Shown one piece after another: positions 1-64,000 of a stretch of 64,000 nucleotides of DNA. Origin of the DNA: Geobacter sp. DSM 9736. GTDB lineage: Bacteria > Desulfobacterota > Desulfuromonadia > Geobacterales > Geobacteraceae. Every line of letters begins with the position of its first letter. Within the stretch, counting starts at the first letter, position 1. Made by a program: the position numbers and the translations under genes. A model generated the notes under the pieces. It worked only from the letters and a program-made list of their open reading frames with translations, was not told the origin of the DNA and ran no database searches. Location: positions 1,922,501 to 1,986,500 of the forward strand of contig NZ_LT896716.1 of NCBI RefSeq assembly GCF_900187405.1, given 5' to 3'.

Positions 1-273
1 TGCTGGACGGAGAAGATAGGGAACATCTTTTACGAAATCAAGTGACTCCTTCTTGTCCCAGACATGGTTTCCGGATGTCAGGAGGTGAACTCCAGCTCGA
101 TGCAGCTCCAGTGCAACTTCTGCAGTAATACCGAAACCACCGGCAGAGTTCTCCCCGTTCGCGATTACCAGGTCGAGAAGATACCGGTCGACCAACCTGT
201 CCAACTCGCGTGATACCGCAAGCCTACCGGGCTTACCGATAATGTCTCCGATGAAAAATACCTTAACGGGCAT
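1..273 (-). CDS. ymdB: YmdB/TIGR00282 family metallophosphoesterase (partial, C-terminus outside window)
   Basis: Only the first 91 codons are in the window; the gene runs off the left edge. The product starts [11 protein letters not shown], followed by GKPGR, then [10 protein letters not shown] and SGNHVWDKK. These are the metal-binding GD, GEN and GNH motifs of the YmdB family of calcineurin-like phosphodiesterases, some of which hydrolyse cyclic nucleotides. The ATG overlaps the 3' end of rny by 11 bases, so the two are probably translationally coupled. The rny-ymdB pairing is common in bacteria. Family assignment is firm; the substrate in this organism is not known from sequence. Confidence 0.9.
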
Positions 274-1825
274 ACTCGATTGCCCGCGTCTCCCTTATTA
301 CGTTGACCTTGATCTGGCCGGGATACGTCATCTCCGCTTCTATTTTCTTTGCCACATCCTTTGCAAGCACTACGGCCCCATCATCTGTAACAGCGTCGCT
401 CGAAACCATCACCCGGATTTCCCGTCCGGCCTGTATTGCAAAAGAATTAGTAACGCCACCGAAAGAATTGGCAATACGCTCCAGATCCTCAAGCCGCTTC
501 ACGTACGTTTCCATCATTTCGCGACGCGCCCCAGGACGTGCCCCGGACAACGCATCCGCTGCCTGGACGAGAACGGCTAGGACCGACGACGGCTTTTCAT
601 CTTCATGGTGAGCCATTATGGAATGAACTATTTTCGGAGATTCACCGTATTTGCGTGCTAAATCCGCACCTATCACCGCATGAGATCCTTCTATCTCGTG
701 GTCCACAGCCTTGCCGAGATCGTGCAGGAGGCCTGCCCGCTTGGCTTGTTTTACATTTATCCCCAGCTCTGCAGCCATTATGCCGCAGAGGAAGGCTACT
801 TCCAATGAATGCTGGTAGACATTTTGGCTATAGGACGTGCGATAGCGCAACCGGCCAATAAGCTTGAGGATTTCCGGGTGAATCCCATGAACCCCCAGGT
901 CAAAGGCTGCCTGCTCACCAGCCTCTTTCATCGCAAGCTCTACTTCCTCCTCAGCCTTTGCCACAACTTCCTCAATCCTTCCCGGATGAATGCGTCCGTC
1001 GGCTATAAGGCGTTCAAGAGCTATTTTGGCAACCTCCCTTCGAACCGGATTGAACCCGGACAAAATAACGGCTTCCGGCGTATCATCGATTATAAGATCA
1101 ATACCGGTTGCTGCTTCTAGCGCCCTTATGTTGCGCCCTTCCCGCCCGATTATGCGTCCCTTCATTTCGTCTGAGGGCAGAGCGACTACCGAAACGGTTC
1201 GTTCTGCGACATACTCCCCTGCGTACCGCTGTATCGCAAGAGAGATAATTTCCTTCGACTTCTTGTCAGCTGTTTCACGGGCTTCTTCTTCAATGGCTTT
1301 CACACGTTTGGCTGCATCCAGCTTTGCTTCGCTTTCCATAGCCTCCATCAGTATTCGTTTCGCTTCTGCAGAGGAAAGACCCGAAAGTTCCTCTAGTTTT
1401 TTCCGCTCTTCTTCAATTATATGGTTAAGTTTTTCCTCTTTCTGCACCAGCCCCTGCTCCCGATTGACAAGACCCTGCTCCCGCTTAAGAAATTCCGTCT
1501 CCCGCTGATCGAATGCAATGATCTTCTTGTCAAGATTTTCTTCTTTCTGCTGAAGCCGCTTTTCCAGTGCCTGCAGGTCGCGCCTCTTGTCCTTCGTCTC
1601 TCTTTCAAATTCTGCCTTCGCCTGGTAGATTGCATCTTTGGCTTGCAAAGACGCTTCTTTGATAATTGTTTCAGCCTGGCGTTTTGCATCCTCCAAGGAC
1701 TTTGATGCCATTTCCTCCGCTTTTGAAACCATGGAATCGGAGAACTTCTTCCTCAGCAGATTCCCGATGAAAAAACCAACAGCTGCAGCTGCTACAATAA
1801 GTATTATCGCTATTTCTATTTTCAA
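263..1825 (-). CDS. rny: Ribonuclease Y
   Basis: Endoribonuclease that initiates mRNA decay, anchored in the inner membrane. The 520 aa product matches the usual family length. It has an N-terminal membrane helix ([17 protein letters not shown]), a long charged coiled coil to about residue 200, a KH domain with the GREGRNIR loop, and an HD domain with [11 protein letters not shown] chose the TTG start at 1825 because a GGGGAGG Shine-Dalgarno lies just upstream and the membrane helix begins there; an in-frame ATG further upstream would add a tail with no family similarity. It follows fau and overlaps ymdB. Confidence 0.95.
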
Positions 1826-1892
1826 CTCCTGCACCTCCCCTATATGATTAGCCGGTGAAAGGCCGTTGGGCGTTCCCGGCGTGTTTCCTACC

Positions 1893-2468
1893 TTACAAAT
1901 CTGACTTTCGAGGCAAAACAACAATCTGCCGCTCAGTGATAATCATGTCCATCTGCACATCGTGTGGTTCCCCGGCAATCTCGTCTACGAGTTGGAAATC
2001 AAAACAAAAGCCTACGAGGCGACCACTCCCTTCTAACCTGTGCAGCGCCCGGTCGAAATACCCCTTCCCGTAGCCTATCCGACGTCCACTTCTGTCAAAT
2101 GCAACCCCAGGAACAACAATTATATCTGCCGCTTCGGGGTCAACTATACCCCTTTCGGCTGTCGGTTCGCTGATGCCATAGGCCCCGGGACAAAGATGAT
2201 GAACCGTTTCTACTGTTCGAAAGAGCAGGCCCTCGGGTGCCACGGAAGGAAACAGTACCGTTTTTCCCATCTTCAGTGCGGCAGCCAACACCTCGCCCGT
2301 CTCGACTTCATTCCTGATTGGAGCATACAACGCGATGCTCCGCGCCTGTATAAACAGGTCACAGGTAATGAAGGTGCGCTGGATCCTCCTGCTCGCATCT
2401 TTGATCGCGGAGAGAGGAAAAGCTGCCCGTTGAGCAAGCATGCGTCTTCGAATGTCTGTTTTAGGCAT
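1893..2468 (-). CDS. fau: 5-formyltetrahydrofolate cyclo-ligase
   Basis: 191 aa enzyme (YgfA/MTHFS family) converting 5-formyl-THF to 5,10-methenyl-THF with ATP. Family features visible are the N-terminal [12 protein letters not shown] helix, the [13 protein letters not shown] segment, and the C-terminal [21 protein letters not shown] motif (GxGxGYYD type) that binds ATP and folate. The start at 2468 is chosen by similarity to family N-termini; no strong ribosome binding site is seen, so it could be slightly off. It lies downstream of a candidate 6S RNA and zapA, the same order as zapA-ssrS-ygfA in enterobacteria. Confidence 0.9.
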
Positions 2469-2533
2469 TAGATTGACGGCACCACGAAGGACAGGTGCCA
2501 ATGGAACTACTCCGGGAGGAATTCGAAACAGGA

Positions 2534-2715
2534 GGTGTAAAGTTGACAGGCTATTAGGTAGAAATGCTGTGGCGAACTATGCAGGACTAACGCATAAGCG
2601 TGATCTTATGCAACTCCTTCGACATAGACGTATTCTCTTAGGCTACCTATCAGCAAAACGGGAACCAATTGCGCATTAATCCGCCGTTGATACTGGCAAA
2701 GCTTTACCAAACCTG
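2534..2715 (-). ncRNA. ssrS: Candidate 6S RNA (SsrS)
   Basis: The 286-base gap between zapA and fau folds on the minus strand into one long rod. The closing stem is GGTAAAG (2702-2708) with CTTTACACC (2534-2542). The next stem is GCTGATAGGTAG (2643-2654) with CTACCTAATAGC (2550-2561), 10 of 12 paired. Inside is a large unpaired bubble, then CTATG/CATAG and AGGA/TCCT, and an apical GCATAAG-CTTATGC hairpin. A rod of about 175-180 nt with a central bubble, located between zapA and the 5-formyl-THF cyclo-ligase gene, is what is known for 6S RNA, which mimics an open promoter and binds sigma-70 RNA polymerase. Ends are approximate; a TATATG at 2723-2728 could be its -10. The fold was made by eye. 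Confidence 0.6.
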
Positions 2716-2731
2716 GACCGAACATATATGT

Positions 2732-2752
2732 AAAAAATCTCCCAGAGAGATC
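2732..2752 (-). terminator. Rho-independent terminator after zapA
   Basis: Directly after the zapA stop, the minus strand reads ATCTC-TCTGG-GAGAT followed by six T. The stem is short but has a clear U-tract, and it separates zapA from the candidate 6S RNA. Confidence 0.55.
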
Positions 2753-2754
2753 GT

Positions 2755-3036
2755 TCAGCCTTTTTCTACCACATCGTCAATTCGCTGCAGCAGATCAGAC
2801 AACTTCTCTTCCTGCCGCTTACTTACTTCGTACTTCGAAAACAAATCTAAATATGCTTCAGCTATATTAAGCAAGGCCAGTACGGCCACAATCTGGGGGT
2901 CTCCCCCCTTCACCGAAGCGGCAACTTCGGAAATCTTGTCATTAACAAAGGCTTCGACCTCCCGTACCTTCTCGGGAGGCGCCTCGCTCTTTACGAGCAA
3001 TTCCCTGCCCAATACTCTGATACGGTGCGAATTCAA
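2755..3036 (-). CDS. zapA: Cell division protein ZapA
   Basis: 93 aa ZapA family protein that promotes FtsZ protofilament bundling at the division site. It shows the RIRVLGRELLVKSEAPPE N-terminal strand pair, the VREVEAFVNDKI helix, and the C-terminal coiled-coil helix containing VAVLALLNIAEAYLDL. The start is TTG; a GGAGGAG lies 12 bases upstream, and the TTG shares a TTGA overlap with the stop of the zapB-like gene, which suggests coupling. Confidence 0.9.
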   Translation of the reverse strand: MNSHRIRVLGRELLVKSEAPPEKVREVEAFVNDKISEVAASVKGGDPQIVAVLALLNIAEAYLDLFSKYEVSKRQEEKLSDLLQRIDDVVEKG

Positions 3037-3218
3037 GAAGGTTGTATCTCCTCCAGCTTGGTGAGTATGGCATCAATGCGGGAGCGGAATCCATGACGCT
3101 CCGCCTGTAACCGCTGATTTTCTTCCCGCAGTGAATGGTTCTCCCGCTGTAGAGTGTGGTATCGCTCTATCAGCGTATCGATCCTCTTTTCCAACAGGTC
3201 CAAAACCTGATCATTCAT
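3033..3218 (-). CDS. ZapB-like coiled-coil cell division protein
   Basis: 61 aa protein that is almost all coiled coil, with leucines in heptad spacing (LDLLEKRIDTLIERYHTL, then LREENQRLQAE). This size and composition, directly upstream of and overlapping zapA, match the small ZapB-type partners of ZapA. The start MNDQVLDLL is preceded by GAACGTGTCTGT and no strong Shine-Dalgarno, so a start further upstream cannot be ruled out. Assignment rests on composition and context, not on a catalytic motif. Confidence 0.75.
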   Translation of the reverse strand: MNDQVLDLLEKRIDTLIERYHTLQRENHSLREENQRLQAERHGFRSRIDAILTKLEEIQPS

Positions 3219-3274
3219 ACAGACACGTTCCCGGCGCTGAATACTAGATGACAAATCGTTTAAAGTCAAGGTTG

Positions 3275-4345
3275 TTATTGAAAAAGAGCTTCAACAAACT
3301 GTCCTGGGTCGAACTCGCGCAGGTCATCAACCCGTTCTCCTATTCCGATGTAGCGCACGGGGATGTTGAACTCGTTACCGATTGCGACCACTATTCCCCC
3401 TTTTGCCGTTCCATCCAGCTTCGTAAGCGCAATTCCAGTGACACCGGCCGACTCCTTGAACAGGCGAGCCTGTGAGATCGCGTTCTGTCCGGTTCCTCCG
3501 TCAAGGACCAGGAGTGTCTCATGAGGCGCACCGGGAATTTCTCTACTCATTACCCGACGGATCTTCTTCATCTCTTCCATCAGATTGACCTTAGTATGCA
3601 TTCTTCCTGCTGTATCAACGATCAGTACATCCGATCTACGAGCCATTGCCGCTTTGCAGGCATCGAACACGACAGCCGAAGGATCGGCACCCTCCTGATG
3701 CCTGATCACATCCACATCGATCCTGTTTCCCCATACCTCCAGTTGCTCGGCTGCAGCGGCACGAAAGGTATCGGCCGCTGCGAGAAGCACTTTTCTCCCC
3801 TCAGCTTTGAACTTACTGGCCAGCTTGCCGATGGTCGTAGTTTTGCCTACGCCATTGACACCGATAACCATGATGACGAATGGAGAACTTCCTATTACGA
3901 GCGGTGCTGGCTGCCGCGCAAGCCGCGCAACGATCTCCTCCTTAAGGGCAGCTTTAAGGGCATCACCGTCGCGCAACTCATTCCGCTTAAGGCGCTGCTC
4001 AATGGTACGGATCAGTTCCACTGCCGTTGGGACTCCAATGTCGGCAGTTATCAATATCTCTTCAAGATCTTCGAGAGTATCGGCATCTATCTGCTTCTTG
4101 CCGAGAACAAGCGTATCTATACGACCCACAAGACTCTCATGGGTCTTGCTCAACCCCCGCTTCAATCTCTCAAAAAAAGAGTAAGTTTCCCCGGGAGGTT
4201 CGCTGGGAGTATCGGCTGGAACAACAGGCGACTCCGGCTGTTCGGGCGCAGGTTCTTCAGGCTGAAGATGTTGTTCCCCCCCGGTAAACCTGTCTATCCA
4301 CCCCCGGAAGAATCCCTTCTTCTCTTCTTTCCTATCTTCAGACAT
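3275..4345 (-). CDS. ftsY: Signal recognition particle receptor FtsY
   Basis: 356 aa SRP-receptor GTPase that docks the SRP-ribosome complex at the inner membrane. It has an acidic N-terminal A region (to about residue 70), a helical N domain, and a G domain with GVNGVGKTTT (G1), DTFRAAAAEQL, DTAGR (G3) and TKLDGTAKGG (G4). The C-terminal GVDDLREFD segment is family-typical. AAGGAGC precedes the ATG. It sits between smc and the zap genes and pairs functionally with ffh at 33.3-34.6 kb. Confidence 0.96.
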   Translation of the reverse strand: MSEDRKEEKKGFFRGWIDRFTGGEQHLQPEEPAPEQPESPVVPADTPSEPPGETYSFFERLKRGLSKTHESLVGRIDTLVLGKKQIDADTLEDLEEILITADIGVPTAVELIRTIEQRLKRNELRDGDALKAALKEEIVARLARQPAPLVIGSSPFVIMVIGVNGVGKTTTIGKLASKFKAEGRKVLLAAADTFRAAAAEQLEVWGNRIDVDVIRHQEGADPSAVVFDACKAAMARRSDVLIVDTAGRMHTKVNLMEEMKKIRRVMSREIPGAPHETLLVLDGGTGQNAISQARLFKESAGVTGIALTKLDGTAKGGIVVAIGNEFNIPVRYIGIGERVDDLREFDPGQFVEALFQ

Positions 4346-4422
4346 CTACATGCTCCTTGAAAATTTCAAGCTTCAACAGCAAGTTTACCCCGTCCGGGGC
4401 GATAAAACATGCAACAAGAAGA

Positions 4423-7400
4423 TTACATTCCGAGCCGCACCGATACCAATTTGGAAACCCCCGGCTCTTCCATTGTAATTCCGTACAATGTGTCGGCAAC
4501 CATCATCGTGGTCTTGCTGTGAGTGATCATGATGAATTGCGAAAATTCGGTCATTTCTTTAACCATCTCATTGAATCGCCCAATGTTGGCGTCATCAAGC
4601 GGCGCATCGACCTCGTCAAGCAAACAGAAAGGTGAAGGCTTTATGAGAAAAATAGAAAAGATGAGTGCAACTGCGGTCAGGGCTTTTTCACCACCGGACA
4701 GAAGGGCGACGTTCTGCAGCTTTTTTCCTGGTGGCTGCACAATGATATCGATGCCTGTTTCAAGCAAGTCCTCCTCGTCGGTAAGCCTTAGTTCGGCCCT
4801 ACCACCGCAAAAAAGGCGGGGGAAGACCTCCTGGAACTTCTGGTTGACCTGCTCGAACGTCTCGAGAAATCGTTTACGGGTAGTGCGATTGATCCGCTGA
4901 ATCGCCTTCTGAAGACCCGTCAGAGAATCCTCCAGATCGACCTTCTGCTCCACTAGAAAGTTATAGCGGGTCTCCAGTTCCCGATATTCCTCTATAGCAG
5001 TGAGATTGACCTCACCCAACTCATCGACCAGCTTCTGCAGCTCAGACTGACGATGTCGTTGCGCCTCCTCACTCCAATCGTCATTGTCGTTAAACTCGTT
5101 AAATCGCTGCCGCAATGCATCCACTTCCAGACGATATTTTTCCATCACCGAATCACGGAGATGTGAAATCTTCATCGAAAGCTCTGTCGCCTGAAGGTTA
5201 CGCTCCCCTTCCTCCCTGCGCACTACCCCTAAGGCCTCACGGAGCTGCCTCAGTCGCCCTTCCTCTTCGCGTACCTGCTCTGAAGATTTCTCATATGCCT
5301 CTCTTACTGTCGCCAGCGACTGCTCAGCGGCCAGCTGTCGCTGAAGCAGAGACGTCAGCTCTTCTTCCCCTGCTGCCGCTGCGGAAGCAAGCTGCTGTCG
5401 TTCCAGCTCTACATTCTCCAGCTCTTTGCCACGATTGGTTATCCGTCTCTGCAGATCGTGGGCATGCTCTTCAGAACGTTTTATGGCACGGAGGTTCGCC
5501 TCGCGTTTCTCCCGCAGCGCCGCGGCTCGTACTTTAATCCCTGTTACTTCCTCCCGGACCTGTTCGATCTTCCCCTTCTGCAGGGAAATCGCTTTTTGCA
5601 GCTCCTCCAAGGATGCTTCAAGACTCCCCTTCATCCCTTCCGTCACACACTTCCTATGCTCTGAGTCTGCCAGCTCCTTTTCGAGAAGGTTCTTTTCTTC
5701 CGAAAGCTGCTTATCCTCAACAGCCTGGACCGACAGCCGCTCCTCTATTCGCTGCCCCTCGTCACGAACCCGCTGCAGATCCTTCTCGTGATTCAGAATG
5801 GCTATCTCGGTCTGATGAAGATTCTGGCGCTTGCTTCGCAGGCCATCCTCAGCCGTCGAAAGCGCGCTCCGTGATTCCTGCTTCCCCGTTTCGAGCTCCT
5901 GAACTGCGCGCGTCAGGAGCGTCATCTCCTGCGACAGCTCCTTGATCTCCCGCTTCTTATGGATAAGCCCCTGCTGCACCGTCTCAGATGACCCTCCGTA
6001 TATACAACCACCAAAGGCCATATCACCTTCACGGGTAACGAAAGTACAGCGGGGATAGTGACGAGAGAGTTCGACGCCTGCCTTAATGTCATCGCAAAGA
6101 TGAACGTCCGCCACCAGCGGCTCTACCTGCGAACGGAAGCCCTCTTTGACCGTTATCAACTGCAGGAGCGGTATCGACTGACCACTCGTCGGAACAGGTT
6201 CAAGGGTGGAAGCACCCGGAACTACAAAACAACAACGCCCTCCCTCGGCTTTCTTGAGGTATTCAATGGCTTCGAGGGCTGCTCCCTCATCGCCTCCCAT
6301 AACGTACTGGAGTCTTTCACCCAGAACCGCTTCCAGAGCTGCTTCATATTCGGATCCAGTTTCTATTACATCCGCCAGGACTCCCGCAAAACGACTCTTG
6401 TAGTGGTCCGAAAGCAACAACGTGCGGACCCCCTTGCCATAACCTGCTAGCTGGGCATCGAGTTCCTGGAGAGAATGAAGACGGCTGCTCTTACGGCTCA
6501 GCTCGTCCCTTTTTGCCACTAGCTCACGATCCTGCTTCTCCAGTTGCCGTTTCAGCTCCTCCTCACGTTGCCTGAGAAGATCGATCTCGGAAGCCAGCAC
6601 GGCCTTGGCCTCCCTCTCATCTTTCAACTGCCCTTCAAACTGTGCAGTACGACCTGAAGTATCCGCGAGCTTCTCGCGCAGCGCCGCTTCCTCCCGTCGA
6701 TTTCGCGCGTGACGCTCCGCGATTCCCTCTATTCTCTTGAGGAGTGCTCCCTTTTGGTTATTAAACTGAGCTATGCTGGAAAGAAGCGAGAATACCTCCC
6801 GTCGCTTTTCCTCCAGTCGCTCCGTCAGCTCTTTTTCCGTAAGGGACAGGTCATCCAACTCCCGCTCCTTCTCCTGCAGAACAAGGTCCTCGCCTGCGGC
6901 GTCCGTTCCAAGAACCCCCTTCTTCTGCTGAAGAGACGCCAACTCTTCTCCAGTATCCACAAGCTGCTTTTCCAGCGAAGCGAGTTCCTCCCTGAGCTTA
7001 TCCCGCTGGCGCTCGATATTGAGAAGCTCCTTCCGTTGGAAATCGATACGGCTTTCACAGCTCTGGCAAGTGCTCTTGGCCCTGTATATCTCTTCCTGGG
7101 CCGAATTGAGCTTCTTCTCCTCCTCTGTCAGGGAGAGTCTGAGCCCCTCAAAATCAAGTTCCCCCTTTTCCAGCTCTGCGCCGAGAGCGGCCACACGCCC
7201 GGCCAGAGAAGCAGCCTCCCTGGCGGCATCCTCGTAGGTGCTGTTAAGCGAAGCATACGCTATAGCTGCAAATTGAAGCTCAATCTCCTTCAGTTCTTCA
7301 CGATAAGTACGAAACTTCTCAGCCTTCTTTGCCTGACGATGGAGCGAGTTCATCTGACGACGGATCTCGGAAACTATATCCCCGATCCTCACCAGGTTCT

Positions 7401-7965
7401 GCTTTGTCACCTCTATTTTTTTTATGGCGACCTGTTTTCTGGCCTTGAATTTGGTAACTCCAGCCGCTTCTTCGATAAGGAATCTCCGCTCCTCAGGCTT
7501 TGAGAGGAGAATCATGCCGATCCTCCCCTGCTCAATCACGGAGTATGCCTTAGCCCCTACACCGGTATCCATGAAAAGCTCATGTATGTCGAGAAGACGA
7601 CAGGATGTTTTGTTGAGGAAGTACTCGCTATCTCCGTCCCGATACAAGCGCCGGGTCACCTGTATCTCACTGTAGTTGAGGTATTTAGCGGGAACACGGC
7701 CATCTTCGGTGGAGAAAACCAGTGAGACCTCAGCCATCCCCAGCGGCTTGCGTGTCTCGCTGCCTCCGAAGATGACATCTTCCATGCTTCGCCCACGAAG
7801 GTTCTTCGCCGACTGCTCCCCCATAACCCAGCGGATGGCGTCTACGATATTCGACTTGCCGCAGCCGTTGGGACCGACTACGGCAGTAATGCCATGTGGG
7901 AAGTCGAGCACGACCCTGTCGACGAAGGATTTGAATCCCAGTATTTCGATGCGTTTGATCTTCAT
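4423..7965 (-). CDS. smc: Chromosome segregation protein SMC
   Basis: 1180 aa structural-maintenance-of-chromosomes ATPase. The N-terminal head begins MKIKRIEILGFKSF and carries Walker A GPNGCGKSN. Two long coiled-coil arms flank a hinge around residues 510-670. The C-terminal head carries the signature LLSGGEKALTA and Walker B PFCLLDEVDAPLDDAN. The start at 7965 is set by the conserved N-terminus; no Shine-Dalgarno precedes it, and a sigma-70-like promoter ends 10 bases upstream. ScpA and ScpB are not in the window. Confidence 0.97.
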   Translation of the reverse strand: MKIKRIEILGFKSFVDRVVLDFPHGITAVVGPNGCGKSNIVDAIRWVMGEQSAKNLRGRSMEDVIFGGSETRKPLGMAEVSLVFSTEDGRVPAKYLNYSEIQVTRRLYRDGDSEYFLNKTSCRLLDIHELFMDTGVGAKAYSVIEQGRIGMILLSKPEERRFLIEEAAGVTKFKARKQVAIKKIEVTKQNLVRIGDIVSEIRRQMNSLHRQAKKAEKFRTYREELKEIELQFAAIAYASLNSTYEDAAREAASLAGRVAALGAELEKGELDFEGLRLSLTEEEKKLNSAQEEIYRAKSTCQSCESRIDFQRKELLNIERQRDKLREELASLEKQLVDTGEELASLQQKKGVLGTDAAGEDLVLQEKERELDDLSLTEKELTERLEEKRREVFSLLSSIAQFNNQKGALLKRIEGIAERHARNRREEAALREKLADTSGRTAQFEGQLKDEREAKAVLASEIDLLRQREEELKRQLEKQDRELVAKRDELSRKSSRLHSLQELDAQLAGYGKGVRTLLLSDHYKSRFAGVLADVIETGSEYEAALEAVLGERLQYVMGGDEGAALEAIEYLKKAEGGRCCFVVPGASTLEPVPTSGQSIPLLQLITVKEGFRSQVEPLVADVHLCDDIKAGVELSRHYPRCTFVTREGDMAFGGCIYGGSSETVQQGLIHKKREIKELSQEMTLLTRAVQELETGKQESRSALSTAEDGLRSKRQNLHQTEIAILNHEKDLQRVRDEGQRIEERLSVQAVEDKQLSEEKNLLEKELADSEHRKCVTEGMKGSLEASLEELQKAISLQKGKIEQVREEVTGIKVRAAALREKREANLRAIKRSEEHAHDLQRRITNRGKELENVELERQQLASAAAAGEEELTSLLQRQLAAEQSLATVREAYEKSSEQVREEEGRLRQLREALGVVRREEGERNLQATELSMKISHLRDSVMEKYRLEVDALRQRFNEFNDNDDWSEEAQRHRQSELQKLVDELGEVNLTAIEEYRELETRYNFLVEQKVDLEDSLTGLQKAIQRINRTTRKRFLETFEQVNQKFQEVFPRLFCGGRAELRLTDEEDLLETGIDIIVQPPGKKLQNVALLSGGEKALTAVALIFSIFLIKPSPFCLLDEVDAPLDDANIGRFNEMVKEMTEFSQFIMITHSKTTMMVADTLYGITMEEPGVSKLVSVRLGM

Positions 7966-7975
7966 AAGCCGACGT

Positions 7976-8004
7976 ATACTAACAGAGCGATAATCTGATT
8001 GCAA
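7976..8004 (-). promoter_or_regulatory. Candidate sigma-70 promoter of smc (leaderless arrangement)
   Basis: Minus strand reads TTGCAA, 17 bases, TAGTAT, with the -10 ending only 10 bases before the smc ATG. Transcription would begin about three bases before the start codon. The rest of the 252-base smc/asmA gap (7966-8217) shows no other clear element. Confidence 0.5.
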
Positions 8005-8217
8005 CCGGCGGGCTTGCGTAGGCTTGAAGGGGAGAGTATACTTCCAGATCTCCGCCGGGCACTTACCGGCAGGTTGTTTTGAAAACTTCAATCAATACAG
8101 ATCGTCGCACCCGCAGAAAGCCCGACAGAGGCGTACCAGCGTTACACCCCTACAAGAAGCGGCTTTCTGGGAGGCGCCAACAACTTCCTTAGAGCAATCA
8201 GACTAACGACTGATCCT

Positions 8218-11200
8218 ATGAAAATGCCACAGAAGAACATACTTCTTGCCGTTCTCATTCTTGCAGCTGCTGTTGCAACAACGGGCGGCCTGCTCCTCGA
8301 AAAGATACTCGACCTCGACGCGTACAAGAATACCATCATCGAGACGATGCAGAGGGAGCTGAAAAGGGAGGTTCGATACCGTTCCGCAGAGTTCTCCTGG
8401 CGGTTCGGCCCCTCTTTTACCTTTAAAGATGTGATGATAATGGAACGGGGAACAGCCAGACCATTTGTGGGGGCCAAGCGATTAACCTTCAAAATAGCTC
8501 TCCTTCCGCTACTCCAGCGGGAAGTCTCGCTAAAGGAACTCCTCCTCGATCAGCCGAACATGCACGTTGTCAGGGACAGGGAGGGAAACCTCAATTTCAG
8601 CGACCTCCTGGAACAGAAGCAGGGATCAGTTCCTTTCCATATCAATCGGTTGCGAATCCGAAATGGCGCCATCGGCTTTATAGACTACGCTGCTGCTCCG
8701 GAAGGGGTAGCAGTGGCACTTACAGATATCCACCTATCACTTGCCCATTTTGCCAGAGGTAAGCAATGCTCTTTCAAATTAAGTACGTTGATCGGAGACG
8801 AAAGAAATAAGGAACGGGTTACTGTGCAAGGATCGGCCAAGCTGGCATCAGTCGACAGGCCGCTGACTGAAACGGATTTCAACTTCCGGATAACCGGGAA
8901 AAACATTGAAGCCAGCCCTTACTGGCCCTACTACCGGCAGTATGTTCCCTTCCAGAAGGTCACCGGGCAACTGACGATGGATGCGGAATTCACAGGAAAG
9001 CTGGCATCGTTCACGTCCAGGGGTAATTTCGGGGTAAGGAATCTTTTCTTTAACTATCCTGAAGTCTTCCGCTCCGTTCTTACACCAAAGACGGTGCAGG
9101 CGGATTATCAGTTGCAGTTCAACTCGCGGGACCTTACCGTCAGTTCTCTCGACCTCAATGTTGACGGCCTGCAGGTCCATGGGAATTGCGCCCTTCGCGA
9201 TATCCCCAGCGGAGATCTTCGCATTACAGCCCGTGCCGGCATACTACCTTTTCGCCTTGAAGATTTCCGCCAGTATATCCCCTACGGCATCATAGTTACT
9301 GATACTGCCGAATTCATCGAGCGGCACATCAAAGGTGGGATATACCGGCTCGACGAAGGAGTGCTGGACGGAAGGGTCAGCCAGATTGCGCATATGGAAA
9401 GGGGAGAAAACTACAATGTCCTTTACGTTAGGGCTCGGGTTGAGAAGGGGCTACTGACCTTCGGTCGCGAAGTACCTCCCTTTAACCAGATCAGGGGGGA
9501 ACTTGAACTTCGCGGCAAAGATTTCAATCTGAACCGCATGTCCGGCAACTTCGGCTCCTCTCCCTTTACCCTTGAGGGGAAAATAACGGACTATCCCCTT
9601 GATCGCCCCTCCGGCTACCCTTTCAAAATGGTCATGACGCCGCACCAGGAAGAAGTGGCATGGCTGCTGGACCGCAAGAAAACGGGAAAACTCGTCTTCT
9701 CCGGGCCTTCCGTGCTGCATCTCTCCGGCGAAGGCTTCACTTCGGGGTACAACCTGGATGGAGACTGGGATCTGTCAAGTGCTGCCTTCAGCTACCCCAA
9801 CATCGTCAACAAGCCCGCCGGCAGAACGAGCAACCTTTCCTTCTTGGGCAGCATCTCGAAAGAGGAAATGAACCTGTCCAGGCTCAGTTTGAACCTTTCG
9901 CCACTCTCGCTCGCAGCCACAGCAAATCACAATTTCTCGGGCAAAGAGCGGTTCCTTTGCGAGCTCAAGACCAACCAATTCCTCATAAGTGAAATTGCTC
10001 CGATGCTCCCGAAGCTCTCAAAATATCAGCCAGCGGGAAAAGTCAGGGCTAGCATCCGGGGGGCCGGCAAGCCTGAAGATATTCACTGGTCAGGAGAGGT
10101 CTCGCTCACGGGAGCTTCTCTAAAGCCGTCGGCTAATATCAGCACCCTCAGCGGCATCACCGGTACGGTTCGCTTCAAGGACGAATCTCTGGAGTCATCT
10201 TACCTTACCACTCGGTTAGGTAATTCAGTCATCTCCGGGAAAGGCTCCTTGACTGGTTTCCGAAACCCGTCATTCTCAGTTGAGTTCTCTTCTCCACTTC
10301 TACATCTCTCCGATCTGGGTTTCAGCCTCCCCAAGGGCGGGGCAACCCTGACTAGCGTTTACGGGAACCTGTCGTTGAACGATAATAACCTGAAAATAAA
10401 TTCCCTCACTGCCAGCGCCGGCAATTCTTCTCTCTCAATAAAGGGAATGGTGCAAGACCTGCAGAATCCAACTGTCGAAGTGGCGGCAACGTCCCCCTAT
10501 CTGGACCTCGGCGACGTTCTTCCCCTCATGGAACTGAAATCGACAAAAACTGGGCCGGAACCGCCGACACCTCTTCGGGTAACGGCATCGTTATCAGCGG
10601 AAGCCGGGAAAGCAGGCCTGCATTCTTTCGAAAAATTGAAAGCCAAAGGGGTAGCGGAAGACAGCATTCTGTATCTGCAGTCATTGGAGAGTAATGCTTA
10701 CGGTGGGCGCATCACCGCCAAGGGAAGATTCGACTTCACCAGCAAACAGACACCCCGTTATCATGTCGGCTATTCGATAGAACGAATGTCTGCAGAGCGT
10801 CTGACGAAAGCTATCGGTGCGAGTAAGCAGGAAATTTCAGGAACGCTTTCGGCGTCGGGAGAATTGACGGCAAAAGGAGAAACAATCGCAGAGCTGAAAA
10901 AAACGGCTCTAGGTTCTGCACACCTCGAAATCGAGGATGGAGCACTCCGCCGTTTTGCCGTTTTATCCAAGGTTTTCTCAATACTCAACATTTCCCAGCT
11001 TTTCAAGGGCAGGCTGCCGGAGATGGTCTCGGGAGGCATGCCATACAACCGGATAACCGCTGACCTCGCAATAAGAGACGGCGTAGTGAGCAGTCAGGAC
11101 CTCTTCGTGGACAGCAATGCCATCAACATGTCGGCGGTGGGCAAGCTCGATGTTGTGCGGAATGAAATTGATGTGACCATCGGCGTTCAACCCTTGCAAA

Positions 11201-11430
11201 CCGTCGACAAGGTCGTCAGCCGGCTTCCTCTGATCGGCTGGGTGCTAACAGGTAAGGACAAGGCACTGATCACCTACTTTGTGGAGGTCAAGGGAAACGT
11301 CGACAATCCTTCCGTCAAAGTTGTTCCTGTCAAGGCCATGGCAAAGGGAGTGTTTGATGTTTTCAAGAGACTCTTCCAGCTACCCGCCAAACTGATAACC
11401 GATACAGGAGAAGTAATTACAGGAAAGTAG
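8218..11430 (+). CDS. AsmA-like envelope protein
   Basis: 1070 aa protein with an N-terminal membrane helix (LLAVLILAAAVATTGGLLLEK) followed by a very long, beta-rich periplasmic body. The N-terminal DAYKNTIIETMQRELKREV segment and the C-terminal VTIGVQPLQTVDKVVSRLPLIG...FVEVKGNVDNPSVKVVPV region are typical of the AsmA/YhdP superfamily, whose members form grooved bridges for phospholipid traffic between inner and outer membrane. A direct transport role is inferred from family only. It is divergent from smc, and no good Shine-Dalgarno is seen at either ATG (8218 or the one three codons on). Confidence 0.85.
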   Translation: MKMPQKNILLAVLILAAAVATTGGLLLEKILDLDAYKNTIIETMQRELKREVRYRSAEFSWRFGPSFTFKDVMIMERGTARPFVGAKRLTFKIALLPLLQREVSLKELLLDQPNMHVVRDREGNLNFSDLLEQKQGSVPFHINRLRIRNGAIGFIDYAAAPEGVAVALTDIHLSLAHFARGKQCSFKLSTLIGDERNKERVTVQGSAKLASVDRPLTETDFNFRITGKNIEASPYWPYYRQYVPFQKVTGQLTMDAEFTGKLASFTSRGNFGVRNLFFNYPEVFRSVLTPKTVQADYQLQFNSRDLTVSSLDLNVDGLQVHGNCALRDIPSGDLRITARAGILPFRLEDFRQYIPYGIIVTDTAEFIERHIKGGIYRLDEGVLDGRVSQIAHMERGENYNVLYVRARVEKGLLTFGREVPPFNQIRGELELRGKDFNLNRMSGNFGSSPFTLEGKITDYPLDRPSGYPFKMVMTPHQEEVAWLLDRKKTGKLVFSGPSVLHLSGEGFTSGYNLDGDWDLSSAAFSYPNIVNKPAGRTSNLSFLGSISKEEMNLSRLSLNLSPLSLAATANHNFSGKERFLCELKTNQFLISEIAPMLPKLSKYQPAGKVRASIRGAGKPEDIHWSGEVSLTGASLKPSANISTLSGITGTVRFKDESLESSYLTTRLGNSVISGKGSLTGFRNPSFSVEFSSPLLHLSDLGFSLPKGGATLTSVYGNLSLNDNNLKINSLTASAGNSSLSIKGMVQDLQNPTVEVAATSPYLDLGDVLPLMELKSTKTGPEPPTPLRVTASLSAEAGKAGLHSFEKLKAKGVAEDSILYLQSLESNAYGGRITAKGRFDFTSKQTPRYHVGYSIERMSAERLTKAIGASKQEISGTLSASGELTAKGETIAELKKTALGSAHLEIEDGALRRFAVLSKVFSILNISQLFKGRLPEMVSGGMPYNRITADLAIRDGVVSSQDLFVDSNAINMSAVGKLDVVRNEIDVTIGVQPLQTVDKVVSRLPLIGWVLTGKDKALITYFVEVKGNVDNPSVKVVPVKAMAKGVFDVFKRLFQLPAKLITDTGEVITGK

Positions 11431-11445
11431 TGAGTGCTGTTTTTC

Positions 11446-11467
11446 AACCCTTTGGAAGGTTTTTTTA
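11446..11467 (+). terminator. Terminator after the AsmA-like gene
   Basis: AACCCTT-TGG-AAGGTT stem with one bulge, followed by seven T, starting 16 bases after the stop codon. Confidence 0.6.
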
Positions 11468-11497
11468 TTGTAAAAGAAAAAAGACCTGTGTTATTTT
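11468..11497 (+). promoter_or_regulatory. Possible promoter of the small lipoprotein gene
   Basis: TTGTAA, 18 bases, TATTTT, ending 40 bases before the GTG start at 11538. Matches are moderate and the region is AT-rich, so this is tentative. Confidence 0.35.
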
Positions 11498-11537
11498 ACC
11501 CAACGGTTGAAAACAAGCCTTTACAGGAGGAATTCAG

Positions 11538-11951
11538 GTGAAGAAGACATTAGTGGTAGGTTTGGCAATCGTTGCGCTCGCAGCCGCCGGCTGCAAGAAG
11601 AAAGAAGAAGCTCCCAAGGCACCGCAGACCGGTGCACCTGCCCAGCAGATGCCGGCTGACGCCACTCATGGCGGAGACCCCCATGCCGGGCTGAAACCTG
11701 TCGAAATTCCTGCCGGTGCCGGTCACAAGGGCAAGGTTCTCAACACCATGGACGCCGCTGGTTATACCTACATCGAGGTCGAGGAAAACGGCCAGAAACT
11801 TTGGGTGGCTGTGATGCAGACCAAGGTGAAGCCTGGCGATATGGTAGAGTTCCCCGACTCCCCCCCGATGGTGAACTTCCAGAGCAAGACCCTGAAGCGC
11901 ACTTTCGACAAGATTATTTTTGCTCCCGGACTGCGCGTAGTAAAGCAGTAA
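11538..11951 (+). CDS. Small lipoprotein, NrfJ-like
   Basis: 137 aa. Signal peptide with lipobox ending AAAGC (Cys19), then a charged, Pro/Ala-rich linker with two His (residues about 45-50), then a compact beta-rich domain from about residue 60 (GKVLNTMDAAGYTYIEVEENGQKLWVAVM). That domain resembles the small OB-like domain in NrfJ-related proteins found near cytochromes in Geobacter. The start is GTG with AGGAGG eight bases upstream. Possible roles are periplasmic metal or redox-protein handling; this is inference. It is monocistronic, bounded by terminators on both sides. Confidence 0.7.
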   Translation: MKKTLVVGLAIVALAAAGCKKKEEAPKAPQTGAPAQQMPADATHGGDPHAGLKPVEIPAGAGHKGKVLNTMDAAGYTYIEVEENGQKLWVAVMQTKVKPGDMVEFPDSPPMVNFQSKTLKRTFDKIIFAPGLRVVKQ

Positions 11952-11976
11952 GCACAAACCTTTTAATGCAGGTCAT

Positions 11977-12007
11977 AGCGAAGCCTCCGGGCTTCGCTAT
12001 TTTTTTG
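11977..12007 (+). terminator. Terminator after the small lipoprotein gene
   Basis: AGCGAAGCC-TCCG-GGCTTCGCT perfect 9-bp stem followed by a seven-T run. It overlaps the last bases of the convergent radical SAM gene. Confidence 0.85.
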
Positions 12008-13688
12008 CCTTTCGCCCGTTTTCCAGCTTCTGCCGGGCCTCTTCGTCGAGCGGATCCAGCTGAAGTACCTGCCGGTAATATTGTTTCGCGTCGCTCCTGT
12101 CTCCCGAGAGCCAGATCAAGTCACCCAGCGCGCGGTATGCCGGAGCATGGGCCGGCACCAGACGGATGACCTCCGTGTATGCCTCGCGAGCCTCCGCTAC
12201 CCGGCCCGACCCACCACACAGATCTCCCAGCGCCAGCCATCCCCAAGGATTCGCCGGCTGCTGCCGGACGATCTCAAGATACTCCCGCTCGGCAAGATCT
12301 TCCCTCCCCTCCCCTTCGTACGCCTCTCCAGCGAGCAGGTTAGTCACATGACTGTACCCAACGAACCGTTTCTGCTGCCGAAACTCCCGAGCCTTAAAGC
12401 AGCTGGCAGAAGAAACGCTCTCCAGAGCTTGCAGCAGGGTGCGCATGCGAGGTGCCGTCGCCTCAGCTGGCAGAACCGGAAACGCTGCTGCACTGTTTTT
12501 CTCAAACAGATCACCAGGCACGGTACCAGCCGCTACGGCTTCGGCGAACATGGCGGTACCCGGATAGTAAACAAGGGGAGAAATCTGGCCATCCTGAGGC
12601 CGTATTTCCTCAATAAGTTTCGATGTCGCCAACACGTCCTCCCTCGTTTCACCGGGAATACCGGTGATGAGGTAAATGGAGAGATTGATCCCGACACGTC
12701 GGATCGCCGATGCCGCTTGCCTGACCTGTTCCGGGGCGATCCGCTTGCCCAGCGCCTCAAGCAGTCGATGGGAACCGGACTCCACGCCTAGCTGAACGCA
12801 TTCGCAACCGGCCCTTTTCATCGCCAGCAGCAGCTCTTCATCAAGATGGTTCACACGGGACTGGCAGTTCCAGAGGATATAGATCTGTTCCTCCAGCAAC
12901 AACCGGCAGAGTTCCAGCACCCTCTTCCGATCGGCCGTAAAGGTATCGTCACGGAAGGAAAAATAGATGAGCCCGAATCGGTCCCTTATATATCGTATTT
13001 CCTCGACGATGGTCTTTGGAGAACGGAACCGCACCTGCCGAGACCAAAAATTGGGGGAGGAACAAAAGCGGCACGCTGCCGGACACCCGCGCGAAGTCGT
13101 GATGAACTCGAGTTGACGGCGCAAATCGAGACCCCAGGACTGAACCAGAGAAATTGCCGGTACCGGAAGGAGATCCATATCCGTGAGCGGAGGCCGACGC
13201 GGAGTAACGGCTACCGACCTGCCTTCCAGGAAGGCCAAGCCCCGTATGTCGTGCATGGAAGGGGATGACGACTTCGAAAGAGCGTCGACTACTTCCCTGA
13301 GGGTATCCTCGCCTTCGCCCAGAACAATGGCGTCTACATTGCTGGTAGAAGCAAGAATATCCCGATAACGTGATGTCGCATGAGGACCTCCCATGACAAC
13401 GAATGATTTCGGATTCTGTCGCTTTACTTCATCAGCTAGACGCAACGACTCGAAGCGATTGTGAGTAAACTGGGAGATCGCAACGACATCGGGAGCCGAT
13501 TCCCGCAGAAAGGAACGGATGGCGGGCCAACCTGAACGTGAAAAATTGGCGACGACAGCATGGTGACCGGCACTTATGAGGACACCCTGAAGATAACCTA
13601 GACCAAGCGGCGCCAAAGACGTATACGGGTCGTCTTTACCTTCACGGTTCGCTTTATAGGCAAGAACAACCCGCATCCGAATACTCAC
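11997..13688 (-). CDS. B12-binding radical SAM protein with C-terminal TPR repeats
   Basis: About 560 aa. An N-terminal cobalamin-binding domain (VVLAYKANREG..., PDVVAISQFTHNR, VVMGGPHAT) leads to a radical SAM domain with the cluster motif CPAACRFC and GVESGS. The last ~90 residues form TPR units (NPWGWLALGDL, APAYRALGDLIW). Such proteins methylate or rearrange unactivated carbons; the substrate is unknown. Start is uncertain: the GTG at 13688 has AAAGG upstream, while an ATG at 13676 (MRVVLAYK) fits family N-termini. Either overlaps the Nudix gene, so the two are likely co-transcribed. Confidence 0.85.
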   Translation of the reverse strand: MSIRMRVVLAYKANREGKDDPYTSLAPLGLGYLQGVLISAGHHAVVANFSRSGWPAIRSFLRESAPDVVAISQFTHNRFESLRLADEVKRQNPKSFVVMGGPHATSRYRDILASTSNVDAIVLGEGEDTLREVVDALSKSSSPSMHDIRGLAFLEGRSVAVTPRRPPLTDMDLLPVPAISLVQSWGLDLRRQLEFITTSRGCPAACRFCSSPNFWSRQVRFRSPKTIVEEIRYIRDRFGLIYFSFRDDTFTADRKRVLELCRLLLEEQIYILWNCQSRVNHLDEELLLAMKRAGCECVQLGVESGSHRLLEALGKRIAPEQVRQAASAIRRVGINLSIYLITGIPGETREDVLATSKLIEEIRPQDGQISPLVYYPGTAMFAEAVAAGTVPGDLFEKNSAAAFPVLPAEATAPRMRTLLQALESVSSASCFKAREFRQQKRFVGYSHVTNLLAGEAYEGEGREDLAEREYLEIVRQQPANPWGWLALGDLCGGSGRVAEAREAYTEVIRLVPAHAPAYRALGDLIWLSGDRSDAKQYYRQVLQLDPLDEEARQKLENGRKAKK

Positions 13689-14088
13689 GTGCAAGCCTTT
13701 CGACCAGTGGGATATCGGCCGAGAGAAGGGGAAATGTAAGCAGTTTTTCCGGCGCAACCCAGCAGTGGCCGGCAACTTCCAACTCTACTATATTACCACC
13801 AGTCCAGCGGCAGCGATAAGCAAGAATGAGCACGGTCCGCTCAGGATACCGGTGGTACACAACATCAAAGATGCCCTCTACCACAACGTCGATACCCAGT
13901 TCTTCCCTCAGTTCCCGCACTATGCACTCGGCAGGATCCTCATGTGGCTCAAGCTTTCCACCCGGCAACTCCCACAGGAGCGGGTATGGTGCATCCGGCC
14001 GGCGTCTCGTCAGCAGCACCTTTCCCTCATGCTCAATGACGGCTGCCGTCACTAGTAAAGGATATCCCGAATCGATTCCAGTAGCCAT
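13654..14088 (-). CDS. Nudix hydrolase, MutT-like
   Basis: 144 aa. A complete Nudix box starts at GGKLEPHEDP and continues to RELREELGI, matching Gx5Ex7REUxEExGU exactly. N-terminal VTAAVIEHEGKVLLTRRR and PLLWELPGG are typical of MutT-type (d)NTP pyrophosphohydrolases such as 8-oxo-dGTPase. The start at 14088 has AGGGTGA six bases upstream. It overlaps the radical SAM gene. Confidence 0.88.
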   Translation of the reverse strand: MATGIDSGYPLLVTAAVIEHEGKVLLTRRRPDAPYPLLWELPGGKLEPHEDPAECIVRELREELGIDVVVEGIFDVVYHRYPERTVLILAYRCRWTGGNIVELEVAGHCWVAPEKLLTFPLLSADIPLVERLAREYSDAGCSCL

Positions 14089-14149
14089 AAAGTCACCCTG
14101 GTGAATCCCCAACCTAACAAGGAGTTATACAATAACTTTCGACAAGCTA

Positions 14150-14175
14150 AAAAAAAACCGGCCGGAGCCGGTTCA
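14150..14175 (-). terminator. Terminator after the NlpC/P60 gene
   Basis: Minus strand AACCGGC-TCCG-GCCGGTT with nine T following, 19 bases after the stop of the LysM-NlpC/P60 gene. Confidence 0.85.
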
Positions 14176-14193
14176 TAAGGATATAGAGAAAAG

Positions 14194-15222
14194 CTAGTTA
14201 CTTGCCCCAAGACCCAGAGTATCGTTCTGGAGGATATCCCCCTCAGTCTCCTCTTCCACGCCAATCAGCAGGTCGTCGAACCTGAATTCATCGGGATTTA
14301 TCTTGCTGATCCTCTTTGCCCCCATATACCTGGAACGGTAGTAAGGAGTGTCGATGGAAGATACTACAACGCGACGGTCGCGTGAGGAGGCATGAATCAT
14401 CTTGTTTCCTCCCAGATATATTCCGACATGGGAGGCGTAAGGAGCATAGGTACGGAAGAAAACAAGATCCCCCTTCTGCAGGTCACCCAGCAGGACCCTG
14501 TTGCCTATTTCGAATTGCTCCCTTGCAGAACGGGGCAGCGTCACATCCAGTTCGCGGAAGACCTGCTGAACGAAGGCGGAACAATCGAGACCACTTCTGG
14601 TATTGCCTCCGAATCTGTACCGTGTGCCCAGAAAACCATATGCCGTGGTCTTGAGCAGCTTCACGTTGTCCGTCTTCAGTTCCAGGTCCTTCTTAAGCAC
14701 CACCTGCTGATCATCAGGATCGGGCTCGGTCAGCTCGGCAAGGCTCTGCTCATAGTCTTTTTCACTGAAGAGGTCGCTGTTCTTCAGGTAAATCTTTCTC
14801 GTCACCTTACGGGGTGCTTCTCCGGCAGGCTCCGCCTCCCTCAGTGCAAGCACCTGTCCCTGCTTTACCTTCTTTTTGCCCAAGTCATTCAGCCGTCTGA
14901 GTTCTGCAACCGATACCCCTGTCTTCCTCGCAATTTTGGTCAGATTATCCCCTTTTTTGACTTTGTATGTCAGAGATTTCTGATCCGCTACTGAGCGTTC
15001 CTCGGCAGCACGGGGAGGGATGACAAGCACCTGGCCTGCTTTGATTCGCTTGCTGACAAGGTTGTTGGCTGATTTGAGGTCGCTGACGGAGACGTGATAT
15101 TTTCTGGCGAGGGAGTAGAGGCTTTCGTTTTTTCGGACTTTGTGGGTTTTAGCGGCTAAGACTAGGGAAGGAAACGATACGACGAGCATGCATATAATAA
15201 TCAATCTTATGCATCTATGCAT
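14194..15222 (-). CDS. LysM-NlpC/P60 cell wall peptidase
   Basis: 342 aa secreted peptidoglycan hydrolase. Signal peptide (IRLIIICMLVVSFPSLVLA), then two LysM domains (about residues 27-70 and 82-125, each with YxVxxGDxLxxIA-type sequence), a linker, and an NlpC/P60 domain from about residue 195. Catalytic residues are visible: Cys in GLDCSAFVQQVF, His in ASHVGIYLGG, and a later His in MIHASSRDR. AGGAGGGG lies six bases before the ATG. It likely cleaves stem-peptide bonds in peptidoglycan turnover. Confidence 0.92.
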   Translation of the reverse strand: MHRCIRLIIICMLVVSFPSLVLAAKTHKVRKNESLYSLARKYHVSVSDLKSANNLVSKRIKAGQVLVIPPRAAEERSVADQKSLTYKVKKGDNLTKIARKTGVSVAELRRLNDLGKKKVKQGQVLALREAEPAGEAPRKVTRKIYLKNSDLFSEKDYEQSLAELTEPDPDDQQVVLKKDLELKTDNVKLLKTTAYGFLGTRYRFGGNTRSGLDCSAFVQQVFRELDVTLPRSAREQFEIGNRVLLGDLQKGDLVFFRTYAPYASHVGIYLGGNKMIHASSRDRRVVVSSIDTPYYRSRYMGAKRISKINPDEFRFDDLLIGVEEETEGDILQNDTLGLGASN

Positions 15223-15310
15223 ATTTCCCCTCCTTTGTTTTAAAAAATACAATGAATGGCGCTACTAATATAACAAAACAGCCTCTTTGTCAACCTTCAC
15301 GATTACCAGC

Positions 15311-16723
15311 TCAGCGTTTCGCTGCCGAAACCCGAACCAGGACCGGGGCCTGTCGAAGTATTCGGACCTGCGGAGAGGGTGGAACCAGCCCGACCTCCAC
15401 CCGAGAATCTCCGATAAAATTCTCAATATTCAGCTCTTCGGTATCAACCGCCGAGACTTGACGAAAAAAATGCGCCGGCCCTTCCAAAGTCACCTTCGCA
15501 GGCTCGATGCGAACCTTCTTCAAGTGAAAGTTGGAAGGCAACTTCCCTCTGGTTTTCAGCCGGACCGGCAAATCCCGGCGGACCTTTCTGTCAGTGATCA
15601 CCTTCACTGCCCCTGGACGTATTTCCGTGAGGGTCACCCCCAACGGCAGTTTTATGTCTTCTCCGTGTATAGGGACATGATTCGCCCCCTCCTTGACTCT
15701 CGCCAGATTGACATCAGCCACCAGATCAAGATGCTTGGGGGAGTCGATCAGGCTCGAAAAGAACTTCAGCCTCACCTCCACCTCTTCAGGTGTGCTCGTC
15801 ATGAAGGCGAGATTGTCAGGAAGGTTGTGAAATTTGATAGGTATTGTCATAGAGACGATACCACCCTGACGAGCCGTTATAACCGCCCAGCAGATTATCA
15901 CCAGAAGCACGATTGAAAGCTTCGGCAGAGGATCGCGCAGCAGCCTCTCCCGCACCGACACACTGACGGCCTCGGGGGCGGGGAGAGCAAGCAGCATGAC
16001 CAGCTTCTCGCTCAACTGTTCGGCGGTATGCACAGGCTGCAGCTCCCCTTCTACAGCAAGCGAGACCTCACCCCGCTCCTCGGACACGACAACCACGACG
16101 GCATCCGAACGCTCAGTAATGCCGATCGCCGCCCGATGCCTCGTTCCGTAATGATGTGGAAATTCCGCCTTGACCGAAAGAGGCAGATGGCATGACGCCT
16201 GCGTTATCCTTCCATCCGCTATGACGGCCGCCCCGTCATGAAGAGGCGTACCATTTCTGAAAATAGTGCCGAGAAGCTGAGGTGTGACGACACTGTCCAG
16301 GGGCACCCCGTGGAGGAGATATTCATCCAGGTGGTCCCGGCGCTGAAACACAAGGAGCGCACCGGTCCTTACAGATGCGAGGGAGAAAATTTCGGTCGAC
16401 AAAGCCATGAAATCGAGGCGCCCGCCATTTCCGGGCCGTTCGAACAGGTTGCTGAGAAGGCTGAATCGGTATAGCGCCTGCCGGATTTCGGTCTGAAAAA
16501 TCACAATTATGAGGACGAACAGAACCGTCCCGAGCTCCTGAAAGACCCAGCTCGTCATCAAAAGGCCAAGATTCTTGGTCACGACGTATATCAGCCCGAG
16601 GACAAGAAGACCGATGACTACCTGGAGCGCGCGCGTGTTCCTGAACCAGGTGTAGAGAAGATACACCAGAAAGCTCATGATAATGATGTCTGCGATATCC
16701 TGTGGACGAATGGCGGGAGACAC
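15311..16723 (-). CDS. Diadenylate cyclase fused to YbbR-like domains (CdaA-CdaR type)
   Basis: 470 aa. Three N-terminal membrane helices (about residues 10-28, 32-50, 64-78) and a DAC domain (about 100-255) follow CdaA closely; the catalytic motifs GTPLHDGAAV (Asp163-Ala165) and TRHRAAIG (195-197) are intact. After these comes a fourth membrane helix (267-284) and YbbR-type beta repeats to the C-terminus. In Firmicutes these are two proteins, the synthase CdaA and its regulator CdaR; here they are one chain. Predicted to make cyclic di-AMP from ATP. The GTG start has AAGGAG six bases upstream. Confidence 0.9.
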   Translation of the reverse strand: MSPAIRPQDIADIIIMSFLVYLLYTWFRNTRALQVVIGLLVLGLIYVVTKNLGLLMTSWVFQELGTVLFVLIIVIFQTEIRQALYRFSLLSNLFERPGNGGRLDFMALSTEIFSLASVRTGALLVFQRRDHLDEYLLHGVPLDSVVTPQLLGTIFRNGTPLHDGAAVIADGRITQASCHLPLSVKAEFPHHYGTRHRAAIGITERSDAVVVVVSEERGEVSLAVEGELQPVHTAEQLSEKLVMLLALPAPEAVSVSVRERLLRDPLPKLSIVLLVIICWAVITARQGGIVSMTIPIKFHNLPDNLAFMTSTPEEVEVRLKFFSSLIDSPKHLDLVADVNLARVKEGANHVPIHGEDIKLPLGVTLTEIRPGAVKVITDRKVRRDLPVRLKTRGKLPSNFHLKKVRIEPAKVTLEGPAHFFRQVSAVDTEELNIENFIGDSRVEVGLVPPSPQVRILRQAPVLVRVSAAKR

Positions 16724-16943
16724 TTCTTCTCCTTGGGTACGTAAGGTCACCTGCCGCCGACGGTGCACCCTTCGCAGGGGAGAATACAAGAGAGGGGCTG
16801 ATCTGAGTTCTGGTCGAAGGGTGGCAGGTGCCGATTTTAGTGGCGGGGTTGCATCGATTGTGCTACAAACTGAGTCTCTCCGCTGCTTTACCGGCGGAGG
16901 ACCCCGTTTTTATATCACCTTCCTCCTGCAAAGGATAGCTAAA

Positions 16944-17651
16944 ATGTACAAGCTTTCGGAAAAGGGGGAGCGGATCCAGCAGATGTTCGACAGCATCGCT
17001 CCCCGCTACGATTTCCTGAATCGTCTGCTCAGCTTCGGTATTGACAGGAGATGGCGCCGGTTCGCTGTCCGGCAGATCCAGTGGCATGAAGGGGCGAGAG
17101 CACTGGATATCGCGACCGGCACCGGTGATGTCGCCTTGGAAATAGCCTCGCAGACACCTTCATCGGTAACCATAGTCGGTGCGGATTTCTCCCGCGAAAT
17201 GGTGGAACTTGGAAAGGAGAAGGTCCGGAACTCTCCCCACGCGGCGAGAATCAGCTTCGAAATCGCCCCGTGCGAGTCGCTCCCTTTTGCAGACGGAAGC
17301 TTCGATGCAGTGACCATTGCGTTCGGCATCCGCAACGTCGTTGACCGACCCGCAGGTCTGCGCGAGATGTACCGGGTTCTGCGGGATGGAGGACGTGCCG
17401 TTATACTCGAATTCTCAACGCCTCGTTCAAAACTCTTCAAATCGATCTACTACTTTTACTTCCTCAAGGTTTTGCCGGTTATTGGGGGAGCCTTTTCCAA
17501 ATTCAGCGCCTATAAATACCTCCCCGACTCTGTCCTCGAATTCCCCTCACAGGATCGATTTAAAGCCCTTATGACAGATGCCGGATTCCGCACCGTGCGG
17601 CATATTGATTTAACCTTTGGCATCGCCACTATCTACATCGGCGATAAATAG
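16944..17651 (+). CDS. ubiE: Demethylmenaquinone methyltransferase
   Basis: 235 aa class I SAM methyltransferase of the UbiE/MenG family, last step of menaquinone synthesis. It shows FDSIAPRYDFLNRLLSFG, the SAM loop LDIATGTGDVA, GADFSREM, and IAFGIRNVVDR. The C-terminal YKYLPDSVLEFP segment is a family signature. The ATG at 16944 follows AAGGAT; in-frame upstream codons do not match the family. It is divergent from the diadenylate cyclase. The 220-base gap between them contains a CTCCGC...GGCGGAG hairpin near 16880-16900. Confidence 0.94.
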   Translation: MYKLSEKGERIQQMFDSIAPRYDFLNRLLSFGIDRRWRRFAVRQIQWHEGARALDIATGTGDVALEIASQTPSSVTIVGADFSREMVELGKEKVRNSPHAARISFEIAPCESLPFADGSFDAVTIAFGIRNVVDRPAGLREMYRVLRDGGRAVILEFSTPRSKLFKSIYYFYFLKVLPVIGGAFSKFSAYKYLPDSVLEFPSQDRFKALMTDAGFRTVRHIDLTFGIATIYIGDK

Positions 17652-17679
17652 CACCCTCATTTTTCCCTCTGTCGCATAA

Positions 17680-17715
17680 AAAAAAACCCCACCTGTCATG
17701 GGTGGGGCTTTTTCT
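17680..17715. terminator. Bidirectional terminator between ubiE and the cytochrome operon
   Basis: CCCCACC-TGTCAT-GGGTGGGG with a run of A on one side and CTTTTT on the other, so it works for both convergent genes. Confidence 0.9.
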
Positions 17716-17737
17716 AAATAATGATTACTGTCTTATC

Positions 17738-19246
17738 TCATGGACGGCTACCACCCGGAGCACTCAGCAGGTAGTTGATGGCTGCTGTCTTCTGGGCAGC
17801 AGTCAGAGACGAAGCGTTGATGGCCGCTTCGACATCGTTGTCGAGTATACCGTTATTGGACCAGTCTAAAGAATCGTAGATTAGTCGCTTAATGTAGAAG
17901 CGGTTGTGTGCGTAAGCTCCTGGATCATGAAGCACCATATTGAGGTTGAAAGCTGCCCCCATAGTGTTCCTTCCGGTATCGAAATTAGCCGGAGAGAACT
18001 TGGCCCACTTTGTAACCCGAGTACCCGCCCCGTTCGGTTGAGTAAAGAAGTAGGGATTTGAATCAAAAAAGTGGATATTTAGGACTGCCAACCTAGCTTT
18101 AAGCGCTTCGGTAGCCGCAGCAAGGCCGGCCTTCTCTGATTCAAGTTCGGCAGGAGTTGGGTTGCCTGCACCATGGCACTCGGCACAGGCCGTACTGAGA
18201 ACCGACGTTACGACGCCGTTAGCGTCTTTCTGGACAGGGAGAAATTCGTGACTCGTCGTGGTTTTCATATGACAGCCGACACATGGACCATCGCCGGTCG
18301 TCATCCCGACCTGATCATGCTGGTAGAAGGGGGGATTGTTATAACTGCGACCGGCATATTCGTAACCGCTAGCCGCATAGATAATGCCACCGGCAGTAAG
18401 GTAGTGGGAGTTTATAAAGTTAGTAGTGCCGGTGAAATTCAGGAATCCGGGGCTTTGCCTGATCGACGCTCCCGCCTCACGCCCCACATGACAGGTCAGA
18501 CATATGTTTGATTCACGTGCATCGGGATAATGGATAGACGTGACATTGGCGTATCGGGGGTTAGTAACCGCACCGACGGGTCTCCGCTCCCAGCTGTAAT
18601 CCGTGTGGCAGGTCTTGCAACCAAGAATTTCGTTTCGGCCCGTAAAAGTGGAGATCGTGACCCCGCCGGAATTGACATAGGTGACATATCCTGTGCTCGT
18701 ATGGCAGCGGACACACGGATTCCTAGTGGGCCAGTTAACGTTGTCCGTGAACGCCGGGCTGTTTATATCACCGTGGCCTGAATCGGTAAAATCTCTATTT
18801 ACCTGGATCACGGAGCTTGTGTCGTGGGGGTTGTGGCAGACACGGCATTGTTGAGCGTCCTGGGCACTGACGAACTGGGGCTGCCTGGCCGTCGTGAAGG
18901 TCGAGAAGTGCGGAGTGCCAAGACTTGTGACGGTATGACACTCAGCGCAAACAGTGTCGTTCGGGTTGTTCGTAATAGTGCCACCGTTGGGATGTCCCAT
19001 CGGCTTATGGCAGTCGGCGCAACTGGCACCGTTTTTGGTATTGTGGGCAGAGGCTCTCCATTCATCGGCAATCTGCACTCCGGTTACCGGCGAAATTTTG
19101 TTGTTGCCGTGACAACCGATGCAGGCTGCTGAAGCTCGGAACGACTCGGTTCCTCCGTCCCCAACTTCCCTGTTGTCACTGCCACAACCGGCTATGGCCA
19201 GAAAGGAAACAACAAGCCAATACATACTAAGGCGACTTTTCATCAT
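17738..19246 (-). CDS. Outer-membrane nonaheme cytochrome c lipoprotein (conduit 1)
   Basis: 502 aa. Signal peptide with lipobox LAIAGC (Cys21) and nine CxxCH heme sites: CIGCH, CADCH, CAECH, CRVCH, CVRCH, CKTCH, CLTCH, CVGCH and CAECH. After the hemes comes a heme-free tail with MGAAFN and AHNRFYIKRLIYD, shared with the paralogue at 21.4-23.1 kb. Third gene of a porin-octaheme-lipoprotein operon, the position of the outer-face cytochrome in porin-cytochrome conduits. Predicted to pass electrons out to minerals or other acceptors; substrate unknown. AAGGAGG precedes ATGATG. Confidence 0.88.
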   Translation of the reverse strand: MMKSRLSMYWLVVSFLAIAGCGSDNREVGDGGTESFRASAACIGCHGNNKISPVTGVQIADEWRASAHNTKNGASCADCHKPMGHPNGGTITNNPNDTVCAECHTVTSLGTPHFSTFTTARQPQFVSAQDAQQCRVCHNPHDTSSVIQVNRDFTDSGHGDINSPAFTDNVNWPTRNPCVRCHTSTGYVTYVNSGGVTISTFTGRNEILGCKTCHTDYSWERRPVGAVTNPRYANVTSIHYPDARESNICLTCHVGREAGASIRQSPGFLNFTGTTNFINSHYLTAGGIIYAASGYEYAGRSYNNPPFYQHDQVGMTTGDGPCVGCHMKTTTSHEFLPVQKDANGVVTSVLSTACAECHGAGNPTPAELESEKAGLAAATEALKARLAVLNIHFFDSNPYFFTQPNGAGTRVTKWAKFSPANFDTGRNTMGAAFNLNMVLHDPGAYAHNRFYIKRLIYDSLDWSNNGILDNDVEAAINASSLTAAQKTAAINYLLSAPGGSRP

Positions 19247-19267
19247 ACCCTTCCTCCTTTGAGGTAT

Positions 19268-19960
19268 TTATCTGAGTTCATGGCAGCGGCTACAGGCCCT
19301 GTCGCTTCGATCAAGAATGTTTCTTCCTTTGAAATTCTTAGGATGCGGACTAATCCCTGATCCCCCTTTCGATCTGGAACCATGACACCTTATGCACACA
19401 TCCCCCTCAGGATGACATGACTGGCAGAATTGGAGGTTACGACGCGCCTCGGAGGCGTGTTCGCTGCTCCAAATAAACGCTTGTGTGTTCCCGCTCCGCA
19501 AATGTGACTTAATCCTGAAAGAGCCTCTGGGGAATCGGCTGTGACATTCGTTGCAAAATTGCTGATCATGACAGCGGTAGCAAGTCTGTGGATTACTCAA
19601 AGCCTTTATTGGGTGAATGCTGACGAAATCGCTCCGGTGGCTTTTGGGAATGTAATCTCGCCCGTAATTCTGCGTCCTGAGATCCACATCGATCCCTCCC
19701 CCGAAATGGCAGTCGAGGCAGTATCCCTGACTGTGGCACTGAGCACAGTTTGCTCCGGCCTTGCTAGATAGAATCCGGTGGCTCCTCATCCAGTCAGCAT
19801 CGTGATTGGGGCTTACCCCTTCGGATTTATGACAATCATTGCATTCAACAATCTTCATAGAGCCATAGTCCTTGTGAGACTCTTTTTGGGCGAGTGCCTG
19901 ATGAACAAAGAGAGCCGACAGAAAGATCAGCATTGCAGCGAACAGCAGGTATTTCTTCAC
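19268..19960 (-). CDS. Periplasmic octaheme cytochrome c, OmaB-like (conduit 1)
   Basis: 230 aa. Cleavable signal peptide ending HQALAQ, then eight CxxCH sites: CNDCH, CAQCH, CLDCH, CYRCH, CNECH, CQSCH, CIRCH, CSRCH. A heme-free stretch YIPKSHRSDFVSIHPIKAL lies between sites 3 and 4. Length and heme count match the OmaB/OmaC periplasmic cytochromes of Geobacter conduits, which feed electrons through the porin. GTG start after GGGGGG, 15 bases behind the porin stop. The paralogue at 23.1-23.8 kb keeps every heme site. Confidence 0.88.
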   Translation of the reverse strand: MKKYLLFAAMLIFLSALFVHQALAQKESHKDYGSMKIVECNDCHKSEGVSPNHDADWMRSHRILSSKAGANCAQCHSQGYCLDCHFGGGIDVDLRTQNYGRDYIPKSHRSDFVSIHPIKALSNPQTCYRCHDQQFCNECHSRFPRGSFRIKSHLRSGNTQAFIWSSEHASEARRNLQFCQSCHPEGDVCIRCHGSRSKGGSGISPHPKNFKGRNILDRSDRACSRCHELR

Positions 19961-19975
19961 AGTGTACCCCCCTTT

Positions 19976-21187
19976 CTAGAAATCATAATCAAGGATAAAG
20001 CGCCCTTGTAGGTTTTCATGGTAACGCGCGTTCACATCGTCCTCGATGCGCAATGACGCAGCCAGGTTTTTTGCCATGCGGTATTTCCCACCAATCCAAT
20101 ATTTTCTGGCAATCTCATCATTGGCCAGACTGTCACGCTGGTAGACATCGAACGTGAATCCACCTGCAGCCTGCAGGTTCCTGGTAAAATCATAGGCAGC
20201 ATCCACGATGATCCCGTTGGTACTGCCGAAATAGCCCTGTCGGTTGTCATATTCAACGCTTACAAGGAGCGGGTCGATGGGGCGAAGGCTGCAACCGGCC
20301 TGATACACGTGCCCTAGCGCATCGTCACCAAAGTCTTCGTAGGTATATCCAAGATTGACTGCAAAGAGATCGCTAAACGTGTAATCGATCCGGAAAACCC
20401 CCTCCTGGTAACGATTGACGGCAAACACTGAATAGATTGAGGTCGCATCGAAGGTCGGGTAACTCTGATACCACTCTCCCGTGAGCACCAGGTTGGCTAT
20501 CGGATAATATTTCACTCCACCGAGGACCTCATTGAAAACTTCGGTAATTGCATCAAAGCGTGCATTACCGTACATCTGGAGATTATTAAGAATATACTGT
20601 TTAAGCGAAGCACCTAAAATATCACGCGAAATATCGTTTTCGTCCCACTTCCGAAGCCAACTGACTTCAAGATCTGTTTTTCGAAAGCCGACAAGCCGGG
20701 CGGCAGTACCGACAGCATAATCCCCTCCCTGACTGAGCTCGCCTCGCAAGCCAAAAATTACATCCCGCCCGCCCAAGACAGTCAGCGCTACGGGGCCTAT
20801 ATTCTTCAGATCGACCATGCCGCCGTCAACAATTGCGCTCCCTGCGGAAAGGTTAATAAACTGCCGGCCAAGGCGTACATCGATTTTGTCGTAAATATTA
20901 TTGAGGTCACCGTAGAGGTAATAAAGTCGTCCGTTCAGACCTTCACCGTTATTCAGGTCGGCTGTACCTCTTCCATACCCCTGAATAGAAAACTTTCCAG
21001 CCTGATCAATGTTTGTGATAGACAGTCGAAGATACTGAGCCAGCTCTACCTGCCGGCGGTCGATAAAATCGTTGTTGAACCAGAGTGCCTGTGTCGAGCT
21101 TCTGCCACTCACCGCGGCAGACCAGCAGGGAGTAGCGCCCAGCAGGCTGACTGCCATGATGATGCACAGCAATCGTGTCATCCGCAT
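19976..21187 (-). CDS. Outer-membrane beta-barrel porin of a porin-cytochrome conduit (conduit 1)
   Basis: 403 aa. Signal peptide ending PCWSA, then alternating amphipathic strands throughout (for example RLYYLYGDLNNIYDKIDVRLGR, FRIDYTFSDLFAVNLGYTY) and a C-terminal DYDF, the terminal-Phe signal for barrel assembly. No heme sites. It is much shorter than OmbB (over 700 aa) and nearer in size to the porins of other Geobacter conduits. First gene of the operon; GGAGG lies eight bases before ATG 21187 and a sigma-70 promoter lies 54 bases further up. Confidence 0.82.
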   Translation of the reverse strand: MRMTRLLCIIMAVSLLGATPCWSAAVSGRSSTQALWFNNDFIDRRQVELAQYLRLSITNIDQAGKFSIQGYGRGTADLNNGEGLNGRLYYLYGDLNNIYDKIDVRLGRQFINLSAGSAIVDGGMVDLKNIGPVALTVLGGRDVIFGLRGELSQGGDYAVGTAARLVGFRKTDLEVSWLRKWDENDISRDILGASLKQYILNNLQMYGNARFDAITEVFNEVLGGVKYYPIANLVLTGEWYQSYPTFDATSIYSVFAVNRYQEGVFRIDYTFSDLFAVNLGYTYEDFGDDALGHVYQAGCSLRPIDPLLVSVEYDNRQGYFGSTNGIIVDAAYDFTRNLQAAGGFTFDVYQRDSLANDEIARKYWIGGKYRMAKNLAASLRIEDDVNARYHENLQGRFILDYDF

Positions 21188-21240
21188 CTGGCTGACCTCC
21201 TTTCGCATTCGCACGCCAATTTATTTTCTTACTGCCGACA

Positions 21241-21268
21241 ATTGTAAGAGGGGAATGTTGGATGTCAA
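21241..21268 (-). promoter_or_regulatory. Sigma-70 promoter of conduit operon 1
   Basis: Minus strand TTGACA, 16 bases, TACAAT: a perfect -35 and a five-of-six -10. The start would be near 21233, giving a leader of about 46 bases to the porin ATG. Confidence 0.8.
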
Positions 21269-21352
21269 TAGATGGGCAGAAGGAATATTTTCTAACTAAA
21301 GAGGGTGGGATAGAGCTTCCTGAACCTGGCTCAAGGAATTAGGAACCGCGGG

Positions 21353-21382
21353 CAAAAAAAAGCCCCAAATTTCTTTGGGGCT
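21353..21382 (-). terminator. Terminator of conduit operon 2
   Basis: Minus strand AGCCCCAAA-GAAA-TTTGGGGCT followed by nine T, 34 bases after the stop of the second lipoprotein cytochrome. It shows the two conduit sets are separate transcription units. Confidence 0.9.
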
Positions 21383-21415
21383 AGATACTGCATTAAAGAG
21401 ACTTAGCTGTGAGTA

Positions 21416-23092
21416 TTAGCGTCTGTACCACTGGTTCGGAACACTGCGGTATCTCAGCAGTTCGGATTTAAGGGAACTAATCGAGACATCAGTGGCCACC
21501 CCTGATTTGGGGTCTGTGAAGGTAAAGGTCGGCTTTGATGTAGAATAGGCCGAGAATGAAATAATGCTGTTCGGGTCGGCCTGGCCATTAGTTCCACCCG
21601 CAAGGTTGTTAGCGGAAGAGAATGAATAAGTGTTGGACCCGGTCTGCAGGTATTGGATAGCATCGGTGATGAGGCGCTTGGCGAAGGTCCGGTTATGTGC
21701 ATGTGCTCCGCCCTCGGCTGCTACGAATTTGTAGTTGAAAGCAGCCCCCATGTTCTTGGCACCGGTCCCACCAGTAGGTCCGACAGTGGTCCAGTTTTTG
21801 ATGGCAGTCGTGCCGCCATCAGCAGTGTAGAAGTAAGGATGCGCAGAACCGTAGAAGATCCCTTTCTGGGCCAACTCATACTTGTAGAAGTCGAGGAAAC
21901 GGGCAAATATAGCCTTTTGATGCTCGTTTTCTTCCAGAATCGTTGGTTCGCCTAGGGCAGGAGTATGACAACCGTAGCAGCCGCCTGCTCCATTTGTCAG
22001 GTCTGCGACTTCAAATGGATCGAACGTATGCGTGCTGTTGCCAACGGGGCCCAAGTGACATGCAACGCAGGCGCCATTTGTCCCGGTGCCGTTGTAGTTG
22101 CCTATACCGATTTGCGAATGGCTATTAGTGCTCTGATACTTCGCATTGGAGGTGTAGTAACGGAACCCTGACTTGGAGAACAACATAGCTGCAGCAGGGA
22201 AGTAATGCGGGTTTTTGAAGCTCGCATTGGTAAAATTGGTAATGGAAGTTACGCTATCTCCGCTCTCACGCCCAGAGTGGCAGGGAATGCAGAGGTTTGA
22301 TGCTCCGGAATCAACATACTCTACCCTTGCGCCATTATACTTGTATGATGCAGTGAAAGCATCGGCAGGGCGGAGGTTATTTGCACTGAACTCAGAGGTG
22401 GAATGGCAGGCTTTGCATGCGATAACCTCGCGGGTCATGTCGCCAGCCGCAGCGAATCCTGTGGTGGGAGCAGTTTCAAACTCCGAATTGGCAAATCTTA
22501 TGTAACCGGTCGTGGTATGACAACGGCTGCACGCTGCGCGGGAGTCGATTCCGAAAGACTCTTCAGCGAATGCAAGAGCATTCACGTTACCGTGCCCTTC
22601 TGCCCAGTCTTCATGTATCTGGGTCGATACGGGGCTGTGAGCGCTGTGGCAGAAGGTACAATCTACGTTAGGAGTCACGTAGCTTGCGGGAGAAGCTTCA
22701 TCAACACCGGGTTTTGCCGTTGTGTAGTGGGCGGCGTCAAGAGGAGCATTCTCCTGGTGGCAGGTAAAGCAGCCACCGCCAAATTCTGCCGGGTTAGCAT
22801 AGGGCAGGGGTCCGACACCGAAATGCATCGAGCCGCCGCCGTGGCACCCCTGACAGTCGGCCGTATTCTGGCTCAACCTGTAATGCAGGGACTGCTCTAC
22901 CTGAGTACGGATTACCTGGCCGCTGACAGGATCGGTCTGACCTGCATGACATGTAGTAGCAAAGCATGATGACGGTGATACCCTTTCAGCAACGACTGCA
23001 CCGTTTTTGTTGTCGGTGCCGCAGCCGCCAAGTGCTGCCGCTACGACGACTGTAGCTGTTGCTGTCACAAACGATTGCAAAGTTTTCCTCAT
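21416..23092 (-). CDS. Outer-membrane nonaheme cytochrome c lipoprotein with one CX4CH site (conduit 2)
   Basis: 558 aa. Lipobox ALGGC (Cys24). Heme sites in order: CFATTCH (a CX4CH site), then CQGCH, CFTCH, CTFCH, CSRCH, CKACH, CIPCH, CVACH and CYGCH. The first site aligns with CIGCH of the conduit 1 paralogue. It also shares HPYFYT, NMGAAFN and AHNRTFAKRLITD with it, and adds about 55 C-terminal residues rich in Ser/Thr. GGGAGG lies six bases before the ATG at 23092; an earlier in-frame start would fall in the octaheme gene. Predicted outer-face cytochrome of the second conduit. Confidence 0.88.
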   Translation of the reverse strand: MRKTLQSFVTATATVVVAAALGGCGTDNKNGAVVAERVSPSSCFATTCHAGQTDPVSGQVIRTQVEQSLHYRLSQNTADCQGCHGGGSMHFGVGPLPYANPAEFGGGCFTCHQENAPLDAAHYTTAKPGVDEASPASYVTPNVDCTFCHSAHSPVSTQIHEDWAEGHGNVNALAFAEESFGIDSRAACSRCHTTTGYIRFANSEFETAPTTGFAAAGDMTREVIACKACHSTSEFSANNLRPADAFTASYKYNGARVEYVDSGASNLCIPCHSGRESGDSVTSITNFTNASFKNPHYFPAAAMLFSKSGFRYYTSNAKYQSTNSHSQIGIGNYNGTGTNGACVACHLGPVGNSTHTFDPFEVADLTNGAGGCYGCHTPALGEPTILEENEHQKAIFARFLDFYKYELAQKGIFYGSAHPYFYTADGGTTAIKNWTTVGPTGGTGAKNMGAAFNYKFVAAEGGAHAHNRTFAKRLITDAIQYLQTGSNTYSFSSANNLAGGTNGQADPNSIISFSAYSTSKPTFTFTDPKSGVATDVSISSLKSELLRYRSVPNQWYRR

Positions 23093-23109
23093 CTTTTCCT
23101 CCCTTTGGT

Positions 23110-23808
23110 TTAGTAGGTCGTGTGGCATTTAACGCAGACCTTGCTACCTGCTTTGTTTTTGAAATTTCCACTTATGGACTTCCAGTTCTTCGGATGCGGA
23201 TTGGTTCTCCCTTGCGCATGGCACTGGATGCAAACATCGCCTTGTGGGTGACAGCTCTGGCATGACTGCAGGTTGCGCCTGGCTTCGCGAGCGTGTTCAA
23301 GTGTGATAACGGCATTTTGACTGTATGCCTGGTTGTTAAGCCCGTTCATCATGTGCGACTTGATACGCATGTTCCCTTTCGGGAAGCGGTCATGACAGGC
23401 GTTGCAGAACTTCTGGTCATGGCAGCGGTAGCAGGTCTGCGGATTGTCGAGTGCCTTTATCGGGTGAATTGTGATGAAATCACTTCGATGGCTCTTCGGG
23501 ATATAATCCCTGCCGAAGTTGCTGACGCTCAGGTCGGCTTCGATTCCACCCCCCTGATGACAATCGAGACAGAATGACTGTTGATGGCACTGACCGCAGT
23601 TATTGCCGGCTTTGCTGGCAAGGGAGCGATGGCTGCGAATCCAGTCGGAATCGTGATTGGGCGAAACGCCTTCCGACTTGTGGCAGCTGTTGCAATCAGT
23701 TATTTTAGAGTCCGCGTATTCCTTGTGTGGCTGCTTCTGGGCCGTCGCCTGATTGACGTAAAGGACGGTCATCATCAGCAGCATGCCTGCAAACAACAGT
23801 TTCCTCAC
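23110..23808 (-). CDS. Periplasmic octaheme cytochrome c, OmaB-like (conduit 2)
   Basis: 232 aa with signal peptide ending NQATAQ and eight CxxCH sites: CNSCH, CGQCH, CLDCH, CYRCH, CNACH, CQSCH, CIQCH, CVKCH. It aligns end to end with the conduit 1 protein, including CHKSEGVSPNHD, YIPKSHRSDF and IHPIKAL. The GTG start and the AAAGGGGGGT in front of it are also conserved between the copies. Predicted to relay electrons from periplasmic carriers into the conduit. Confidence 0.88.
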   Translation of the reverse strand: MRKLLFAGMLLMMTVLYVNQATAQKQPHKEYADSKITDCNSCHKSEGVSPNHDSDWIRSHRSLASKAGNNCGQCHQQSFCLDCHQGGGIEADLSVSNFGRDYIPKSHRSDFITIHPIKALDNPQTCYRCHDQKFCNACHDRFPKGNMRIKSHMMNGLNNQAYSQNAVITLEHAREARRNLQSCQSCHPQGDVCIQCHAQGRTNPHPKNWKSISGNFKNKAGSKVCVKCHTTY

Positions 23809-23823
23809 AATGGCACCCCCTTT

Positions 23824-25041
23824 CTAAAAGTCATAGTCGAACGTCACACGTCCGGATACATTGCTGCTGTAACGCTCATTGACATCGTTCTGAATGCGGC
23901 CGGAGAGGGCCATGTTATTGGCAATCTTGTATTTGCCACCCGCCCAGTAGCGACGGGCAATCTCGTCACCTGTCAAAGCATCCCGCTCGTACACATCATA
24001 GTTAAACCCTGCAGCAACTTGTGCCACCTTGGTGATGTCGTACGCTGCATCGATGATGACGCCATCGAGGCTGCCGTAGTACCCGGAGCGCTTGTCATAC
24101 TCCAGGTTGACCCTGAGAGGCTCGATCGGCCGCACCCCTACCCCCGCGAAGTAAACATCCGCATGGGCGCCGTCACCATATCCCTGCCTGTTGTACCCAC
24201 CATTGACGGCGACTTTGTCATTAATGGTGTAGTCAACCCTGAAAACGCCCTCAGCATACCGATTTACGGCAAAGACGGAGTAAATTGAGGTGGTGTCGAA
24301 CTGAGGATAGCTCTGGAAATACTCGGCAGTGAGAATCAGGTCGGATGTCGGGTAATACCGTACCCCCGCCTGAACTTCATTGAACGTTTCCGAGGGGAGA
24401 TCGTAGCGTGCATTCCCGTATACCTGCAGATTGTTGAACAGGTACTGTTTTCCCATCACCCCGATAATATCGCGGGAGATGTCGCCGCCATCCCATTTGC
24501 GGAACCAGCTTACTTCCAGATCTGTCTTCTGGAAACCGGTCAGGTAAGCACCGAGACCGAGAACGGTATTCGTTGCATCACCGATTTCACCGTTGAGTCC
24601 GAAAACTACATCTCGTCCGCCAAGTACCGTGAAGGCAACGGGGCCAACGTTTTTGAGATCGACCTGTGCACCGTCCATTATGGCACTGCCTGCAGCCAGG
24701 TTCACAAACTGGCGTCCGGCCCGCACGTCCAGTTTGTCATAGAGATCCCGATATTCGCCATACAGGTAGTAGAGTCGACCATTCAACCCTTCGCCGTTAG
24801 AGAGGTCCTGGGAAGCCCTTCCATAGCCGTGAATGGAGAACTTCCCTGCCTTGTCGATATTGGTGATCGACAGCCGAAGATACTCGGCCAACTCCGTCTG
24901 ACGCTGATCGTTCAGCCACTCATTGTTGAAAGAGAGAAACTGCGTGGAACTTCTACCATGTATTTCTGCCGACCAGGCCGTCGTCGTTGACGCCAACGAG
25001 GCCATGAGGAGAAACATTCGTGCAGCGGATTTAATCCCCAT
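23824..25041 (-). CDS. Outer-membrane beta-barrel porin of a porin-cytochrome conduit (conduit 2)
   Basis: 405 aa paralogue of the porin at 20-21.2 kb. Signal peptide ending TAWSA; GRSSTQFLSFNN, RLYYLYGEYRDLYDKLDVR and VLGGRDVVFGL match the first copy; the C-terminus is again DYDF. No hemes. AGGAGG lies seven bases before ATG 25041. First gene of the second conduit operon. Confidence 0.82.
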   Translation of the reverse strand: MGIKSAARMFLLMASLASTTTAWSAEIHGRSSTQFLSFNNEWLNDQRQTELAEYLRLSITNIDKAGKFSIHGYGRASQDLSNGEGLNGRLYYLYGEYRDLYDKLDVRAGRQFVNLAAGSAIMDGAQVDLKNVGPVAFTVLGGRDVVFGLNGEIGDATNTVLGLGAYLTGFQKTDLEVSWFRKWDGGDISRDIIGVMGKQYLFNNLQVYGNARYDLPSETFNEVQAGVRYYPTSDLILTAEYFQSYPQFDTTSIYSVFAVNRYAEGVFRVDYTINDKVAVNGGYNRQGYGDGAHADVYFAGVGVRPIEPLRVNLEYDKRSGYYGSLDGVIIDAAYDITKVAQVAAGFNYDVYERDALTGDEIARRYWAGGKYKIANNMALSGRIQNDVNERYSSNVSGRVTFDYDF

Positions 25042-25217
25042 CAAACAACCTCCTTTCTCGCTGAATCGTAACTGTGGCAACGCATTTGAACCAAACCGTC
25101 CCCCTTTCTTGGAATTATTTTTCGAATCCTTTTCCAGATTCCGTCCTGGATTGGAAATGAATCTTTCCGAAGCCCTTTTACGATATCGGCTAGTAGCGCT
25201 AGGGGTTTAGAAAAAAC

Positions 25218-25236
25218 TACAGAAAATATTTCTGTA
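25218..25236. repeat. Perfect 19-base palindrome, possible operator
   Basis: TACAGAAA-ATA-TTTCTGTA, two perfect 8-base arms around three bases. It lies about 180 bases upstream of the second porin. A related core (AGAAAATATT) lies just upstream of the -35 of conduit operon 1, near 21284-21296. Confidence 0.5.
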
Positions 25237-25321
25237 CAATATCATTGAGGAAAATCCGTGCCACCAGGTAGTGGTTCAACAACATGAAGAGGCGGAAACT
25301 TGTACCCGCTTTGTAACCCTC

Positions 25322-25337
25322 AGCAAGTAACATGCCC
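25322..25337 (-). promoter_or_regulatory. Candidate sigma-54 promoter of conduit operon 2
   Basis: Minus strand GGGCATGTTACTTGCT against the consensus TGGCACGNNNNTTGCW. The invariant GG and GC are 10 bases apart, the -12 half is perfect and the -24 half is 5 of 7. The leader to the porin ATG would be about 270 bases. Confidence 0.4.
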
Positions 25338-25599
25338 CAAGCTTTTCTAATCGCTGGTATTTAAGGGAGGGAATAGGAACGCCACGCGCTGATAGGCTGG
25401 AGAGGATTATGCGCCTAAAACGGCGCCGGGGAAATTATTCAAATCTAATCTTTATCGAAGCTTATTTTGACGAATCAAAAAACCGGAAGTCAATTTACCG
25501 ACACCATTTCAGGAGAGAGCGTTCACAAGAGCTACTTTTGGGTTGGCACGGAGGGGTTTGTTACATTTTTTGCATTTCTTGCTGTCTAAGTGCCGCAGG

Positions 25600-26436
25600 T
25601 CAACGTTCTTGCTTCATTCTGAGCGCCTCGTCATAAACCTCGCTTCGCGGGCTCCCCGTTTCGAGGGCAACCCGCCGCACGGCATCTTTAACCGACAGCC
25701 CTTCCGTCTCGATGTACCGGAGGAGCAGGTCCGCAACCGCTGGCCCCTCGGCGGGGGCCGCTTCCTCTGCGGGCATTACGAGGAGCACCACCTCTCCCCT
25801 CACCGTCCCTTTCTGAAAACGCTCACGTAAGGTGGAGATCGTACCTCGCGCAAACTCCTCGTGGATCTTGGTCAGCTCACGGGCAACAACCGCCTGCCGG
25901 TCTCCGTACAGCTCAAACAGATCTAGAAGCGTGTCCGCAAGACGGTTTGGAGATTCGTAGAAGATTAGGACGCGGCGCTCACCCGCAACGGCGGCGAGCT
26001 TTTCGCGGCGCCTGCTTCGCCGGTTGGGAAGGAACCCTTCGAAGACGAAGGCATCGGTCGGAAGACCTGCCGCGGACAGCGCGGCGATGGCGGCACAGGC
26101 ACCGGGAACCGGCACCACAGGAATCTGTGCTTCTACCGCATCCCGGACCAACTGGTAGCCTGGGTCGGAGATACAGGGGGTTCCGGCATCGGAGATGAGG
26201 GCGACCGACAGCCCTTCCCTCAACCGGTCGAGGATGTAGTCCCCCTTTAATGTCTTGTTATGGTCGAAATATGATGTAAGGGGCCGGGAAATGCCATAGT
26301 GGGCGAGGAGCTTACGGGAGTGGCGGGTATCTTCGGCTGCTATGAGGTCAGCTTCCCGCAGAATGCGTATGGCGCGATACGTAATATCTTCGAGATTACC
26401 GATCGGGGTAGCAACGATATAGAGGGTACCGGGCAT
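25600..26436 (-). CDS. rsmI: 16S rRNA 2'-O-ribose C1402 methyltransferase
   Basis: 278 aa. The N-terminal GTLYIVATPIGNLEDITYRA and AEDTRHSRKLL are RsmI signatures; the SAM-binding SDAGTPCISDPG and PVPGACAAIAALSAAG are intact, and the C-terminal SVKDAVRRVALETGSPRSEVY helix is typical. RsmI modifies the ribosomal decoding centre. It follows nadE by 11 bases, so the three genes from 28.1 kb down are probably one operon. Confidence 0.95.
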   Translation of the reverse strand: MPGTLYIVATPIGNLEDITYRAIRILREADLIAAEDTRHSRKLLAHYGISRPLTSYFDHNKTLKGDYILDRLREGLSVALISDAGTPCISDPGYQLVRDAVEAQIPVVPVPGACAAIAALSAAGLPTDAFVFEGFLPNRRSRRREKLAAVAGERRVLIFYESPNRLADTLLDLFELYGDRQAVVARELTKIHEEFARGTISTLRERFQKGTVRGEVVLLVMPAEEAAPAEGPAVADLLLRYIETEGLSVKDAVRRVALETGSPRSEVYDEALRMKQER

Positions 26437-26447
26437 CTGAGTTCCCT

Positions 26448-27269
26448 CTACTTCCCCCAGTCGCGCGAGTAGCGGAAGTCGCGGTCGATGGTGCGGTTGG
26501 AGACTTTGGCGATGATAGGCATCCGGCGCTTGAAGTGGGAGTTTTGAACCATCCTGTAAATCTTGCTTATGAAATCCGATTCGAAACCGTGTGCGAGCAG
26601 TTCTTCCCGGCTGTAACGAAGGTCCACCATGTGATACAGAAGCTCATCCACCTGGCGATAGGTAAAGCCAAGTTCCTGTTCGTCGGTCTGCCCCGCCCAC
26701 AAGTCGGCCGAAGGCTTCTTTTCGATAACCTCCCGGGGAACCCCCAGTTCTTCCGAAAGCTGCCAGACCTGTGTCTTGTATATGTCGCCGATAGGATTCA
26801 GGGCGCTCGCCATGTCTCCGTAGAGCGTACCGTACCCGAGCAGCAACTCCGTCTTGTTGCTCGTGCCAAGGACGAGGCCGCCGTGAGCGGCCGAATGGTC
26901 AAACAGGATCGTCATACGCTCGCGAGCCATCTTGTTCCCGCGCCGCAGGTTCCCGGCGTCGGGGAAGTAGGCAAAATAGGCATCGATCATCTGTGTAATT
27001 TCGATCACCTGATAGTTGATTCCCAGTTGCTCCGCAACAAGACGTGCATGCTGCTCGCTTTCGGGGTTGCTCGTGCGATACGGCATGCAGTATGCGAAGA
27101 CATTCCGGGGACCCAACGCTTCAGCGGCCAGATAAGCCACGAGAGCCGAATCAATTCCACCCGAAAGGCCCAGCACCACACGCCGAAGGCCGACCTTCTC
27201 CACCTCTTCCTTCACGAACCCGACGAGCATGGTCCTCAGGAGTCCCGCATTGACGATCAGTGCCGACAT
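26448..27269 (-). CDS. nadE: NAD(+) synthetase, ATP-binding subunit
   Basis: 273 aa NadE that amidates nicotinate adenine dinucleotide. It has the ATP pyrophosphatase loop [14 protein letters not shown], then [31 protein letters not shown] and [18 protein letters not shown]. The length is that of an ammonia-type enzyme, but its start overlaps the preceding amidase gene in TGATG. This suggests a two-chain, glutamine-using synthetase. Confidence 0.94.
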
Positions 27270-28120
27270 CAGGCTCCCCTCTCCGTCTCGATACGGCTCA
27301 GTTCCTTGATAGTGATCGTCAGGTTCTCGTCGCGCATCATCGGCGAAAAAATCCGCTCCCGTCGCAACTCGCCGGGATCTGCCCGACCGACAAGGAAGTC
27401 CTCCTCGAACATCCCGGCGCGAGCCTTAACGGATCCTCCGGGGCCCACGATTTCGGAGCCACCCCAGAAACTCACTCCATCCTCATAGCCTACCCTGTTA
27501 CAGTAAAACACACGGCAGTTGAGGAACATAGCAGTCGTTGAGTTAAGTTTCTGCCATGCAGATGCGGAACCTAGAGATTCATCCCCGGAAATTCCTCTCG
27601 CAGGGCTGCTGGAGAGGCACAGGAGGCTGGCGGCGCCATCCATCGCCAGTATGTAGGGAGCCGAAATGTGCCACATATCTTCGCATATCAGCATTCCCAG
27701 CCGGCCGAATCGCGTATCGAAGGCACGGAGTCGCTCTCCGCGGGCCAAATAGCGCTGCTCGTCGAAGAGTCCATAAGTAGGCAGATAGACCTTCCGATGG
27801 CAGTAGCGGACATCCCCCTCCTCCAGATAGAGTGCTGAATTGAAGAAACGGTAATCCGCTGACGCTTCAACTATCCCGCAAGCTATGGAAATGTGCCGTG
27901 AAAGCTGCCTAAGTCGATTCACCTCCTGAGACTGGAGAGAAACTGCGACTTCCGGCACGAGATCCTTCAGAAAATATCCTGTAAGGGCGAGTTCCGGGAA
28001 AACAATCAGATTGGCTCCCTCGGCGATTCCCCGGTCGACAGCAGCCTCTACTAAAGCCAGGTTGTCTGCCACACATCCTAGCTTCGGCTTTATCTGCGCC
28101 AGGGCGACGGAAAAATCCAT
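27269..28120 (-). CDS. Carbon-nitrogen hydrolase, probable glutaminase subunit of NAD synthetase
   Basis: 283 aa nitrilase-superfamily protein. The catalytic triad is visible: Glu in FPELALTGY, Lys in [15 protein letters not shown], Cys in [21 protein letters not shown] at the N-terminus and the [13 protein letters not shown] segment match the amidase domain of glutamine-dependent NAD synthetases, normally fused to NadE. Here it is a separate gene overlapping nadE by one base. GGAG lies just before ATG 28120. Likely supplies ammonia from glutamine. Confidence 0.88.
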
Positions 28121-28285
28121 GACATGCTCCAATAAAATTTTCGTAAACGTAACACAGAAAGAAATCATTGGCAAATGCAAGGTTAGGGCTAGAAAATCAG
28201 TCACTGCAGTACTGTTGCTTACCCCTCGCAAGCTGATAGACTTTTTTCAACACTCGCTTTAGCAACTATCGAAAGGAGACCGAAC

Positions 28286-28729
28286 ATGGATCGAAAGGAT
28301 TTGCTTGACCAACTTCAGAACCTGATAAAGCTGGACATCGATGCAATTCATGCTTACGACCAGGCAATAAAGCACATCGACCAGCCTATAATCAAAGAGA
28401 ACCTGGTACGTTTTCAGGCTGATCATCGTCGGCATGTCGACCACCTTTCAGCAAAGGTGCGGGAACTTGGAGAAACTCCGCCGGCATTTGCGCCTGACTT
28501 CAAAGGTTTCTTTATCGAGGGTTTTACCGCACTTCGCAGCTTGACCGGCACCAAGGGTGCCCTTGAGGCTATGGAAACCAACGAGCGTCTTACGAATTCA
28601 CGTTACGAAAAAGCATCCGCAATGGATGCCCCCAGCGACATTTCAATTCTTGTACAGGAATATTGGGCAGATGAGAAACGTCACCTGGCCTTCATCCGTG
28701 AAGCACTCAACAGCGGCGAGTTTAAATAA
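28286..28729 (+). CDS. Ferritin-like DUF2383 domain protein
   Basis: 147 aa all-helical protein. LDIDAIHAYDQAIKHI, FQADHRRHVDHLS and YWADEKRHLAFIREAL give the Glu/His positions of a four-helix ferritin-like bundle; the family is mostly annotated DUF2383. Strong AAAGGAGA before the ATG. A role in iron or stress handling is only suggested by fold. Confidence 0.75.
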   Translation: MDRKDLLDQLQNLIKLDIDAIHAYDQAIKHIDQPIIKENLVRFQADHRRHVDHLSAKVRELGETPPAFAPDFKGFFIEGFTALRSLTGTKGALEAMETNERLTNSRYEKASAMDAPSDISILVQEYWADEKRHLAFIREALNSGEFK

Positions 28730-28748
28730 TCCCTCCTGACCCATCCGC

Positions 28749-28783
28749 AAAAAAAGGGCTTGACCCAAAAGGATCAAGCCCTT
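28749..28783 (-). terminator. Terminator after the DUF2795 gene
   Basis: Minus strand AAGGGCTTGA-loop-TCAAGCCCTT followed by eight T. It lies between convergent genes; only the minus direction has a T-run. Confidence 0.85.
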
Positions 28784-28805
28784 ACTTAAAAGCTGCATTG
28801 CCTTC

Positions 28806-29084
28806 TTACGCGCGTTTGCTCTGCCTGCTCTGAGTACTCGTAGATTTGGTCCGGGGCGAAGATGTATGCCCTTTCCCAAAGCTTTTCATTACATCTGCCA
28901 TGTTACCGTATTCCCGGTCTTCAAACCCCTGAAGCTCCTGCAAGACCTCCTGGTCTGCCCCCTCATGCTTCGCGTGCTTTATTAGATCCTGCTTGTTCGC
29001 CGGGAAGTTTATGCCTTTGAGATGTTTAGTCACGTTGGCCGGTGAATGCCCGCCACCGCGCCCGACATTGCGACTGGTTGCCAT
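28806..29084 (-). CDS. DUF2795 domain protein
   Basis: 92 aa basic, soluble protein. The central part (VTKHLKGINFPANKQDLIKHA, then VLQELQGFEDREYGNMADVM) is a DUF2795 domain, a small helical fold of unknown function. The N-terminus is Gly-rich and the C-terminus is Ser/Thr/Arg/Lys-rich and probably disordered. ATG at 29084 with AAGGGGG 11 bases upstream. Monocistronic. Confidence 0.7.
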   Translation of the reverse strand: MATSRNVGRGGGHSPANVTKHLKGINFPANKQDLIKHAKHEGADQEVLQELQGFEDREYGNMADVMKSFGKGHTSSPRTKSTSTQSRQSKRA

Positions 29085-29212
29085 TACCAAAACCCCCTTT
29101 CAACTTGTAGTGCCGGGACTACTGTCCCTATGAAAAGTCTAGCACTTGGAGTTGCAGGTACAAGGCGTTTTTTACTGATATTTAGAAGATCATGGAGGGC
29201 ACTGCATTATGC

Positions 29213-29590
29213 TCAGAAAGCAAGGTCGAAGGCGTTCTTAATGTGGTCGATGTCGGGTACCTCATTGTCGCCGAGGACGACTGCGACAACATCGAACCGG
29301 GCGGGGGCTTCAAGCTGCCGGTGCTGTGACAGCCATACAAGTGCCGCCTTCGAAATTTGTCGCTGCTTGAATAGGGTTACCGCCTCCTGGGGCAAGCCGA
29401 AGGCGTGGTTTCGTCTTGTTTTGACTTCCACAAAGACAACCGTTCTACCATCCCGGGCGATAATATCAACCTCACCCCCCTTGCAGCGATAGTTTCTTTC
29501 CAGGATGACAAATTTCTTTCCCTTCAGGTAAGCCGCAGCGAGCTGTTCGCCACGGGCGCCCAGAGCCAGAGAGCGGGACGCTTCAGTCAC
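29213..29590 (-). CDS. YraN/UPF0102 family endonuclease-like protein
   Basis: 125 aa with the restriction-endonuclease fold signature of the family: GEQLAAAYLKGKKFVILERNYRCKGGEVDIIARDGRTVVFVEVKTR (the Glu, Asp and ExK metal-binding residues are all present). The GTG start overlaps the rnhB stop in GTGA. Function unknown; the rnhB-yraN pairing is common. Confidence 0.88.
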   Translation of the reverse strand: MTEASRSLALGARGEQLAAAYLKGKKFVILERNYRCKGGEVDIIARDGRTVVFVEVKTRRNHAFGLPQEAVTLFKQRQISKAALVWLSQHRQLEAPARFDVVAVVLGDNEVPDIDHIKNAFDLAF

Positions 29591-30228
29591 TCCTCCTCCT
29601 GCACATGTTCACGTACTCCGCGAAACGTCTTGCGATGAATGGGTGAAGGACCGAGACCGGCAATGGCTGCAAGATGCGTCGCGCAGGCATATCCTTTATG
29701 TTCCCTGAATCCGTAACCCGGGTACACATCCTCGTAGGCTGTCATCATCCGGTCCCGGGTGACTTTGGCAATGATGGAAGCGGCCGCGATTGAAATGCTG
29801 GCGCTATCGCCCTTTTTTATCGTGCGCTGTGGAATCGAAACCGGAATCCCGGAGGTGCCGTCGATCAGGAGGTAATCCGCTGGCCTGCATAGAGAACCAA
29901 CAGCTTCCCTCATTGCAGACAGTGTGGCCTGAAGAATGTTGATCCGGTCTATGACCTGATGGTCACTGATGCCGACACCTATGGCCAGCGCTTTCTCGTA
30001 AATGAGGTCATAAAGGCGTTCACGGGCTGAGGCGGAAAGTTTCTTAGAGTCATCGACTCCAGAGAAATCCTCTCCATCAGGAAGGATAACGGCAGCAGCC
30101 ACGACGGGACCGGCCAGCGGACCGCGTCCTGCTTCATCGATACCTGCAACCAACCTGTAACCCATCCGCCTGGCGAGCAGTTCGAATTCCCATCGTGACT
30201 GCGGCTGCAGTTCACCGAAGAGGTCCAT
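29587..30228 (-). CDS. rnhB: Ribonuclease HII
   Basis: 213 aa RNase HII that removes ribonucleotides and RNA primers from DNA. It begins the catalytic core with VAGIDEAGRGPLAGPV (D, E), continues with DDSKKLS and ends LLIDG...KGDSASISIAAASIIAKVTRD. ATG 30228 follows AGGAGG, so the in-frame ATG seven codons earlier is not used. Confidence 0.95.
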   Translation of the reverse strand: MDLFGELQPQSRWEFELLARRMGYRLVAGIDEAGRGPLAGPVVAAAVILPDGEDFSGVDDSKKLSASARERLYDLIYEKALAIGVGISDHQVIDRINILQATLSAMREAVGSLCRPADYLLIDGTSGIPVSIPQRTIKKGDSASISIAAASIIAKVTRDRMMTAYEDVYPGYGFREHKGYACATHLAAIAGLGPSPIHRKTFRGVREHVQEEE

Positions 30229-30348
30229 CAATCCTCCTGATATGTGCATGGCATGAAAGTTTGCAGGATAGATTACATGGGGAGATCAACCGGTGGCAAT
30301 TGGAAAAGACGAAGAAGCACCAACAACTTCTGAAAGCATGAGAACTAG

Positions 30349-30372
30349 AAAGCCCCGATGAATCGGGGCTTT
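30349..30372 (-). terminator. Terminator after rplS
   Basis: AAAGCCCCGAT-TC-ATCGGGGCTTT, a perfect 11-bp stem 16 bases after rplS. The T-run is short (TTT), so termination may be partial, and rnhB may be reached by read-through. Confidence 0.6.
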
Positions 30373-30387
30373 CAGAAAAACCGGTGC

Positions 30388-30741
30388 TTACACTGCAACG
30401 TATTTCCGCTCGCGGATGCGCGCAGCCTTTCCACGCAGCTTGCGCAGGTAGTATAGTTTCGCGCGGCGTACATGTCCGCGAGTCACAACCTCGATCCCCT
30501 CTATGGACGGCGAGTGCAGCGGAAACGAGCGCTCAACCCCAATGCCGTTGGAGATCTTCCGCACTGTAAACGACTCCCGGATGCCCCCGTTCTGGCGGCC
30601 GATGACAACCCCCTGGAAGGCCTGGATACGGCTCTTGTCACCCTCAACGATCCTGACGTGGACCTTTACAGTATCCCCCGGTTTGAAGGAAACGATTCCC
30701 TTCTTCATCTGCTCCATTTCGATAATATCGATCTTGTTCAT
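30388..30741 (-). CDS. rplS: 50S ribosomal protein L19
   Basis: 117 aa. [22 protein letters not shown] and [21 protein letters not shown] are classic L19, followed by the basic C-terminus [22 protein letters not shown] precedes ATG 30741. Last gene of the ffh-rpsP-rimM-trmD operon. Confidence 0.97.
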
Positions 30742-30793
30742 CTGCTTGCTTCCTCCCTTATGTTGCAAAGCCTAAACTTGCAGTGGTGTGATG

Positions 30794-31381
30794 TTAAACA
30801 GACCGGTTCCCCAGGAGCCGGTCAAGAATTATCGATACTGCCGAACGTACTGAGAGGTGATTATAATCTCCTCGGCCATAGATCGGCTCAAGTACGAAAT
30901 CTGCCTTGGTCATTATTTCTTCTGTAAGACCCCACCCCGTTCCGAAAACCAGGAGCCACGGCTGCCCAGGGTCATCAATCAGGCGACCCAGTTCTGTGTA
31001 GCCGATGCTGTTTCCTCTTTTACGCGCCCCCGTCGTTATCAGTTTCGGTTTATTACCATAACGTCGGGCAAGATCGGTCTCGACCTCTTGGAGATCGTTT
31101 GCCAGAACGATATTTTGCAAGGCTTCGCGGCGCTTCGGATTATAGGAGGCGCCCCAACCTTCACGCCAATGATCGATCACCCGCTGAACTAGCCGCTGCT
31201 GTTCTGGTACGGGTGTCACTATGTAGTAGCAACCTAGCCCAAAGGTTCGTGCAGCTCGAGCGATATCATGAATGTCCAGATTCGTCACTGCTGTTGTTAC
31301 TATCTGACCATTCTTGTCGTAAACAGGATGGTGAAGCAGCGCAATGTAAACATTTTCGACAAGCGGCGCTGCGTCGGTCAC
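30794..31381 (-). CDS. SPOUT-type RNA methyltransferase (Methyltrn_RNA_4 family)
   Basis: 195 aa. [36 protein letters not shown] at the N-terminus and [13 protein letters not shown] near the C-terminus are typical of a small SPOUT-like family found between trmD and rplS in deltaproteobacteria and Aquificales. The target RNA is unknown. GTG start overlaps the trmD stop in GTGA. Confidence 0.8.
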
Positions 31382-32109
31382 AATACTTCCTCTGCTTCAT
31401 CCAGAAAACGCCTCTCCTCCGCAGAAAGTCTGGCGGCTTTGAGAAGCTCCGGCCTAATTTTCCGGGTCCGCATCAGCGACTGATTGCGACGCCAGCGGAC
31501 AATCTCCGCGTGGTTCCCCGACAGGAGAACCTCCGGCACCTTTTGCCCCTGGAATTCCGGTGGACGCGTAAACTGGGGGTACTCAAGCAACCCGTCACAG
31601 AATGAATCGCCCGAAGCAGATTCGGAACTACCGAGTACTCCAGGCACGAGCCGCGACACCGCGTCTACGAGCGCCATTGCGGGTATTTCGCCCCCCGTGA
31701 GCACGAAGTCGCCGAGTGAAATTTCATAGTCGGAAAAAAGATCGATCACCCGCTGATCAACCCCTTCATATCTGCCGCAGATGATTATAATACCTTCTTC
31801 TGCAGCCAGTTGACCGGCAAGTTGCTGATCAAGGGGCTTTCCCGCCGGAGAGGTCAAAACAACACGTGATGCGGGAGCTTCTGAGCGGACGGCTTCCAGG
31901 CAAGCCGCAATCGGCTCCACCTTCATCACCATCCCCGCACCCCCTCCATACGGCGCATCATCTACAGTCTTGTGGCGGTCGACGGCGTAATCCCTGATAT
32001 TGTGCAGGCGTATTCTGATTAGGCCGCTGTCAACGGCACGCCGGATTATGCTCTCCGAGAAGGGTCCTTCGAACATCCCGGGGAACAGGGTAAGTATATC
32101 GAATTTCAT
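31378..32109 (-). CDS. trmD: tRNA (guanine-N1)-methyltransferase
   Basis: 243 aa TrmD that makes m1G37. It starts [21 protein letters not shown], and has [14 protein letters not shown], a trefoil knot with [11 protein letters not shown] and [21 protein letters not shown], and YPQFTRP. It overlaps rimM and the next methyltransferase gene by 4 bases each. Confidence 0.97.
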
Positions 32110-32630
32110 AGATCAAGCAGCCCTTCAGGAGGGCTTACCGTCATGATCCCAGCATCAAGATCGATGTCGGTAACGATCTCTTCCACTGCCGGTATCAAAT
32201 ATTCTTTCTTGCCCCCGGTTACAACATACACATCGTTGCTGCCTGTAGGAATAAGGGAGGTCAGTTCACCCAGCAACTCTCCCTTATCCGTGCGAACCTT
32301 GAGCCCCTCCAGCTCGCACCAGTAAAACTCACCTTCGTCTAGTTCTGGCAACTGCTCCCGGCGCACATAAAGCTCCCGGCCAACCAAACGCTCCACAAGA
32401 TTGATATCCGCCAAGCCCTTAAGGGTGATAAGTACCTTTTTACCATGAACTGCAGCCGCTGCCACCGTGAAGGTTTCCGTTTCGCCCGCAGTACCCTTGA
32501 GAATAAAAGAGTTAAGGGAAAGAATAGTATCCAACTCGCCGGAATAGGAAACGATTCGCAACTGCCCTTTGATTCCGTGGGTCGCTGCAACCTTCCCCAG
32601 CAGAACCAGCTTACCACCATCGACCATCAT
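32106..32630 (-). CDS. rimM: Ribosome maturation factor RimM
   Basis: 174 aa. N-terminal RimM domain ([19 protein letters not shown]) and C-terminal PRC-barrel ([27 protein letters not shown]). It helps 30S assembly by binding S19. The start, in an ATGATG pair, overlaps the khpA stop. Confidence 0.95.
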
Positions 32631-32857
32631 TCAACTATTTTCAGTATTGCTTTCTTGTTGTCTTTAGTCGACACGGCATTAAGCAGGGTTCGAATGGCCT
32701 TGGCTGTTCGCCCCTCCTTGCCGATGATCCGGCCCATATCCTCTTTGGCAACTGTCAGCTTGATTACCGTAGCTTCGTCTTCCATTTCCTCCGTTGCTCT
32801 TACCTGGGTCGGGTCGTCAACAAGTGCTTTCGCGATGGTTTCTACGAGCTGTTTCAT
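32627..32857 (-). CDS. khpA: RNA-binding KH domain protein KhpA
   Basis: 76 aa made of a single KH domain with GxxG loop IIGKEGRTAKAIRTLL. Family members (YlqC/KhpA) bind RNA broadly. ATG 32857 has GAGG nine bases upstream. Between rpsP and rimM, the usual place. Confidence 0.92.
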   Translation of the reverse strand: MKQLVETIAKALVDDPTQVRATEEMEDEATVIKLTVAKEDMGRIIGKEGRTAKAIRTLLNAVSTKDNKKAILKIVE

Positions 32858-32907
32858 GTCGGTAACCTCTGTACATGTAAATTGCCGGCGGGCCGGTAAA
32901 AACAGAA

Positions 32908-33174
32908 TTACGCAGCTGCTGAAACGAATTTTTCCCAAAGACCGGCATTTTTAAGGAGCTGCTTCACGGTATCGGTAGGCTGCGCCCCTTTCCCGAGCCA
33001 CTCCAGCGCCTTCTCTTCCTGCAGTTTCACAGCTGCGGGAGTCTGATTCGGATCATACGTGCCTACGTTTTCAATGAAACGTCCATCCCTCTTGTTCCTG
33101 CCATCTGTAACGACGATCTGGTAGAAAGGTTTCTTTTTAGCGCCTGCACGTGCAAGCCTGATTTTAACAGCCAT
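32908..33174 (-). CDS. rpsP: 30S ribosomal protein S16
   Basis: 88 aa. [41 protein letters not shown] is the S16 signature region, followed by the family helix [17 protein letters not shown]. The ATG at 33174 follows GGAGG. Transcribed with ffh. Confidence 0.97.
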
Positions 33175-33264
33175 GATTCCTCCTGGTTCGTTCCGGCTCG
33201 AAGCCGTGACTATGTTATATGCGTTGTTGTTAGAAAGCAACTAATTAGCTGCGAATAAGCAAGG

Positions 33265-34626
33265 TCATGAAAAGGGGAACATTCCCTTCCCCAGCCCTCC
33301 CATACCTTTCATAAGGCCTTTCGGCCCAAGCTTCTGAAGCTGCTTGATAACCTTTTGAGCTTCGGTGAAACGCTTCAGCAGCTGGTTCACCTCCTGAACG
33401 GAGGTTCCGCTCCCTTTGGCAATCCGCAGCCTGCGGCTGCCGTTGATGATCGTGTGGTTTGTACGCTCGGCACGGGTCATGGAATCGATGATGGCTTCAA
33501 TCCGTTTAAGCTCTTTCTCACTCGGCTGGGCACCCTGCATCTGCTTCATCATTTTGCCCATTCCAGGAATCATCCCCATCAGAGACTCAAGAGAGCCCAT
33601 TTTTTTGACCTGCTGCAGCTGGTTCTTGAAATCCTCAAGGTCAAACTGGTTCTTCTTCAGCTTCTGCTGGAGACGATTGGCTTCTTTCTCATCTATGGCG
33701 GCGTGAGCTTTCTCGATGAGGGTAAGAACATCGCCCATACCGAGAATTCGCGAAACCAGCCGGTCCGCGTGAAAAACCTCCAGAGCGTCCATTTTCTCGC
33801 CGATGCCGACGAACTTCACAGGCTTCCCTGTCACAGCGCGGATTGAAAGAGCGGCTCCCCCTTTGGCATCACCATCCAATTTCGTGAGAACCACGCCGGT
33901 CAGTTCGAGACGCTCGTCAAAGCCGCTGGCCACATTGACAGCCTCCTGGCCGGTCATGGCGTCGGCGACAAAAAGGATTTCCCGCGGCTCCACGGAATCC
34001 TTGATCCGAACAAGCTCGTTCATCAGGTAGTCGTCGATCTGATGCCGCCCTGCGGTGTCAAAGATTACGGTATCGAAGCCTGTACGCTCGGCATACTGGA
34101 GAGCATTGCGGCAGATATCGACCGGATCCTGCTCGGCCCGCGAATCGAACACCTCCAGCGAGAGCTGCCTTCCAAGGGTCTTGAGCTGCTCAATTGCAGC
34201 AGGTCGGTATACATCAGCAGGAACGAGAAGAGGTCGACGGCGCTCCTTCTTGAGGTAACGGGCAAGCTTGCCGCATGTCGTCGTTTTTCCTGAGCCCTGG
34301 AGACCGACCATCATGATTGATACCGGAGGTTTGGCAGCAAGATCAAGGCTGTTGCCCCCATCGCCGGACATCAAAGCGACAAGCTCGTCATGAACGATTT
34401 TAATAACCTGCTGCCCGGGAGAAAGGCTCTGCAGCACTTCGGTTCCGACAGCCCGCTCCCGGACTCGCTCGACAAAGTCCTTTACCACCTTGAAGTTTAC
34501 ATCGGCCTCAAGCAGCACCAGCCGTACTTCGCGTAGTGCTTCCTTTATGTTCTCCTCGGTCATTACACCTTGACCCCGGAGCTTTTTGAATACCAAATCG
34601 AGCTTGTCGGAAAGCGTATCGAACAT
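33265..34626 (-). CDS. ffh: Signal recognition particle protein Ffh
   Basis: 453 aa. N domain, G domain with GLQGSGKTTTCGKLA, DTAGRHQIDDYLMNEL and TKLDGDAKGGAALS, and a Met-rich M domain (GMIPGMGKMMKQMQG, GSGTSVQEVNQLLKRF) that binds 4.5S RNA and signal peptides. No 4.5S RNA gene was seen here. Start MFDTLSDKLDLVF is the family N-terminus. It heads the ribosomal/tRNA modification operon. Confidence 0.97.
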   Translation of the reverse strand: MFDTLSDKLDLVFKKLRGQGVMTEENIKEALREVRLVLLEADVNFKVVKDFVERVRERAVGTEVLQSLSPGQQVIKIVHDELVALMSGDGGNSLDLAAKPPVSIMMVGLQGSGKTTTCGKLARYLKKERRRPLLVPADVYRPAAIEQLKTLGRQLSLEVFDSRAEQDPVDICRNALQYAERTGFDTVIFDTAGRHQIDDYLMNELVRIKDSVEPREILFVADAMTGQEAVNVASGFDERLELTGVVLTKLDGDAKGGAALSIRAVTGKPVKFVGIGEKMDALEVFHADRLVSRILGMGDVLTLIEKAHAAIDEKEANRLQQKLKKNQFDLEDFKNQLQQVKKMGSLESLMGMIPGMGKMMKQMQGAQPSEKELKRIEAIIDSMTRAERTNHTIINGSRRLRIAKGSGTSVQEVNQLLKRFTEAQKVIKQLQKLGPKGLMKGMGGLGKGMFPFS

Positions 34627-34704
34627 AATGTTTTGGTAATGGACAGTTGTAGAAAGAGTACGGTATTCCGCATCTGCGCGCAATACGCCATTAGTAAAGG
34701 GGTA

Positions 34705-34734
34705 ACTATAGTGGAGGGTTCCGGTGGTTGTCAA
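34705..34734 (-). promoter_or_regulatory. Sigma-70 promoter of the ffh operon
   Basis: Minus strand TTGACA, 18 bases, TATAGT. The -35 lies inside an inverted repeat, CCGGTGG (34721-34727) with CCACCGG (34746-34752). Leader to ffh about 72 bases. Confidence 0.75.
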
Positions 34735-34860
34735 GCTAAAAAAACCCACCGGCAAAGGAGTTATCTCCGAAAAGCAGCCGCAGCACTCACTCTTCGACCT
34801 GCTTTTCCATTGCTATCGCATTAAGCCTTTGCTAGAGTCCCGTACCGGAGGTGTTCGCGC

Positions 34861-35616
34861 GTGGCAGAACGTACAATTGCACTTCTTGCTGCACTGCCTG
34901 AAGAAATTAGGACCTTGATCAGAAAAGCGGGGGGGAAGAAACGGAAAAGCGTTTCCAGGTTTCCCTGCTATGAACTCGACAGATACGGCGAAATAATTGT
35001 CGTAGAAACGGGTATGGGGCCGATAAACGCAGAAGAAGCGGCAAAAGCGATAGCCGTCAACCTGCGCCCGCACTTCTTCATCAATTTCGGTTTTGCCGGT
35101 GCAATTGCCCCTGGGCCAGCCATCGGCGACATTGCGGTAGGTCGACGGCTCTTCATTCACCAGAACGGCTGCCTTCGCGAGGAAGAAGGACTTACACCGG
35201 CTCTTTCCGAGATAGCTGAAAGCGCACTAGTGCCGGCCGCTGGCTACAAGAGCTTTGCAGCAACCATCGTCACTACCGCTCAGATTCTCGATAAAAAGAT
35301 GTTGGAGAGAAGCCTACCTGCAGACGTTATTGATCCTGTTATTGAAATGGAAACGGCAGCAGTGGCGAAGGTAGCGGCGGAACATCAAATCCCGTTCCTG
35401 GCATTAAGGGGCATCAGCGATGCCGCAGAAGAAGAGCTTGGATTCTCGCTGGATGAATTCACCGACAGCAACATGAGAATCCGCACGCGCAAGGTCCTGC
35501 TGACCATAGCCCGACGCCCTATGATTCTACCGCAGCTCATAAGACTGGGGAGAAACTCACGTATAGCAGGACAAAATCTTGCAGAAGCCGTCCTCACCGT
35601 ACTTCGGAAGCTTTGA
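34861..35616 (+). CDS. Nucleoside phosphorylase / MTA-SAH nucleosidase-like protein
   Basis: 251 aa. PNP/UDP phosphorylase fold: LLAALPEEI at the start, VETGMGPINAEEAA, FINFGFAGAIAPGPAIGD, and the ribose-binding VIEMETAAVAKVA followed by RGISDAA. These match nucleosidases acting on 5'-substituted adenosines; the family includes Mtn, futalosine hydrolase and the hopanoid-associated HpnG, and sequence alone does not separate them. GTG start with GGAGGTG eight bases upstream. Its 3' end overlaps the convergent CruF-like gene by 23 bases. Confidence 0.7.
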   Translation: MAERTIALLAALPEEIRTLIRKAGGKKRKSVSRFPCYELDRYGEIIVVETGMGPINAEEAAKAIAVNLRPHFFINFGFAGAIAPGPAIGDIAVGRRLFIHQNGCLREEEGLTPALSEIAESALVPAAGYKSFAATIVTTAQILDKKMLERSLPADVIDPVIEMETAAVAKVAAEHQIPFLALRGISDAAEEELGFSLDEFTDSNMRIRTRKVLLTIARRPMILPQLIRLGRNSRIAGQNLAEAVLTVLRKL

Positions 35617-36475
35617 CATCATCTCTCGCTGCAGACCATGGGAAATCCCGGAGGTGCTCTGCAAGTTCCTCCCGGGTGTACCGATTGGCCCTCCTGAAGA
35701 TGGATACCGCAACAATGGAGACCGGAAGGATGTATGTGAAGATGCCGGTCACCGCCATCAACCGTTCCCCTATAGATATAGTAACCACTATATTAAACAC
35801 GAGCACCGACAGGTAGAGAATCGGTCCTATAAGTGAGCGCAGAGGAAGATTTCTGACCCCCGCCTGCCTCTCAGCCGGTTTCCCATCCCACGCGTCAATC
35901 AACTGCAGAGCGAGCACCATCAGCACACTGACCAAAAACCATCCAAGGTAATTTGAAAGAGGAACGCCGTAGTGGATTCCGCTCTCCCGGTAACCGTATA
36001 TCTGACCGAGAAACCATTGCCCCCCCTGTAATGCAACCGGGTCGATGATAATGTCGAGAAACACCTGAAAAAGTGATGCAAGGAACAGAACACCCCACGA
36101 CCTGCGAAGGGAACGGGTTTCGAGGGTTATGAAGTCTCCCCGCCTGGTCCGCACGGGTGAAACTACAAGCAGTGCAGTGGCATAGCTGCAGTAGGCAAGG
36201 AAGACGTAAGAAAGGGAATCAAAGAAAGGAACGCCGAAAACCCAAAGCTCTCGATCGCTCGTGGTGTCTATGTAGTAGTACCACCCGTACGGAATACCTG
36301 TATTGATCGAACTGAATTCGGAAATGAATGCAATGAGGTAGCCACAGACGGTAAAGCAGGCTGTCTTACGCCAGCCGAGATGAGTGACGGCTGCCAGGAG
36401 ATACGCCGCAAAAAAAACGAACACGTAGGGGCGCATCGTGAAGGTGCCTATTATAATTTGCAGAATGTCGTGCAA
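35594..36475 (-). CDS. CruF-like carotenoid biosynthesis protein (DUF422/COG2324)
   Basis: 293 aa with about seven membrane helices. NTGIPYGWYYYIDT, FGVPFFDSLSYVFLAYCS, DIIIDPVALQGGQWFLGQIYGYRESGIHYGVPLSNYLGWFLV are the conserved stretches of the CruF/bisanhydrobacterioruberin hydratase family, with Glu, Asp and His in membrane-facing loops. It follows mlaD by 15 bases and probably ends that operon. No other carotenoid gene is in the window, so its lipid substrate is open. Confidence 0.75.
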   Translation of the reverse strand: MHDILQIIIGTFTMRPYVFVFFAAYLLAAVTHLGWRKTACFTVCGYLIAFISEFSSINTGIPYGWYYYIDTTSDRELWVFGVPFFDSLSYVFLAYCSYATALLVVSPVRTRRGDFITLETRSLRRSWGVLFLASLFQVFLDIIIDPVALQGGQWFLGQIYGYRESGIHYGVPLSNYLGWFLVSVLMVLALQLIDAWDGKPAERQAGVRNLPLRSLIGPILYLSVLVFNIVVTISIGERLMAVTGIFTYILPVSIVAVSIFRRANRYTREELAEHLRDFPWSAARDDVKASEVR

Positions 36476-36490
36476 GGGCGGCTCCTGGAA

Positions 36491-37540
36491 CTAAAACAAG
36501 GTCCCTACGAAGCTGCCGAGAACGGAGATGGGACCGGAGTCTCCAAGTCCTTCAGCGGCTCTCTCCGCTTTTTTGAGGGCTGCAGTAGCATCGTGGTAGA
36601 GTTTGTCCTCATTTACAAGTTTGCCGATTGTCCCTTCTCCATCGTTTATCTTACGAGTTATTTCCTTGATGTTTCTGGATGCATCGCGAAGCTCCGTGTA
36701 AAGTGCATCATCGTTTACGAGTTTGCCTGCAGTGCCTACTCCACGGTTGATCTTGCCCGCTATCTCCTTCACATCCTTCATCCCGTCGTTGATGTTTACG
36801 ATCGCGTTATTGGCATTGGTGTAGAGGGTCTCGTCATTCACAAGGCGACCGATTGTTCCTTCCCCCCTCTCTATCTTTCCGGTTATGGTCCTGAGGCTCG
36901 CTGCCGTATCTGTTGCATTTCTGTAAAGCGCCTTATCGTTAAGCAGCATGGCCAGCGAACCGTCTCCCCGATCAAATTTCGCAGTTATGCTGTTTAGGTT
37001 GCCGATTGCGCCCCGCAGGTTTCCCCGATTTTCGTCCAGGATTGCATTGATCTTGCCCATGACCTCATCCTGATTTTTGTTGAGTTGGGCGATGAATACC
37101 TTCGCCTCCTTTGTCAGTTCACCCACGTTATCAACGATCTGGTCTATGCTGGCGAGGTCCCTTCCCTTGACCACTCCACCGGGAGGAAGGAGAGGAGCCT
37201 CAGGAGAACCGAAGGTGATGCCCAGGAACTGCCCGCCCAGCAGGTTCGTCAGACGCAGGCTGGCAGTACTGTCCGTTTTGATCTTAGTGCCTGGCTGTAC
37301 CTCGAAAGCCACTTCGATTTGCTGTTCGTGAAGTACGATCTCGGTTATTTTGCCTACGTCAACCCCCGCAAGCCGGACCGGATCACCCACCTTCAGCCCG
37401 GTAATACTCCCCAGGTAGGTTTTGTAGGGCAGCTTCTTCTCGAACGGGTTCCATTTTTCTCCCACTTCAAGCAGTGCTCCGAGAATAACCATCGCAGCAA
37501 TGAAGAAAAGACCTACTTTTTTCTCCAGCGATATAGCCAT
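36491..37540 (-). CDS. MlaD-type MCE protein with four C-terminal repeats
   Basis: 349 aa. N-terminal membrane helix (LFFIAAMVILGALLEV), one MCE domain (about residues 37-112, YLGSITGLKVGDPVRLAGVDVGKI), then a long helical tail with four repeats at about 191, 225, 266 and 300, consensus RGxGTxGxLVNDxxLY. The MCE domain forms a hexameric periplasmic ring for phospholipid transfer; a long tail may build a needle across the periplasm as in PqiB/YebT-type systems (inference). Acts with MlaE just upstream. Confidence 0.88.
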   Translation of the reverse strand: MAISLEKKVGLFFIAAMVILGALLEVGEKWNPFEKKLPYKTYLGSITGLKVGDPVRLAGVDVGKITEIVLHEQQIEVAFEVQPGTKIKTDSTASLRLTNLLGGQFLGITFGSPEAPLLPPGGVVKGRDLASIDQIVDNVGELTKEAKVFIAQLNKNQDEVMGKINAILDENRGNLRGAIGNLNSITAKFDRGDGSLAMLLNDKALYRNATDTAASLRTITGKIERGEGTIGRLVNDETLYTNANNAIVNINDGMKDVKEIAGKINRGVGTAGKLVNDDALYTELRDASRNIKEITRKINDGEGTIGKLVNEDKLYHDATAALKKAERAAEGLGDSGPISVLGSFVGTLF

Positions 37541-37601
37541 TTAAATCATCCTCCCCTTCTACAGAAACACCGGCTTCCCAAATACAAGGGCTTGCCAGGC
37601 A

Positions 37602-38378
37602 TTACATAAGCAACCGCGTCAGAAAATAGTCCGCAACGAGAATCAGCATGAACGAGAGAACAACCGACCGTGTGGTGGATACTCCGATACCCCTTGCGCC
37701 ACCACTCGTTTTGAACCCGACATAGCAGCAAACCAGGGCGATAATGCCGCCAAATGCCGTCGCCTTTATCAAGCCGTTGCCGATTTCACGCAGCTTCAAA
37801 GCATCCGTGAGGCTGTCATAGTAGGTGGTGTAAGAAACGAATATCTGTGGATGCAGGTTGCTGATGATTGCGCCGCCGATAATGCCGATCAGGTCTGAGT
37901 AGATGACGAGTGCAGGTACGCAGATAAGGCAAGCGATGAGACGTGGCATGGCCAGATATCGAACCGGACTAATATCCAGGGTTTTCAGCGCATCTATCTC
38001 CTCGTATACCTTCATCACTCCTATTTCTGCAGCCATGGCTGAACCTGCTCGTCCTGCCACCAGAAAACTGGTCATGACGGGACCAAGCTCACGTACCATC
38101 GAGTGCCCCACAATGGCCCCAATGATGTTCTGACTGCCGTACTTCTGCAACTCCACCCCGGTCTGCAACGCCAGGACCATACCCACAAAAAAGGCCATTA
38201 CCGACGCGACCGGAAGGGTCTCGTATCCGATGATCGCCATCTGAGCAAATATGCTCTGGATATTTCGTGGCGCTTCACGGAACGAACAGATAGTCTGGAA
38301 GAGGAGGATCAGCATCTCGCCAATGATCTCATGGAACTTCAGCACCTTCTTGCCGAGTCTCTCAACAGCGTCTGTCAC
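37602..38378 (-). CDS. MlaE-type ABC transporter permease
   Basis: 258 aa MlaE/YrbE family. GFETLPVASVMAFFVGMVLALQTGVELQKYG and RELGPVMTSFLVAGRAGSAMAAEIGVMKVYEEIDAL (the conserved coupling-helix region) are intact, with five to six membrane helices. GTG start overlaps the preceding gene in GTGA. No MlaF ATPase is next to it; the 61 bases to mlaD hold no gene. Confidence 0.92.
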   Translation of the reverse strand: MTDAVERLGKKVLKFHEIIGEMLILLFQTICSFREAPRNIQSIFAQMAIIGYETLPVASVMAFFVGMVLALQTGVELQKYGSQNIIGAIVGHSMVRELGPVMTSFLVAGRAGSAMAAEIGVMKVYEEIDALKTLDISPVRYLAMPRLIACLICVPALVIYSDLIGIIGGAIISNLHPQIFVSYTTYYDSLTDALKLREIGNGLIKATAFGGIIALVCCYVGFKTSGGARGIGVSTTRSVVLSFMLILVADYFLTRLLM

Positions 38379-39871
38379 TGATTGCTCCTTGGGGTATTTG
38401 ATACAGGGCCGGCCTCACCACTCCCCCAATTCAGAAGGGGAAGCCATAGCAACGAAAGCGTGGCGTGCCCTTCGGCAGCGCGGTAGCCGACGAGCCCTTT
38501 CAAAATCCTTGTCTCGGTAATTCCCTTTTCCGCGCGGTGGGAGATGACTGGAAAAAACTCGTATGCCAGATCATTCCCGCGCACCTGATGCCAGTAAAGG
38601 TTCCAGAGAAATGAAACCGCCGAATCACCATTGTCCGCCCATTTCTGCTGATATACTCGCCAGAGAGGCGCCCAATTCTTTTCGATTCCATCCCGGTCAA
38701 AGATCGGCTCCGCCAGTGCCGGGAGAGAGAGCGATTTGACCCCTTTGACGTCGCGGCTGTAAAGGAAAAGCGGCCACAGAGCGACTCGCCGCCTCTCATC
38801 GCCTACCTTCGGCCACTGCTCTTTGGTATTTGAAAAAAGAAAAAACATCACCCGGTCCCGCTCCCACCGGAAGATGTCGGAGTTATCCTCTTCGTGCCTG
38901 TAGAGTGGCCACATGTACCAGGTCTTGCTGCGCCCCTTGTACTGCTCGTGGGAATACAGGGGGAGGTAGCTGTCTACATTCCGTTGCTCCCCCCGGATTT
39001 TTCGCCAGAAGGGCCAGAAGTAATCCCACTCCTCCTCGATCTTCGCACTGTCCGTCACGTGGCCGAAAAATGGCCACATATAATAGCGGGAGCGCCGATG
39101 TGGCGAATCGCTTGCCGCATAAAAAGGAAGCATGTACAGCTTCTTCGTCGGGTTGTCAGTGTCGAGCCCGCTCTCCTCGCGCAGGTAGAAGGGCCACAGA
39201 ACGAAATTCTTGTTGTAAACTCCAGTTTTTTCGGATTGTCCATAGAGCGGCCAGAACTGGAAGCCCCTCTCATTTTCACCTTCTGTCGTCGAAAAGAAAG
39301 GATAGAGATAGTTCCGGTTCGTCGTCCCCTTTTTAACGGTTCTGCTGTACAGCGGAAAAAGAATGTAGTGATACTCGTCTTTCCAGAATCGTTCGTAGAT
39401 ATCTCCATAGAACGGAAACACCGATGTGTAAGGCCCGTATTTAGGAGAGGTGCCGCGTATGTAAAAGGGAAAGAGCATACTGTCGCTCTCCCGCATTTCA
39501 CCCTCGTTCTTGCGGTACACATTTCTCTGCAGAAGGTGAAGCACTTCCACTCTGCTTGTATCGGGGGAAACATCTGAACGGGCGAGCGGGTAGAGGTATA
39601 TGGTCTCGGCTGCATCCCCCTCACTGTTGGCACTCCGGTAAAAAAGAGGACGCAGTGCCGTATCAACATCTCCCTTGTTCGTCTGTATCTTGATCAGCGG
39701 CCCGAGGATAGAGAGGTTGCTGAAGCCTTCCTGGGGGCTCTCCCGATAGTCGAAGAGGGGCCACCCGGTTATTATTTCACCCTGTGCATCTCCTACTTCG
39801 TCGGCATGAAGAGGCCCTGCCAGAAGCAATCCGAGTAAAAGCAGGACGAAGTGGCCTTTAATGCCGTTCAT
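38375..39871 (-). CDS. Secreted protein of aromatic-proline (WPF/Y) repeats, function unknown
   Basis: 498 aa. Signal peptide (FVLLLLGLLLAGPLHA), then about twenty short repeats of the form [FYL][WFY]P[LF][YFW], such as VFPFYG, ILFPLYSR, YLYPFF, QFWPLYG, VLWPFYL, YMWPFFG, YFWPFWR, YMWPLYR and ALWPLFLY. They are spaced 15-30 residues apart by charged linkers. I do not recognise a named family. The regular aromatic strands suggest a beta-rich envelope protein, possibly membrane-associated. It is translationally coupled (GTGA) to mlaE and has its own promoter, so it is likely to work with the Mla-type proteins. Confidence 0.75.
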   Translation of the reverse strand: MNGIKGHFVLLLLGLLLAGPLHADEVGDAQGEIITGWPLFDYRESPQEGFSNLSILGPLIKIQTNKGDVDTALRPLFYRSANSEGDAAETIYLYPLARSDVSPDTSRVEVLHLLQRNVYRKNEGEMRESDSMLFPFYIRGTSPKYGPYTSVFPFYGDIYERFWKDEYHYILFPLYSRTVKKGTTNRNYLYPFFSTTEGENERGFQFWPLYGQSEKTGVYNKNFVLWPFYLREESGLDTDNPTKKLYMLPFYAASDSPHRRSRYYMWPFFGHVTDSAKIEEEWDYFWPFWRKIRGEQRNVDSYLPLYSHEQYKGRSKTWYMWPLYRHEEDNSDIFRWERDRVMFFLFSNTKEQWPKVGDERRRVALWPLFLYSRDVKGVKSLSLPALAEPIFDRDGIEKNWAPLWRVYQQKWADNGDSAVSFLWNLYWHQVRGNDLAYEFFPVISHRAEKGITETRILKGLVGYRAAEGHATLSLLWLPLLNWGSGEAGPVSNTPRSNQ

Positions 39872-39911
39872 GTAAGGGCACTCCTGTGGAATTACGAATC
39901 AAGTTTTTAAC

Positions 39912-39939
39912 ATTATCTACACGATTTAAGACGAGTCAA
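39912..39939 (-). promoter_or_regulatory. Sigma-70 promoter of the WPF-mlaE-mlaD operon
   Basis: Minus strand TTGACT, 16 bases, GATAAT; leader of about 35 bases to the ATG at 39871. Confidence 0.65.
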
Positions 39940-39975
39940 TGGAAAATCTATGGATTCTTCATTATTGGCAGGAAC

Positions 39976-40001
39976 AAAAAAGCCTGCGTGGTACGCAGGC
40001 T
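39976..40001 (-). terminator. Terminator after leuD
   Basis: Minus strand GCCTGCGT-ACC-ACGCAGGC followed by TTTTTTG, 22 bases after leuD. Confidence 0.85.
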
Positions 40002-40023
40002 TCTTGTAACTTCGAGTTGCAGT

Positions 40024-40551
40024 TTAGTATTTGGCGTCGGCGTAATCCACCCATCCCCCGGCAAGGACGAGCGCTTTATCAAATGGGGACATTTGGAAAG
40101 AAAACGAAGCCGTCTTTCCTCCACCGGTGATAGTGAGAGTTTGCCCGTTGATATCCAGGCTGATCGCGGCATCCTCAAAGGAGGCGAAAGCGAAAAGGCA
40201 CTCCACTTGATCCTTTGGGAGTTCGATGGCGGCCATTCCGCAATTGAACATGTTCTGCCTGAAAATCCGGGCAAACGATTCACCTATTACCGCAGTGATA
40301 TCATTTACCTCAAATACCCACGGAGCATGCTCACGGGAAGAGCCGCAGCCGAAATTCGCACGTGATACTATCACCTTGGCGTTTTTGGTTTTCGACCCCT
40401 TCGGATCGAACCCCGGCAACTTCAAGTCTTCGAGGATGTATGGCTTCAGGTCTTCCTTTGTTATCTCGGTGAGATACTTTGCCGGAATGATTTCATCGGT
40501 GTTGATGTCCGACCGGTCCAGAAACAGAACCGGTCCGCCGAAATTTTTCAT
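40024..40551 (-). CDS. leuD: 3-isopropylmalate dehydratase small subunit
   Basis: 175 aa swivel domain subunit. DINTDEIIPAKYLTE, SRANFGCGSSREHAPW and FARIFRQNMFNCGM are LeuD signatures. The length is that of the short archaeal/deltaproteobacterial type. It follows leuC by 86 bases and pairs with it to isomerise 2- to 3-isopropylmalate. Confidence 0.93.
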   Translation of the reverse strand: MKNFGGPVLFLDRSDINTDEIIPAKYLTEITKEDLKPYILEDLKLPGFDPKGSKTKNAKVIVSRANFGCGSSREHAPWVFEVNDITAVIGESFARIFRQNMFNCGMAAIELPKDQVECLFAFASFEDAAISLDINGQTLTITGGGKTASFSFQMSPFDKALVLAGGWVDYADAKY

Positions 40552-40637
40552 GGGATGCTCCTTGTGTATAAAAGTCTCGGTCGCCTCAGCGACAAAAAGA
40601 TGCCGCCATGGCCCATCCTCTCAGAGAATCTAGAGTT

Positions 40638-41921
40638 TCACAGGTACTTGCGCGGGTCGGCCATCTTCCCTTCTATGGCGGTAGCGGCACTCGTTGCCGG
40701 GGACATTAGATGTACCATCCCCCCTTTTCCCATGCGCCCCATGAAATTGCGATTGGTAGTCGAAGCGCATACTTCCCCTTCGGCAAGAACACCGTTGCTC
40801 ATTCCGAGACAGGCACCACAGGTGGGATTGGTGACGCAAAAGCCCGCTTCCATGAATACATCTATAATCCCTTCACGCAGAGCATCCTGGTAGATTTTCG
40901 GTGTGGCGGGTGAAAGGATTCCGCGAACAGTTGGTGCGATCTTCTTTCCTTTGAGAACCCCGGCTGCAATCCTAAGGTCTTCGAGACGGCCATTAGTGCA
41001 GGAACCGATATAAATCTGATCAACTTCAGTTCCGGCCATTTCACCGATGGTCTTTACCTGATCGGGCTTGTAGCCGAACGTAACCAGCGGTTCCAGGGAT
41101 GTCACATCCAGATCCAGCACCCGGTCATAAACAGCATCATCATCCGCCCACCAGGTGCGGAACTCGGTCAGTGCCGCTTCTTTGGACGGATACTCATCCT
41201 TGATGAACGGCCACAGGTAATCAACAGTAACCGCGTCCGGCATACATATACCGGAAGTCCCCCCAGCCTCTATAGCCATGTTGCAGAGGGTCATTCTCGA
41301 TTCCATAGTCATTGCTTCAACGACAGGTCCATGAAATTCAAGGACACGGTCGGTTGCGCCGTTTACGCCGAGAGTGCCAATGACGTGCAGTATGGCGTCC
41401 TTTGCATACACGCCCCGCGGCAAGGTCCCGACAAGGTTGACCTTAATGGTTTTAGGCTCCCGGAAGGCGCACACTCCCTTGAGTATTCCGACCTCAAGGT
41501 CGGTTGTCCCGACCCCGGCGGCAAACGCACCAAATGCCCCGTGAGTGCAGGTATGGGAGTCACCCATAATGACTGTGTAACCGGGGCGAATGAATCCTTT
41601 CTCCGGAAAGAGTGCATGACAAACGCCGTTGGCCCCTATGTCGAAGAAGTCCTTGATGCCATGACGCCGGGCCCAATCTCTGAGGATTTTGGCCTGTGTG
41701 GCCGTCTTGGTGTCCTTGCTGGGAGTAACGTGATCTATTACAGCCTTGATCTTGTTACTGTCAAAAACCCGGTCCTTGCCGCGTGACAGGAGGTCTTCTA
41801 TGGCAATAGGGGTTGTTATCTCATGACACATGACCACATCGAGCTTCAGCACTTTCGTCCCAGGAAACGGCTCATCAACAAGACGGCTCGCGAAGATCTT
41901 TTCCGCTGTTGTCTTCCCCAT
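40638..41921 (-). CDS. leuC: 3-isopropylmalate dehydratase large subunit
   Basis: 427 aa aconitase-family subunit. Three cluster-ligand Cys are seen in GSCTNGRLEDL and TNPTCGACLGMSNG; DVVMCHEITTPIAI and MGDSHTCTHGAFGAFAAGVGTTDLE are typical. The length marks the HacA-like class rather than the ~470 aa E. coli class. ATG 41921 has AGGA nine bases upstream. Catalyses the second step of leucine synthesis with LeuD. Confidence 0.93.
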   Translation of the reverse strand: MGKTTAEKIFASRLVDEPFPGTKVLKLDVVMCHEITTPIAIEDLLSRGKDRVFDSNKIKAVIDHVTPSKDTKTATQAKILRDWARRHGIKDFFDIGANGVCHALFPEKGFIRPGYTVIMGDSHTCTHGAFGAFAAGVGTTDLEVGILKGVCAFREPKTIKVNLVGTLPRGVYAKDAILHVIGTLGVNGATDRVLEFHGPVVEAMTMESRMTLCNMAIEAGGTSGICMPDAVTVDYLWPFIKDEYPSKEAALTEFRTWWADDDAVYDRVLDLDVTSLEPLVTFGYKPDQVKTIGEMAGTEVDQIYIGSCTNGRLEDLRIAAGVLKGKKIAPTVRGILSPATPKIYQDALREGIIDVFMEAGFCVTNPTCGACLGMSNGVLAEGEVCASTTNRNFMGRMGKGGMVHLMSPATSAATAIEGKMADPRKYL

Positions 41922-41970
41922 ATTTTTCATTCCTTTCGCTGCGGGAGAGGTCTCAGATTTTCGGCCTACA

Positions 41971-41999
41971 GGTATACCGAAAAGGAAATGGCAAATCAA
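41971..41999 (-). promoter_or_regulatory. Sigma-70 promoter of leuCD
   Basis: Minus strand TTGATT, 17 bases, TATACC, about 50 bases before the leuC ATG. No T-box is seen in this leader, unlike leuA. Confidence 0.55.
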
Positions 42000-42028
42000 T
42001 GTAATATTTGTTCGATATTGCTTAACGT

Positions 42029-42057
42029 TTGCCTCCCTGAGGGGCCGATGCTATAAT
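42029..42057 (+). promoter_or_regulatory. Sigma-70 promoter of the LOG-family gene
   Basis: TTGCCT, 17 bases, TATAAT (perfect -10), 33 bases before the ATG at 42090. Confidence 0.75.
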
Positions 42058-42089
42058 CCTGCGATTCTTGCAAAGGAGCCGATACGCCA

Positions 42090-43118
42090 ATGGAACTGAG
42101 TTTTGCAAAAAACAACGGTAAAATAGACGAGATCATAAACGGCCTACTCAAAGAAGCCGGCGGCGTAAATCATCCACGTATAGTCCGCGAAATGATTATC
42201 GCAGCATTGAAAGCAGGTCAGGAATCGGACTACTTGGCGGACCTCAAACTGATCAACAACACCATGAAAGAGATGAGGTATACCAACAAGGTATTCTCTC
42301 CTTACCGCCAGACGAAGAAAGTGACCATATTCGGTTCCGCCCGCACTGCCCCGGATGAGGAAATGTACCAAAAGTGTCTGCGCTTCAGCCAAAAACTCGT
42401 TGATAAGGGTTTCATGATAATTACAGGAGGAGGCCCCGGCATAATGGAGGCCGGAAACGAAGGTGCGGGCAGTGACAATTCCTTCGCCGTCAACATCAAA
42501 CTCCCGTTCGAGCAAGCACCCAATCCGGTAATGTTGGCCAACCCTCGTCTGATTTCATACAAATATTTCTTCAACCGAAAAGTTGCTTTTATCAAGGAAT
42601 CAGATGCCATAGCTGTTTTCCCGGGAGGATTCGGGACCCTGGACGAAGCTATGGAGGTGTTTACGCTGATTCAAACCGGGAAAACTTCACCGCGCCCGCT
42701 CGTCCTTGTTGATAGCGAACAGGGTTATTGGGAAGACTGGTTCAAGTTCATAAAGTCGCATCTCCTTGGAAGCGGCTTTATCTCAGCAGAAGATTTCGCC
42801 ATTTTCACTTTGACAAAGGATGAAGATGAAGCCATTCAGACCATAGAGGAGTTTTACCGTAACTACCACTCCTTGCGCTTCATCGATGGACGGCTCGTAA
42901 TTCGACTGAACAAGCAGCTTTCGGATGTACAGATCGAGGAACTGGAGTACGAGTTCCCCGAACTGCGCCTTCCGCGAAAAAAAATAACCCGCACGACGCC
43001 ATTTCCCGAAGAAGGGGATGAACCGGATCTCCTGAACCTTCCTCGCATCAGTCTCCATTTCGACCACAAGCATTACGGATTGCTAATGGCTTTCATAGGC
43101 AGAATTAACACTTTTTGA
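42090..43118 (+). CDS. LOG-family Rossmann nucleotide-binding protein
   Basis: 342 aa. The core (about residues 75-255) has TIFGSARTAPDEEMY, GFMIITGGGPGIMEAGNEGA and FPGGFGTLDEAMEVFTLIQTG, the GGGxGxM and PGGxGTxxE motifs of the LOG/lysine decarboxylase-like fold. Members cleave nucleoside monophosphates to base and ribose phosphate. About 75 N-terminal and 85 C-terminal residues extend beyond the plain LOG domain, as in PpnN-like proteins. AAAGGAG precedes the ATG. Confidence 0.85.
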   Translation: MELSFAKNNGKIDEIINGLLKEAGGVNHPRIVREMIIAALKAGQESDYLADLKLINNTMKEMRYTNKVFSPYRQTKKVTIFGSARTAPDEEMYQKCLRFSQKLVDKGFMIITGGGPGIMEAGNEGAGSDNSFAVNIKLPFEQAPNPVMLANPRLISYKYFFNRKVAFIKESDAIAVFPGGFGTLDEAMEVFTLIQTGKTSPRPLVLVDSEQGYWEDWFKFIKSHLLGSGFISAEDFAIFTLTKDEDEAIQTIEEFYRNYHSLRFIDGRLVIRLNKQLSDVQIEELEYEFPELRLPRKKITRTTPFPEEGDEPDLLNLPRISLHFDHKHYGLLMAFIGRINTF

Positions 43119-43148
43119 CATAAAAACAACCTCATTGAAAAAAAGCTC

Positions 43149-43177
43149 TTGACACACCCCAGAACCGATGCTACCGT
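43149..43177 (+). promoter_or_regulatory. Sigma-70 promoter of the cold-shock gene
   Basis: TTGACA, 17 bases, TACCGT. The leader would be about 150 bases, long enough for the cold-responsive structure known in cspA mRNAs. Confidence 0.6.
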
Positions 43178-43331
43178 TGAGGATAGCAGAATCGGATGTT
43201 TTTGCAGAACCTGGAAAACCGGCAATGAACTTCTCACATTGTTCCTGTTTTCTTGCCTCAAGACTCCGGCAGCTGCAGTAAATCACCGTAGTCCGGCACA
43301 GATCCGGAGGGCAACAAAAGGAGGTAGGAAG

Positions 43332-43532
43332 ATGGCACAGGGTAAGGTTAAGTGGTTCAACGACGCAAAGGGATTCGGCTTTATCGAGCAGGAAAACGGG
43401 GAAGACGTATTCGTTCACTTTTCGGCCATTCAGTCGGAAGGTTTCAAGTCCCTCGCTGAAGGTGAAGCGGTAAGCTTTGACGTTGTAAATGGCCCGAAAG
43501 GCCTCCAGGCAGCAAACGTAAGAAAGATCTAA
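43332..43532 (+). CDS. Cold-shock protein, CspA family
   Basis: 66 aa single cold-shock domain: [19 protein letters not shown] (RNP1 GFGFI), DVFVHFSAI (RNP2) and a C-terminal [13 protein letters not shown]. Single-stranded nucleic acid chaperone. The ATG at 43332 follows GGAGGTAGGAAG. Upstream in-frame codons are the untranslated leader. Confidence 0.96.
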
Positions 43533-43553
43533 TAGCCGCTACAACTTAATCAC

Positions 43554-43594
43554 AAAAGCCCCGCCAGAGATACTGGTGGGGCTTTTGTCTTTTC
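43554..43594. terminator. Terminator after the cold-shock gene
   Basis: GCCCCGCCA-GAGATA-CTGGTGGGGC followed by TTTTGTCTTTT. The left flank CAAAAGC may also allow weak termination of the convergent protease gene. Confidence 0.85.
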
Positions 43595-43607
43595 AGCGCA
43601 TCTTCCT

Positions 43608-45404
43608 TCATCTGTGGCGTTTACGCGAAACAGCCTTACCGGCAGTTACCACTGCAGATAAGGATAACATCATCATTAGCCCAATCATGATCAAGCGGCT
43701 ATATTCAATTACTGCAATAATCGGGATGAGCAGCGCCCTGACACATCCCCGAAGCATGTCGTTGCGTGCTATAAAATCTGCCACCGGCGGACTCATCCGA
43801 TAGTAGAATGTCACGAATGCCCGCCCTGCCTCTGTCTTCATCAGAAACTGATCCCTGAAATCACGCAGCGTTTTGACCTTTGGATGGAGGTAGCTACCGA
43901 ACGCTGCAGTCGCAATGAAACAGCCTCCACCACCGTCACCGCCTGTAGTGGCAGCAGGCGTTTGATTGGGAGGGGCAGCCCCTTCGGATGCGACAGGGGG
44001 GGTAGTCCCATCTGTAGTAAAGCTTCCGCCCGCGCCATCACTGTTACCCGCATTGGCAAACAGAATTGCAGCCTGTGCGGTATCGGAGCCTCCAAAGGGC
44101 GAGATGTTGAAATTGCCATTTGCATCCGGCTGTATCTCTGTGATGACATTTCCCGTAGTCTCCCGGAATGCTGATGTCCGTATACCTGAAGCACGTGACA
44201 CTGTCAGTGCAAGGCTGGCCGGTGCTGCCACGGAAGGTTCGAAAAAGAAGAACGCAAAGGAAAAATGCGGCAGAGCTACAGCCGGAGGCGGGCTGGTACT
44301 TCCGTTTACCGGAAACACCTGATAGTTCGCCTCAGGAAGTATAGGATGCTGATATAGAAGATCAAGCTCTGAACGGTGCGTTGTCCAGGACTGCATGTAT
44401 AGCTTTTTTGTGAACGAGAAGAACTCGTCGCTAAGACTGCTTCCCCTCCCCCTCAACACCTCATCGATCAAAGGAAGCATCGGAATGGTGTCGGTAGCGT
44501 TGGTGACTGTTCCTATCCTGGCCCAGATATCCCTGATGACTGTTCCGGTAAAACGCTCAGCCAGGTGACGATTGAATATCCACCTGCCGTACCCCCCACC
44601 GGTTGAGGTGCTGACATCCGTATCCAGAGGTAAATTAGTGTTGCGAAGATACGCTGAGGAGTAGCTGTATACCTGGTTTACATTGTCATAAACTTCATCT
44701 TCAATCCAGCTTGAAGTTGCCTCTGCATACCACGCATCAGCATTGATGTTGTACCCGAACTGTATGGCGTGGTGGAATTCGTGCGCCGCTGTTATCTGCA
44801 GAGCCGGCACCCCCCGATAAGCACCATAGGCTTCATCTGCAAAATCATTATCCAGAGTCATGAAGCTCGCGAATGAAATTCCATTCGTGCTCCCCTCGGT
44901 TTCAGTCACACCGAACGCCTGCGATCCGAGCTGCCGCAGAAATACATGAAAAGGAAGCGCTGGGGGTTCCCGGTACTCTAGACGGGTCACCTCTTCTGCA
45001 TATACATGGTCAAAGACAGCAGCTACCGTAGCCACCCAGGCATCTACTGTGCCACTCACGGGTTGAGGCATGTCAGGACCTGCCGCGGAATAGTGGATCA
45101 CAAAGCGACCCGACGGTGAAGGAACTGTCTGCTCATTCTGAAGAGTAGGTCTCGCATAGAAGGCCTTTCCAAGCACCCTCCGCGTCTCAGGCTCCAGCTT
45201 ATTCCAGTCCTTCTTCAGCCCACGGTATACATGGGTCAGACACCGTTCGACGACGGCCTGGGGGGCTGCCTCCCCCTTCGCCATCGCTCTGGCTTGCTGC
45301 GGGACAAGACGGCTCAGATAGTAATCATCAAGGGCACCGGCATAGGCCGTAACTGCTGACATAATCAGAAGAACCAGAAAAAAGCCGGATCTCACACACG
45401 CCAT
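43608..45404 (-). CDS. Secreted HExxH metalloprotease-like protein with CFI-box C-terminus
   Basis: 598 aa. Signal peptide ending VTAYA; a metzincin-like zinc motif AAHEFHHAIQFGYN (His208, Glu209, His212) with WYAEATSSWIEDE 16 residues on supplying a candidate third ligand. This arrangement is that of the MXAN_6640 group of putative metalloproteases. The C-terminus has a Gly-rich hinge, GGCFIATAAFGS, HPKVKTLRDFRDQFL, YYRMSPPVADFI, two hydrophobic helices and a basic RKRHR end. The CFI box is a conserved C-terminal sorting-type domain in bacteria. Follows the small secreted gene by one base. Confidence 0.75.
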   Translation of the reverse strand: MACVRSGFFLVLLIMSAVTAYAGALDDYYLSRLVPQQARAMAKGEAAPQAVVERCLTHVYRGLKKDWNKLEPETRRVLGKAFYARPTLQNEQTVPSPSGRFVIHYSAAGPDMPQPVSGTVDAWVATVAAVFDHVYAEEVTRLEYREPPALPFHVFLRQLGSQAFGVTETEGSTNGISFASFMTLDNDFADEAYGAYRGVPALQITAAHEFHHAIQFGYNINADAWYAEATSSWIEDEVYDNVNQVYSYSSAYLRNTNLPLDTDVSTSTGGGYGRWIFNRHLAERFTGTVIRDIWARIGTVTNATDTIPMLPLIDEVLRGRGSSLSDEFFSFTKKLYMQSWTTHRSELDLLYQHPILPEANYQVFPVNGSTSPPPAVALPHFSFAFFFFEPSVAAPASLALTVSRASGIRTSAFRETTGNVITEIQPDANGNFNISPFGGSDTAQAAILFANAGNSDGAGGSFTTDGTTPPVASEGAAPPNQTPAATTGGDGGGGCFIATAAFGSYLHPKVKTLRDFRDQFLMKTEAGRAFVTFYYRMSPPVADFIARNDMLRGCVRALLIPIIAVIEYSRLIMIGLMMMLSLSAVVTAGKAVSRKRHR

Positions 45405-45405
45405 T

Positions 45406-45891
45406 TTAATCCACCATCCTTTTCCCGACCCGTATCGGCAGGAGAACAGTTTTTCCCTTCTCGAGTTTTACTTTCTTCTTCATTCCCTGGACGGAAATTT
45501 CGTAATCCCCTGAGGGAAGGGCTACGACTGCATATCCAGAATCATCGGTCCTAATGGCGATTCTCCGGTCTCTCTCCCTGAATTCAACTACAGCGCCGGC
45601 CGCAGGAAAGCTGCCACTTTGGCTTGAGAGCTTGCCCCCGCTGCTCTGGATATAGCAGAACACAACAGCCGCACCAGTGCCTTTGGGCAAATTGACAGAG
45701 GAGGGTGTATTTCCCGTCACTTGGATGACAGGGAAACTTCCGTCACGCGAGAAAACCGCTGTTGTTTTTTGTGGTGCCCCTTCCCGGAACGTGGTCCCAT
45801 CGAAATAGCTGCTGCGCCAAGCAGCGGTCTCGGCACAAGCAGTCCCCGCACCTAGAAGGATAAGCGAAGCAAGCATGAGGAGTGCCTTCAT
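45406..45891 (-). CDS. Small secreted protein with carboxypeptidase-regulatory-like domain
   Basis: 161 aa. Signal peptide ending AGTACA, an N-terminal region I do not recognise, and a C-terminal beta-sandwich (AVVEFRERDRRIAIRTDDSGYAVVALPSGDYEISVQG) of the CarboxypepD_reg-like type. It is co-directional with, and one base from, the metalloprotease-like gene. Its GGGAGG sits directly behind the leuA terminator, leaving no room for a separate promoter after it. Confidence 0.65.
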   Translation of the reverse strand: MKALLMLASLILLGAGTACAETAAWRSSYFDGTTFREGAPQKTTAVFSRDGSFPVIQVTGNTPSSVNLPKGTGAAVVFCYIQSSGGKLSSQSGSFPAAGAVVEFRERDRRIAIRTDDSGYAVVALPSGDYEISVQGMKKKVKLEKGKTVLLPIRVGKRMVD

Positions 45892-45902
45892 TTTTTCCTC
45901 CC

Positions 45903-45938
45903 AAAAAAAAGGGGTGCCCCTGTATCTGCAACCCCTTT
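45903..45938 (-). terminator. Terminator/attenuator between leuA and the secreted-protease operon
   Basis: Minus strand AAGGGGT-loop-ACCCCTT with eight T, and the Shine-Dalgarno of the next gene starts right after the T-run. Confidence 0.8.
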
Positions 45939-45966
45939 CATCACAACTGTAGATCAGTTTACCCGA

Positions 45967-47511
45967 TTACAGGCTATGCACAAGCCGTTCCCGTTTCATA
46001 TATAGACGGTTCAGCGCGTTGATGTACGCTTTTGCAGAAGCTTCAATGATGTCGGTGGACGATCCACGTCCGATAGCGGTGGCATCATCCTCTGCCAGCC
46101 GCACCGTCACCTCGCCCTGCGCATCGGTACCGCCGGTTATGGAGCCTACGTTGTACTGCTGCAGCTCTGCCTTCGTTTTCGTGAGCTTCCTGATAGCCTT
46201 GAGGGTAGCATCAACAGGGCCGTCCCCAAGCTCCGCTGTCCGGACCTGTTTGCCTTCTATCTCCATCTGGACGGTCGCAGTGGCCACAGCAAATGAACCG
46301 CAAGTGACGGTGATGTGGCTAAGTTTAAACATTTCCTTTTCGGTCGAAGCCATAATTTCGTCGGCAACGATAGCGTCAAGATCCTCGTCGAACACTTCTT
46401 TCTTAAGATCAGCTAGCGCCTTGAATCGCTCGAAAGCCTTATTGAGTTTCTCATCATCCAGTTCGTACCCCAACTCTTCCAGGCGCTTCTTGAAAGCGTG
46501 TCGACCGGAGTGTTTTCCGAGCACTAGCACATTGGTTTTGAGTCCCACCGACTCTGGAGTCATGATCTCGTACGTCGACTTCTCCATAAGGACGCCATGC
46601 TGGTGGATTCCTGCTTCATGGGCAAATGCGTTTGCTCCGACGATGGCCTTGTTCGGCTGGACCACAATGCCGGTCACGGTCGAAAGGAGTTTGCTGGCGG
46701 GAGTAAGATGCTCGGTCGCAACATTGGTCTTGAACGGAAGGATGTCCGGCCTCGTCTTGAGCGTCATGACGAACTCCTCCAGAGAGCAGTTCCCGGCACG
46801 TTCACCGATACCGTTTATGGTGCATTCCACCTGCCCTGCTCCCGCCTGGACCGCGGCAATGGAGTTGGCGACGGCCAGGCCCAGGTCATTGTGACAGTGA
46901 ACAGAAATTACCGCCTGATCAATGTTCGGCACGTTCTCTTTAAGGTACTTTATGATATTGAAATACTCGAACGGGATAGTATACCCGACGGTATCGGGAA
47001 TATTCACTGTAGTCGCGCCCGCATCTATTACAGCCCCGACCACTTCTGCCAAAAATTTCAGCTGTGTACGTACCGCATCCTCGCATGAGAACTCAACATT
47101 CGGAGTGTACGATTTTGCCCGTTTGACGGCCTTCACAGCGGCGTCAAGCACCTGCGACGGCGACATTTTCAGCTTGTACTTCATATGAATGTCGGAAGTC
47201 GCGATAAAGGTGTGGATGCGACCTTTTTCACCTGCATACTGTAGCGCCTCCCATCCCCGGTCGATGTCTTTGTTGTTGGCACGGCAAAGCCCCGCAATCT
47301 GCGGTCCCTTTATCGCCTGAGCAACCTTGGACACAGCCTCGAAGTCACCCTCTGAAGCAATGGGGAATCCGGCTTCTATTACATCCACATTAAGCTTCTG
47401 GAGCTGCTTTGCAACTCGCAGCTTCTCCTCGATATTCATGCTTGCACCGGGAGACTGCTCACCATCTCTCAGTGTGGTGTCGAAAACTTTGATGGTTTTG
47501 AGATCCGCCAT
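45967..47511 (-). CDS. leuA: 2-isopropylmalate synthase
   Basis: 514 aa. HMGL-like TIM barrel: FDTTLRDGEQSPGASM, VEFSCEDAVRT, HCHNDLGLAVANSIAAVQAGAGQVECTINGIGERAGNCSLEE; a long helical linker; and the C-terminal LeuA allosteric domain (from about residue 390) with a GSITGGTDAQGEV loop, implying leucine feedback. AAGGAGG precedes the ATG. It is under a leucine T-box. Confidence 0.96.
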   Translation of the reverse strand: MADLKTIKVFDTTLRDGEQSPGASMNIEEKLRVAKQLQKLNVDVIEAGFPIASEGDFEAVSKVAQAIKGPQIAGLCRANNKDIDRGWEALQYAGEKGRIHTFIATSDIHMKYKLKMSPSQVLDAAVKAVKRAKSYTPNVEFSCEDAVRTQLKFLAEVVGAVIDAGATTVNIPDTVGYTIPFEYFNIIKYLKENVPNIDQAVISVHCHNDLGLAVANSIAAVQAGAGQVECTINGIGERAGNCSLEEFVMTLKTRPDILPFKTNVATEHLTPASKLLSTVTGIVVQPNKAIVGANAFAHEAGIHQHGVLMEKSTYEIMTPESVGLKTNVLVLGKHSGRHAFKKRLEELGYELDDEKLNKAFERFKALADLKKEVFDEDLDAIVADEIMASTEKEMFKLSHITVTCGSFAVATATVQMEIEGKQVRTAELGDGPVDATLKAIRKLTKTKAELQQYNVGSITGGTDAQGEVTVRLAEDDATAIGRGSSTDIIEASAKAYINALNRLYMKRERLVHSL

Positions 47512-47567
47512 AAGTTGTTACCTCCTTTATGTGTTCCTAGTGTTGAAATTGGTGGTCTGTCAATAAA

Positions 47568-47850
47568 GCAATAAAAAAGCCTTCACCCCGACAAAGGGGC
47601 GAAGGCTTAAAGCTTCCGCGGTACCACCCTTATTCGTCCCCGCCGAGCTTGCGGCACGCGGGAACCTCATTCTACCCGTTACGTGGGCCGACGTCTCCCC
47701 CTACACAAGGTCATTGCCTGTTCAGGGAAGCGGCTCAGAGGCGAGTTCATCCTTCCTTCCACCGGTTTGCAGCGACCACCGGCTCTCTGTGTCCCGCAGG
47801 GGACGGAAAGGTGGAGGACTACTACTCCTCGTCACAGCCTTTGCATCATG
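47568..47850 (-). promoter_or_regulatory. T-box riboswitch (leucine) of leuA
   Basis: The 439-base gap upstream of leuA holds a complete T-box. Stem I begins with GAGGAGTAGTAG and contains AGAGAGCCGG. The specifier loop is GAACTCGCC with CTC (Leu) at 47743-47745. The T-box AGGGTGGTACCGCG lies at 47617-47630. The terminator AAGCCTTCGCCCC...GGGGTGAAGGCTT lies at 47573-47608, with six T. Uncharged tRNA-Leu would pair with the T-box and prevent termination, so leuA is expressed on leucine starvation. Confidence 0.95.
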
Positions 47851-47858
47851 TGCATAAG

Positions 47859-47887
47859 ATAATAAGAGGTGCAATTGCGACTGTCAA
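47859..47887 (-). promoter_or_regulatory. Sigma-70 promoter of leuA/T-box
   Basis: Minus strand TTGACA, 17 bases, TATTAT, with the start near 47852 at the 5' edge of the T-box. Confidence 0.8.
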
Positions 47888-47950
47888 GCCGTTTTTCACC
47901 GTAATATCCATTATTTCGGTCGAACAAAATAAATTTTTAGGCAGCCCGAA

Positions 47951-48703
47951 TCAGCTCTCCCTCGGCGGCTTGTGAAGCGCCTTCTCAAGGCGCCGCCGGC
48001 GCGGGTAGCTCATGACGAATCCGATGGGTCCTGAAAGGATATAGCAGATAAACACGGCGAAGAGCATGATTACAGGTTCTGCCGCAATTATGATGAGTAG
48101 CAGGACTGCGAGGACGAGAAAAGCGAAGGGCTGGCGCTTTATGATGCTCGGGTCCTTGAAGGAGTAGTACTTGATGTTGGAGACCATGAGGAACGCAAGG
48201 GAGTATATGAGGAGGAGAATCGCGAGTTTCTTATATGAACTGGGCCAGCCGAAGTGATAGAAAAGCAGTACTGTGGCCGACACCATGCTCGCAGCAGCCG
48301 GTATGGGAAGTCCGATGAAGCGCTTGCTCTCGACTGTTGTCACTTGGACATTGAAGCGGGCAAGCCTCAAGGCGCCGCACACAACAAAAAGAAAAGCAGC
48401 GAGCCAGCCGAGACGTCCGAATGGGCGGAGAGCCCAGGAATACATGAGAAGACCTGGCGTGACTCCGAATGCCACAAGGTCCGCCAGCGAATCGTACTCG
48501 ACACCGAATTTGCTGGCAGTGCCGGTGAGGCGGGCAACCTTGCCATCGAGGCCGTCGAAGATGGAAGATACGAGCACCCATATGGCGGCGGTGCGGAAAT
48601 CGCCGTTCATAGTGGCCACCATGCTGTAAAATCCGGCAAAAAGGCTGCCCGTGGTGAAAAGATTCGGGAGGATGTATATCCCTTTTCTCATGCTCTCCGA
48701 CAT
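47951..48703 (-). CDS. pssA: CDP-diacylglycerol-serine O-phosphatidyltransferase
   Basis: About 250 aa membrane enzyme. The CDP-alcohol phosphatidyltransferase motif is FDGLDGKVARLTGTASKFGVEYDSLADLVAFG (DGxxAR...G...D...D). MRKGIYILPNLFTTG is the usual PssA start region. The ATG at 48703 has AAGG six bases upstream; a GTG at 48733 overlapping the psd stop (GTGA) is an alternative. Makes phosphatidylserine for Psd, encoded just upstream. Confidence 0.93.
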   Translation of the reverse strand: MSESMRKGIYILPNLFTTGSLFAGFYSMVATMNGDFRTAAIWVLVSSIFDGLDGKVARLTGTASKFGVEYDSLADLVAFGVTPGLLMYSWALRPFGRLGWLAAFLFVVCGALRLARFNVQVTTVESKRFIGLPIPAAASMVSATVLLFYHFGWPSSYKKLAILLLIYSLAFLMVSNIKYYSFKDPSIIKRQPFAFLVLAVLLLIIIAAEPVIMLFAVFICYILSGPIGFVMSYPRRRRLEKALHKPPRES

Positions 48704-48729
48704 ATCGACCTTTTCACGCTCTTCCCCTT

Positions 48730-49371
48730 TCACGGCAGCATCCCCAGAACAGTCTCACCTGCTACAGTCCGGTCTCCCAGCGAAAGCCCGACGACGGCCT
48801 CTTTCGGGAGGAATACATCGAGCCGGGAACCGAAGCGGATCAAGCCGTATATCTGGCCACGCTCGAGCCTGCTCCCGATCGCGGGGTAACATACAATCCT
48901 TCGGGCAATGAGCCCCGCAACCTGCACAACCACGACCTTAACCCCCTGCAAGGTCTCGATGATCAGGCCGTTCTGCTCATTCTCGAAGGTCGACCGTTCG
49001 TCCCGAACATCAAGGAATTTTCCCTTGACGTAGAATCGGTCAACAACCGTCCCCGTCAAAGGAGCACGATTGACGTGGACGTTGAAGACCGACATGAAAA
49101 TGCTGATCTTGGTCATTTCACAACCCAAATGGGCTTCGCGCGCGCTCCCCAGATAGATGACGACACCATCGGCAGGCGCCAGAATGGCCTTTTTGTTATG
49201 AGGAATAGTGCGTTTCGGATTGCGGAAGAAAAAGGCGATAAACAGCGTTGCCGCAAAAGCGACGGCAGCCGGAATGGCCCAGGAGATAAAGAAGAAAAGA
49301 CCGGTCAGGCCGGCGGCTACCGCGATGAAGGGATATCCCTCTACGGCTATGGGAGCCTTCTGGTTACGCAT
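48730..49371 (-). CDS. psd: Phosphatidylserine decarboxylase proenzyme
   Basis: 213 aa short-type Psd. FFRNPKRTIP, ILAPADGVVI, FMSVFNVHVNRAP and the self-cleavage site RFGSRLDVF (Ser becomes the pyruvoyl group). Two N-terminal membrane helices. Makes phosphatidylethanolamine. Between ilvC and pssA. Confidence 0.95.
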   Translation of the reverse strand: MRNQKAPIAVEGYPFIAVAAGLTGLFFFISWAIPAAVAFAATLFIAFFFRNPKRTIPHNKKAILAPADGVVIYLGSAREAHLGCEMTKISIFMSVFNVHVNRAPLTGTVVDRFYVKGKFLDVRDERSTFENEQNGLIIETLQGVKVVVVQVAGLIARRIVCYPAIGSRLERGQIYGLIRFGSRLDVFLPKEAVVGLSLGDRTVAGETVLGMLP

Positions 49372-49466
49372 TGGCAGCCTCGCATAAACGGGATACTGAA
49401 ATGGAGTTCAATATATACATTATCATTACACTATATCAGACTTGCACATGTAGGGAAGCATGACGG

Positions 49467-49515
49467 CAAAAGGCCGGAAGCGGAACGGCAACTCGTTCCG
49501 GTTCCGGCCTTTCGA
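49467..49515 (-). terminator. Terminator after ilvC
   Basis: Minus strand long stem AAAGGCCGGAA-CGGAACG-loop-CGTTCCG-TTCCGGCCTTTT with one mismatch, 12-60 bases after the stop. Confidence 0.85.
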
Positions 49516-49526
49516 CGGAAATTTTC

Positions 49527-50622
<1,096 letters not shown>

Positions 50623-50632
50623 TCATTCTGCC

Positions 50633-51127
50633 TTACTGTCCCTTCCACCCCTTGGCGCCGCGCCCGATGGCGACGGGACCTGTCCGCACAATCTCCTTCA
50701 GCCCGAGAGGCCGGAGCAATTCAAGTATGGCATCGATCTTCACGGGGGCCCCAGTTGCCTCGATAGTGTAGGACTTAGGCGTGACATCGATGATCTTGGC
50801 CCTGAAGATGTCGACGATCCGCAGCACCTCGGCTCGGCTTTCGTCCTCGGCGCTAACCTTTATGAGCGCCATCTCCCGTTCGATTGCGCTGCCATCGGTA
50901 TAGTCGATCACCTTGATCACGTCGATCAGCTTGTTGAGCTGCTTGGTGATCTGCTCGAGTATCTGGTCATCCCCACGGGTGACGATGGTCATGCGGGAGA
51001 TTGTCTCGTCGTTGGTGGGGGCGACGGAGAGAGAATCAATATTGAACCCGCGACCGGAAAAGAGCCCGGCTACGCGGGAGAGAACGCCGAATTCATTCTC
51101 CATGAGAACGGCTATAGTATGAGTCAT
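50633..51127 (-). CDS. ilvN: Acetolactate synthase small subunit
   Basis: 164 aa. ACT domain (HTIAVLMENEFGVLSRVAGLFSGRGFNIDSLSV) and a C-terminal regulatory ACT-like half. Confers valine feedback on IlvB. 35 bases after ilvB. Confidence 0.96.
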   Translation of the reverse strand: MTHTIAVLMENEFGVLSRVAGLFSGRGFNIDSLSVAPTNDETISRMTIVTRGDDQILEQITKQLNKLIDVIKVIDYTDGSAIEREMALIKVSAEDESRAEVLRIVDIFRAKIIDVTPKSYTIEATGAPVKIDAILELLRPLGLKEIVRTGPVAIGRGAKGWKGQ

Positions 51128-51162
51128 TGTATTTCCTCCTGGGAGAGCGCGGAGCCGAGCTC

Positions 51163-52863
51163 CTACGCGTTCAGCACCATTTCGTTGAGGGAAGCACCCG
51201 CCGGCACCATCGGGAGCACCTTCTCCTCCCGGGCGATCTTGAACTCCATGATTACCGGCCCCGGAGTTTCGAACGCCTTCTTGATGGTCGCCTCTACTTC
51301 GTCGGGCTTTGCCGCCTGGAATCCGGCAGCGCCGAACGCTTCCGCCAGCTTGATGAAATCGATGGGGAGCTCCATGCAGGTCTGCGAGTACCGCTTATCG
51401 AAGAAGAGCTCCTGCCACTGCCGAACCATTCCGAGGAAATTGTTGTTGAGAATGACGATCTTCACCGGGAGCCGGTTCTGGACGAGTGTGGCCAGCTCCT
51501 GCATGTTCATCTGGAACCCGCCGTCGCCGCAGACGACGATGACCTGCCGGTCCGGAAAGGCGGCCTGGGCCCCCATGGCGGCCGGAAGCCCGTATCCCAT
51601 CGTCCCGAGGCCACCCGATGAGAGGAGAGTGCGTGGCTTGAGGAACTTGAAGAACTGTGCCGTCCACATCTGGTGCTGCCCCACATCGGTAGCGATGATG
51701 GCATCCGGGGCCGAAAATTCCCGCAGCTTCTGAATAACGAACTGGGGCTTGATGGTGGTGGACGACTGCTTAAAGGACATCGGATGCTTGTCCCGCCACC
51801 CGGCGATCTCCTTATGCCACGGCTCCAGGGCACTAGTGTAACCCTTTATCGTGTCCTTTCTCTTCCCCAGTTCCTTGAGCATCTTGGAGAGCACGTCCCG
51901 CACATCGCCTACGATGGGAAGATCGACTCTTACGTTCTTCTTGATCGAGGTCGGATCGACGTCTATGTGTATGATCTTGGCATGAGGCGCAAACGTGGCG
52001 ATTTTTCCGGTTACCCGATCGTCGAAGCGGGCACCCACTGCAACGAGCAGATCGGTGCTTGTCACAGCCATGTTGGCGTAATAGGTGCCGTGCATCCCAA
52101 GAAGCCCCAGCGCGTTCGGATCATCCTCCGGAAAGGACCCTAGCCCCATCAGGGTTGTGGTGACCGGTATGGTGAGCTTGCGTGCCAGGTCGGTCAACAA
52201 TTCGGAAGCGTCCGCGGATATCACCCCGCCTCCGACGTAGATTACCGGCCTCTTCGCGTCGAGCAGCATGTCGACTGCCCGTTCGATCTGCTTCGGATGC
52301 CCTTCAAGGTTGGGCTTATACCCTCTGATATCAACCGTTTCAGGATATTCGAGGGTACCCTGCGCTATCTGCACGTCCTTCGGCAAGTCGATGAGAACCG
52401 GGCCGGGACGGCCGGACCGGGCGATGTAGAAGGCTTTCTTTACGATCGTGGCGATCTCCTTCACGTCCCGGATTAAAAAACTGTGTTTGGTACAAGGGCG
52501 GGTGATACCGATTATATCCACTTCCTGAAAGGCGTCGTTGCCGATAAGCGCCGTCGGCACCTGGCCGGTGATGATCACCATCGGCACGGAGTCCATATAA
52601 GCGGTGGCAATACCGGTAACCGTATTGGTGGCTCCAGGTCCGGACGTGGCGAGGGCGACCCCGACGCGGCCTGTAGCACGGGCATAACCGTCGGCGGCGT
52701 GGGTCCCAGCCTGTTCATGGCGGGGCAGAATATGACGGATTTCCTTGAAGCTGAAAAGTTCGTCGTAGATATTGATCACGGTGCCGCCGGGATAGCCGAA
52801 AACAGTGTCGACCCCCTCCCGCTTCAGGCACTCGAGCAGAATGCGTGCTCCTGTCATTTTCAT
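51163..52863 (-). CDS. ilvB: Acetolactate synthase large subunit
   Basis: 566 aa ThDP enzyme. GARILLECLKREGVDTVFGYPGG with catalytic Glu in LPRHEQAGTHAADGYARATG, and ThDP motif GDGGFQMNMQELATLVQNRLPVKIVILNN. Makes acetolactate and acetohydroxybutyrate. Confidence 0.97.
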   Translation of the reverse strand: MKMTGARILLECLKREGVDTVFGYPGGTVINIYDELFSFKEIRHILPRHEQAGTHAADGYARATGRVGVALATSGPGATNTVTGIATAYMDSVPMVIITGQVPTALIGNDAFQEVDIIGITRPCTKHSFLIRDVKEIATIVKKAFYIARSGRPGPVLIDLPKDVQIAQGTLEYPETVDIRGYKPNLEGHPKQIERAVDMLLDAKRPVIYVGGGVISADASELLTDLARKLTIPVTTTLMGLGSFPEDDPNALGLLGMHGTYYANMAVTSTDLLVAVGARFDDRVTGKIATFAPHAKIIHIDVDPTSIKKNVRVDLPIVGDVRDVLSKMLKELGKRKDTIKGYTSALEPWHKEIAGWRDKHPMSFKQSSTTIKPQFVIQKLREFSAPDAIIATDVGQHQMWTAQFFKFLKPRTLLSSGGLGTMGYGLPAAMGAQAAFPDRQVIVVCGDGGFQMNMQELATLVQNRLPVKIVILNNNFLGMVRQWQELFFDKRYSQTCMELPIDFIKLAEAFGAAGFQAAKPDEVEATIKKAFETPGPVIMEFKIAREEKVLPMVPAGASLNEMVLNA

Positions 52864-52941
52864 AGTAATTCTATCTCCTGGAGAAACTTGAATGCGTCAC
52901 GGCAGCTGCCACAAGACGCAATGTACGTAGTTCGAGGAATA

Positions 52942-54603
52942 TCACTCAGCCGAAGTAACGGCTCCCGTATAGGCCGAGGTTACGACCCGGGCGTAGCGGG
53001 CAAGCCAGCCGGTTTTTATCTTCGGCTCGGGAGCCCGCCAGGTCGCCCGGCGCTCCTCCAGAATTTTTTCGTCTACCAGCAGTTCAAGCCGGCGCGACGG
53101 AATGTCGAGCAAAATCTTGTCACCGTCCTGCACGAAGGCGATCGGCCCGCCTTCGGCGGCCTCCGGAGAAATGTGCCCGATGCACGGCCCCCTGGTCCCC
53201 CCCGAAAAACGCCCGTCGGTGATGAGAGCGACCGAATCCCCCAGCCCGAGCCCCATGAGTGCAGCTGTTGGGGCGAGCATCTCCCGCATGCCAGGCCCCC
53301 CCTTCGGACCCTCGTACCTGATGACCACCACGTCCCCCGCAGTAATCTTTCCGTCCATGAGAGCGGCCATGGCTGCTTCTTCGGAATCGAAGCAGCGGGC
53401 GGTTCCGTTGAAGGTCATCATCTGCTGCGAGACTCCCGACTGCTTGACGACCGCTCCTTTAGGCGCAAGATTTCCGAAAAGGACTGCAATCCCACCCTCC
53501 TTCTTGACCGGATCAGTGAGCGGACGGACCACCGTCTCATCTACGTTCTCCACGCTTGCCGCGAGCTGCTTCGTCGTGAGACCCATAACTGTGGGAGCAT
53601 CATGTATCTTGTCCCCCAGCTGCTTCAGTACGCCAAGAACGCCCCCTGCTACGTCGAGATCCTCCATGAAGTGTTCGCCGGCAGGGTTCATGGAAGCAAG
53701 CTGCGGCGTCTCCTTCGACAGGATGTCGAACGTTTCAAGAGGCAGCTCCACACCCGCCTCGCGCGCGATGGCAAGGAGATGAAGAACCGTGTTGGAGGAA
53801 CCGCCAAGAGCCAGGTCGACCCGGATTGCGTTTTCGAATGCAGCGCGGGTGAGAATCTGACGCGGCGTTACGTTTTCCTTAACTAGCCCCACGATCCGCT
53901 CTCCCGACGCAAATGCAATCCGGCGCTTCAGAGCCGACACCGCAAGGGCGGTGCCGCAACGGGGAAGGCTCATGCCGAGGGTCTCGGTGAGGATCGCCAT
54001 GGTATTGGCGGTGAACAGCCCCTGGCAAGAACCCATGCCCGGGCACGCATTGTCCTCGCAGACCTTCAGCTGTTTGTCATCGATGACGCCGGCCTTGTAT
54101 CGCGCCATGGCCTCGAAGGTATCGGTAACGAAGGAATACCTGCGCCCCTCCTGACCTCGGCCTGACAGCATGGGCCCGGCCGTAACCACTATGCAGGGGA
54201 TGTCAAGCCGTGCGGCGGCCATAAGCATGCCGGGGGTGATCTTGTCGCAGTTGGTGAGCAGCACGAGGCCGTCGAGGCGGTGCGCTTCGGCAACCGACTC
54301 CACCATATCCGCAATCAGCTCGCGGGTGGGAAGGCTGTAGTGCATCCCCTTGTGCCCCATGGCTATTCCGTCGCAAACGCCGGGTATTCCGAAAAACATG
54401 GCGTAACCGCCGCCGCTGTGAACCCCCTTCTCTATGAACCGCTCCAGGTCCCGCATTCCTACATGGCCCGGAATGAGATCGCTGAAGCTAGTAGCGACGC
54501 CGATGAACGGCTTATCCATCTCGCTTTCGGGAACTCCGGTCCCCTTGATGAGCGCCCGGTGGGGTGTACGTTCAAGCCCTTTTTTAATCATGTCGCTGCG
54601 CAT
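52942..54603 (-). CDS. ilvD: Dihydroxy-acid dehydratase
   Basis: 553 aa. Three cluster Cys are seen: [28 protein letters not shown] and, toward the C-terminus, the [27 protein letters not shown] region. Start [23 protein letters not shown], preceded by AGGGGATG. Fourth step of branched-chain synthesis. First gene of the ilvDBNC run. Confidence 0.96.
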
Positions 54604-54721
54604 GTTACATCCCCTGCAGGCTTCGACGATTGGCCTCAGCCTTGAAATTATTCGATTGACGAACCGGCGTCCTGGGTAAAAAGGAGGGAGTTTACGGTAC
54701 CGGGGAAAAAATTGAATCACG

Positions 54722-54750
54722 AAAATAATACATCGGGAAGGATGTGTCAA
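54722..54750 (-). promoter_or_regulatory. Sigma-70 promoter of ilvD
   Basis: Minus strand TTGACA, 17 bases, TATTTT (a TATTAT is present at spacing 14). The 110-base leader shows no T-box. Confidence 0.6.
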
Positions 54751-54764
54751 TGAATAGAAAGCTG

Positions 54765-55457
54765 TTATAACGCATCTTTTCTTATTTTAGCCAATTCCGC
54801 TTCCGATGCTCTTATGTAGACGGGAGCAAGGGAGTGAACGGGAATAGCTTCCCCACGCAGAAGCGCCTGCCGGGCCAATGAAGCCCCCCGCGCCGCCGAC
54901 GGCTGATGGCACGGTACATCCGGAAATAAGGCCTCGCCGCCGAACCGATCCTCGATAAGATGCCGGTATGCCAGCGCCCCATCTCCGAGAAAAAGCACCG
55001 GACCGCTCAACCGTTCCAGAAACAGAGCCGGCGGCGCCACGCAATCCCCAACAAGAGGCTCAGGAACCTCCCCCATCCGGTACAGCGCGGCGTATATCTC
55101 CTTTTTCCTCGCATCGAACATCGGACAGACCGGCACACCGGCATGCGACACGTTGAGGGAGAGCATGGCGAGGGAGGAAAACCCGGCAACGGGTTTCCCA
55201 GTTGCAAGGGCAAGGGCCTTCACTGTAGCAACGCCGATGCGCACACCGGTAAAGGAACCGGGCCCCAGGGCGACTCCGAAGCAGTCGATATCCTGAATGT
55301 CCAGGCCGGCACCATGCATGACCGCAGCCACCATCTCCATGACCCGGGTAGACTGATGGCCCTGCACGTTCAGCAGTGACTCGGCAATGAGGCGGTCATC
55401 ACTTGTCAACGCAACGCTGCATGCGCTGGTAGATGTGTCGATTGTGAGGATCTTCAT
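54765..55457 (-). CDS. tsaB: tRNA threonylcarbamoyladenosine biosynthesis protein TsaB
   Basis: 230 aa ASKHA-fold protein. [39 protein letters not shown] and [15 protein letters not shown] are typical. Partner of TsaD in t6A synthesis. 12 bases after rseP. Confidence 0.94.
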
Positions 55458-55469
55458 CGAAGCGCGTTA

Positions 55470-56537
55470 CTACCCCTGCCCAACGAAATAACGGGCAATG
55501 TCGTTGTAAAAGGCGAGAAGCATGAGACCCACCAGAAGAACCAGCCCCACCTGCTGGGCCACCTCCCGGGTCTTCTGACTTACCGGCCGCCCGGTGACAA
55601 GCTCGATGAAGAAGAAGAAAAGGTGTCCGCCATCCAGGATCGGCACCGGCAGAAGGTTCAGGATTCCCAGGTTCACGGAAAGGAGCGCCATGAAGGCTAT
55701 GAAACTTGCACCTCCAGCGGCAGCCTGTTGTCCCGCCATCTTGGCGATCATGATGGGCCCGCCGACGGTATCGAGAGGCACTGTCCGCTCTACGAGCTTC
55801 ACAAGGGAAAGGACCGTCAGCTTCACCACGTTCCAGCTCTGTACGCTCCCTTTCAACAGGGCGTCCACAGGCCCGAAACGATCGATCACCACATCTCCCG
55901 CCGCTACGACGCCGATTACGGGGGTGGTAACGTTCTCACCAAACAGATTCTTAGCCGTCCGTGTTTCAGGGGTCATCGTGAAGGAGTGAACAGCGTCACC
56001 CCGTTTCACCTGGACGCTCACTGGCTTTCCGGCACCTTCGGCAATTTCCTTTGCGAACTCGTCCCACCGGTCCACGCTGCGGCCATTTATTGCGGTAACG
56101 ACATCTTCCGCCTTGATTCCCGCCTGCGCAGCAGGTTTGTCTTTTACAACTTCCCCGATTTTTGTGGTGACCGATGGAACACCGATCATAAACACGGCGA
56201 TGAAGGCGATCCACGCAAAAAGAAGATTGAAGACAGGGCCGGCGGCAACGATGGCTATCCGCTGCAGCGGCGGCTTTGCGGCAAAAGATCGGGCCTTCTC
56301 CTCCTCGGAAAGCTCGACGTCCCCCCCCTCGCCCACCATCTTCACGTATCCGCCCAGCGGAAAGGCTGAAATCAGGTATTCCGTCTCTCCCCGCTTGAAT
56401 CCGACGACTTTCGTACCGAAACCGAGGGAAAACTTCTCCACCCCCACCCCAAACAGCTTGGCGAAGAGGAAATGGCCGAGTTCGTGGACGAAAATAAGGA
56501 CACCGAGGACTATTATTGCCGAAATGATGCTGACCAT
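55470..56537 (-). CDS. rseP: RIP metalloprotease RseP
   Basis: 355 aa site-2 protease. HELGHFLFAK zinc motif in the first helix, a PDZ domain (about 115-190), and NLLPVPILDGGHLFFF in a late helix. Intramembrane cleavage of anti-sigma factors. Upstream of tsaB, downstream of dxr. Confidence 0.95.
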   Translation of the reverse strand: MVSIISAIIVLGVLIFVHELGHFLFAKLFGVGVEKFSLGFGTKVVGFKRGETEYLISAFPLGGYVKMVGEGGDVELSEEEKARSFAAKPPLQRIAIVAAGPVFNLLFAWIAFIAVFMIGVPSVTTKIGEVVKDKPAAQAGIKAEDVVTAINGRSVDRWDEFAKEIAEGAGKPVSVQVKRGDAVHSFTMTPETRTAKNLFGENVTTPVIGVVAAGDVVIDRFGPVDALLKGSVQSWNVVKLTVLSLVKLVERTVPLDTVGGPIMIAKMAGQQAAAGGASFIAFMALLSVNLGILNLLPVPILDGGHLFFFFIELVTGRPVSQKTREVAQQVGLVLLVGLMLLAFYNDIARYFVGQG

Positions 56538-56626
56538 GTGGCTCTCTCAGTTTAACTCAGGTTAAGTTGAGGATAAGGCGAGCGCCTGAACCTCTTCCGT
56601 ACACAAATCGAAGGGAAACATTCATC

Positions 56627-57784
56627 CTACTTCAATCCCAGCATCTCCCGCGTTTTCTCCCGCGCCCACCGGTCCACCATCAGGACCTCCTCTATCGAGC
56701 CGAGAGAATGGGGCTGATGGACATCCATCGTTTTCTCTATTGCGCGGGAGATGTCAGTGAATCCTATTCTCCCCTTCAGGAAGGCCTCTACGGCAACCTC
56801 GTTCGCAGCATTCATGACTGCAGGCATGCTTTCGCCGTCAGACATGGCGCGGTAAGCAAGTTGCAGCGCCGGGAATCGGAAATGGTCCGGCTTCAGGAAG
56901 GTCAATCCGGAAAGATCGGTCAGGTCCAACGGCTTAACTCCCGTAACCACACGCTCCGGATATGTAAGGGCGTAAGCGATGGGAGCCTTCATGTCGGGAA
57001 CACCCAACTGGGCGATAACGCAGCCGTCGGTATATTCTACCATGGAATGGATGATGCTCTGGGGATGGATATTGACCGCTATGCGCTCTCCCGGCACATC
57101 GAACAACCAGCGTGCCTCTATGACTTCCAGTCCCTTGTTCATCATCGTCGCCGAGTCGATGGTGATCTTCTGCCCCATGCTCCAGTTAGGGTGGTTCAGG
57201 GCGTCTGCCACGGACACTTGCGCGAGCTTGTCGAGGGGGTAGTGAAGGAACGGTCCCCCGGACGCGGTGAGTATGATTCTTGTGACATCGGATGCTCGAT
57301 GCCCCTGCAGCGACTGGAAGACCGCGCTGTGCTCGCTGTCCACCGGAAAAAGGTTCACCCCCTTTTCCCGGACCCTCGACATGATCAGGTGCCCCGCCGT
57401 CACAAGGGTCTCCTTGTTGGCTAAAGCCACATCCTTACCAGCCTCGATGGCTGCGGCCGTCGGCACGAGCCCCGCTGCGCCGACTATCGCGGCGACCACC
57501 AGGTCGGCATCGGCTGCGGTTGCCGCCGCAATGAGACCTGGCACCCCCCAGGCTATTTCCGGGCGCGCGCCGGCAGGCAGCATACCCTCCAGTTGCCGGG
57601 CACGCTCTTCAGTAAGCACCGAGACGAGGCGAGGGGAGAACGTCTTTATCTGCCGGACGAATAGCTCAAGATTGTTCCCAGCCGTCAGGGCAGCGACCCG
57701 GAATCTCTCAGGATGGGATGCAACTATATCCAGAGTGCTGACTCCGATGGAGCCGGTAGAGCCGAGAATGCTGAGAGATTTCAT
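56627..57784 (-). CDS. dxr: 1-deoxy-D-xylulose-5-phosphate reductoisomerase
   Basis: 385 aa. [17 protein letters not shown] (NADPH), [32 protein letters not shown] and [28 protein letters not shown]. Second step of the MEP isoprenoid pathway. Follows cdsA by 8 bases. Confidence 0.97.
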
Positions 57785-57792
57785 AGGTTCCT

Positions 57793-58590
57793 CTATAACC
57801 GAAACAGAAACGCGGCGCAGAAGTACGCGGCAGGAGCGGCAAAGAGCATGCTGTCGAGCCGGTCGAGAATGCCTCCGTGCCCCGGGACGATCGTCCCGGA
57901 GTCTTTGACGCCGAAGCTCCTCTTGAGCATTGATTCGAAAAGGTCGCCCAACTGGCCGAGCACGCCAAGAAGTATCGCCGCCACAACGGCAGCGGCGACT
58001 GAAAGTTCCGGGAAAAAAGTGGCCTTGCAGATGAGAGCGCCTGTCAGGCTGCCGGCCACCCCCCCGAGAGCGCCCTCTATGCTCTTGTTGGGACTCACTG
58101 CCGGGTAGAGCTTGTGCCGGCCAAAGCTGCTCCCCACGTAATACGCAAAAGTGTCACCTGCCATAACTATGACAAGAAGGAGAAATATCCAGGATGTGCC
58201 GAGCGGAAGAAGCCGCAGGAGGATGAAATGGCAAAGAAGCAGCGGGACATAGAGAAAGCCGGTGGCAAGGAAACTAATCTCCCCCGCAACTGCTTTCATC
58301 TCCCGGAACCGGAAGAGAAAGAGAAGCCCGGACATGAGCACCAGTACTGTCAAGCCGCTGATGAACAGCCTGTAGGGGTCGCTCGTCAGCAGTGCAAGTG
58401 GAAGGAGCCCTCCAGTCACGGCGGCAGCCATACCTTCACCCCAACGGGCAGGAATGGCCATGGCGTAGAACTCCCGCAGCCCGAGGAAGGAAAAGAGCGA
58501 GATCAGGCAGGCAAAGGGGAAAGGCCCGGCTTTGAGGATGAAGAGAATGAGAAGCGGCAGCGCCACCGCCGCTGTAAGAAGTCTCTTTAT
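57793..58590 (-). CDS. cdsA: Phosphatidate cytidylyltransferase (probable ATA start)
   Basis: 265 aa from 58590. Many membrane helices and the C-terminal signature [19 protein letters not shown]...[36 protein letters not shown]. Family proteins start MKRLLTA...LPLL; here the matching codons begin ATA AAG AGA CTT CTT ACA, with GGAGGGGG eight bases before the ATA and an in-frame stop further up. The only standard start nearby is GTG at 58566, which has no ribosome site. Makes CDP-diacylglycerol for PssA. Confidence 0.88.
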
Positions 58591-58642
58591 GTTAGCCCCC
58601 TCCGAAAAGGTCCGAATAGACCCTCATAACATTATGAAACCG

Positions 58643-59383
58643 TCAACTCCCAGCCTGGAGCTGATCGCTGGTCCTCCCGAAGCGCCGCTCCCGCGCCTGG
58701 TAGTCCGCCAGTGCCTGGTGCAGTTCGCGAACGCCGAACTCAGGCCAGTTGATATCGACGAAATAGAGCTCGGTATACGCCAGCTGCCATAGGAGAAAAT
58801 TGCTGATGCGCATCTCCCCGCTGGTCCTGATGAGAAGATCCGGGTCGGGCATCTCCGCGGTAAACAAATATCCGGAGAAGAGACGTTCATCTATTTCGTC
58901 TTCCGAAATCCGCCCTGCTGCAACATCGCCAGCCAGACGCCTGGCCGCAGCGGCGATCTCCTGCCGCGAGCCGTACGATAGGGCAAGCGTCAGAACCATC
59001 CCCGTATTCCCCGAGGTAATGCGGATTGCTTCGTCCACCGCCTTATTTATGTGGGGGGGGAGGTCACTCCGATTCCCGATGACGTTGAACCGGATGTTGT
59101 TATTCATCATTCGCGGAACTTCGAGCTCGATGTATTTCTTCAACAGGCTCATCAGTGCCGTCACTTCGGCCTTGGGCCGCAGCCAGTTTTCTGCCGAAAA
59201 CGCAAAAAGGGTGAGGTAGGAGACCCCTATGGTCGAACACTCTTCGACGATGGTCCGTACCGTCTCCACCCCCTGCCTGTGCCCGACTATCCGCCGCAGC
59301 ATCCTGGACCGGGCCCAGCGGCCATTTCCGTCCATGATGATGGCCAGATGCCGAGGAAGCTTCTCGGAGTTCAATAGTTTCAT
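58643..59383 (-). CDS. uppS: Isoprenyl (undecaprenyl diphosphate) synthase
   Basis: 246 aa cis-prenyltransferase. HLAIIMDGNGRWARSRML, FAFSAENWLRP and DLLIRTSGEMRISNFLLWQLAYTELYF are intact. Makes the C55 carrier lipid. Start of the uppS-cdsA-dxr-rseP-tsaB run. Confidence 0.97.
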   Translation of the reverse strand: MKLLNSEKLPRHLAIIMDGNGRWARSRMLRRIVGHRQGVETVRTIVEECSTIGVSYLTLFAFSAENWLRPKAEVTALMSLLKKYIELEVPRMMNNNIRFNVIGNRSDLPPHINKAVDEAIRITSGNTGMVLTLALSYGSRQEIAAAARRLAGDVAAGRISEDEIDERLFSGYLFTAEMPDPDLLIRTSGEMRISNFLLWQLAYTELYFVDINWPEFGVRELHQALADYQARERRFGRTSDQLQAGS

Positions 59384-59424
59384 GACTTCCCGTGCAGAGA
59401 GGCTCGAAAGCCCCCAGAAACAAA

Positions 59425-59455
59425 AAATCCCCTTGGATCAGGGGTCGGGGGATTT
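59425..59455 (-). terminator. Second terminator between frr and uppS
   Basis: Minus strand AAATCCCC-loop-GGGGATTTTTT. Lies 40 bases before uppS and behind the frr terminator. Confidence 0.65.
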
Positions 59456-59482
59456 AAACACAAAAGGCCTCGTTTCGCAAGG

Positions 59483-59510
59483 AAAAAAGCCGCCGGTTCT
59501 CACCGGCGGC
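59483..59510 (-). terminator. Terminator after frr
   Basis: Minus strand GCCGCCGGT-GAGA-ACCGGCGGC followed by six T. Confidence 0.9.
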
Positions 59511-59519
59511 CCGTGACGG

Positions 59520-60077
59520 CTAAATCTCCATAACTTCCTTTTCCTTGTGTGAACAAACCTCATCTATTTTCGCTACATGGCTGTTCGTCACATCCTGAAC
59601 CTCTTTTTCCGCACGCTTAAGATCGTCCTCTGAAATGCTCTTTTCCTTCTCCAGCTTCTTAAGGCTGTCGATGGCATCGCGGCGGATGTTGCGCACTGCA
59701 ACCTTCGCGTCCTCCGCCATCTTCTTGAGCTGCTTCACAATGTCCTTGCGGCGCTCCTCGGTGAGAGGAGGAAGGGTCAGGCGGATCACCTTTCCGTCAT
59801 TGGCAGGGGTAAGCCCGAGGTTCGAGTTCATGATCGCCTTCTCGATGGCCTGGATCATTTTGCCTTCCCACGGCTGAAGGGTTATGGTACGAGGCTCCGG
59901 CACCGCAAGCGTCGCCACCTGACTGAGGGGCGAGGGAGTCCCGTAGTAGTCGACCCTGACATCATCGAGAAGGGCAGTACTGGCCCTGCCGGTCCGGATC
60001 TTCTGATATTCCTTGCGCAGTGAATCGATCGTCTTGTCCATATGCACAGACATATCGGTGATGACATTCTTGGTCAC
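59520..60077 (-). CDS. frr: Ribosome recycling factor
   Basis: 185 aa. [54 protein letters not shown], and a coiled-coil end. GTG start with AAAGGAG upstream, one base from pyrH. Confidence 0.97.
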
Positions 60078-60078
60078 T

Positions 60079-60894
<816 letters not shown>

Positions 60895-61545
60895 CTATAC
60901 GCCGGCCGCGGCGGCAACCTCAGCGGCGAAGTCGGACTCCTTCTTCTCCAGCCCTTCGCCGAGAACGTACCGGCAGAACCGGCGGATACTGATGTTCTCA
61001 CCGATTGTCGCGATGGTCTCGTTCAGATACGCCTGGACGGTCTTGTCGGGATCCTTCACGTACGCCTGTTCCAGCAAGCAGATGTCGCCGTAGAACTTGG
61101 AAACCTGCCCTTCGATGATCTTTTCTATTATGTTTTCGGGCTTCCCTGTCTCCCGCGCCTTTGCGCGGTAGATTTCCTTCTCCCGCTCGATGGCGTCCGC
61201 AGGCACTTCCTCCCTGCGTACATACTGGGGAGAAGCAGCAGCGATGTGCATCGCGATGTCCTTGACGAATGTCTGGAAGCCTTCATTTTTTGCAACGAAG
61301 TCGGTCTCGCAGTTTACTTCCAGGAGCACACCGATCTTACCCCCAGCATGTATATAGGAACCGACCATTCCTTCGCTGGCTACGCGCCCGGCTTTTTTGG
61401 CCGCGGCGGCAAGGCCCTTCTTGCGGAGGTAATCGACGGCTTTTTCATGATCGCCACCCGTCTCGGTAAGGGCCTTCTTGCAGTCCATAAGGCCGGCGCC
61501 GGTGGCTTTTCGAAGTTCGTTCACCTGTGCAGCTGTAATACTCAC
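60895..61545 (-). CDS. tsf: Elongation factor Ts
   Basis: 216 aa short-type EF-Ts. [40 protein letters not shown]. Start is GTG at 61545 with GGAGG five bases upstream; an ATG in the same frame lies on the ribosome site itself. Confidence 0.96.
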
Positions 61546-61636
61546 GGTATCCTCCATCGGCAGCGCCAGTTCAAAGGCAGCTGCCTTAAAAAGTTGATAA
61601 GGCTCCCCGGGCACAAAGGGCCGGGGACTACAAGCG

Positions 61637-62395
61637 CTACTCCGCGGCCGCAGCCTCTTCCGGCGCGGCTCCCTCGGCAAATTCCTCTACATCGGTCTGC
61701 AGTGCGGTATCCCGCGCCTGGGAGCCCTCGATCACGGCATCAGCCATTTTGCTCGTAAGGAGTCGTATAGCCCTGATGGCATCGTCGTTCCCGGGAATGA
61801 CGTAATTGATGTTGTCGGGATCACAGTTTGTATCGACGATTGCCACCACCGGGATATTGAGCTTGTTGGCTTCGCTGATTGCGATCTCCTCATTCTTCGG
61901 GTCTATGACGAACATCATTCCCGGAAGCCGATTCATCCCCTTGATTCCACCCAGGGTCTTTTCGAGCTTCTGCCGTTCCTTTTCTAGCTGCAGAGCCTCT
62001 TTTTTGGTATAAGCATCGATGGAACCGTCGGCAAACATTGCGTCAAGGCGCTTGAGACGGTCTATGCTCTGCTTTACGGTGGTGAAGTTGGTAAGCATGC
62101 CTCCCAGCCAGCGCTGATTTACGTAAAACATTCCGCAACGCTGCGCTTCCTCTGAGATGGCGTCCTGTGCCTGCTTTTTGGTCCCTACGAAAAGAACGGT
62201 CTCGCCGCTCTTGGCAGCCTCGACCACATAATTGTATGCGCTCTTGAAAAGACGGACGGTCTTCTGAAGGTCAATGATGTAGATACCGTTGCGCGCACCG
62301 AAGATGTAAGGCTTCATCTTCGGGTTCCATCTCTTGGTCTGGTGGCCAAAGTGAACACCGGCCTCCAGCAGCTCTTTCATGGTGATGCTCGACAT
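61637..62395 (-). CDS. rpsB: 30S ribosomal protein S2
   Basis: 252 aa. [54 protein letters not shown], and an acidic Glu/Ala-rich tail. AAGGAG precedes the ATG. 91 bases before tsf. Confidence 0.98.
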
Positions 62396-62506
62396 GATTT
62401 CTCTCCTTTTGGTTGTGCCTCCGCCCCCGAAAGCCCCCCGGAACCCACCCCCATGGCGGGCACCACCGGAAGAACCGAAGAGCGTGCGAATTTGAAACAG
62501 CAAAGT

Positions 62507-62535
62507 TCTATACCACACGACCAGGCGCTTCGCAA
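62507..62535 (-). promoter_or_regulatory. Sigma-70 promoter of rpsB-tsf
   Basis: Minus strand TTGCGA, 17 bases, TATAGA, giving a leader of about 105 bases that could hold an S2 autoregulatory fold. Confidence 0.65.
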
Positions 62536-62609
62536 GGAAATAGTAGGAATATGGTATCGATGCGCACTGATCCTTTTCGTTGGAGCCCTACATCCCGACC
62601 CCCCTTCTA

Positions 62610-62638
62610 TTTACTTCCCCCACCGTCTCATGTATGAT
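62610..62638 (+). promoter_or_regulatory. Candidate promoter of lptF (leaderless arrangement)
   Basis: TTTACT, 17 bases, TATGAT, ending eight bases before the lptF ATG. No Shine-Dalgarno lies between. Confidence 0.45.
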
Positions 62639-62646
62639 GCCCCGCC

Positions 62647-63816
62647 ATGAAAAGGACGCTGCACCTATATCTGTTCAGGGAAACGCTAGTGCCGTTCCTG
62701 CTCGGTATCGCCACCTTCACTTCGGTTCTCCTCATGGGGAGGCTGTTGAAGCTGGCAGATATGGTGGTTGCGAAAGGGGTCCCCCTTTCCGATGTCCTGC
62801 GCCTCGTACTCTATCTCCTTCCGTTCTTCTGCCTCGTCACCATTCCGATGGCGTTCCTCCTTGCGATTCTTCTCGCTTTCGGACGCCTTTCTGCCGACAG
62901 CGAGATCACTGCAATGAAATCGGGAGGCATCAGCATTTACGGGATGCTGCCACCGGTACTCGCGTTTGCCCTGCTTGCCTATGCCGCCACCAGCTTCATA
63001 ACCATGGACGCTCTCCCCCGTGGCAACGTCGCATTCAAAAAAGCGGTTATTGAACTGGCGCGAAGCCGGGCCGACCTGGCACTCAAGGAGCAGGTCTTCA
63101 TCGACGAATTTCCCGGCATCGTAATGTACATCAACCGCTACGACCAGGAAAGACGACTTATGTCGGGCATCCTCCTGCAGGACGAGCGCAATCCCGCCGC
63201 CCCCCTCACCATCTTCGCAGGCCACGGCAGCATATCCTCCAGCGAAGATAACATCCTGCACCTGCGGCTTCACGAGGGGAGCATCCACAGCTCCCTGGGT
63301 CCCGAAGGCTACCGCCTGATCCGGTTCCGGGACTACGACCTCTCGGTAAACCTTGCGCGCAAGGAGGACCGGGTGGAAACAGATGAAGAGGACATGACGT
63401 TCGCGCAACTGCGGAGCGAGATCGCCCGCGGAACTGGGGGCGAGCGGCGCACAAAGGCCATGCTCATCGAGTACCACCGGCGGATTTCGCTCCCGTTTGC
63501 CTGTTTCGTCTTCGCACTTGTGGGAGTCCCATTGGGAATACAGAATCAGCGTTCCGGAAAAGCCGCCGGATTTTCCCTGAGCCTCGGCGTCATCCTTGGC
63601 TACTACATATTGTTCTCTGCTGGAAAAACCCTGACAGAACGCGGTCTGCTTCATCCGGCCGCGGCAACCTGGGCCCCGAACATCCTGTTCCTCCTGCTAG
63701 GGGCATATCTCCTGCGTACAACCGCGGCGGAACGAAGGATAACGCTGTTCGTTCACCTCACGCACCTTACTAACCACCTGCGAAAAAGGTTCGGGCGCGG
63801 GAGGCATACGCGATGA
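62647..63816 (+). CDS. lptF: LPS export permease LptF
   Basis: 389 aa YjgP/YjgQ family. LYLFRETLVPFLLGIATFTSVLLMGRLLKLADMVV, three helices, a beta-jellyroll periplasmic domain (about 130-260), and three more helices (PFACFVFALVGVPLGIQ). Works with LptG and LptB to pull LPS from the inner membrane. It overlaps lptG in ATGA. Confidence 0.92.
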   Translation: MKRTLHLYLFRETLVPFLLGIATFTSVLLMGRLLKLADMVVAKGVPLSDVLRLVLYLLPFFCLVTIPMAFLLAILLAFGRLSADSEITAMKSGGISIYGMLPPVLAFALLAYAATSFITMDALPRGNVAFKKAVIELARSRADLALKEQVFIDEFPGIVMYINRYDQERRLMSGILLQDERNPAAPLTIFAGHGSISSSEDNILHLRLHEGSIHSSLGPEGYRLIRFRDYDLSVNLARKEDRVETDEEDMTFAQLRSEIARGTGGERRTKAMLIEYHRRISLPFACFVFALVGVPLGIQNQRSGKAAGFSLSLGVILGYYILFSAGKTLTERGLLHPAAATWAPNILFLLLGAYLLRTTAAERRITLFVHLTHLTNHLRKRFGRGRHTR

Positions 63817-64000
63817 CAATCCTCAACCGCCTGATAACCGCCACCTTCCTGCGCATCTTCACTCTCTGCACCGGCTCATTCGTAGCAATCTACCTCGTCA
63901 TCGATTTTCTCGACAGAGGAGGACGCTTTTTGCGTGCCGGAGGGGCAATCCATCACATATCGCTCTATTTCCTCTGGAAAATTCCCGAAATTGTCAGCCA
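63813..64000 (+). CDS. lptG: LPS export permease LptG (partial)
   Basis: First 62 codons only; runs off the right edge. MTILNRLITATFLRIFT, FVAIYLVIDFLDRGGRFL and HHISLYFLWKIPEIV match LptG N-termini. The ATG overlaps the lptF stop. Confidence 0.85.
   Translation, partial: MTILNRLITATFLRIFTLCTGSFVAIYLVIDFLDRGGRFLRAGGAIHHISLYFLWKIPEIVS

Follow-up and report, generated by a model that had tools for sequence, protein, structure and literature searches.

The window, a 64,000-nucleotide stretch of the Geobacter sp. DSM 9736 genome, carries two adjacent three-gene sets (trios) that very probably encode porin-cytochrome (Pcc) conduits of the OmbB-OmaB-Omc kind, which are old paralogues lying side by side with a conserved core and unlike surface cytochromes. 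The type of system is already known.

Gene content and organization of the two trios

Six open reading frames on the minus strand, from position 25041 to position 17738, were read as two head-to-tail trios with the gene order barrel, octaheme cytochrome, lipoprotein in both:

B1, 23824..25041, minus strand: outer-membrane barrel, OmbB/OmbG-like; 405 aa; signal-like N-terminus; C-terminus DYDF
A1, 23110..23808, minus strand: octaheme periplasmic cytochrome, OmaB/OmaG-like; GTG start; 8 CXXCH
C1, 21416..23092, minus strand: nonaheme lipoprotein; lipobox LGGC; 8 CXXCH plus one CX4CH, which is the first heme site
B2, 19976..21187, minus strand: outer-membrane barrel; 403 aa from the likely ATG; C-terminus DYDF
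A2, 19268..19960, minus strand: octaheme periplasmic cytochrome; GTG start; 8 CXXCH; 61% identity to A1
C2, 17738..19246, minus strand: nonaheme lipoprotein; lipobox IAGC; nine CXXCH

The longest open reading frame of C1 begins at 23128, but GGGAGGA stands upstream of an internal ATG at 23092, which is the likely start. The sequence AAAGGAGG precedes the likely ATG start of B1 and likewise that of B2. Barrel and octaheme genes are 15 bp apart in both trios, and octaheme and lipoprotein genes are separated by 17 bp in trio 1 (counted from 23092) and by 21 bp in trio 2. A preliminary description of the region had reported two complete trios in the same order, with similar spacing, barrels ending in DYDF, and an octaheme cytochrome and a nonaheme lipoprotein in each, all of which was confirmed. 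The conserved GTG starts that it also reported are found in the two octaheme genes only, ATG being the likely start of the barrel and lipoprotein genes.

BLASTP comparison of the copies gave identities of 63% for the barrels (E = 0.0), 61% for the octaheme cytochromes (E = 2e-109), and 31% for the lipoproteins (E = 1e-54), indicating a likeness beyond chance. The preliminary picture of two complete conduits with a conserved periplasmic and barrel core (61 to 63%) and a diverged surface lipoprotein (31%) is in agreement with these values. Each of the nine heme sites of C1 has its counterpart in C2 when the two are aligned; the reported divergence in heme-site type comes down to a single site, CFATTCH in C1 and CIGCH in C2. 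Only two barrels of the B1/B2 family were found in the host genome at an E value of ≤0.001, and no regulator gene was seen in the interval between rsmI and ubiE.

Assignment to the Pcc class

In both trios, the barrel gene adjoins genes for a periplasmic and an outer-membrane multiheme cytochrome, a feature of Pcc systems. A porin of 18 to 22 strands, OmaB with its 8 hemes, and a cytochrome at the cell surface make up the Pcc complex as described (PMC4245776); for PccG of G. metallireducens, the description is of a porin with an 8-heme and a 9-heme cytochrome (PMC10989804). The name Pcc is proposed here from architecture, heme counts, and the published descriptions of OmbB/OmaB and Gmet_0908-0913.

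Comparison with relatives was based on 78 barrel rows, including the 2 from the window, out of 71 fetched loci (open reading frames of <380 aa left out); many further class-level barrel matches lie outside this 71-locus set. An 8- or 9-heme gene adjoins the barrel gene at 61 of the 64 ingroup loci (8-heme at 51, 9-heme at 10), and a 10-heme gene follows the barrel gene at all 14 outgroup loci. Eight motifs plus eight further histidines, which are candidate ligands, are present in the octaheme proteins of 60/60 ingroup rows with the motifs in register, bearing out the earlier observation that all eight sites are kept. C1 and C2 have nine sites each, not the 12 hemes of an OmcB-like outer cytochrome; 12 hemes is no strict defining feature, since the outer cytochrome has 9 hemes in 26 and 12 hemes in 16 of the 60 ingroup rows. 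The barrel has a strong homologue in 30 of the 48 family genomes. Its small size (403 to 405 aa), correctly noted in the preliminary description, is no oddity, about 400 aa being the family norm.

Models of the barrel (mean pLDDT 55, pTM 0.45) and of the octaheme cytochrome (pLDDT 40) were poor, and about 22 strands were counted manually in the former. A fold search with this poor barrel model returned generic porins, ushers, and receptors among the 50 of 873 matches listed. Single-sequence searches for solved relatives at E values up to 1 found none for the barrel or the octaheme cytochrome; profile searches found none for the barrel and one weak match for the octaheme cytochrome (E = 0.33). 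C2 had one weak match to a solved structure (E = 0.01). No Pfam or NCBIfam model matched B1 or B2 at E values up to 1. The match of C2 to PF22113 (MtrC/MtrF domains II/IV; 46.3 bits for a cut-off of 30) covers only about 55 residues and is taken as shared multiheme character rather than Mtr membership. A1 scored 15.2 bits against the DmsE-family decaheme model (cut-off, 192.2), and A2 did not match it. Mtr membership was rejected: the barrels match no MtrB/PioB-type model, and A1 and A2 have eight sites, unlike decaheme MtrA-type proteins. The published account gives 28 predicted strands for MtrB-type porins and 10 hemes for MtrA (PMC4245776), compared to 8 hemes in the window octaheme proteins. 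Shewanella MtrCAB nevertheless works alike, with a barrel, a periplasmic multiheme wire, and a surface multiheme lipoprotein.

Likeness to known tandem conduits

The PccG (Gmet_0911-0913) and PccF (Gmet_0908-0910) systems of G. metallireducens, for which mutants have been published, are likewise two adjacent trios of a porin, a periplasmic multiheme cytochrome, and an outer multiheme cytochrome (PMC10989804). By description, PccG matches both window trios in combining an 8-heme with a 9-heme cytochrome, whereas PccF combines a 9-heme periplasmic with a 10-heme outer cytochrome (PMC10989804). The ombB/ombC trios of G. sulfurreducens share with the window the gene order, the 8-heme periplasmic cytochrome, and the tandem arrangement, but their porins and their octaheme cytochromes are each reported as 100% identical, in comparison to 61 to 63% for the window cores, and their outer cytochromes have 12 hemes and 71% identity, in comparison to 9 hemes and 31% (PMC4589669, PMC5585712). 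These trios are also described with one TetR-type regulator each (PMC4589669, PMC5585712), unlike the window. Adjacent diverged pairs have already been published: those of G. daltonii and G. uraniireducens (Shi et al. 2014) are <64% identical (PMC4245776), as is the window pair.

In our own comparison, four g7 genomes carry a second core downstream of the first, in the same order and on one contig. The second g7 trios encode a 9-heme homologue of the octaheme cytochrome and a lipoprotein with CX3-4CH sites, whereas trio 2 of the window has 8 and 9 hemes, and the g7 trios are separated by about 1.5 to 1.8 kb and another gene, compared to 228 bp in the window. Presumably, these g7 pairs are the ones known from G. 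daltonii and G. uraniireducens.

Origin of the pair

The concatenated barrel-plus-octaheme tree comprised 64 rows, 60 of the 64 ingroup and 4 of the 14 outgroup rows; the ingroup rows left out were G032_5353 and G003_11414 (no adjacent octaheme open reading frame), G001_2740 (cut), and G007b_9523 (identical core). The core of trio 1 grouped with the first copy of another genus, and B1 grouped with the first-copy barrels of the four g7 genomes, to which it is 76 to 77% identical, in comparison to 63% for B2. In approximately unbiased (AU) tests, sisterhood of the window copies was rejected for the core (p-AU = 0.000545) and for the barrel alone (p-AU = 0.0014), weakly rejected for the lipoprotein (p-AU = 0.0376), but not rejected for the octaheme cytochrome alone (p-AU = 0.201). 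The preliminary description had proposed a tandem duplication and had named pairing of the copies with distant loci as the refuting outcome; the tests went against the duplication for the core and the barrel and, weakly, for the lipoprotein. Recent gene conversion between the trios was ruled out, no 100-bp stretch exceeding 77% identity. The trios are best viewed as old paralogues, for which a duplication before the split of the genera would be the likely origin. An old duplication fits because homologous cores adjoin each other in several genera. The window trios lie next to each other between rsmI-nadE and ubiE, a site also used by relatives: UbiE, RsmI, and NadE match both flanks of the single trio of genome G047.

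A tandem duplication that arose recently and only in the lineage of this genome, with rapid divergence of the lipoproteins afterwards, would account for the adjacency of the trios, for their common order and spacing, and for the octaheme tree, and such an origin is the accepted one for the ombB/ombC trios of G. sulfurreducens (PMC4589669). This explanation is already largely refuted by the core, barrel, and lipoprotein tests, by the closer likeness of B1 to the g7 first-copy barrels than to B2, and by the lack of any near-identical patch between the copies, and we consider it most improbable. Trio 2 might instead have been acquired later from another lineage and have landed beside trio 1 without being its old partner. 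C2 groups with the lipoproteins of G004, G212, and G261 (support, 99/99), two of which belong to family f4, and the trio 2 core is compatible with the G003/G004 clade (p = 0.338), the large PccG-like clade (p = 0.363), and the 9-heme PccF-like clade (p-AU = 0.605). However, no close donor core was found, the highest barrel identity of B2 being 64% (G004), and the downstream second cores of the four g7 genomes argue for an old partnership. Joining the trio 2 core to the PccF-like clade was slightly better than the free tree, by 2.26 log units, but A2 has eight hemes rather than the nine of that clade. Later acquisition of trio 2 appears unlikely, and the preferred origin is the old duplication. 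This corrects the tempting reading of a recent duplication with specialised outer ends. It was previously inferred that adjacent pairs of <64% identity are unlikely to result from duplication (PMC4245776); the side-by-side homologous cores of several genera bear on that inference, in the form in which it was published.

Divergence and exchange of the lipoproteins

The sister of C1 in the lipoprotein tree is a lipoprotein from another family (G188; support, 96/82), indicating that C1 does not simply follow its own core. Among 25 nonaheme relatives, 56 of the 300 pairs have barrel identities of 60 to 65%, and their lipoproteins are on average 37.2% identical (range, 26.0 to 63.7%), compared to 31.7% for the window pair. 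Lipoprotein divergence is thus not special to the window pair. These 25 rows were picked for nine heme sites, which makes the retention of 9 of 9 sites partly circular, and one wrongly picked protein (second locus of G033) was taken out by hand.

When the 9- or 12-heme type of the outer cytochrome was mapped on a core tree restricted to 42 relatives (26 nine-heme and 16 twelve-heme rows out of the 60 ingroup rows), 13 changes were required, some of which may be heme gain or loss rather than replacement, in comparison to an average of 13.1 for shuffled labels. The test did without the 18 rows with 6, 8, 10, or 11 hemes, among them nearly all PccF-like rows. In an earlier version, which included the outgroup and set a stricter limit on length, 14 changes were counted. 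Exchangeability of the outer cytochrome has so far been put qualitatively in the published account (PMC6148476); the present test puts a number on that idea, the type changing about as freely as shuffled labels. As judged from these comparisons, the whole family combines a core that is conserved with a surface cytochrome that can be exchanged.

Three further observations come from individual genomes. Two loci of G007 that carry different lipoproteins share a core block of 2.19 kb at 99.5% identity; in G206, near-identity of two barrels is limited to the first ~400 bp; and the lipoproteins of G004 and G212 are sisters although their cores are far apart. Together with the random distribution of types on the core tree, these observations lead us to propose, tentatively, that arrays of tandem pcc clusters serve as exchange cassettes, in which recombination preserves or homogenises the barrel-octaheme core and surface cytochromes move freely from one lineage to another. 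The window pair would then represent an old array that has not been homogenised.

Candidate regulatory sites

Three candidate sites flank the trios:

21361..21382, minus strand: intrinsic-terminator-like hairpin with a 9-bp stem and a T-run behind it, 33 bases past the C1 stop
21241..21268, minus strand: promoter-like TTGACA-16-TACAAT, 11/12 matches, within the 228 bp that precede B2
17688..17702, minus strand: terminator-like hairpin with a T-run directly past C2, overlapping a plus-strand one (17687-17707) after ubiE

With a terminator-like hairpin and an 11/12 promoter match lying between them, the trios are probably transcribed as separate units. The promoter match is one of four of this quality on both strands of the window, and in the region neither promoter-like sites nor terminator-like sites (12, in comparison to 9.0 with a standard deviation of 2.8) exceeded their counts in shuffled sequences. 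Riboswitches are expected near Geobacter cytochrome genes; at the gathering threshold, the window contained only a T-box (47592-47844), and nothing convincing was found in positions 20900-25800. A search of the window for sigma-54 promoters gave 35 loose matches for 30.3 expected, an uninformative result.

Functional implications

Beyond the observed gene content, heme motifs, candidate ligand histidines, homology, phylogeny, and shared flanks, the presumed assembly is one in which the barrel would span the outer membrane, the octaheme cytochrome would insert into it from the periplasmic side to form a wire of eight hemes, and the nonaheme lipoprotein, exposed at the cell surface, would hand electrons to the acceptor. 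Outward flow is likewise presumed. Some organisms with Pcc clusters are described as reducing neither solid Fe(III) nor solid Mn(IV) (PMC4245776), which would be consistent with conduits serving mainly electron uptake or exchange with partner cells instead of metal reduction. The window carries no mark of electron direction, and the characterised Geobacter homologues are described as acting outward on Fe(III), anodes, and partners (PMC11389400), making a main role in uptake quite improbable. The two trios may differ in electron-acceptor preference, as the preliminary description proposed. This natural pair, in which one kind of core is combined with two dissimilar surface cytochromes, is well suited to testing what determines acceptor specificity. 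If the exchange-cassette proposal is true, a lineage could alter its acceptor range without rebuilding the membrane conduit.

Gene content and heme ligands

The two three-gene sets of the preliminary description are all present, with identical order on the minus strand from 25041 to 17738. Each comprises a barrel precursor of ~405 residues with a DYDF end, an octaheme cytochrome whose gene starts with GTG, and a nonaheme lipoprotein.

Upstream of the trios: RsmI and NadE
25041, minus strand: likely ATG start of barrel 1, preceded by AAAGGAGG
23092, minus strand: likely ATG start of lipoprotein 1
21187, minus strand: likely ATG start of barrel 2, preceded by AAAGGAGG
19246, minus strand: likely ATG start of lipoprotein 2
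Downstream of the trios: UbiE and CdaA

BLASTP identity between copies 1 and 2 was 63% for the barrels, 61% for the octaheme proteins, and 31% for the lipoproteins. Conservation of GTG starts, proposed for the sets as a whole, is limited to the octaheme genes, since the likely starts of the barrel and lipoprotein genes are ATG. The nine heme sites of the lipoproteins pair one to one, and the reported divergence in heme-site type holds for the first site only (CX4CH in copy 1), the other eight being of the same type.

The paired trios are real and were well read, and the system is of a known kind. Porin-cytochrome conduit (Pcc) complexes are described as combining an 18- to 22-strand porin with OmaB, which has 8 hemes, and a cytochrome at the surface, the gene order being omb-oma-omc (PMC4245776). 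In Geobacter metallireducens, PccF (porin, 9-heme, 10-heme) adjoins PccG (porin, 8-heme, 9-heme) (PMC10989804); by description, PccG has the make-up of both window trios. Their assignment to the Pcc kind is based on architecture and heme counts, known members being compared by description. Neither barrel matched any Pfam or NCBIfam family. Their size of ~400 residues, singled out earlier, is correct but ordinary, because published Pcc porins are described as much smaller than MtrB (PMC4245776); the median barrel open reading frame (ORF) is about 405 residues in the 64 ingroup loci.

Barrel matches at an E value of 1e-100 or better were found in 30 of the 48 family genomes searched, and 8 of the 48 had two full-length matches. 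At 0.001 or better, 156/277 genomes of the class had a match, many of them weak. The gene following the barrel encodes an 8-heme protein in 51 of the 64 ingroup loci and a 9-heme protein in 10 (cut in 1, none close by in 2), and a 10-heme protein in all 14 outgroup loci. The barrel-cytochrome gap was exactly 15 bp in 50 of 76 measured cases, the window's own two being outside that count.

All eight heme motifs of the octaheme protein, said to be kept in both copies, were present in 60/60 ingroup rows together with eight further histidines, as eight bis-histidine hemes would require. The 25 nonaheme lipoproteins, including those of the window (21416-23092 and 17738-19246), share eight invariant non-motif histidines, one short of the heme number. 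One heme may have no conserved histidine ligand, and its distal ligand may be variable or open.

The trios are likely two transcription units. A 9-bp hairpin with a T-run starts 33 bases past the stop codon of lipoprotein 1, and a TTGACA-16-TACAAT match ends about 53 bases ahead of the likely ATG of barrel 2, inside the 228-bp inter-trio gap. Promoter matches at 11 of 12 positions number only four on both strands of the 64-kb window, one of them in this gap. Promoter-like sites were not enriched in the region (8 versus 7.8 in shuffles), and terminator-like sites showed no excess (12 versus 9.0).

Origin of the two copies

The window trios are paralogues, though not of recent origin. In a tree built from 64 rows of concatenated barrel and octaheme sequence, the core of trio 1 clusters with first-copy cores from four genomes of one other genus (g7; support, 98/91), and the trio 2 core lies near the ingroup base without close kin. 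Forcing the window cores to be sisters cost 80.2 log units (p-AU = 0.000545), which argues against reading the tandem duplication initially proposed as a recent one. Pairing of the copies was likewise disfavored for the barrel alone (P = 0.0014) and the lipoproteins (P = 0.0376); the octaheme protein alone was compatible with it (P = 0.201). By comparison with published systems, a G. sulfurreducens pair is termed a nearly identical tandem duplication (PMC5585712).

Three placements of the trio 2 core are compatible with the data. Joining it to the nine-heme PccF-like rows scored 2.26 log units above the free-search tree (P = 0.605), and neither the G003/G004 clade (P = 0.338) nor the large PccG-like clade (P = 0.363) was rejected. 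The PccF side is a slight favorite, partly because four g7 genomes have both cores on a single contig, the second lying downstream, which matches the order seen in the window.

Lipoprotein divergence and exchange

Divergence of the lipoproteins is a habit of the whole family, of which the window pair is typical. Among 25 nonaheme rows, the 56 pairs with 60 to 65% barrel identity averaged 37.2% lipoprotein identity (26.0 to 63.7%), the window pair having 31.7% in the same comparison. Lipoprotein type (26 nine-heme and 16 twelve-heme ingroup rows) required 13 changes on the core tree; shuffled types required a mean of 13.1 (range, 9 to 16), with 13 or fewer in 119/200 shuffles. Lipoprotein 2 falls in a clade with its counterparts from G004, G212, and G261 (support, 99/99), although the G004 and G212 cores are far apart. 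Lipoprotein 1 falls with those of g7, its sister being the lipoprotein of G188, from another family (support, 96/82). Since these groupings depart from core and family relationships, they indicate that lipoproteins move between lineages. Jimenez Otero et al. gave the pattern of outer-cytochrome replacement qualitatively earlier (PMC6148476).

At the two G007 loci, a 2.19-kb barrel-octaheme block is 99.5% identical, with lipoproteins 39.7% identical over 537 aligned positions. The tandem barrels of L101 (G206:C24; 8998-10212 and 14119-15333) are nearly identical for their initial ~400 bp but only about 70% identical beyond that, a pattern that gene conversion would leave. The window pair has no near-identical patch as in G007 or G206.

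Genomic site and neighboring genes

The genes flanking the window trios match both sides of the G047 locus, a single trio of the nine-heme type. The RsmI side occurs at 8 and the UbiE side at 4 of 71 fetched loci, family f3 included, many loci being too short for both. In G007 (L068 and L069; G007:C2), about 51 kb separates an RsmI-side trio from a UbiE-side trio, as if a pair had been split at what is a single site in the window.

A DUF3108 protein gene lies between the two trios of one g7 genome (L045, 9534-10673; E = 6.8e-26) and is absent from the window. ORFs of similar size occupy this position in L042, L047, and L059, and one follows a lipoprotein gene in L101, a likeness of size and place. 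A TetR/AefR-type regulator recalling OrfR/OrfS is encoded just upstream of the first barrel in L042 (4103-4696); none was found in the window between rsmI and ubiE. The window also holds a T-box leader (47592-47844, minus strand; 113 bits).

The source genome contains a different conduit-like trio (L006; G000:C1:1729250-1732672). Its barrel has 436 residues and matches no Pfam family; the other two members are a small cytochrome with 5 hemes and a protein resembling a lipoprotein, whose heme sites include both CXXCH and forms with longer spacing. By description, the trio recalls the GM18_3461 type (PMC4245776). L059 (G003:C23, 11414-16895) has a window-family barrel lacking its own octaheme gene, then a second barrel ORF followed by 5-heme and 15-heme ORFs like those of L006.

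Proposed function

The octaheme protein, seated in the barrel, would receive electrons from periplasmic carriers. These electrons would then hop through the membrane along the protein's eight hemes to the nonaheme lipoprotein, which would hand them on to the acceptor. Transfer across liposomes has been reported for the isolated G. sulfurreducens complex (PMC4589669, citing Liu 2014). Deletions of PccF and PccG are reported to have overlapping effects on Fe(III), anode, and interspecies transfer (PMC11389400). Given PccF and PccG, it is plausible that the two outer ends of the window conduits prefer different acceptors.
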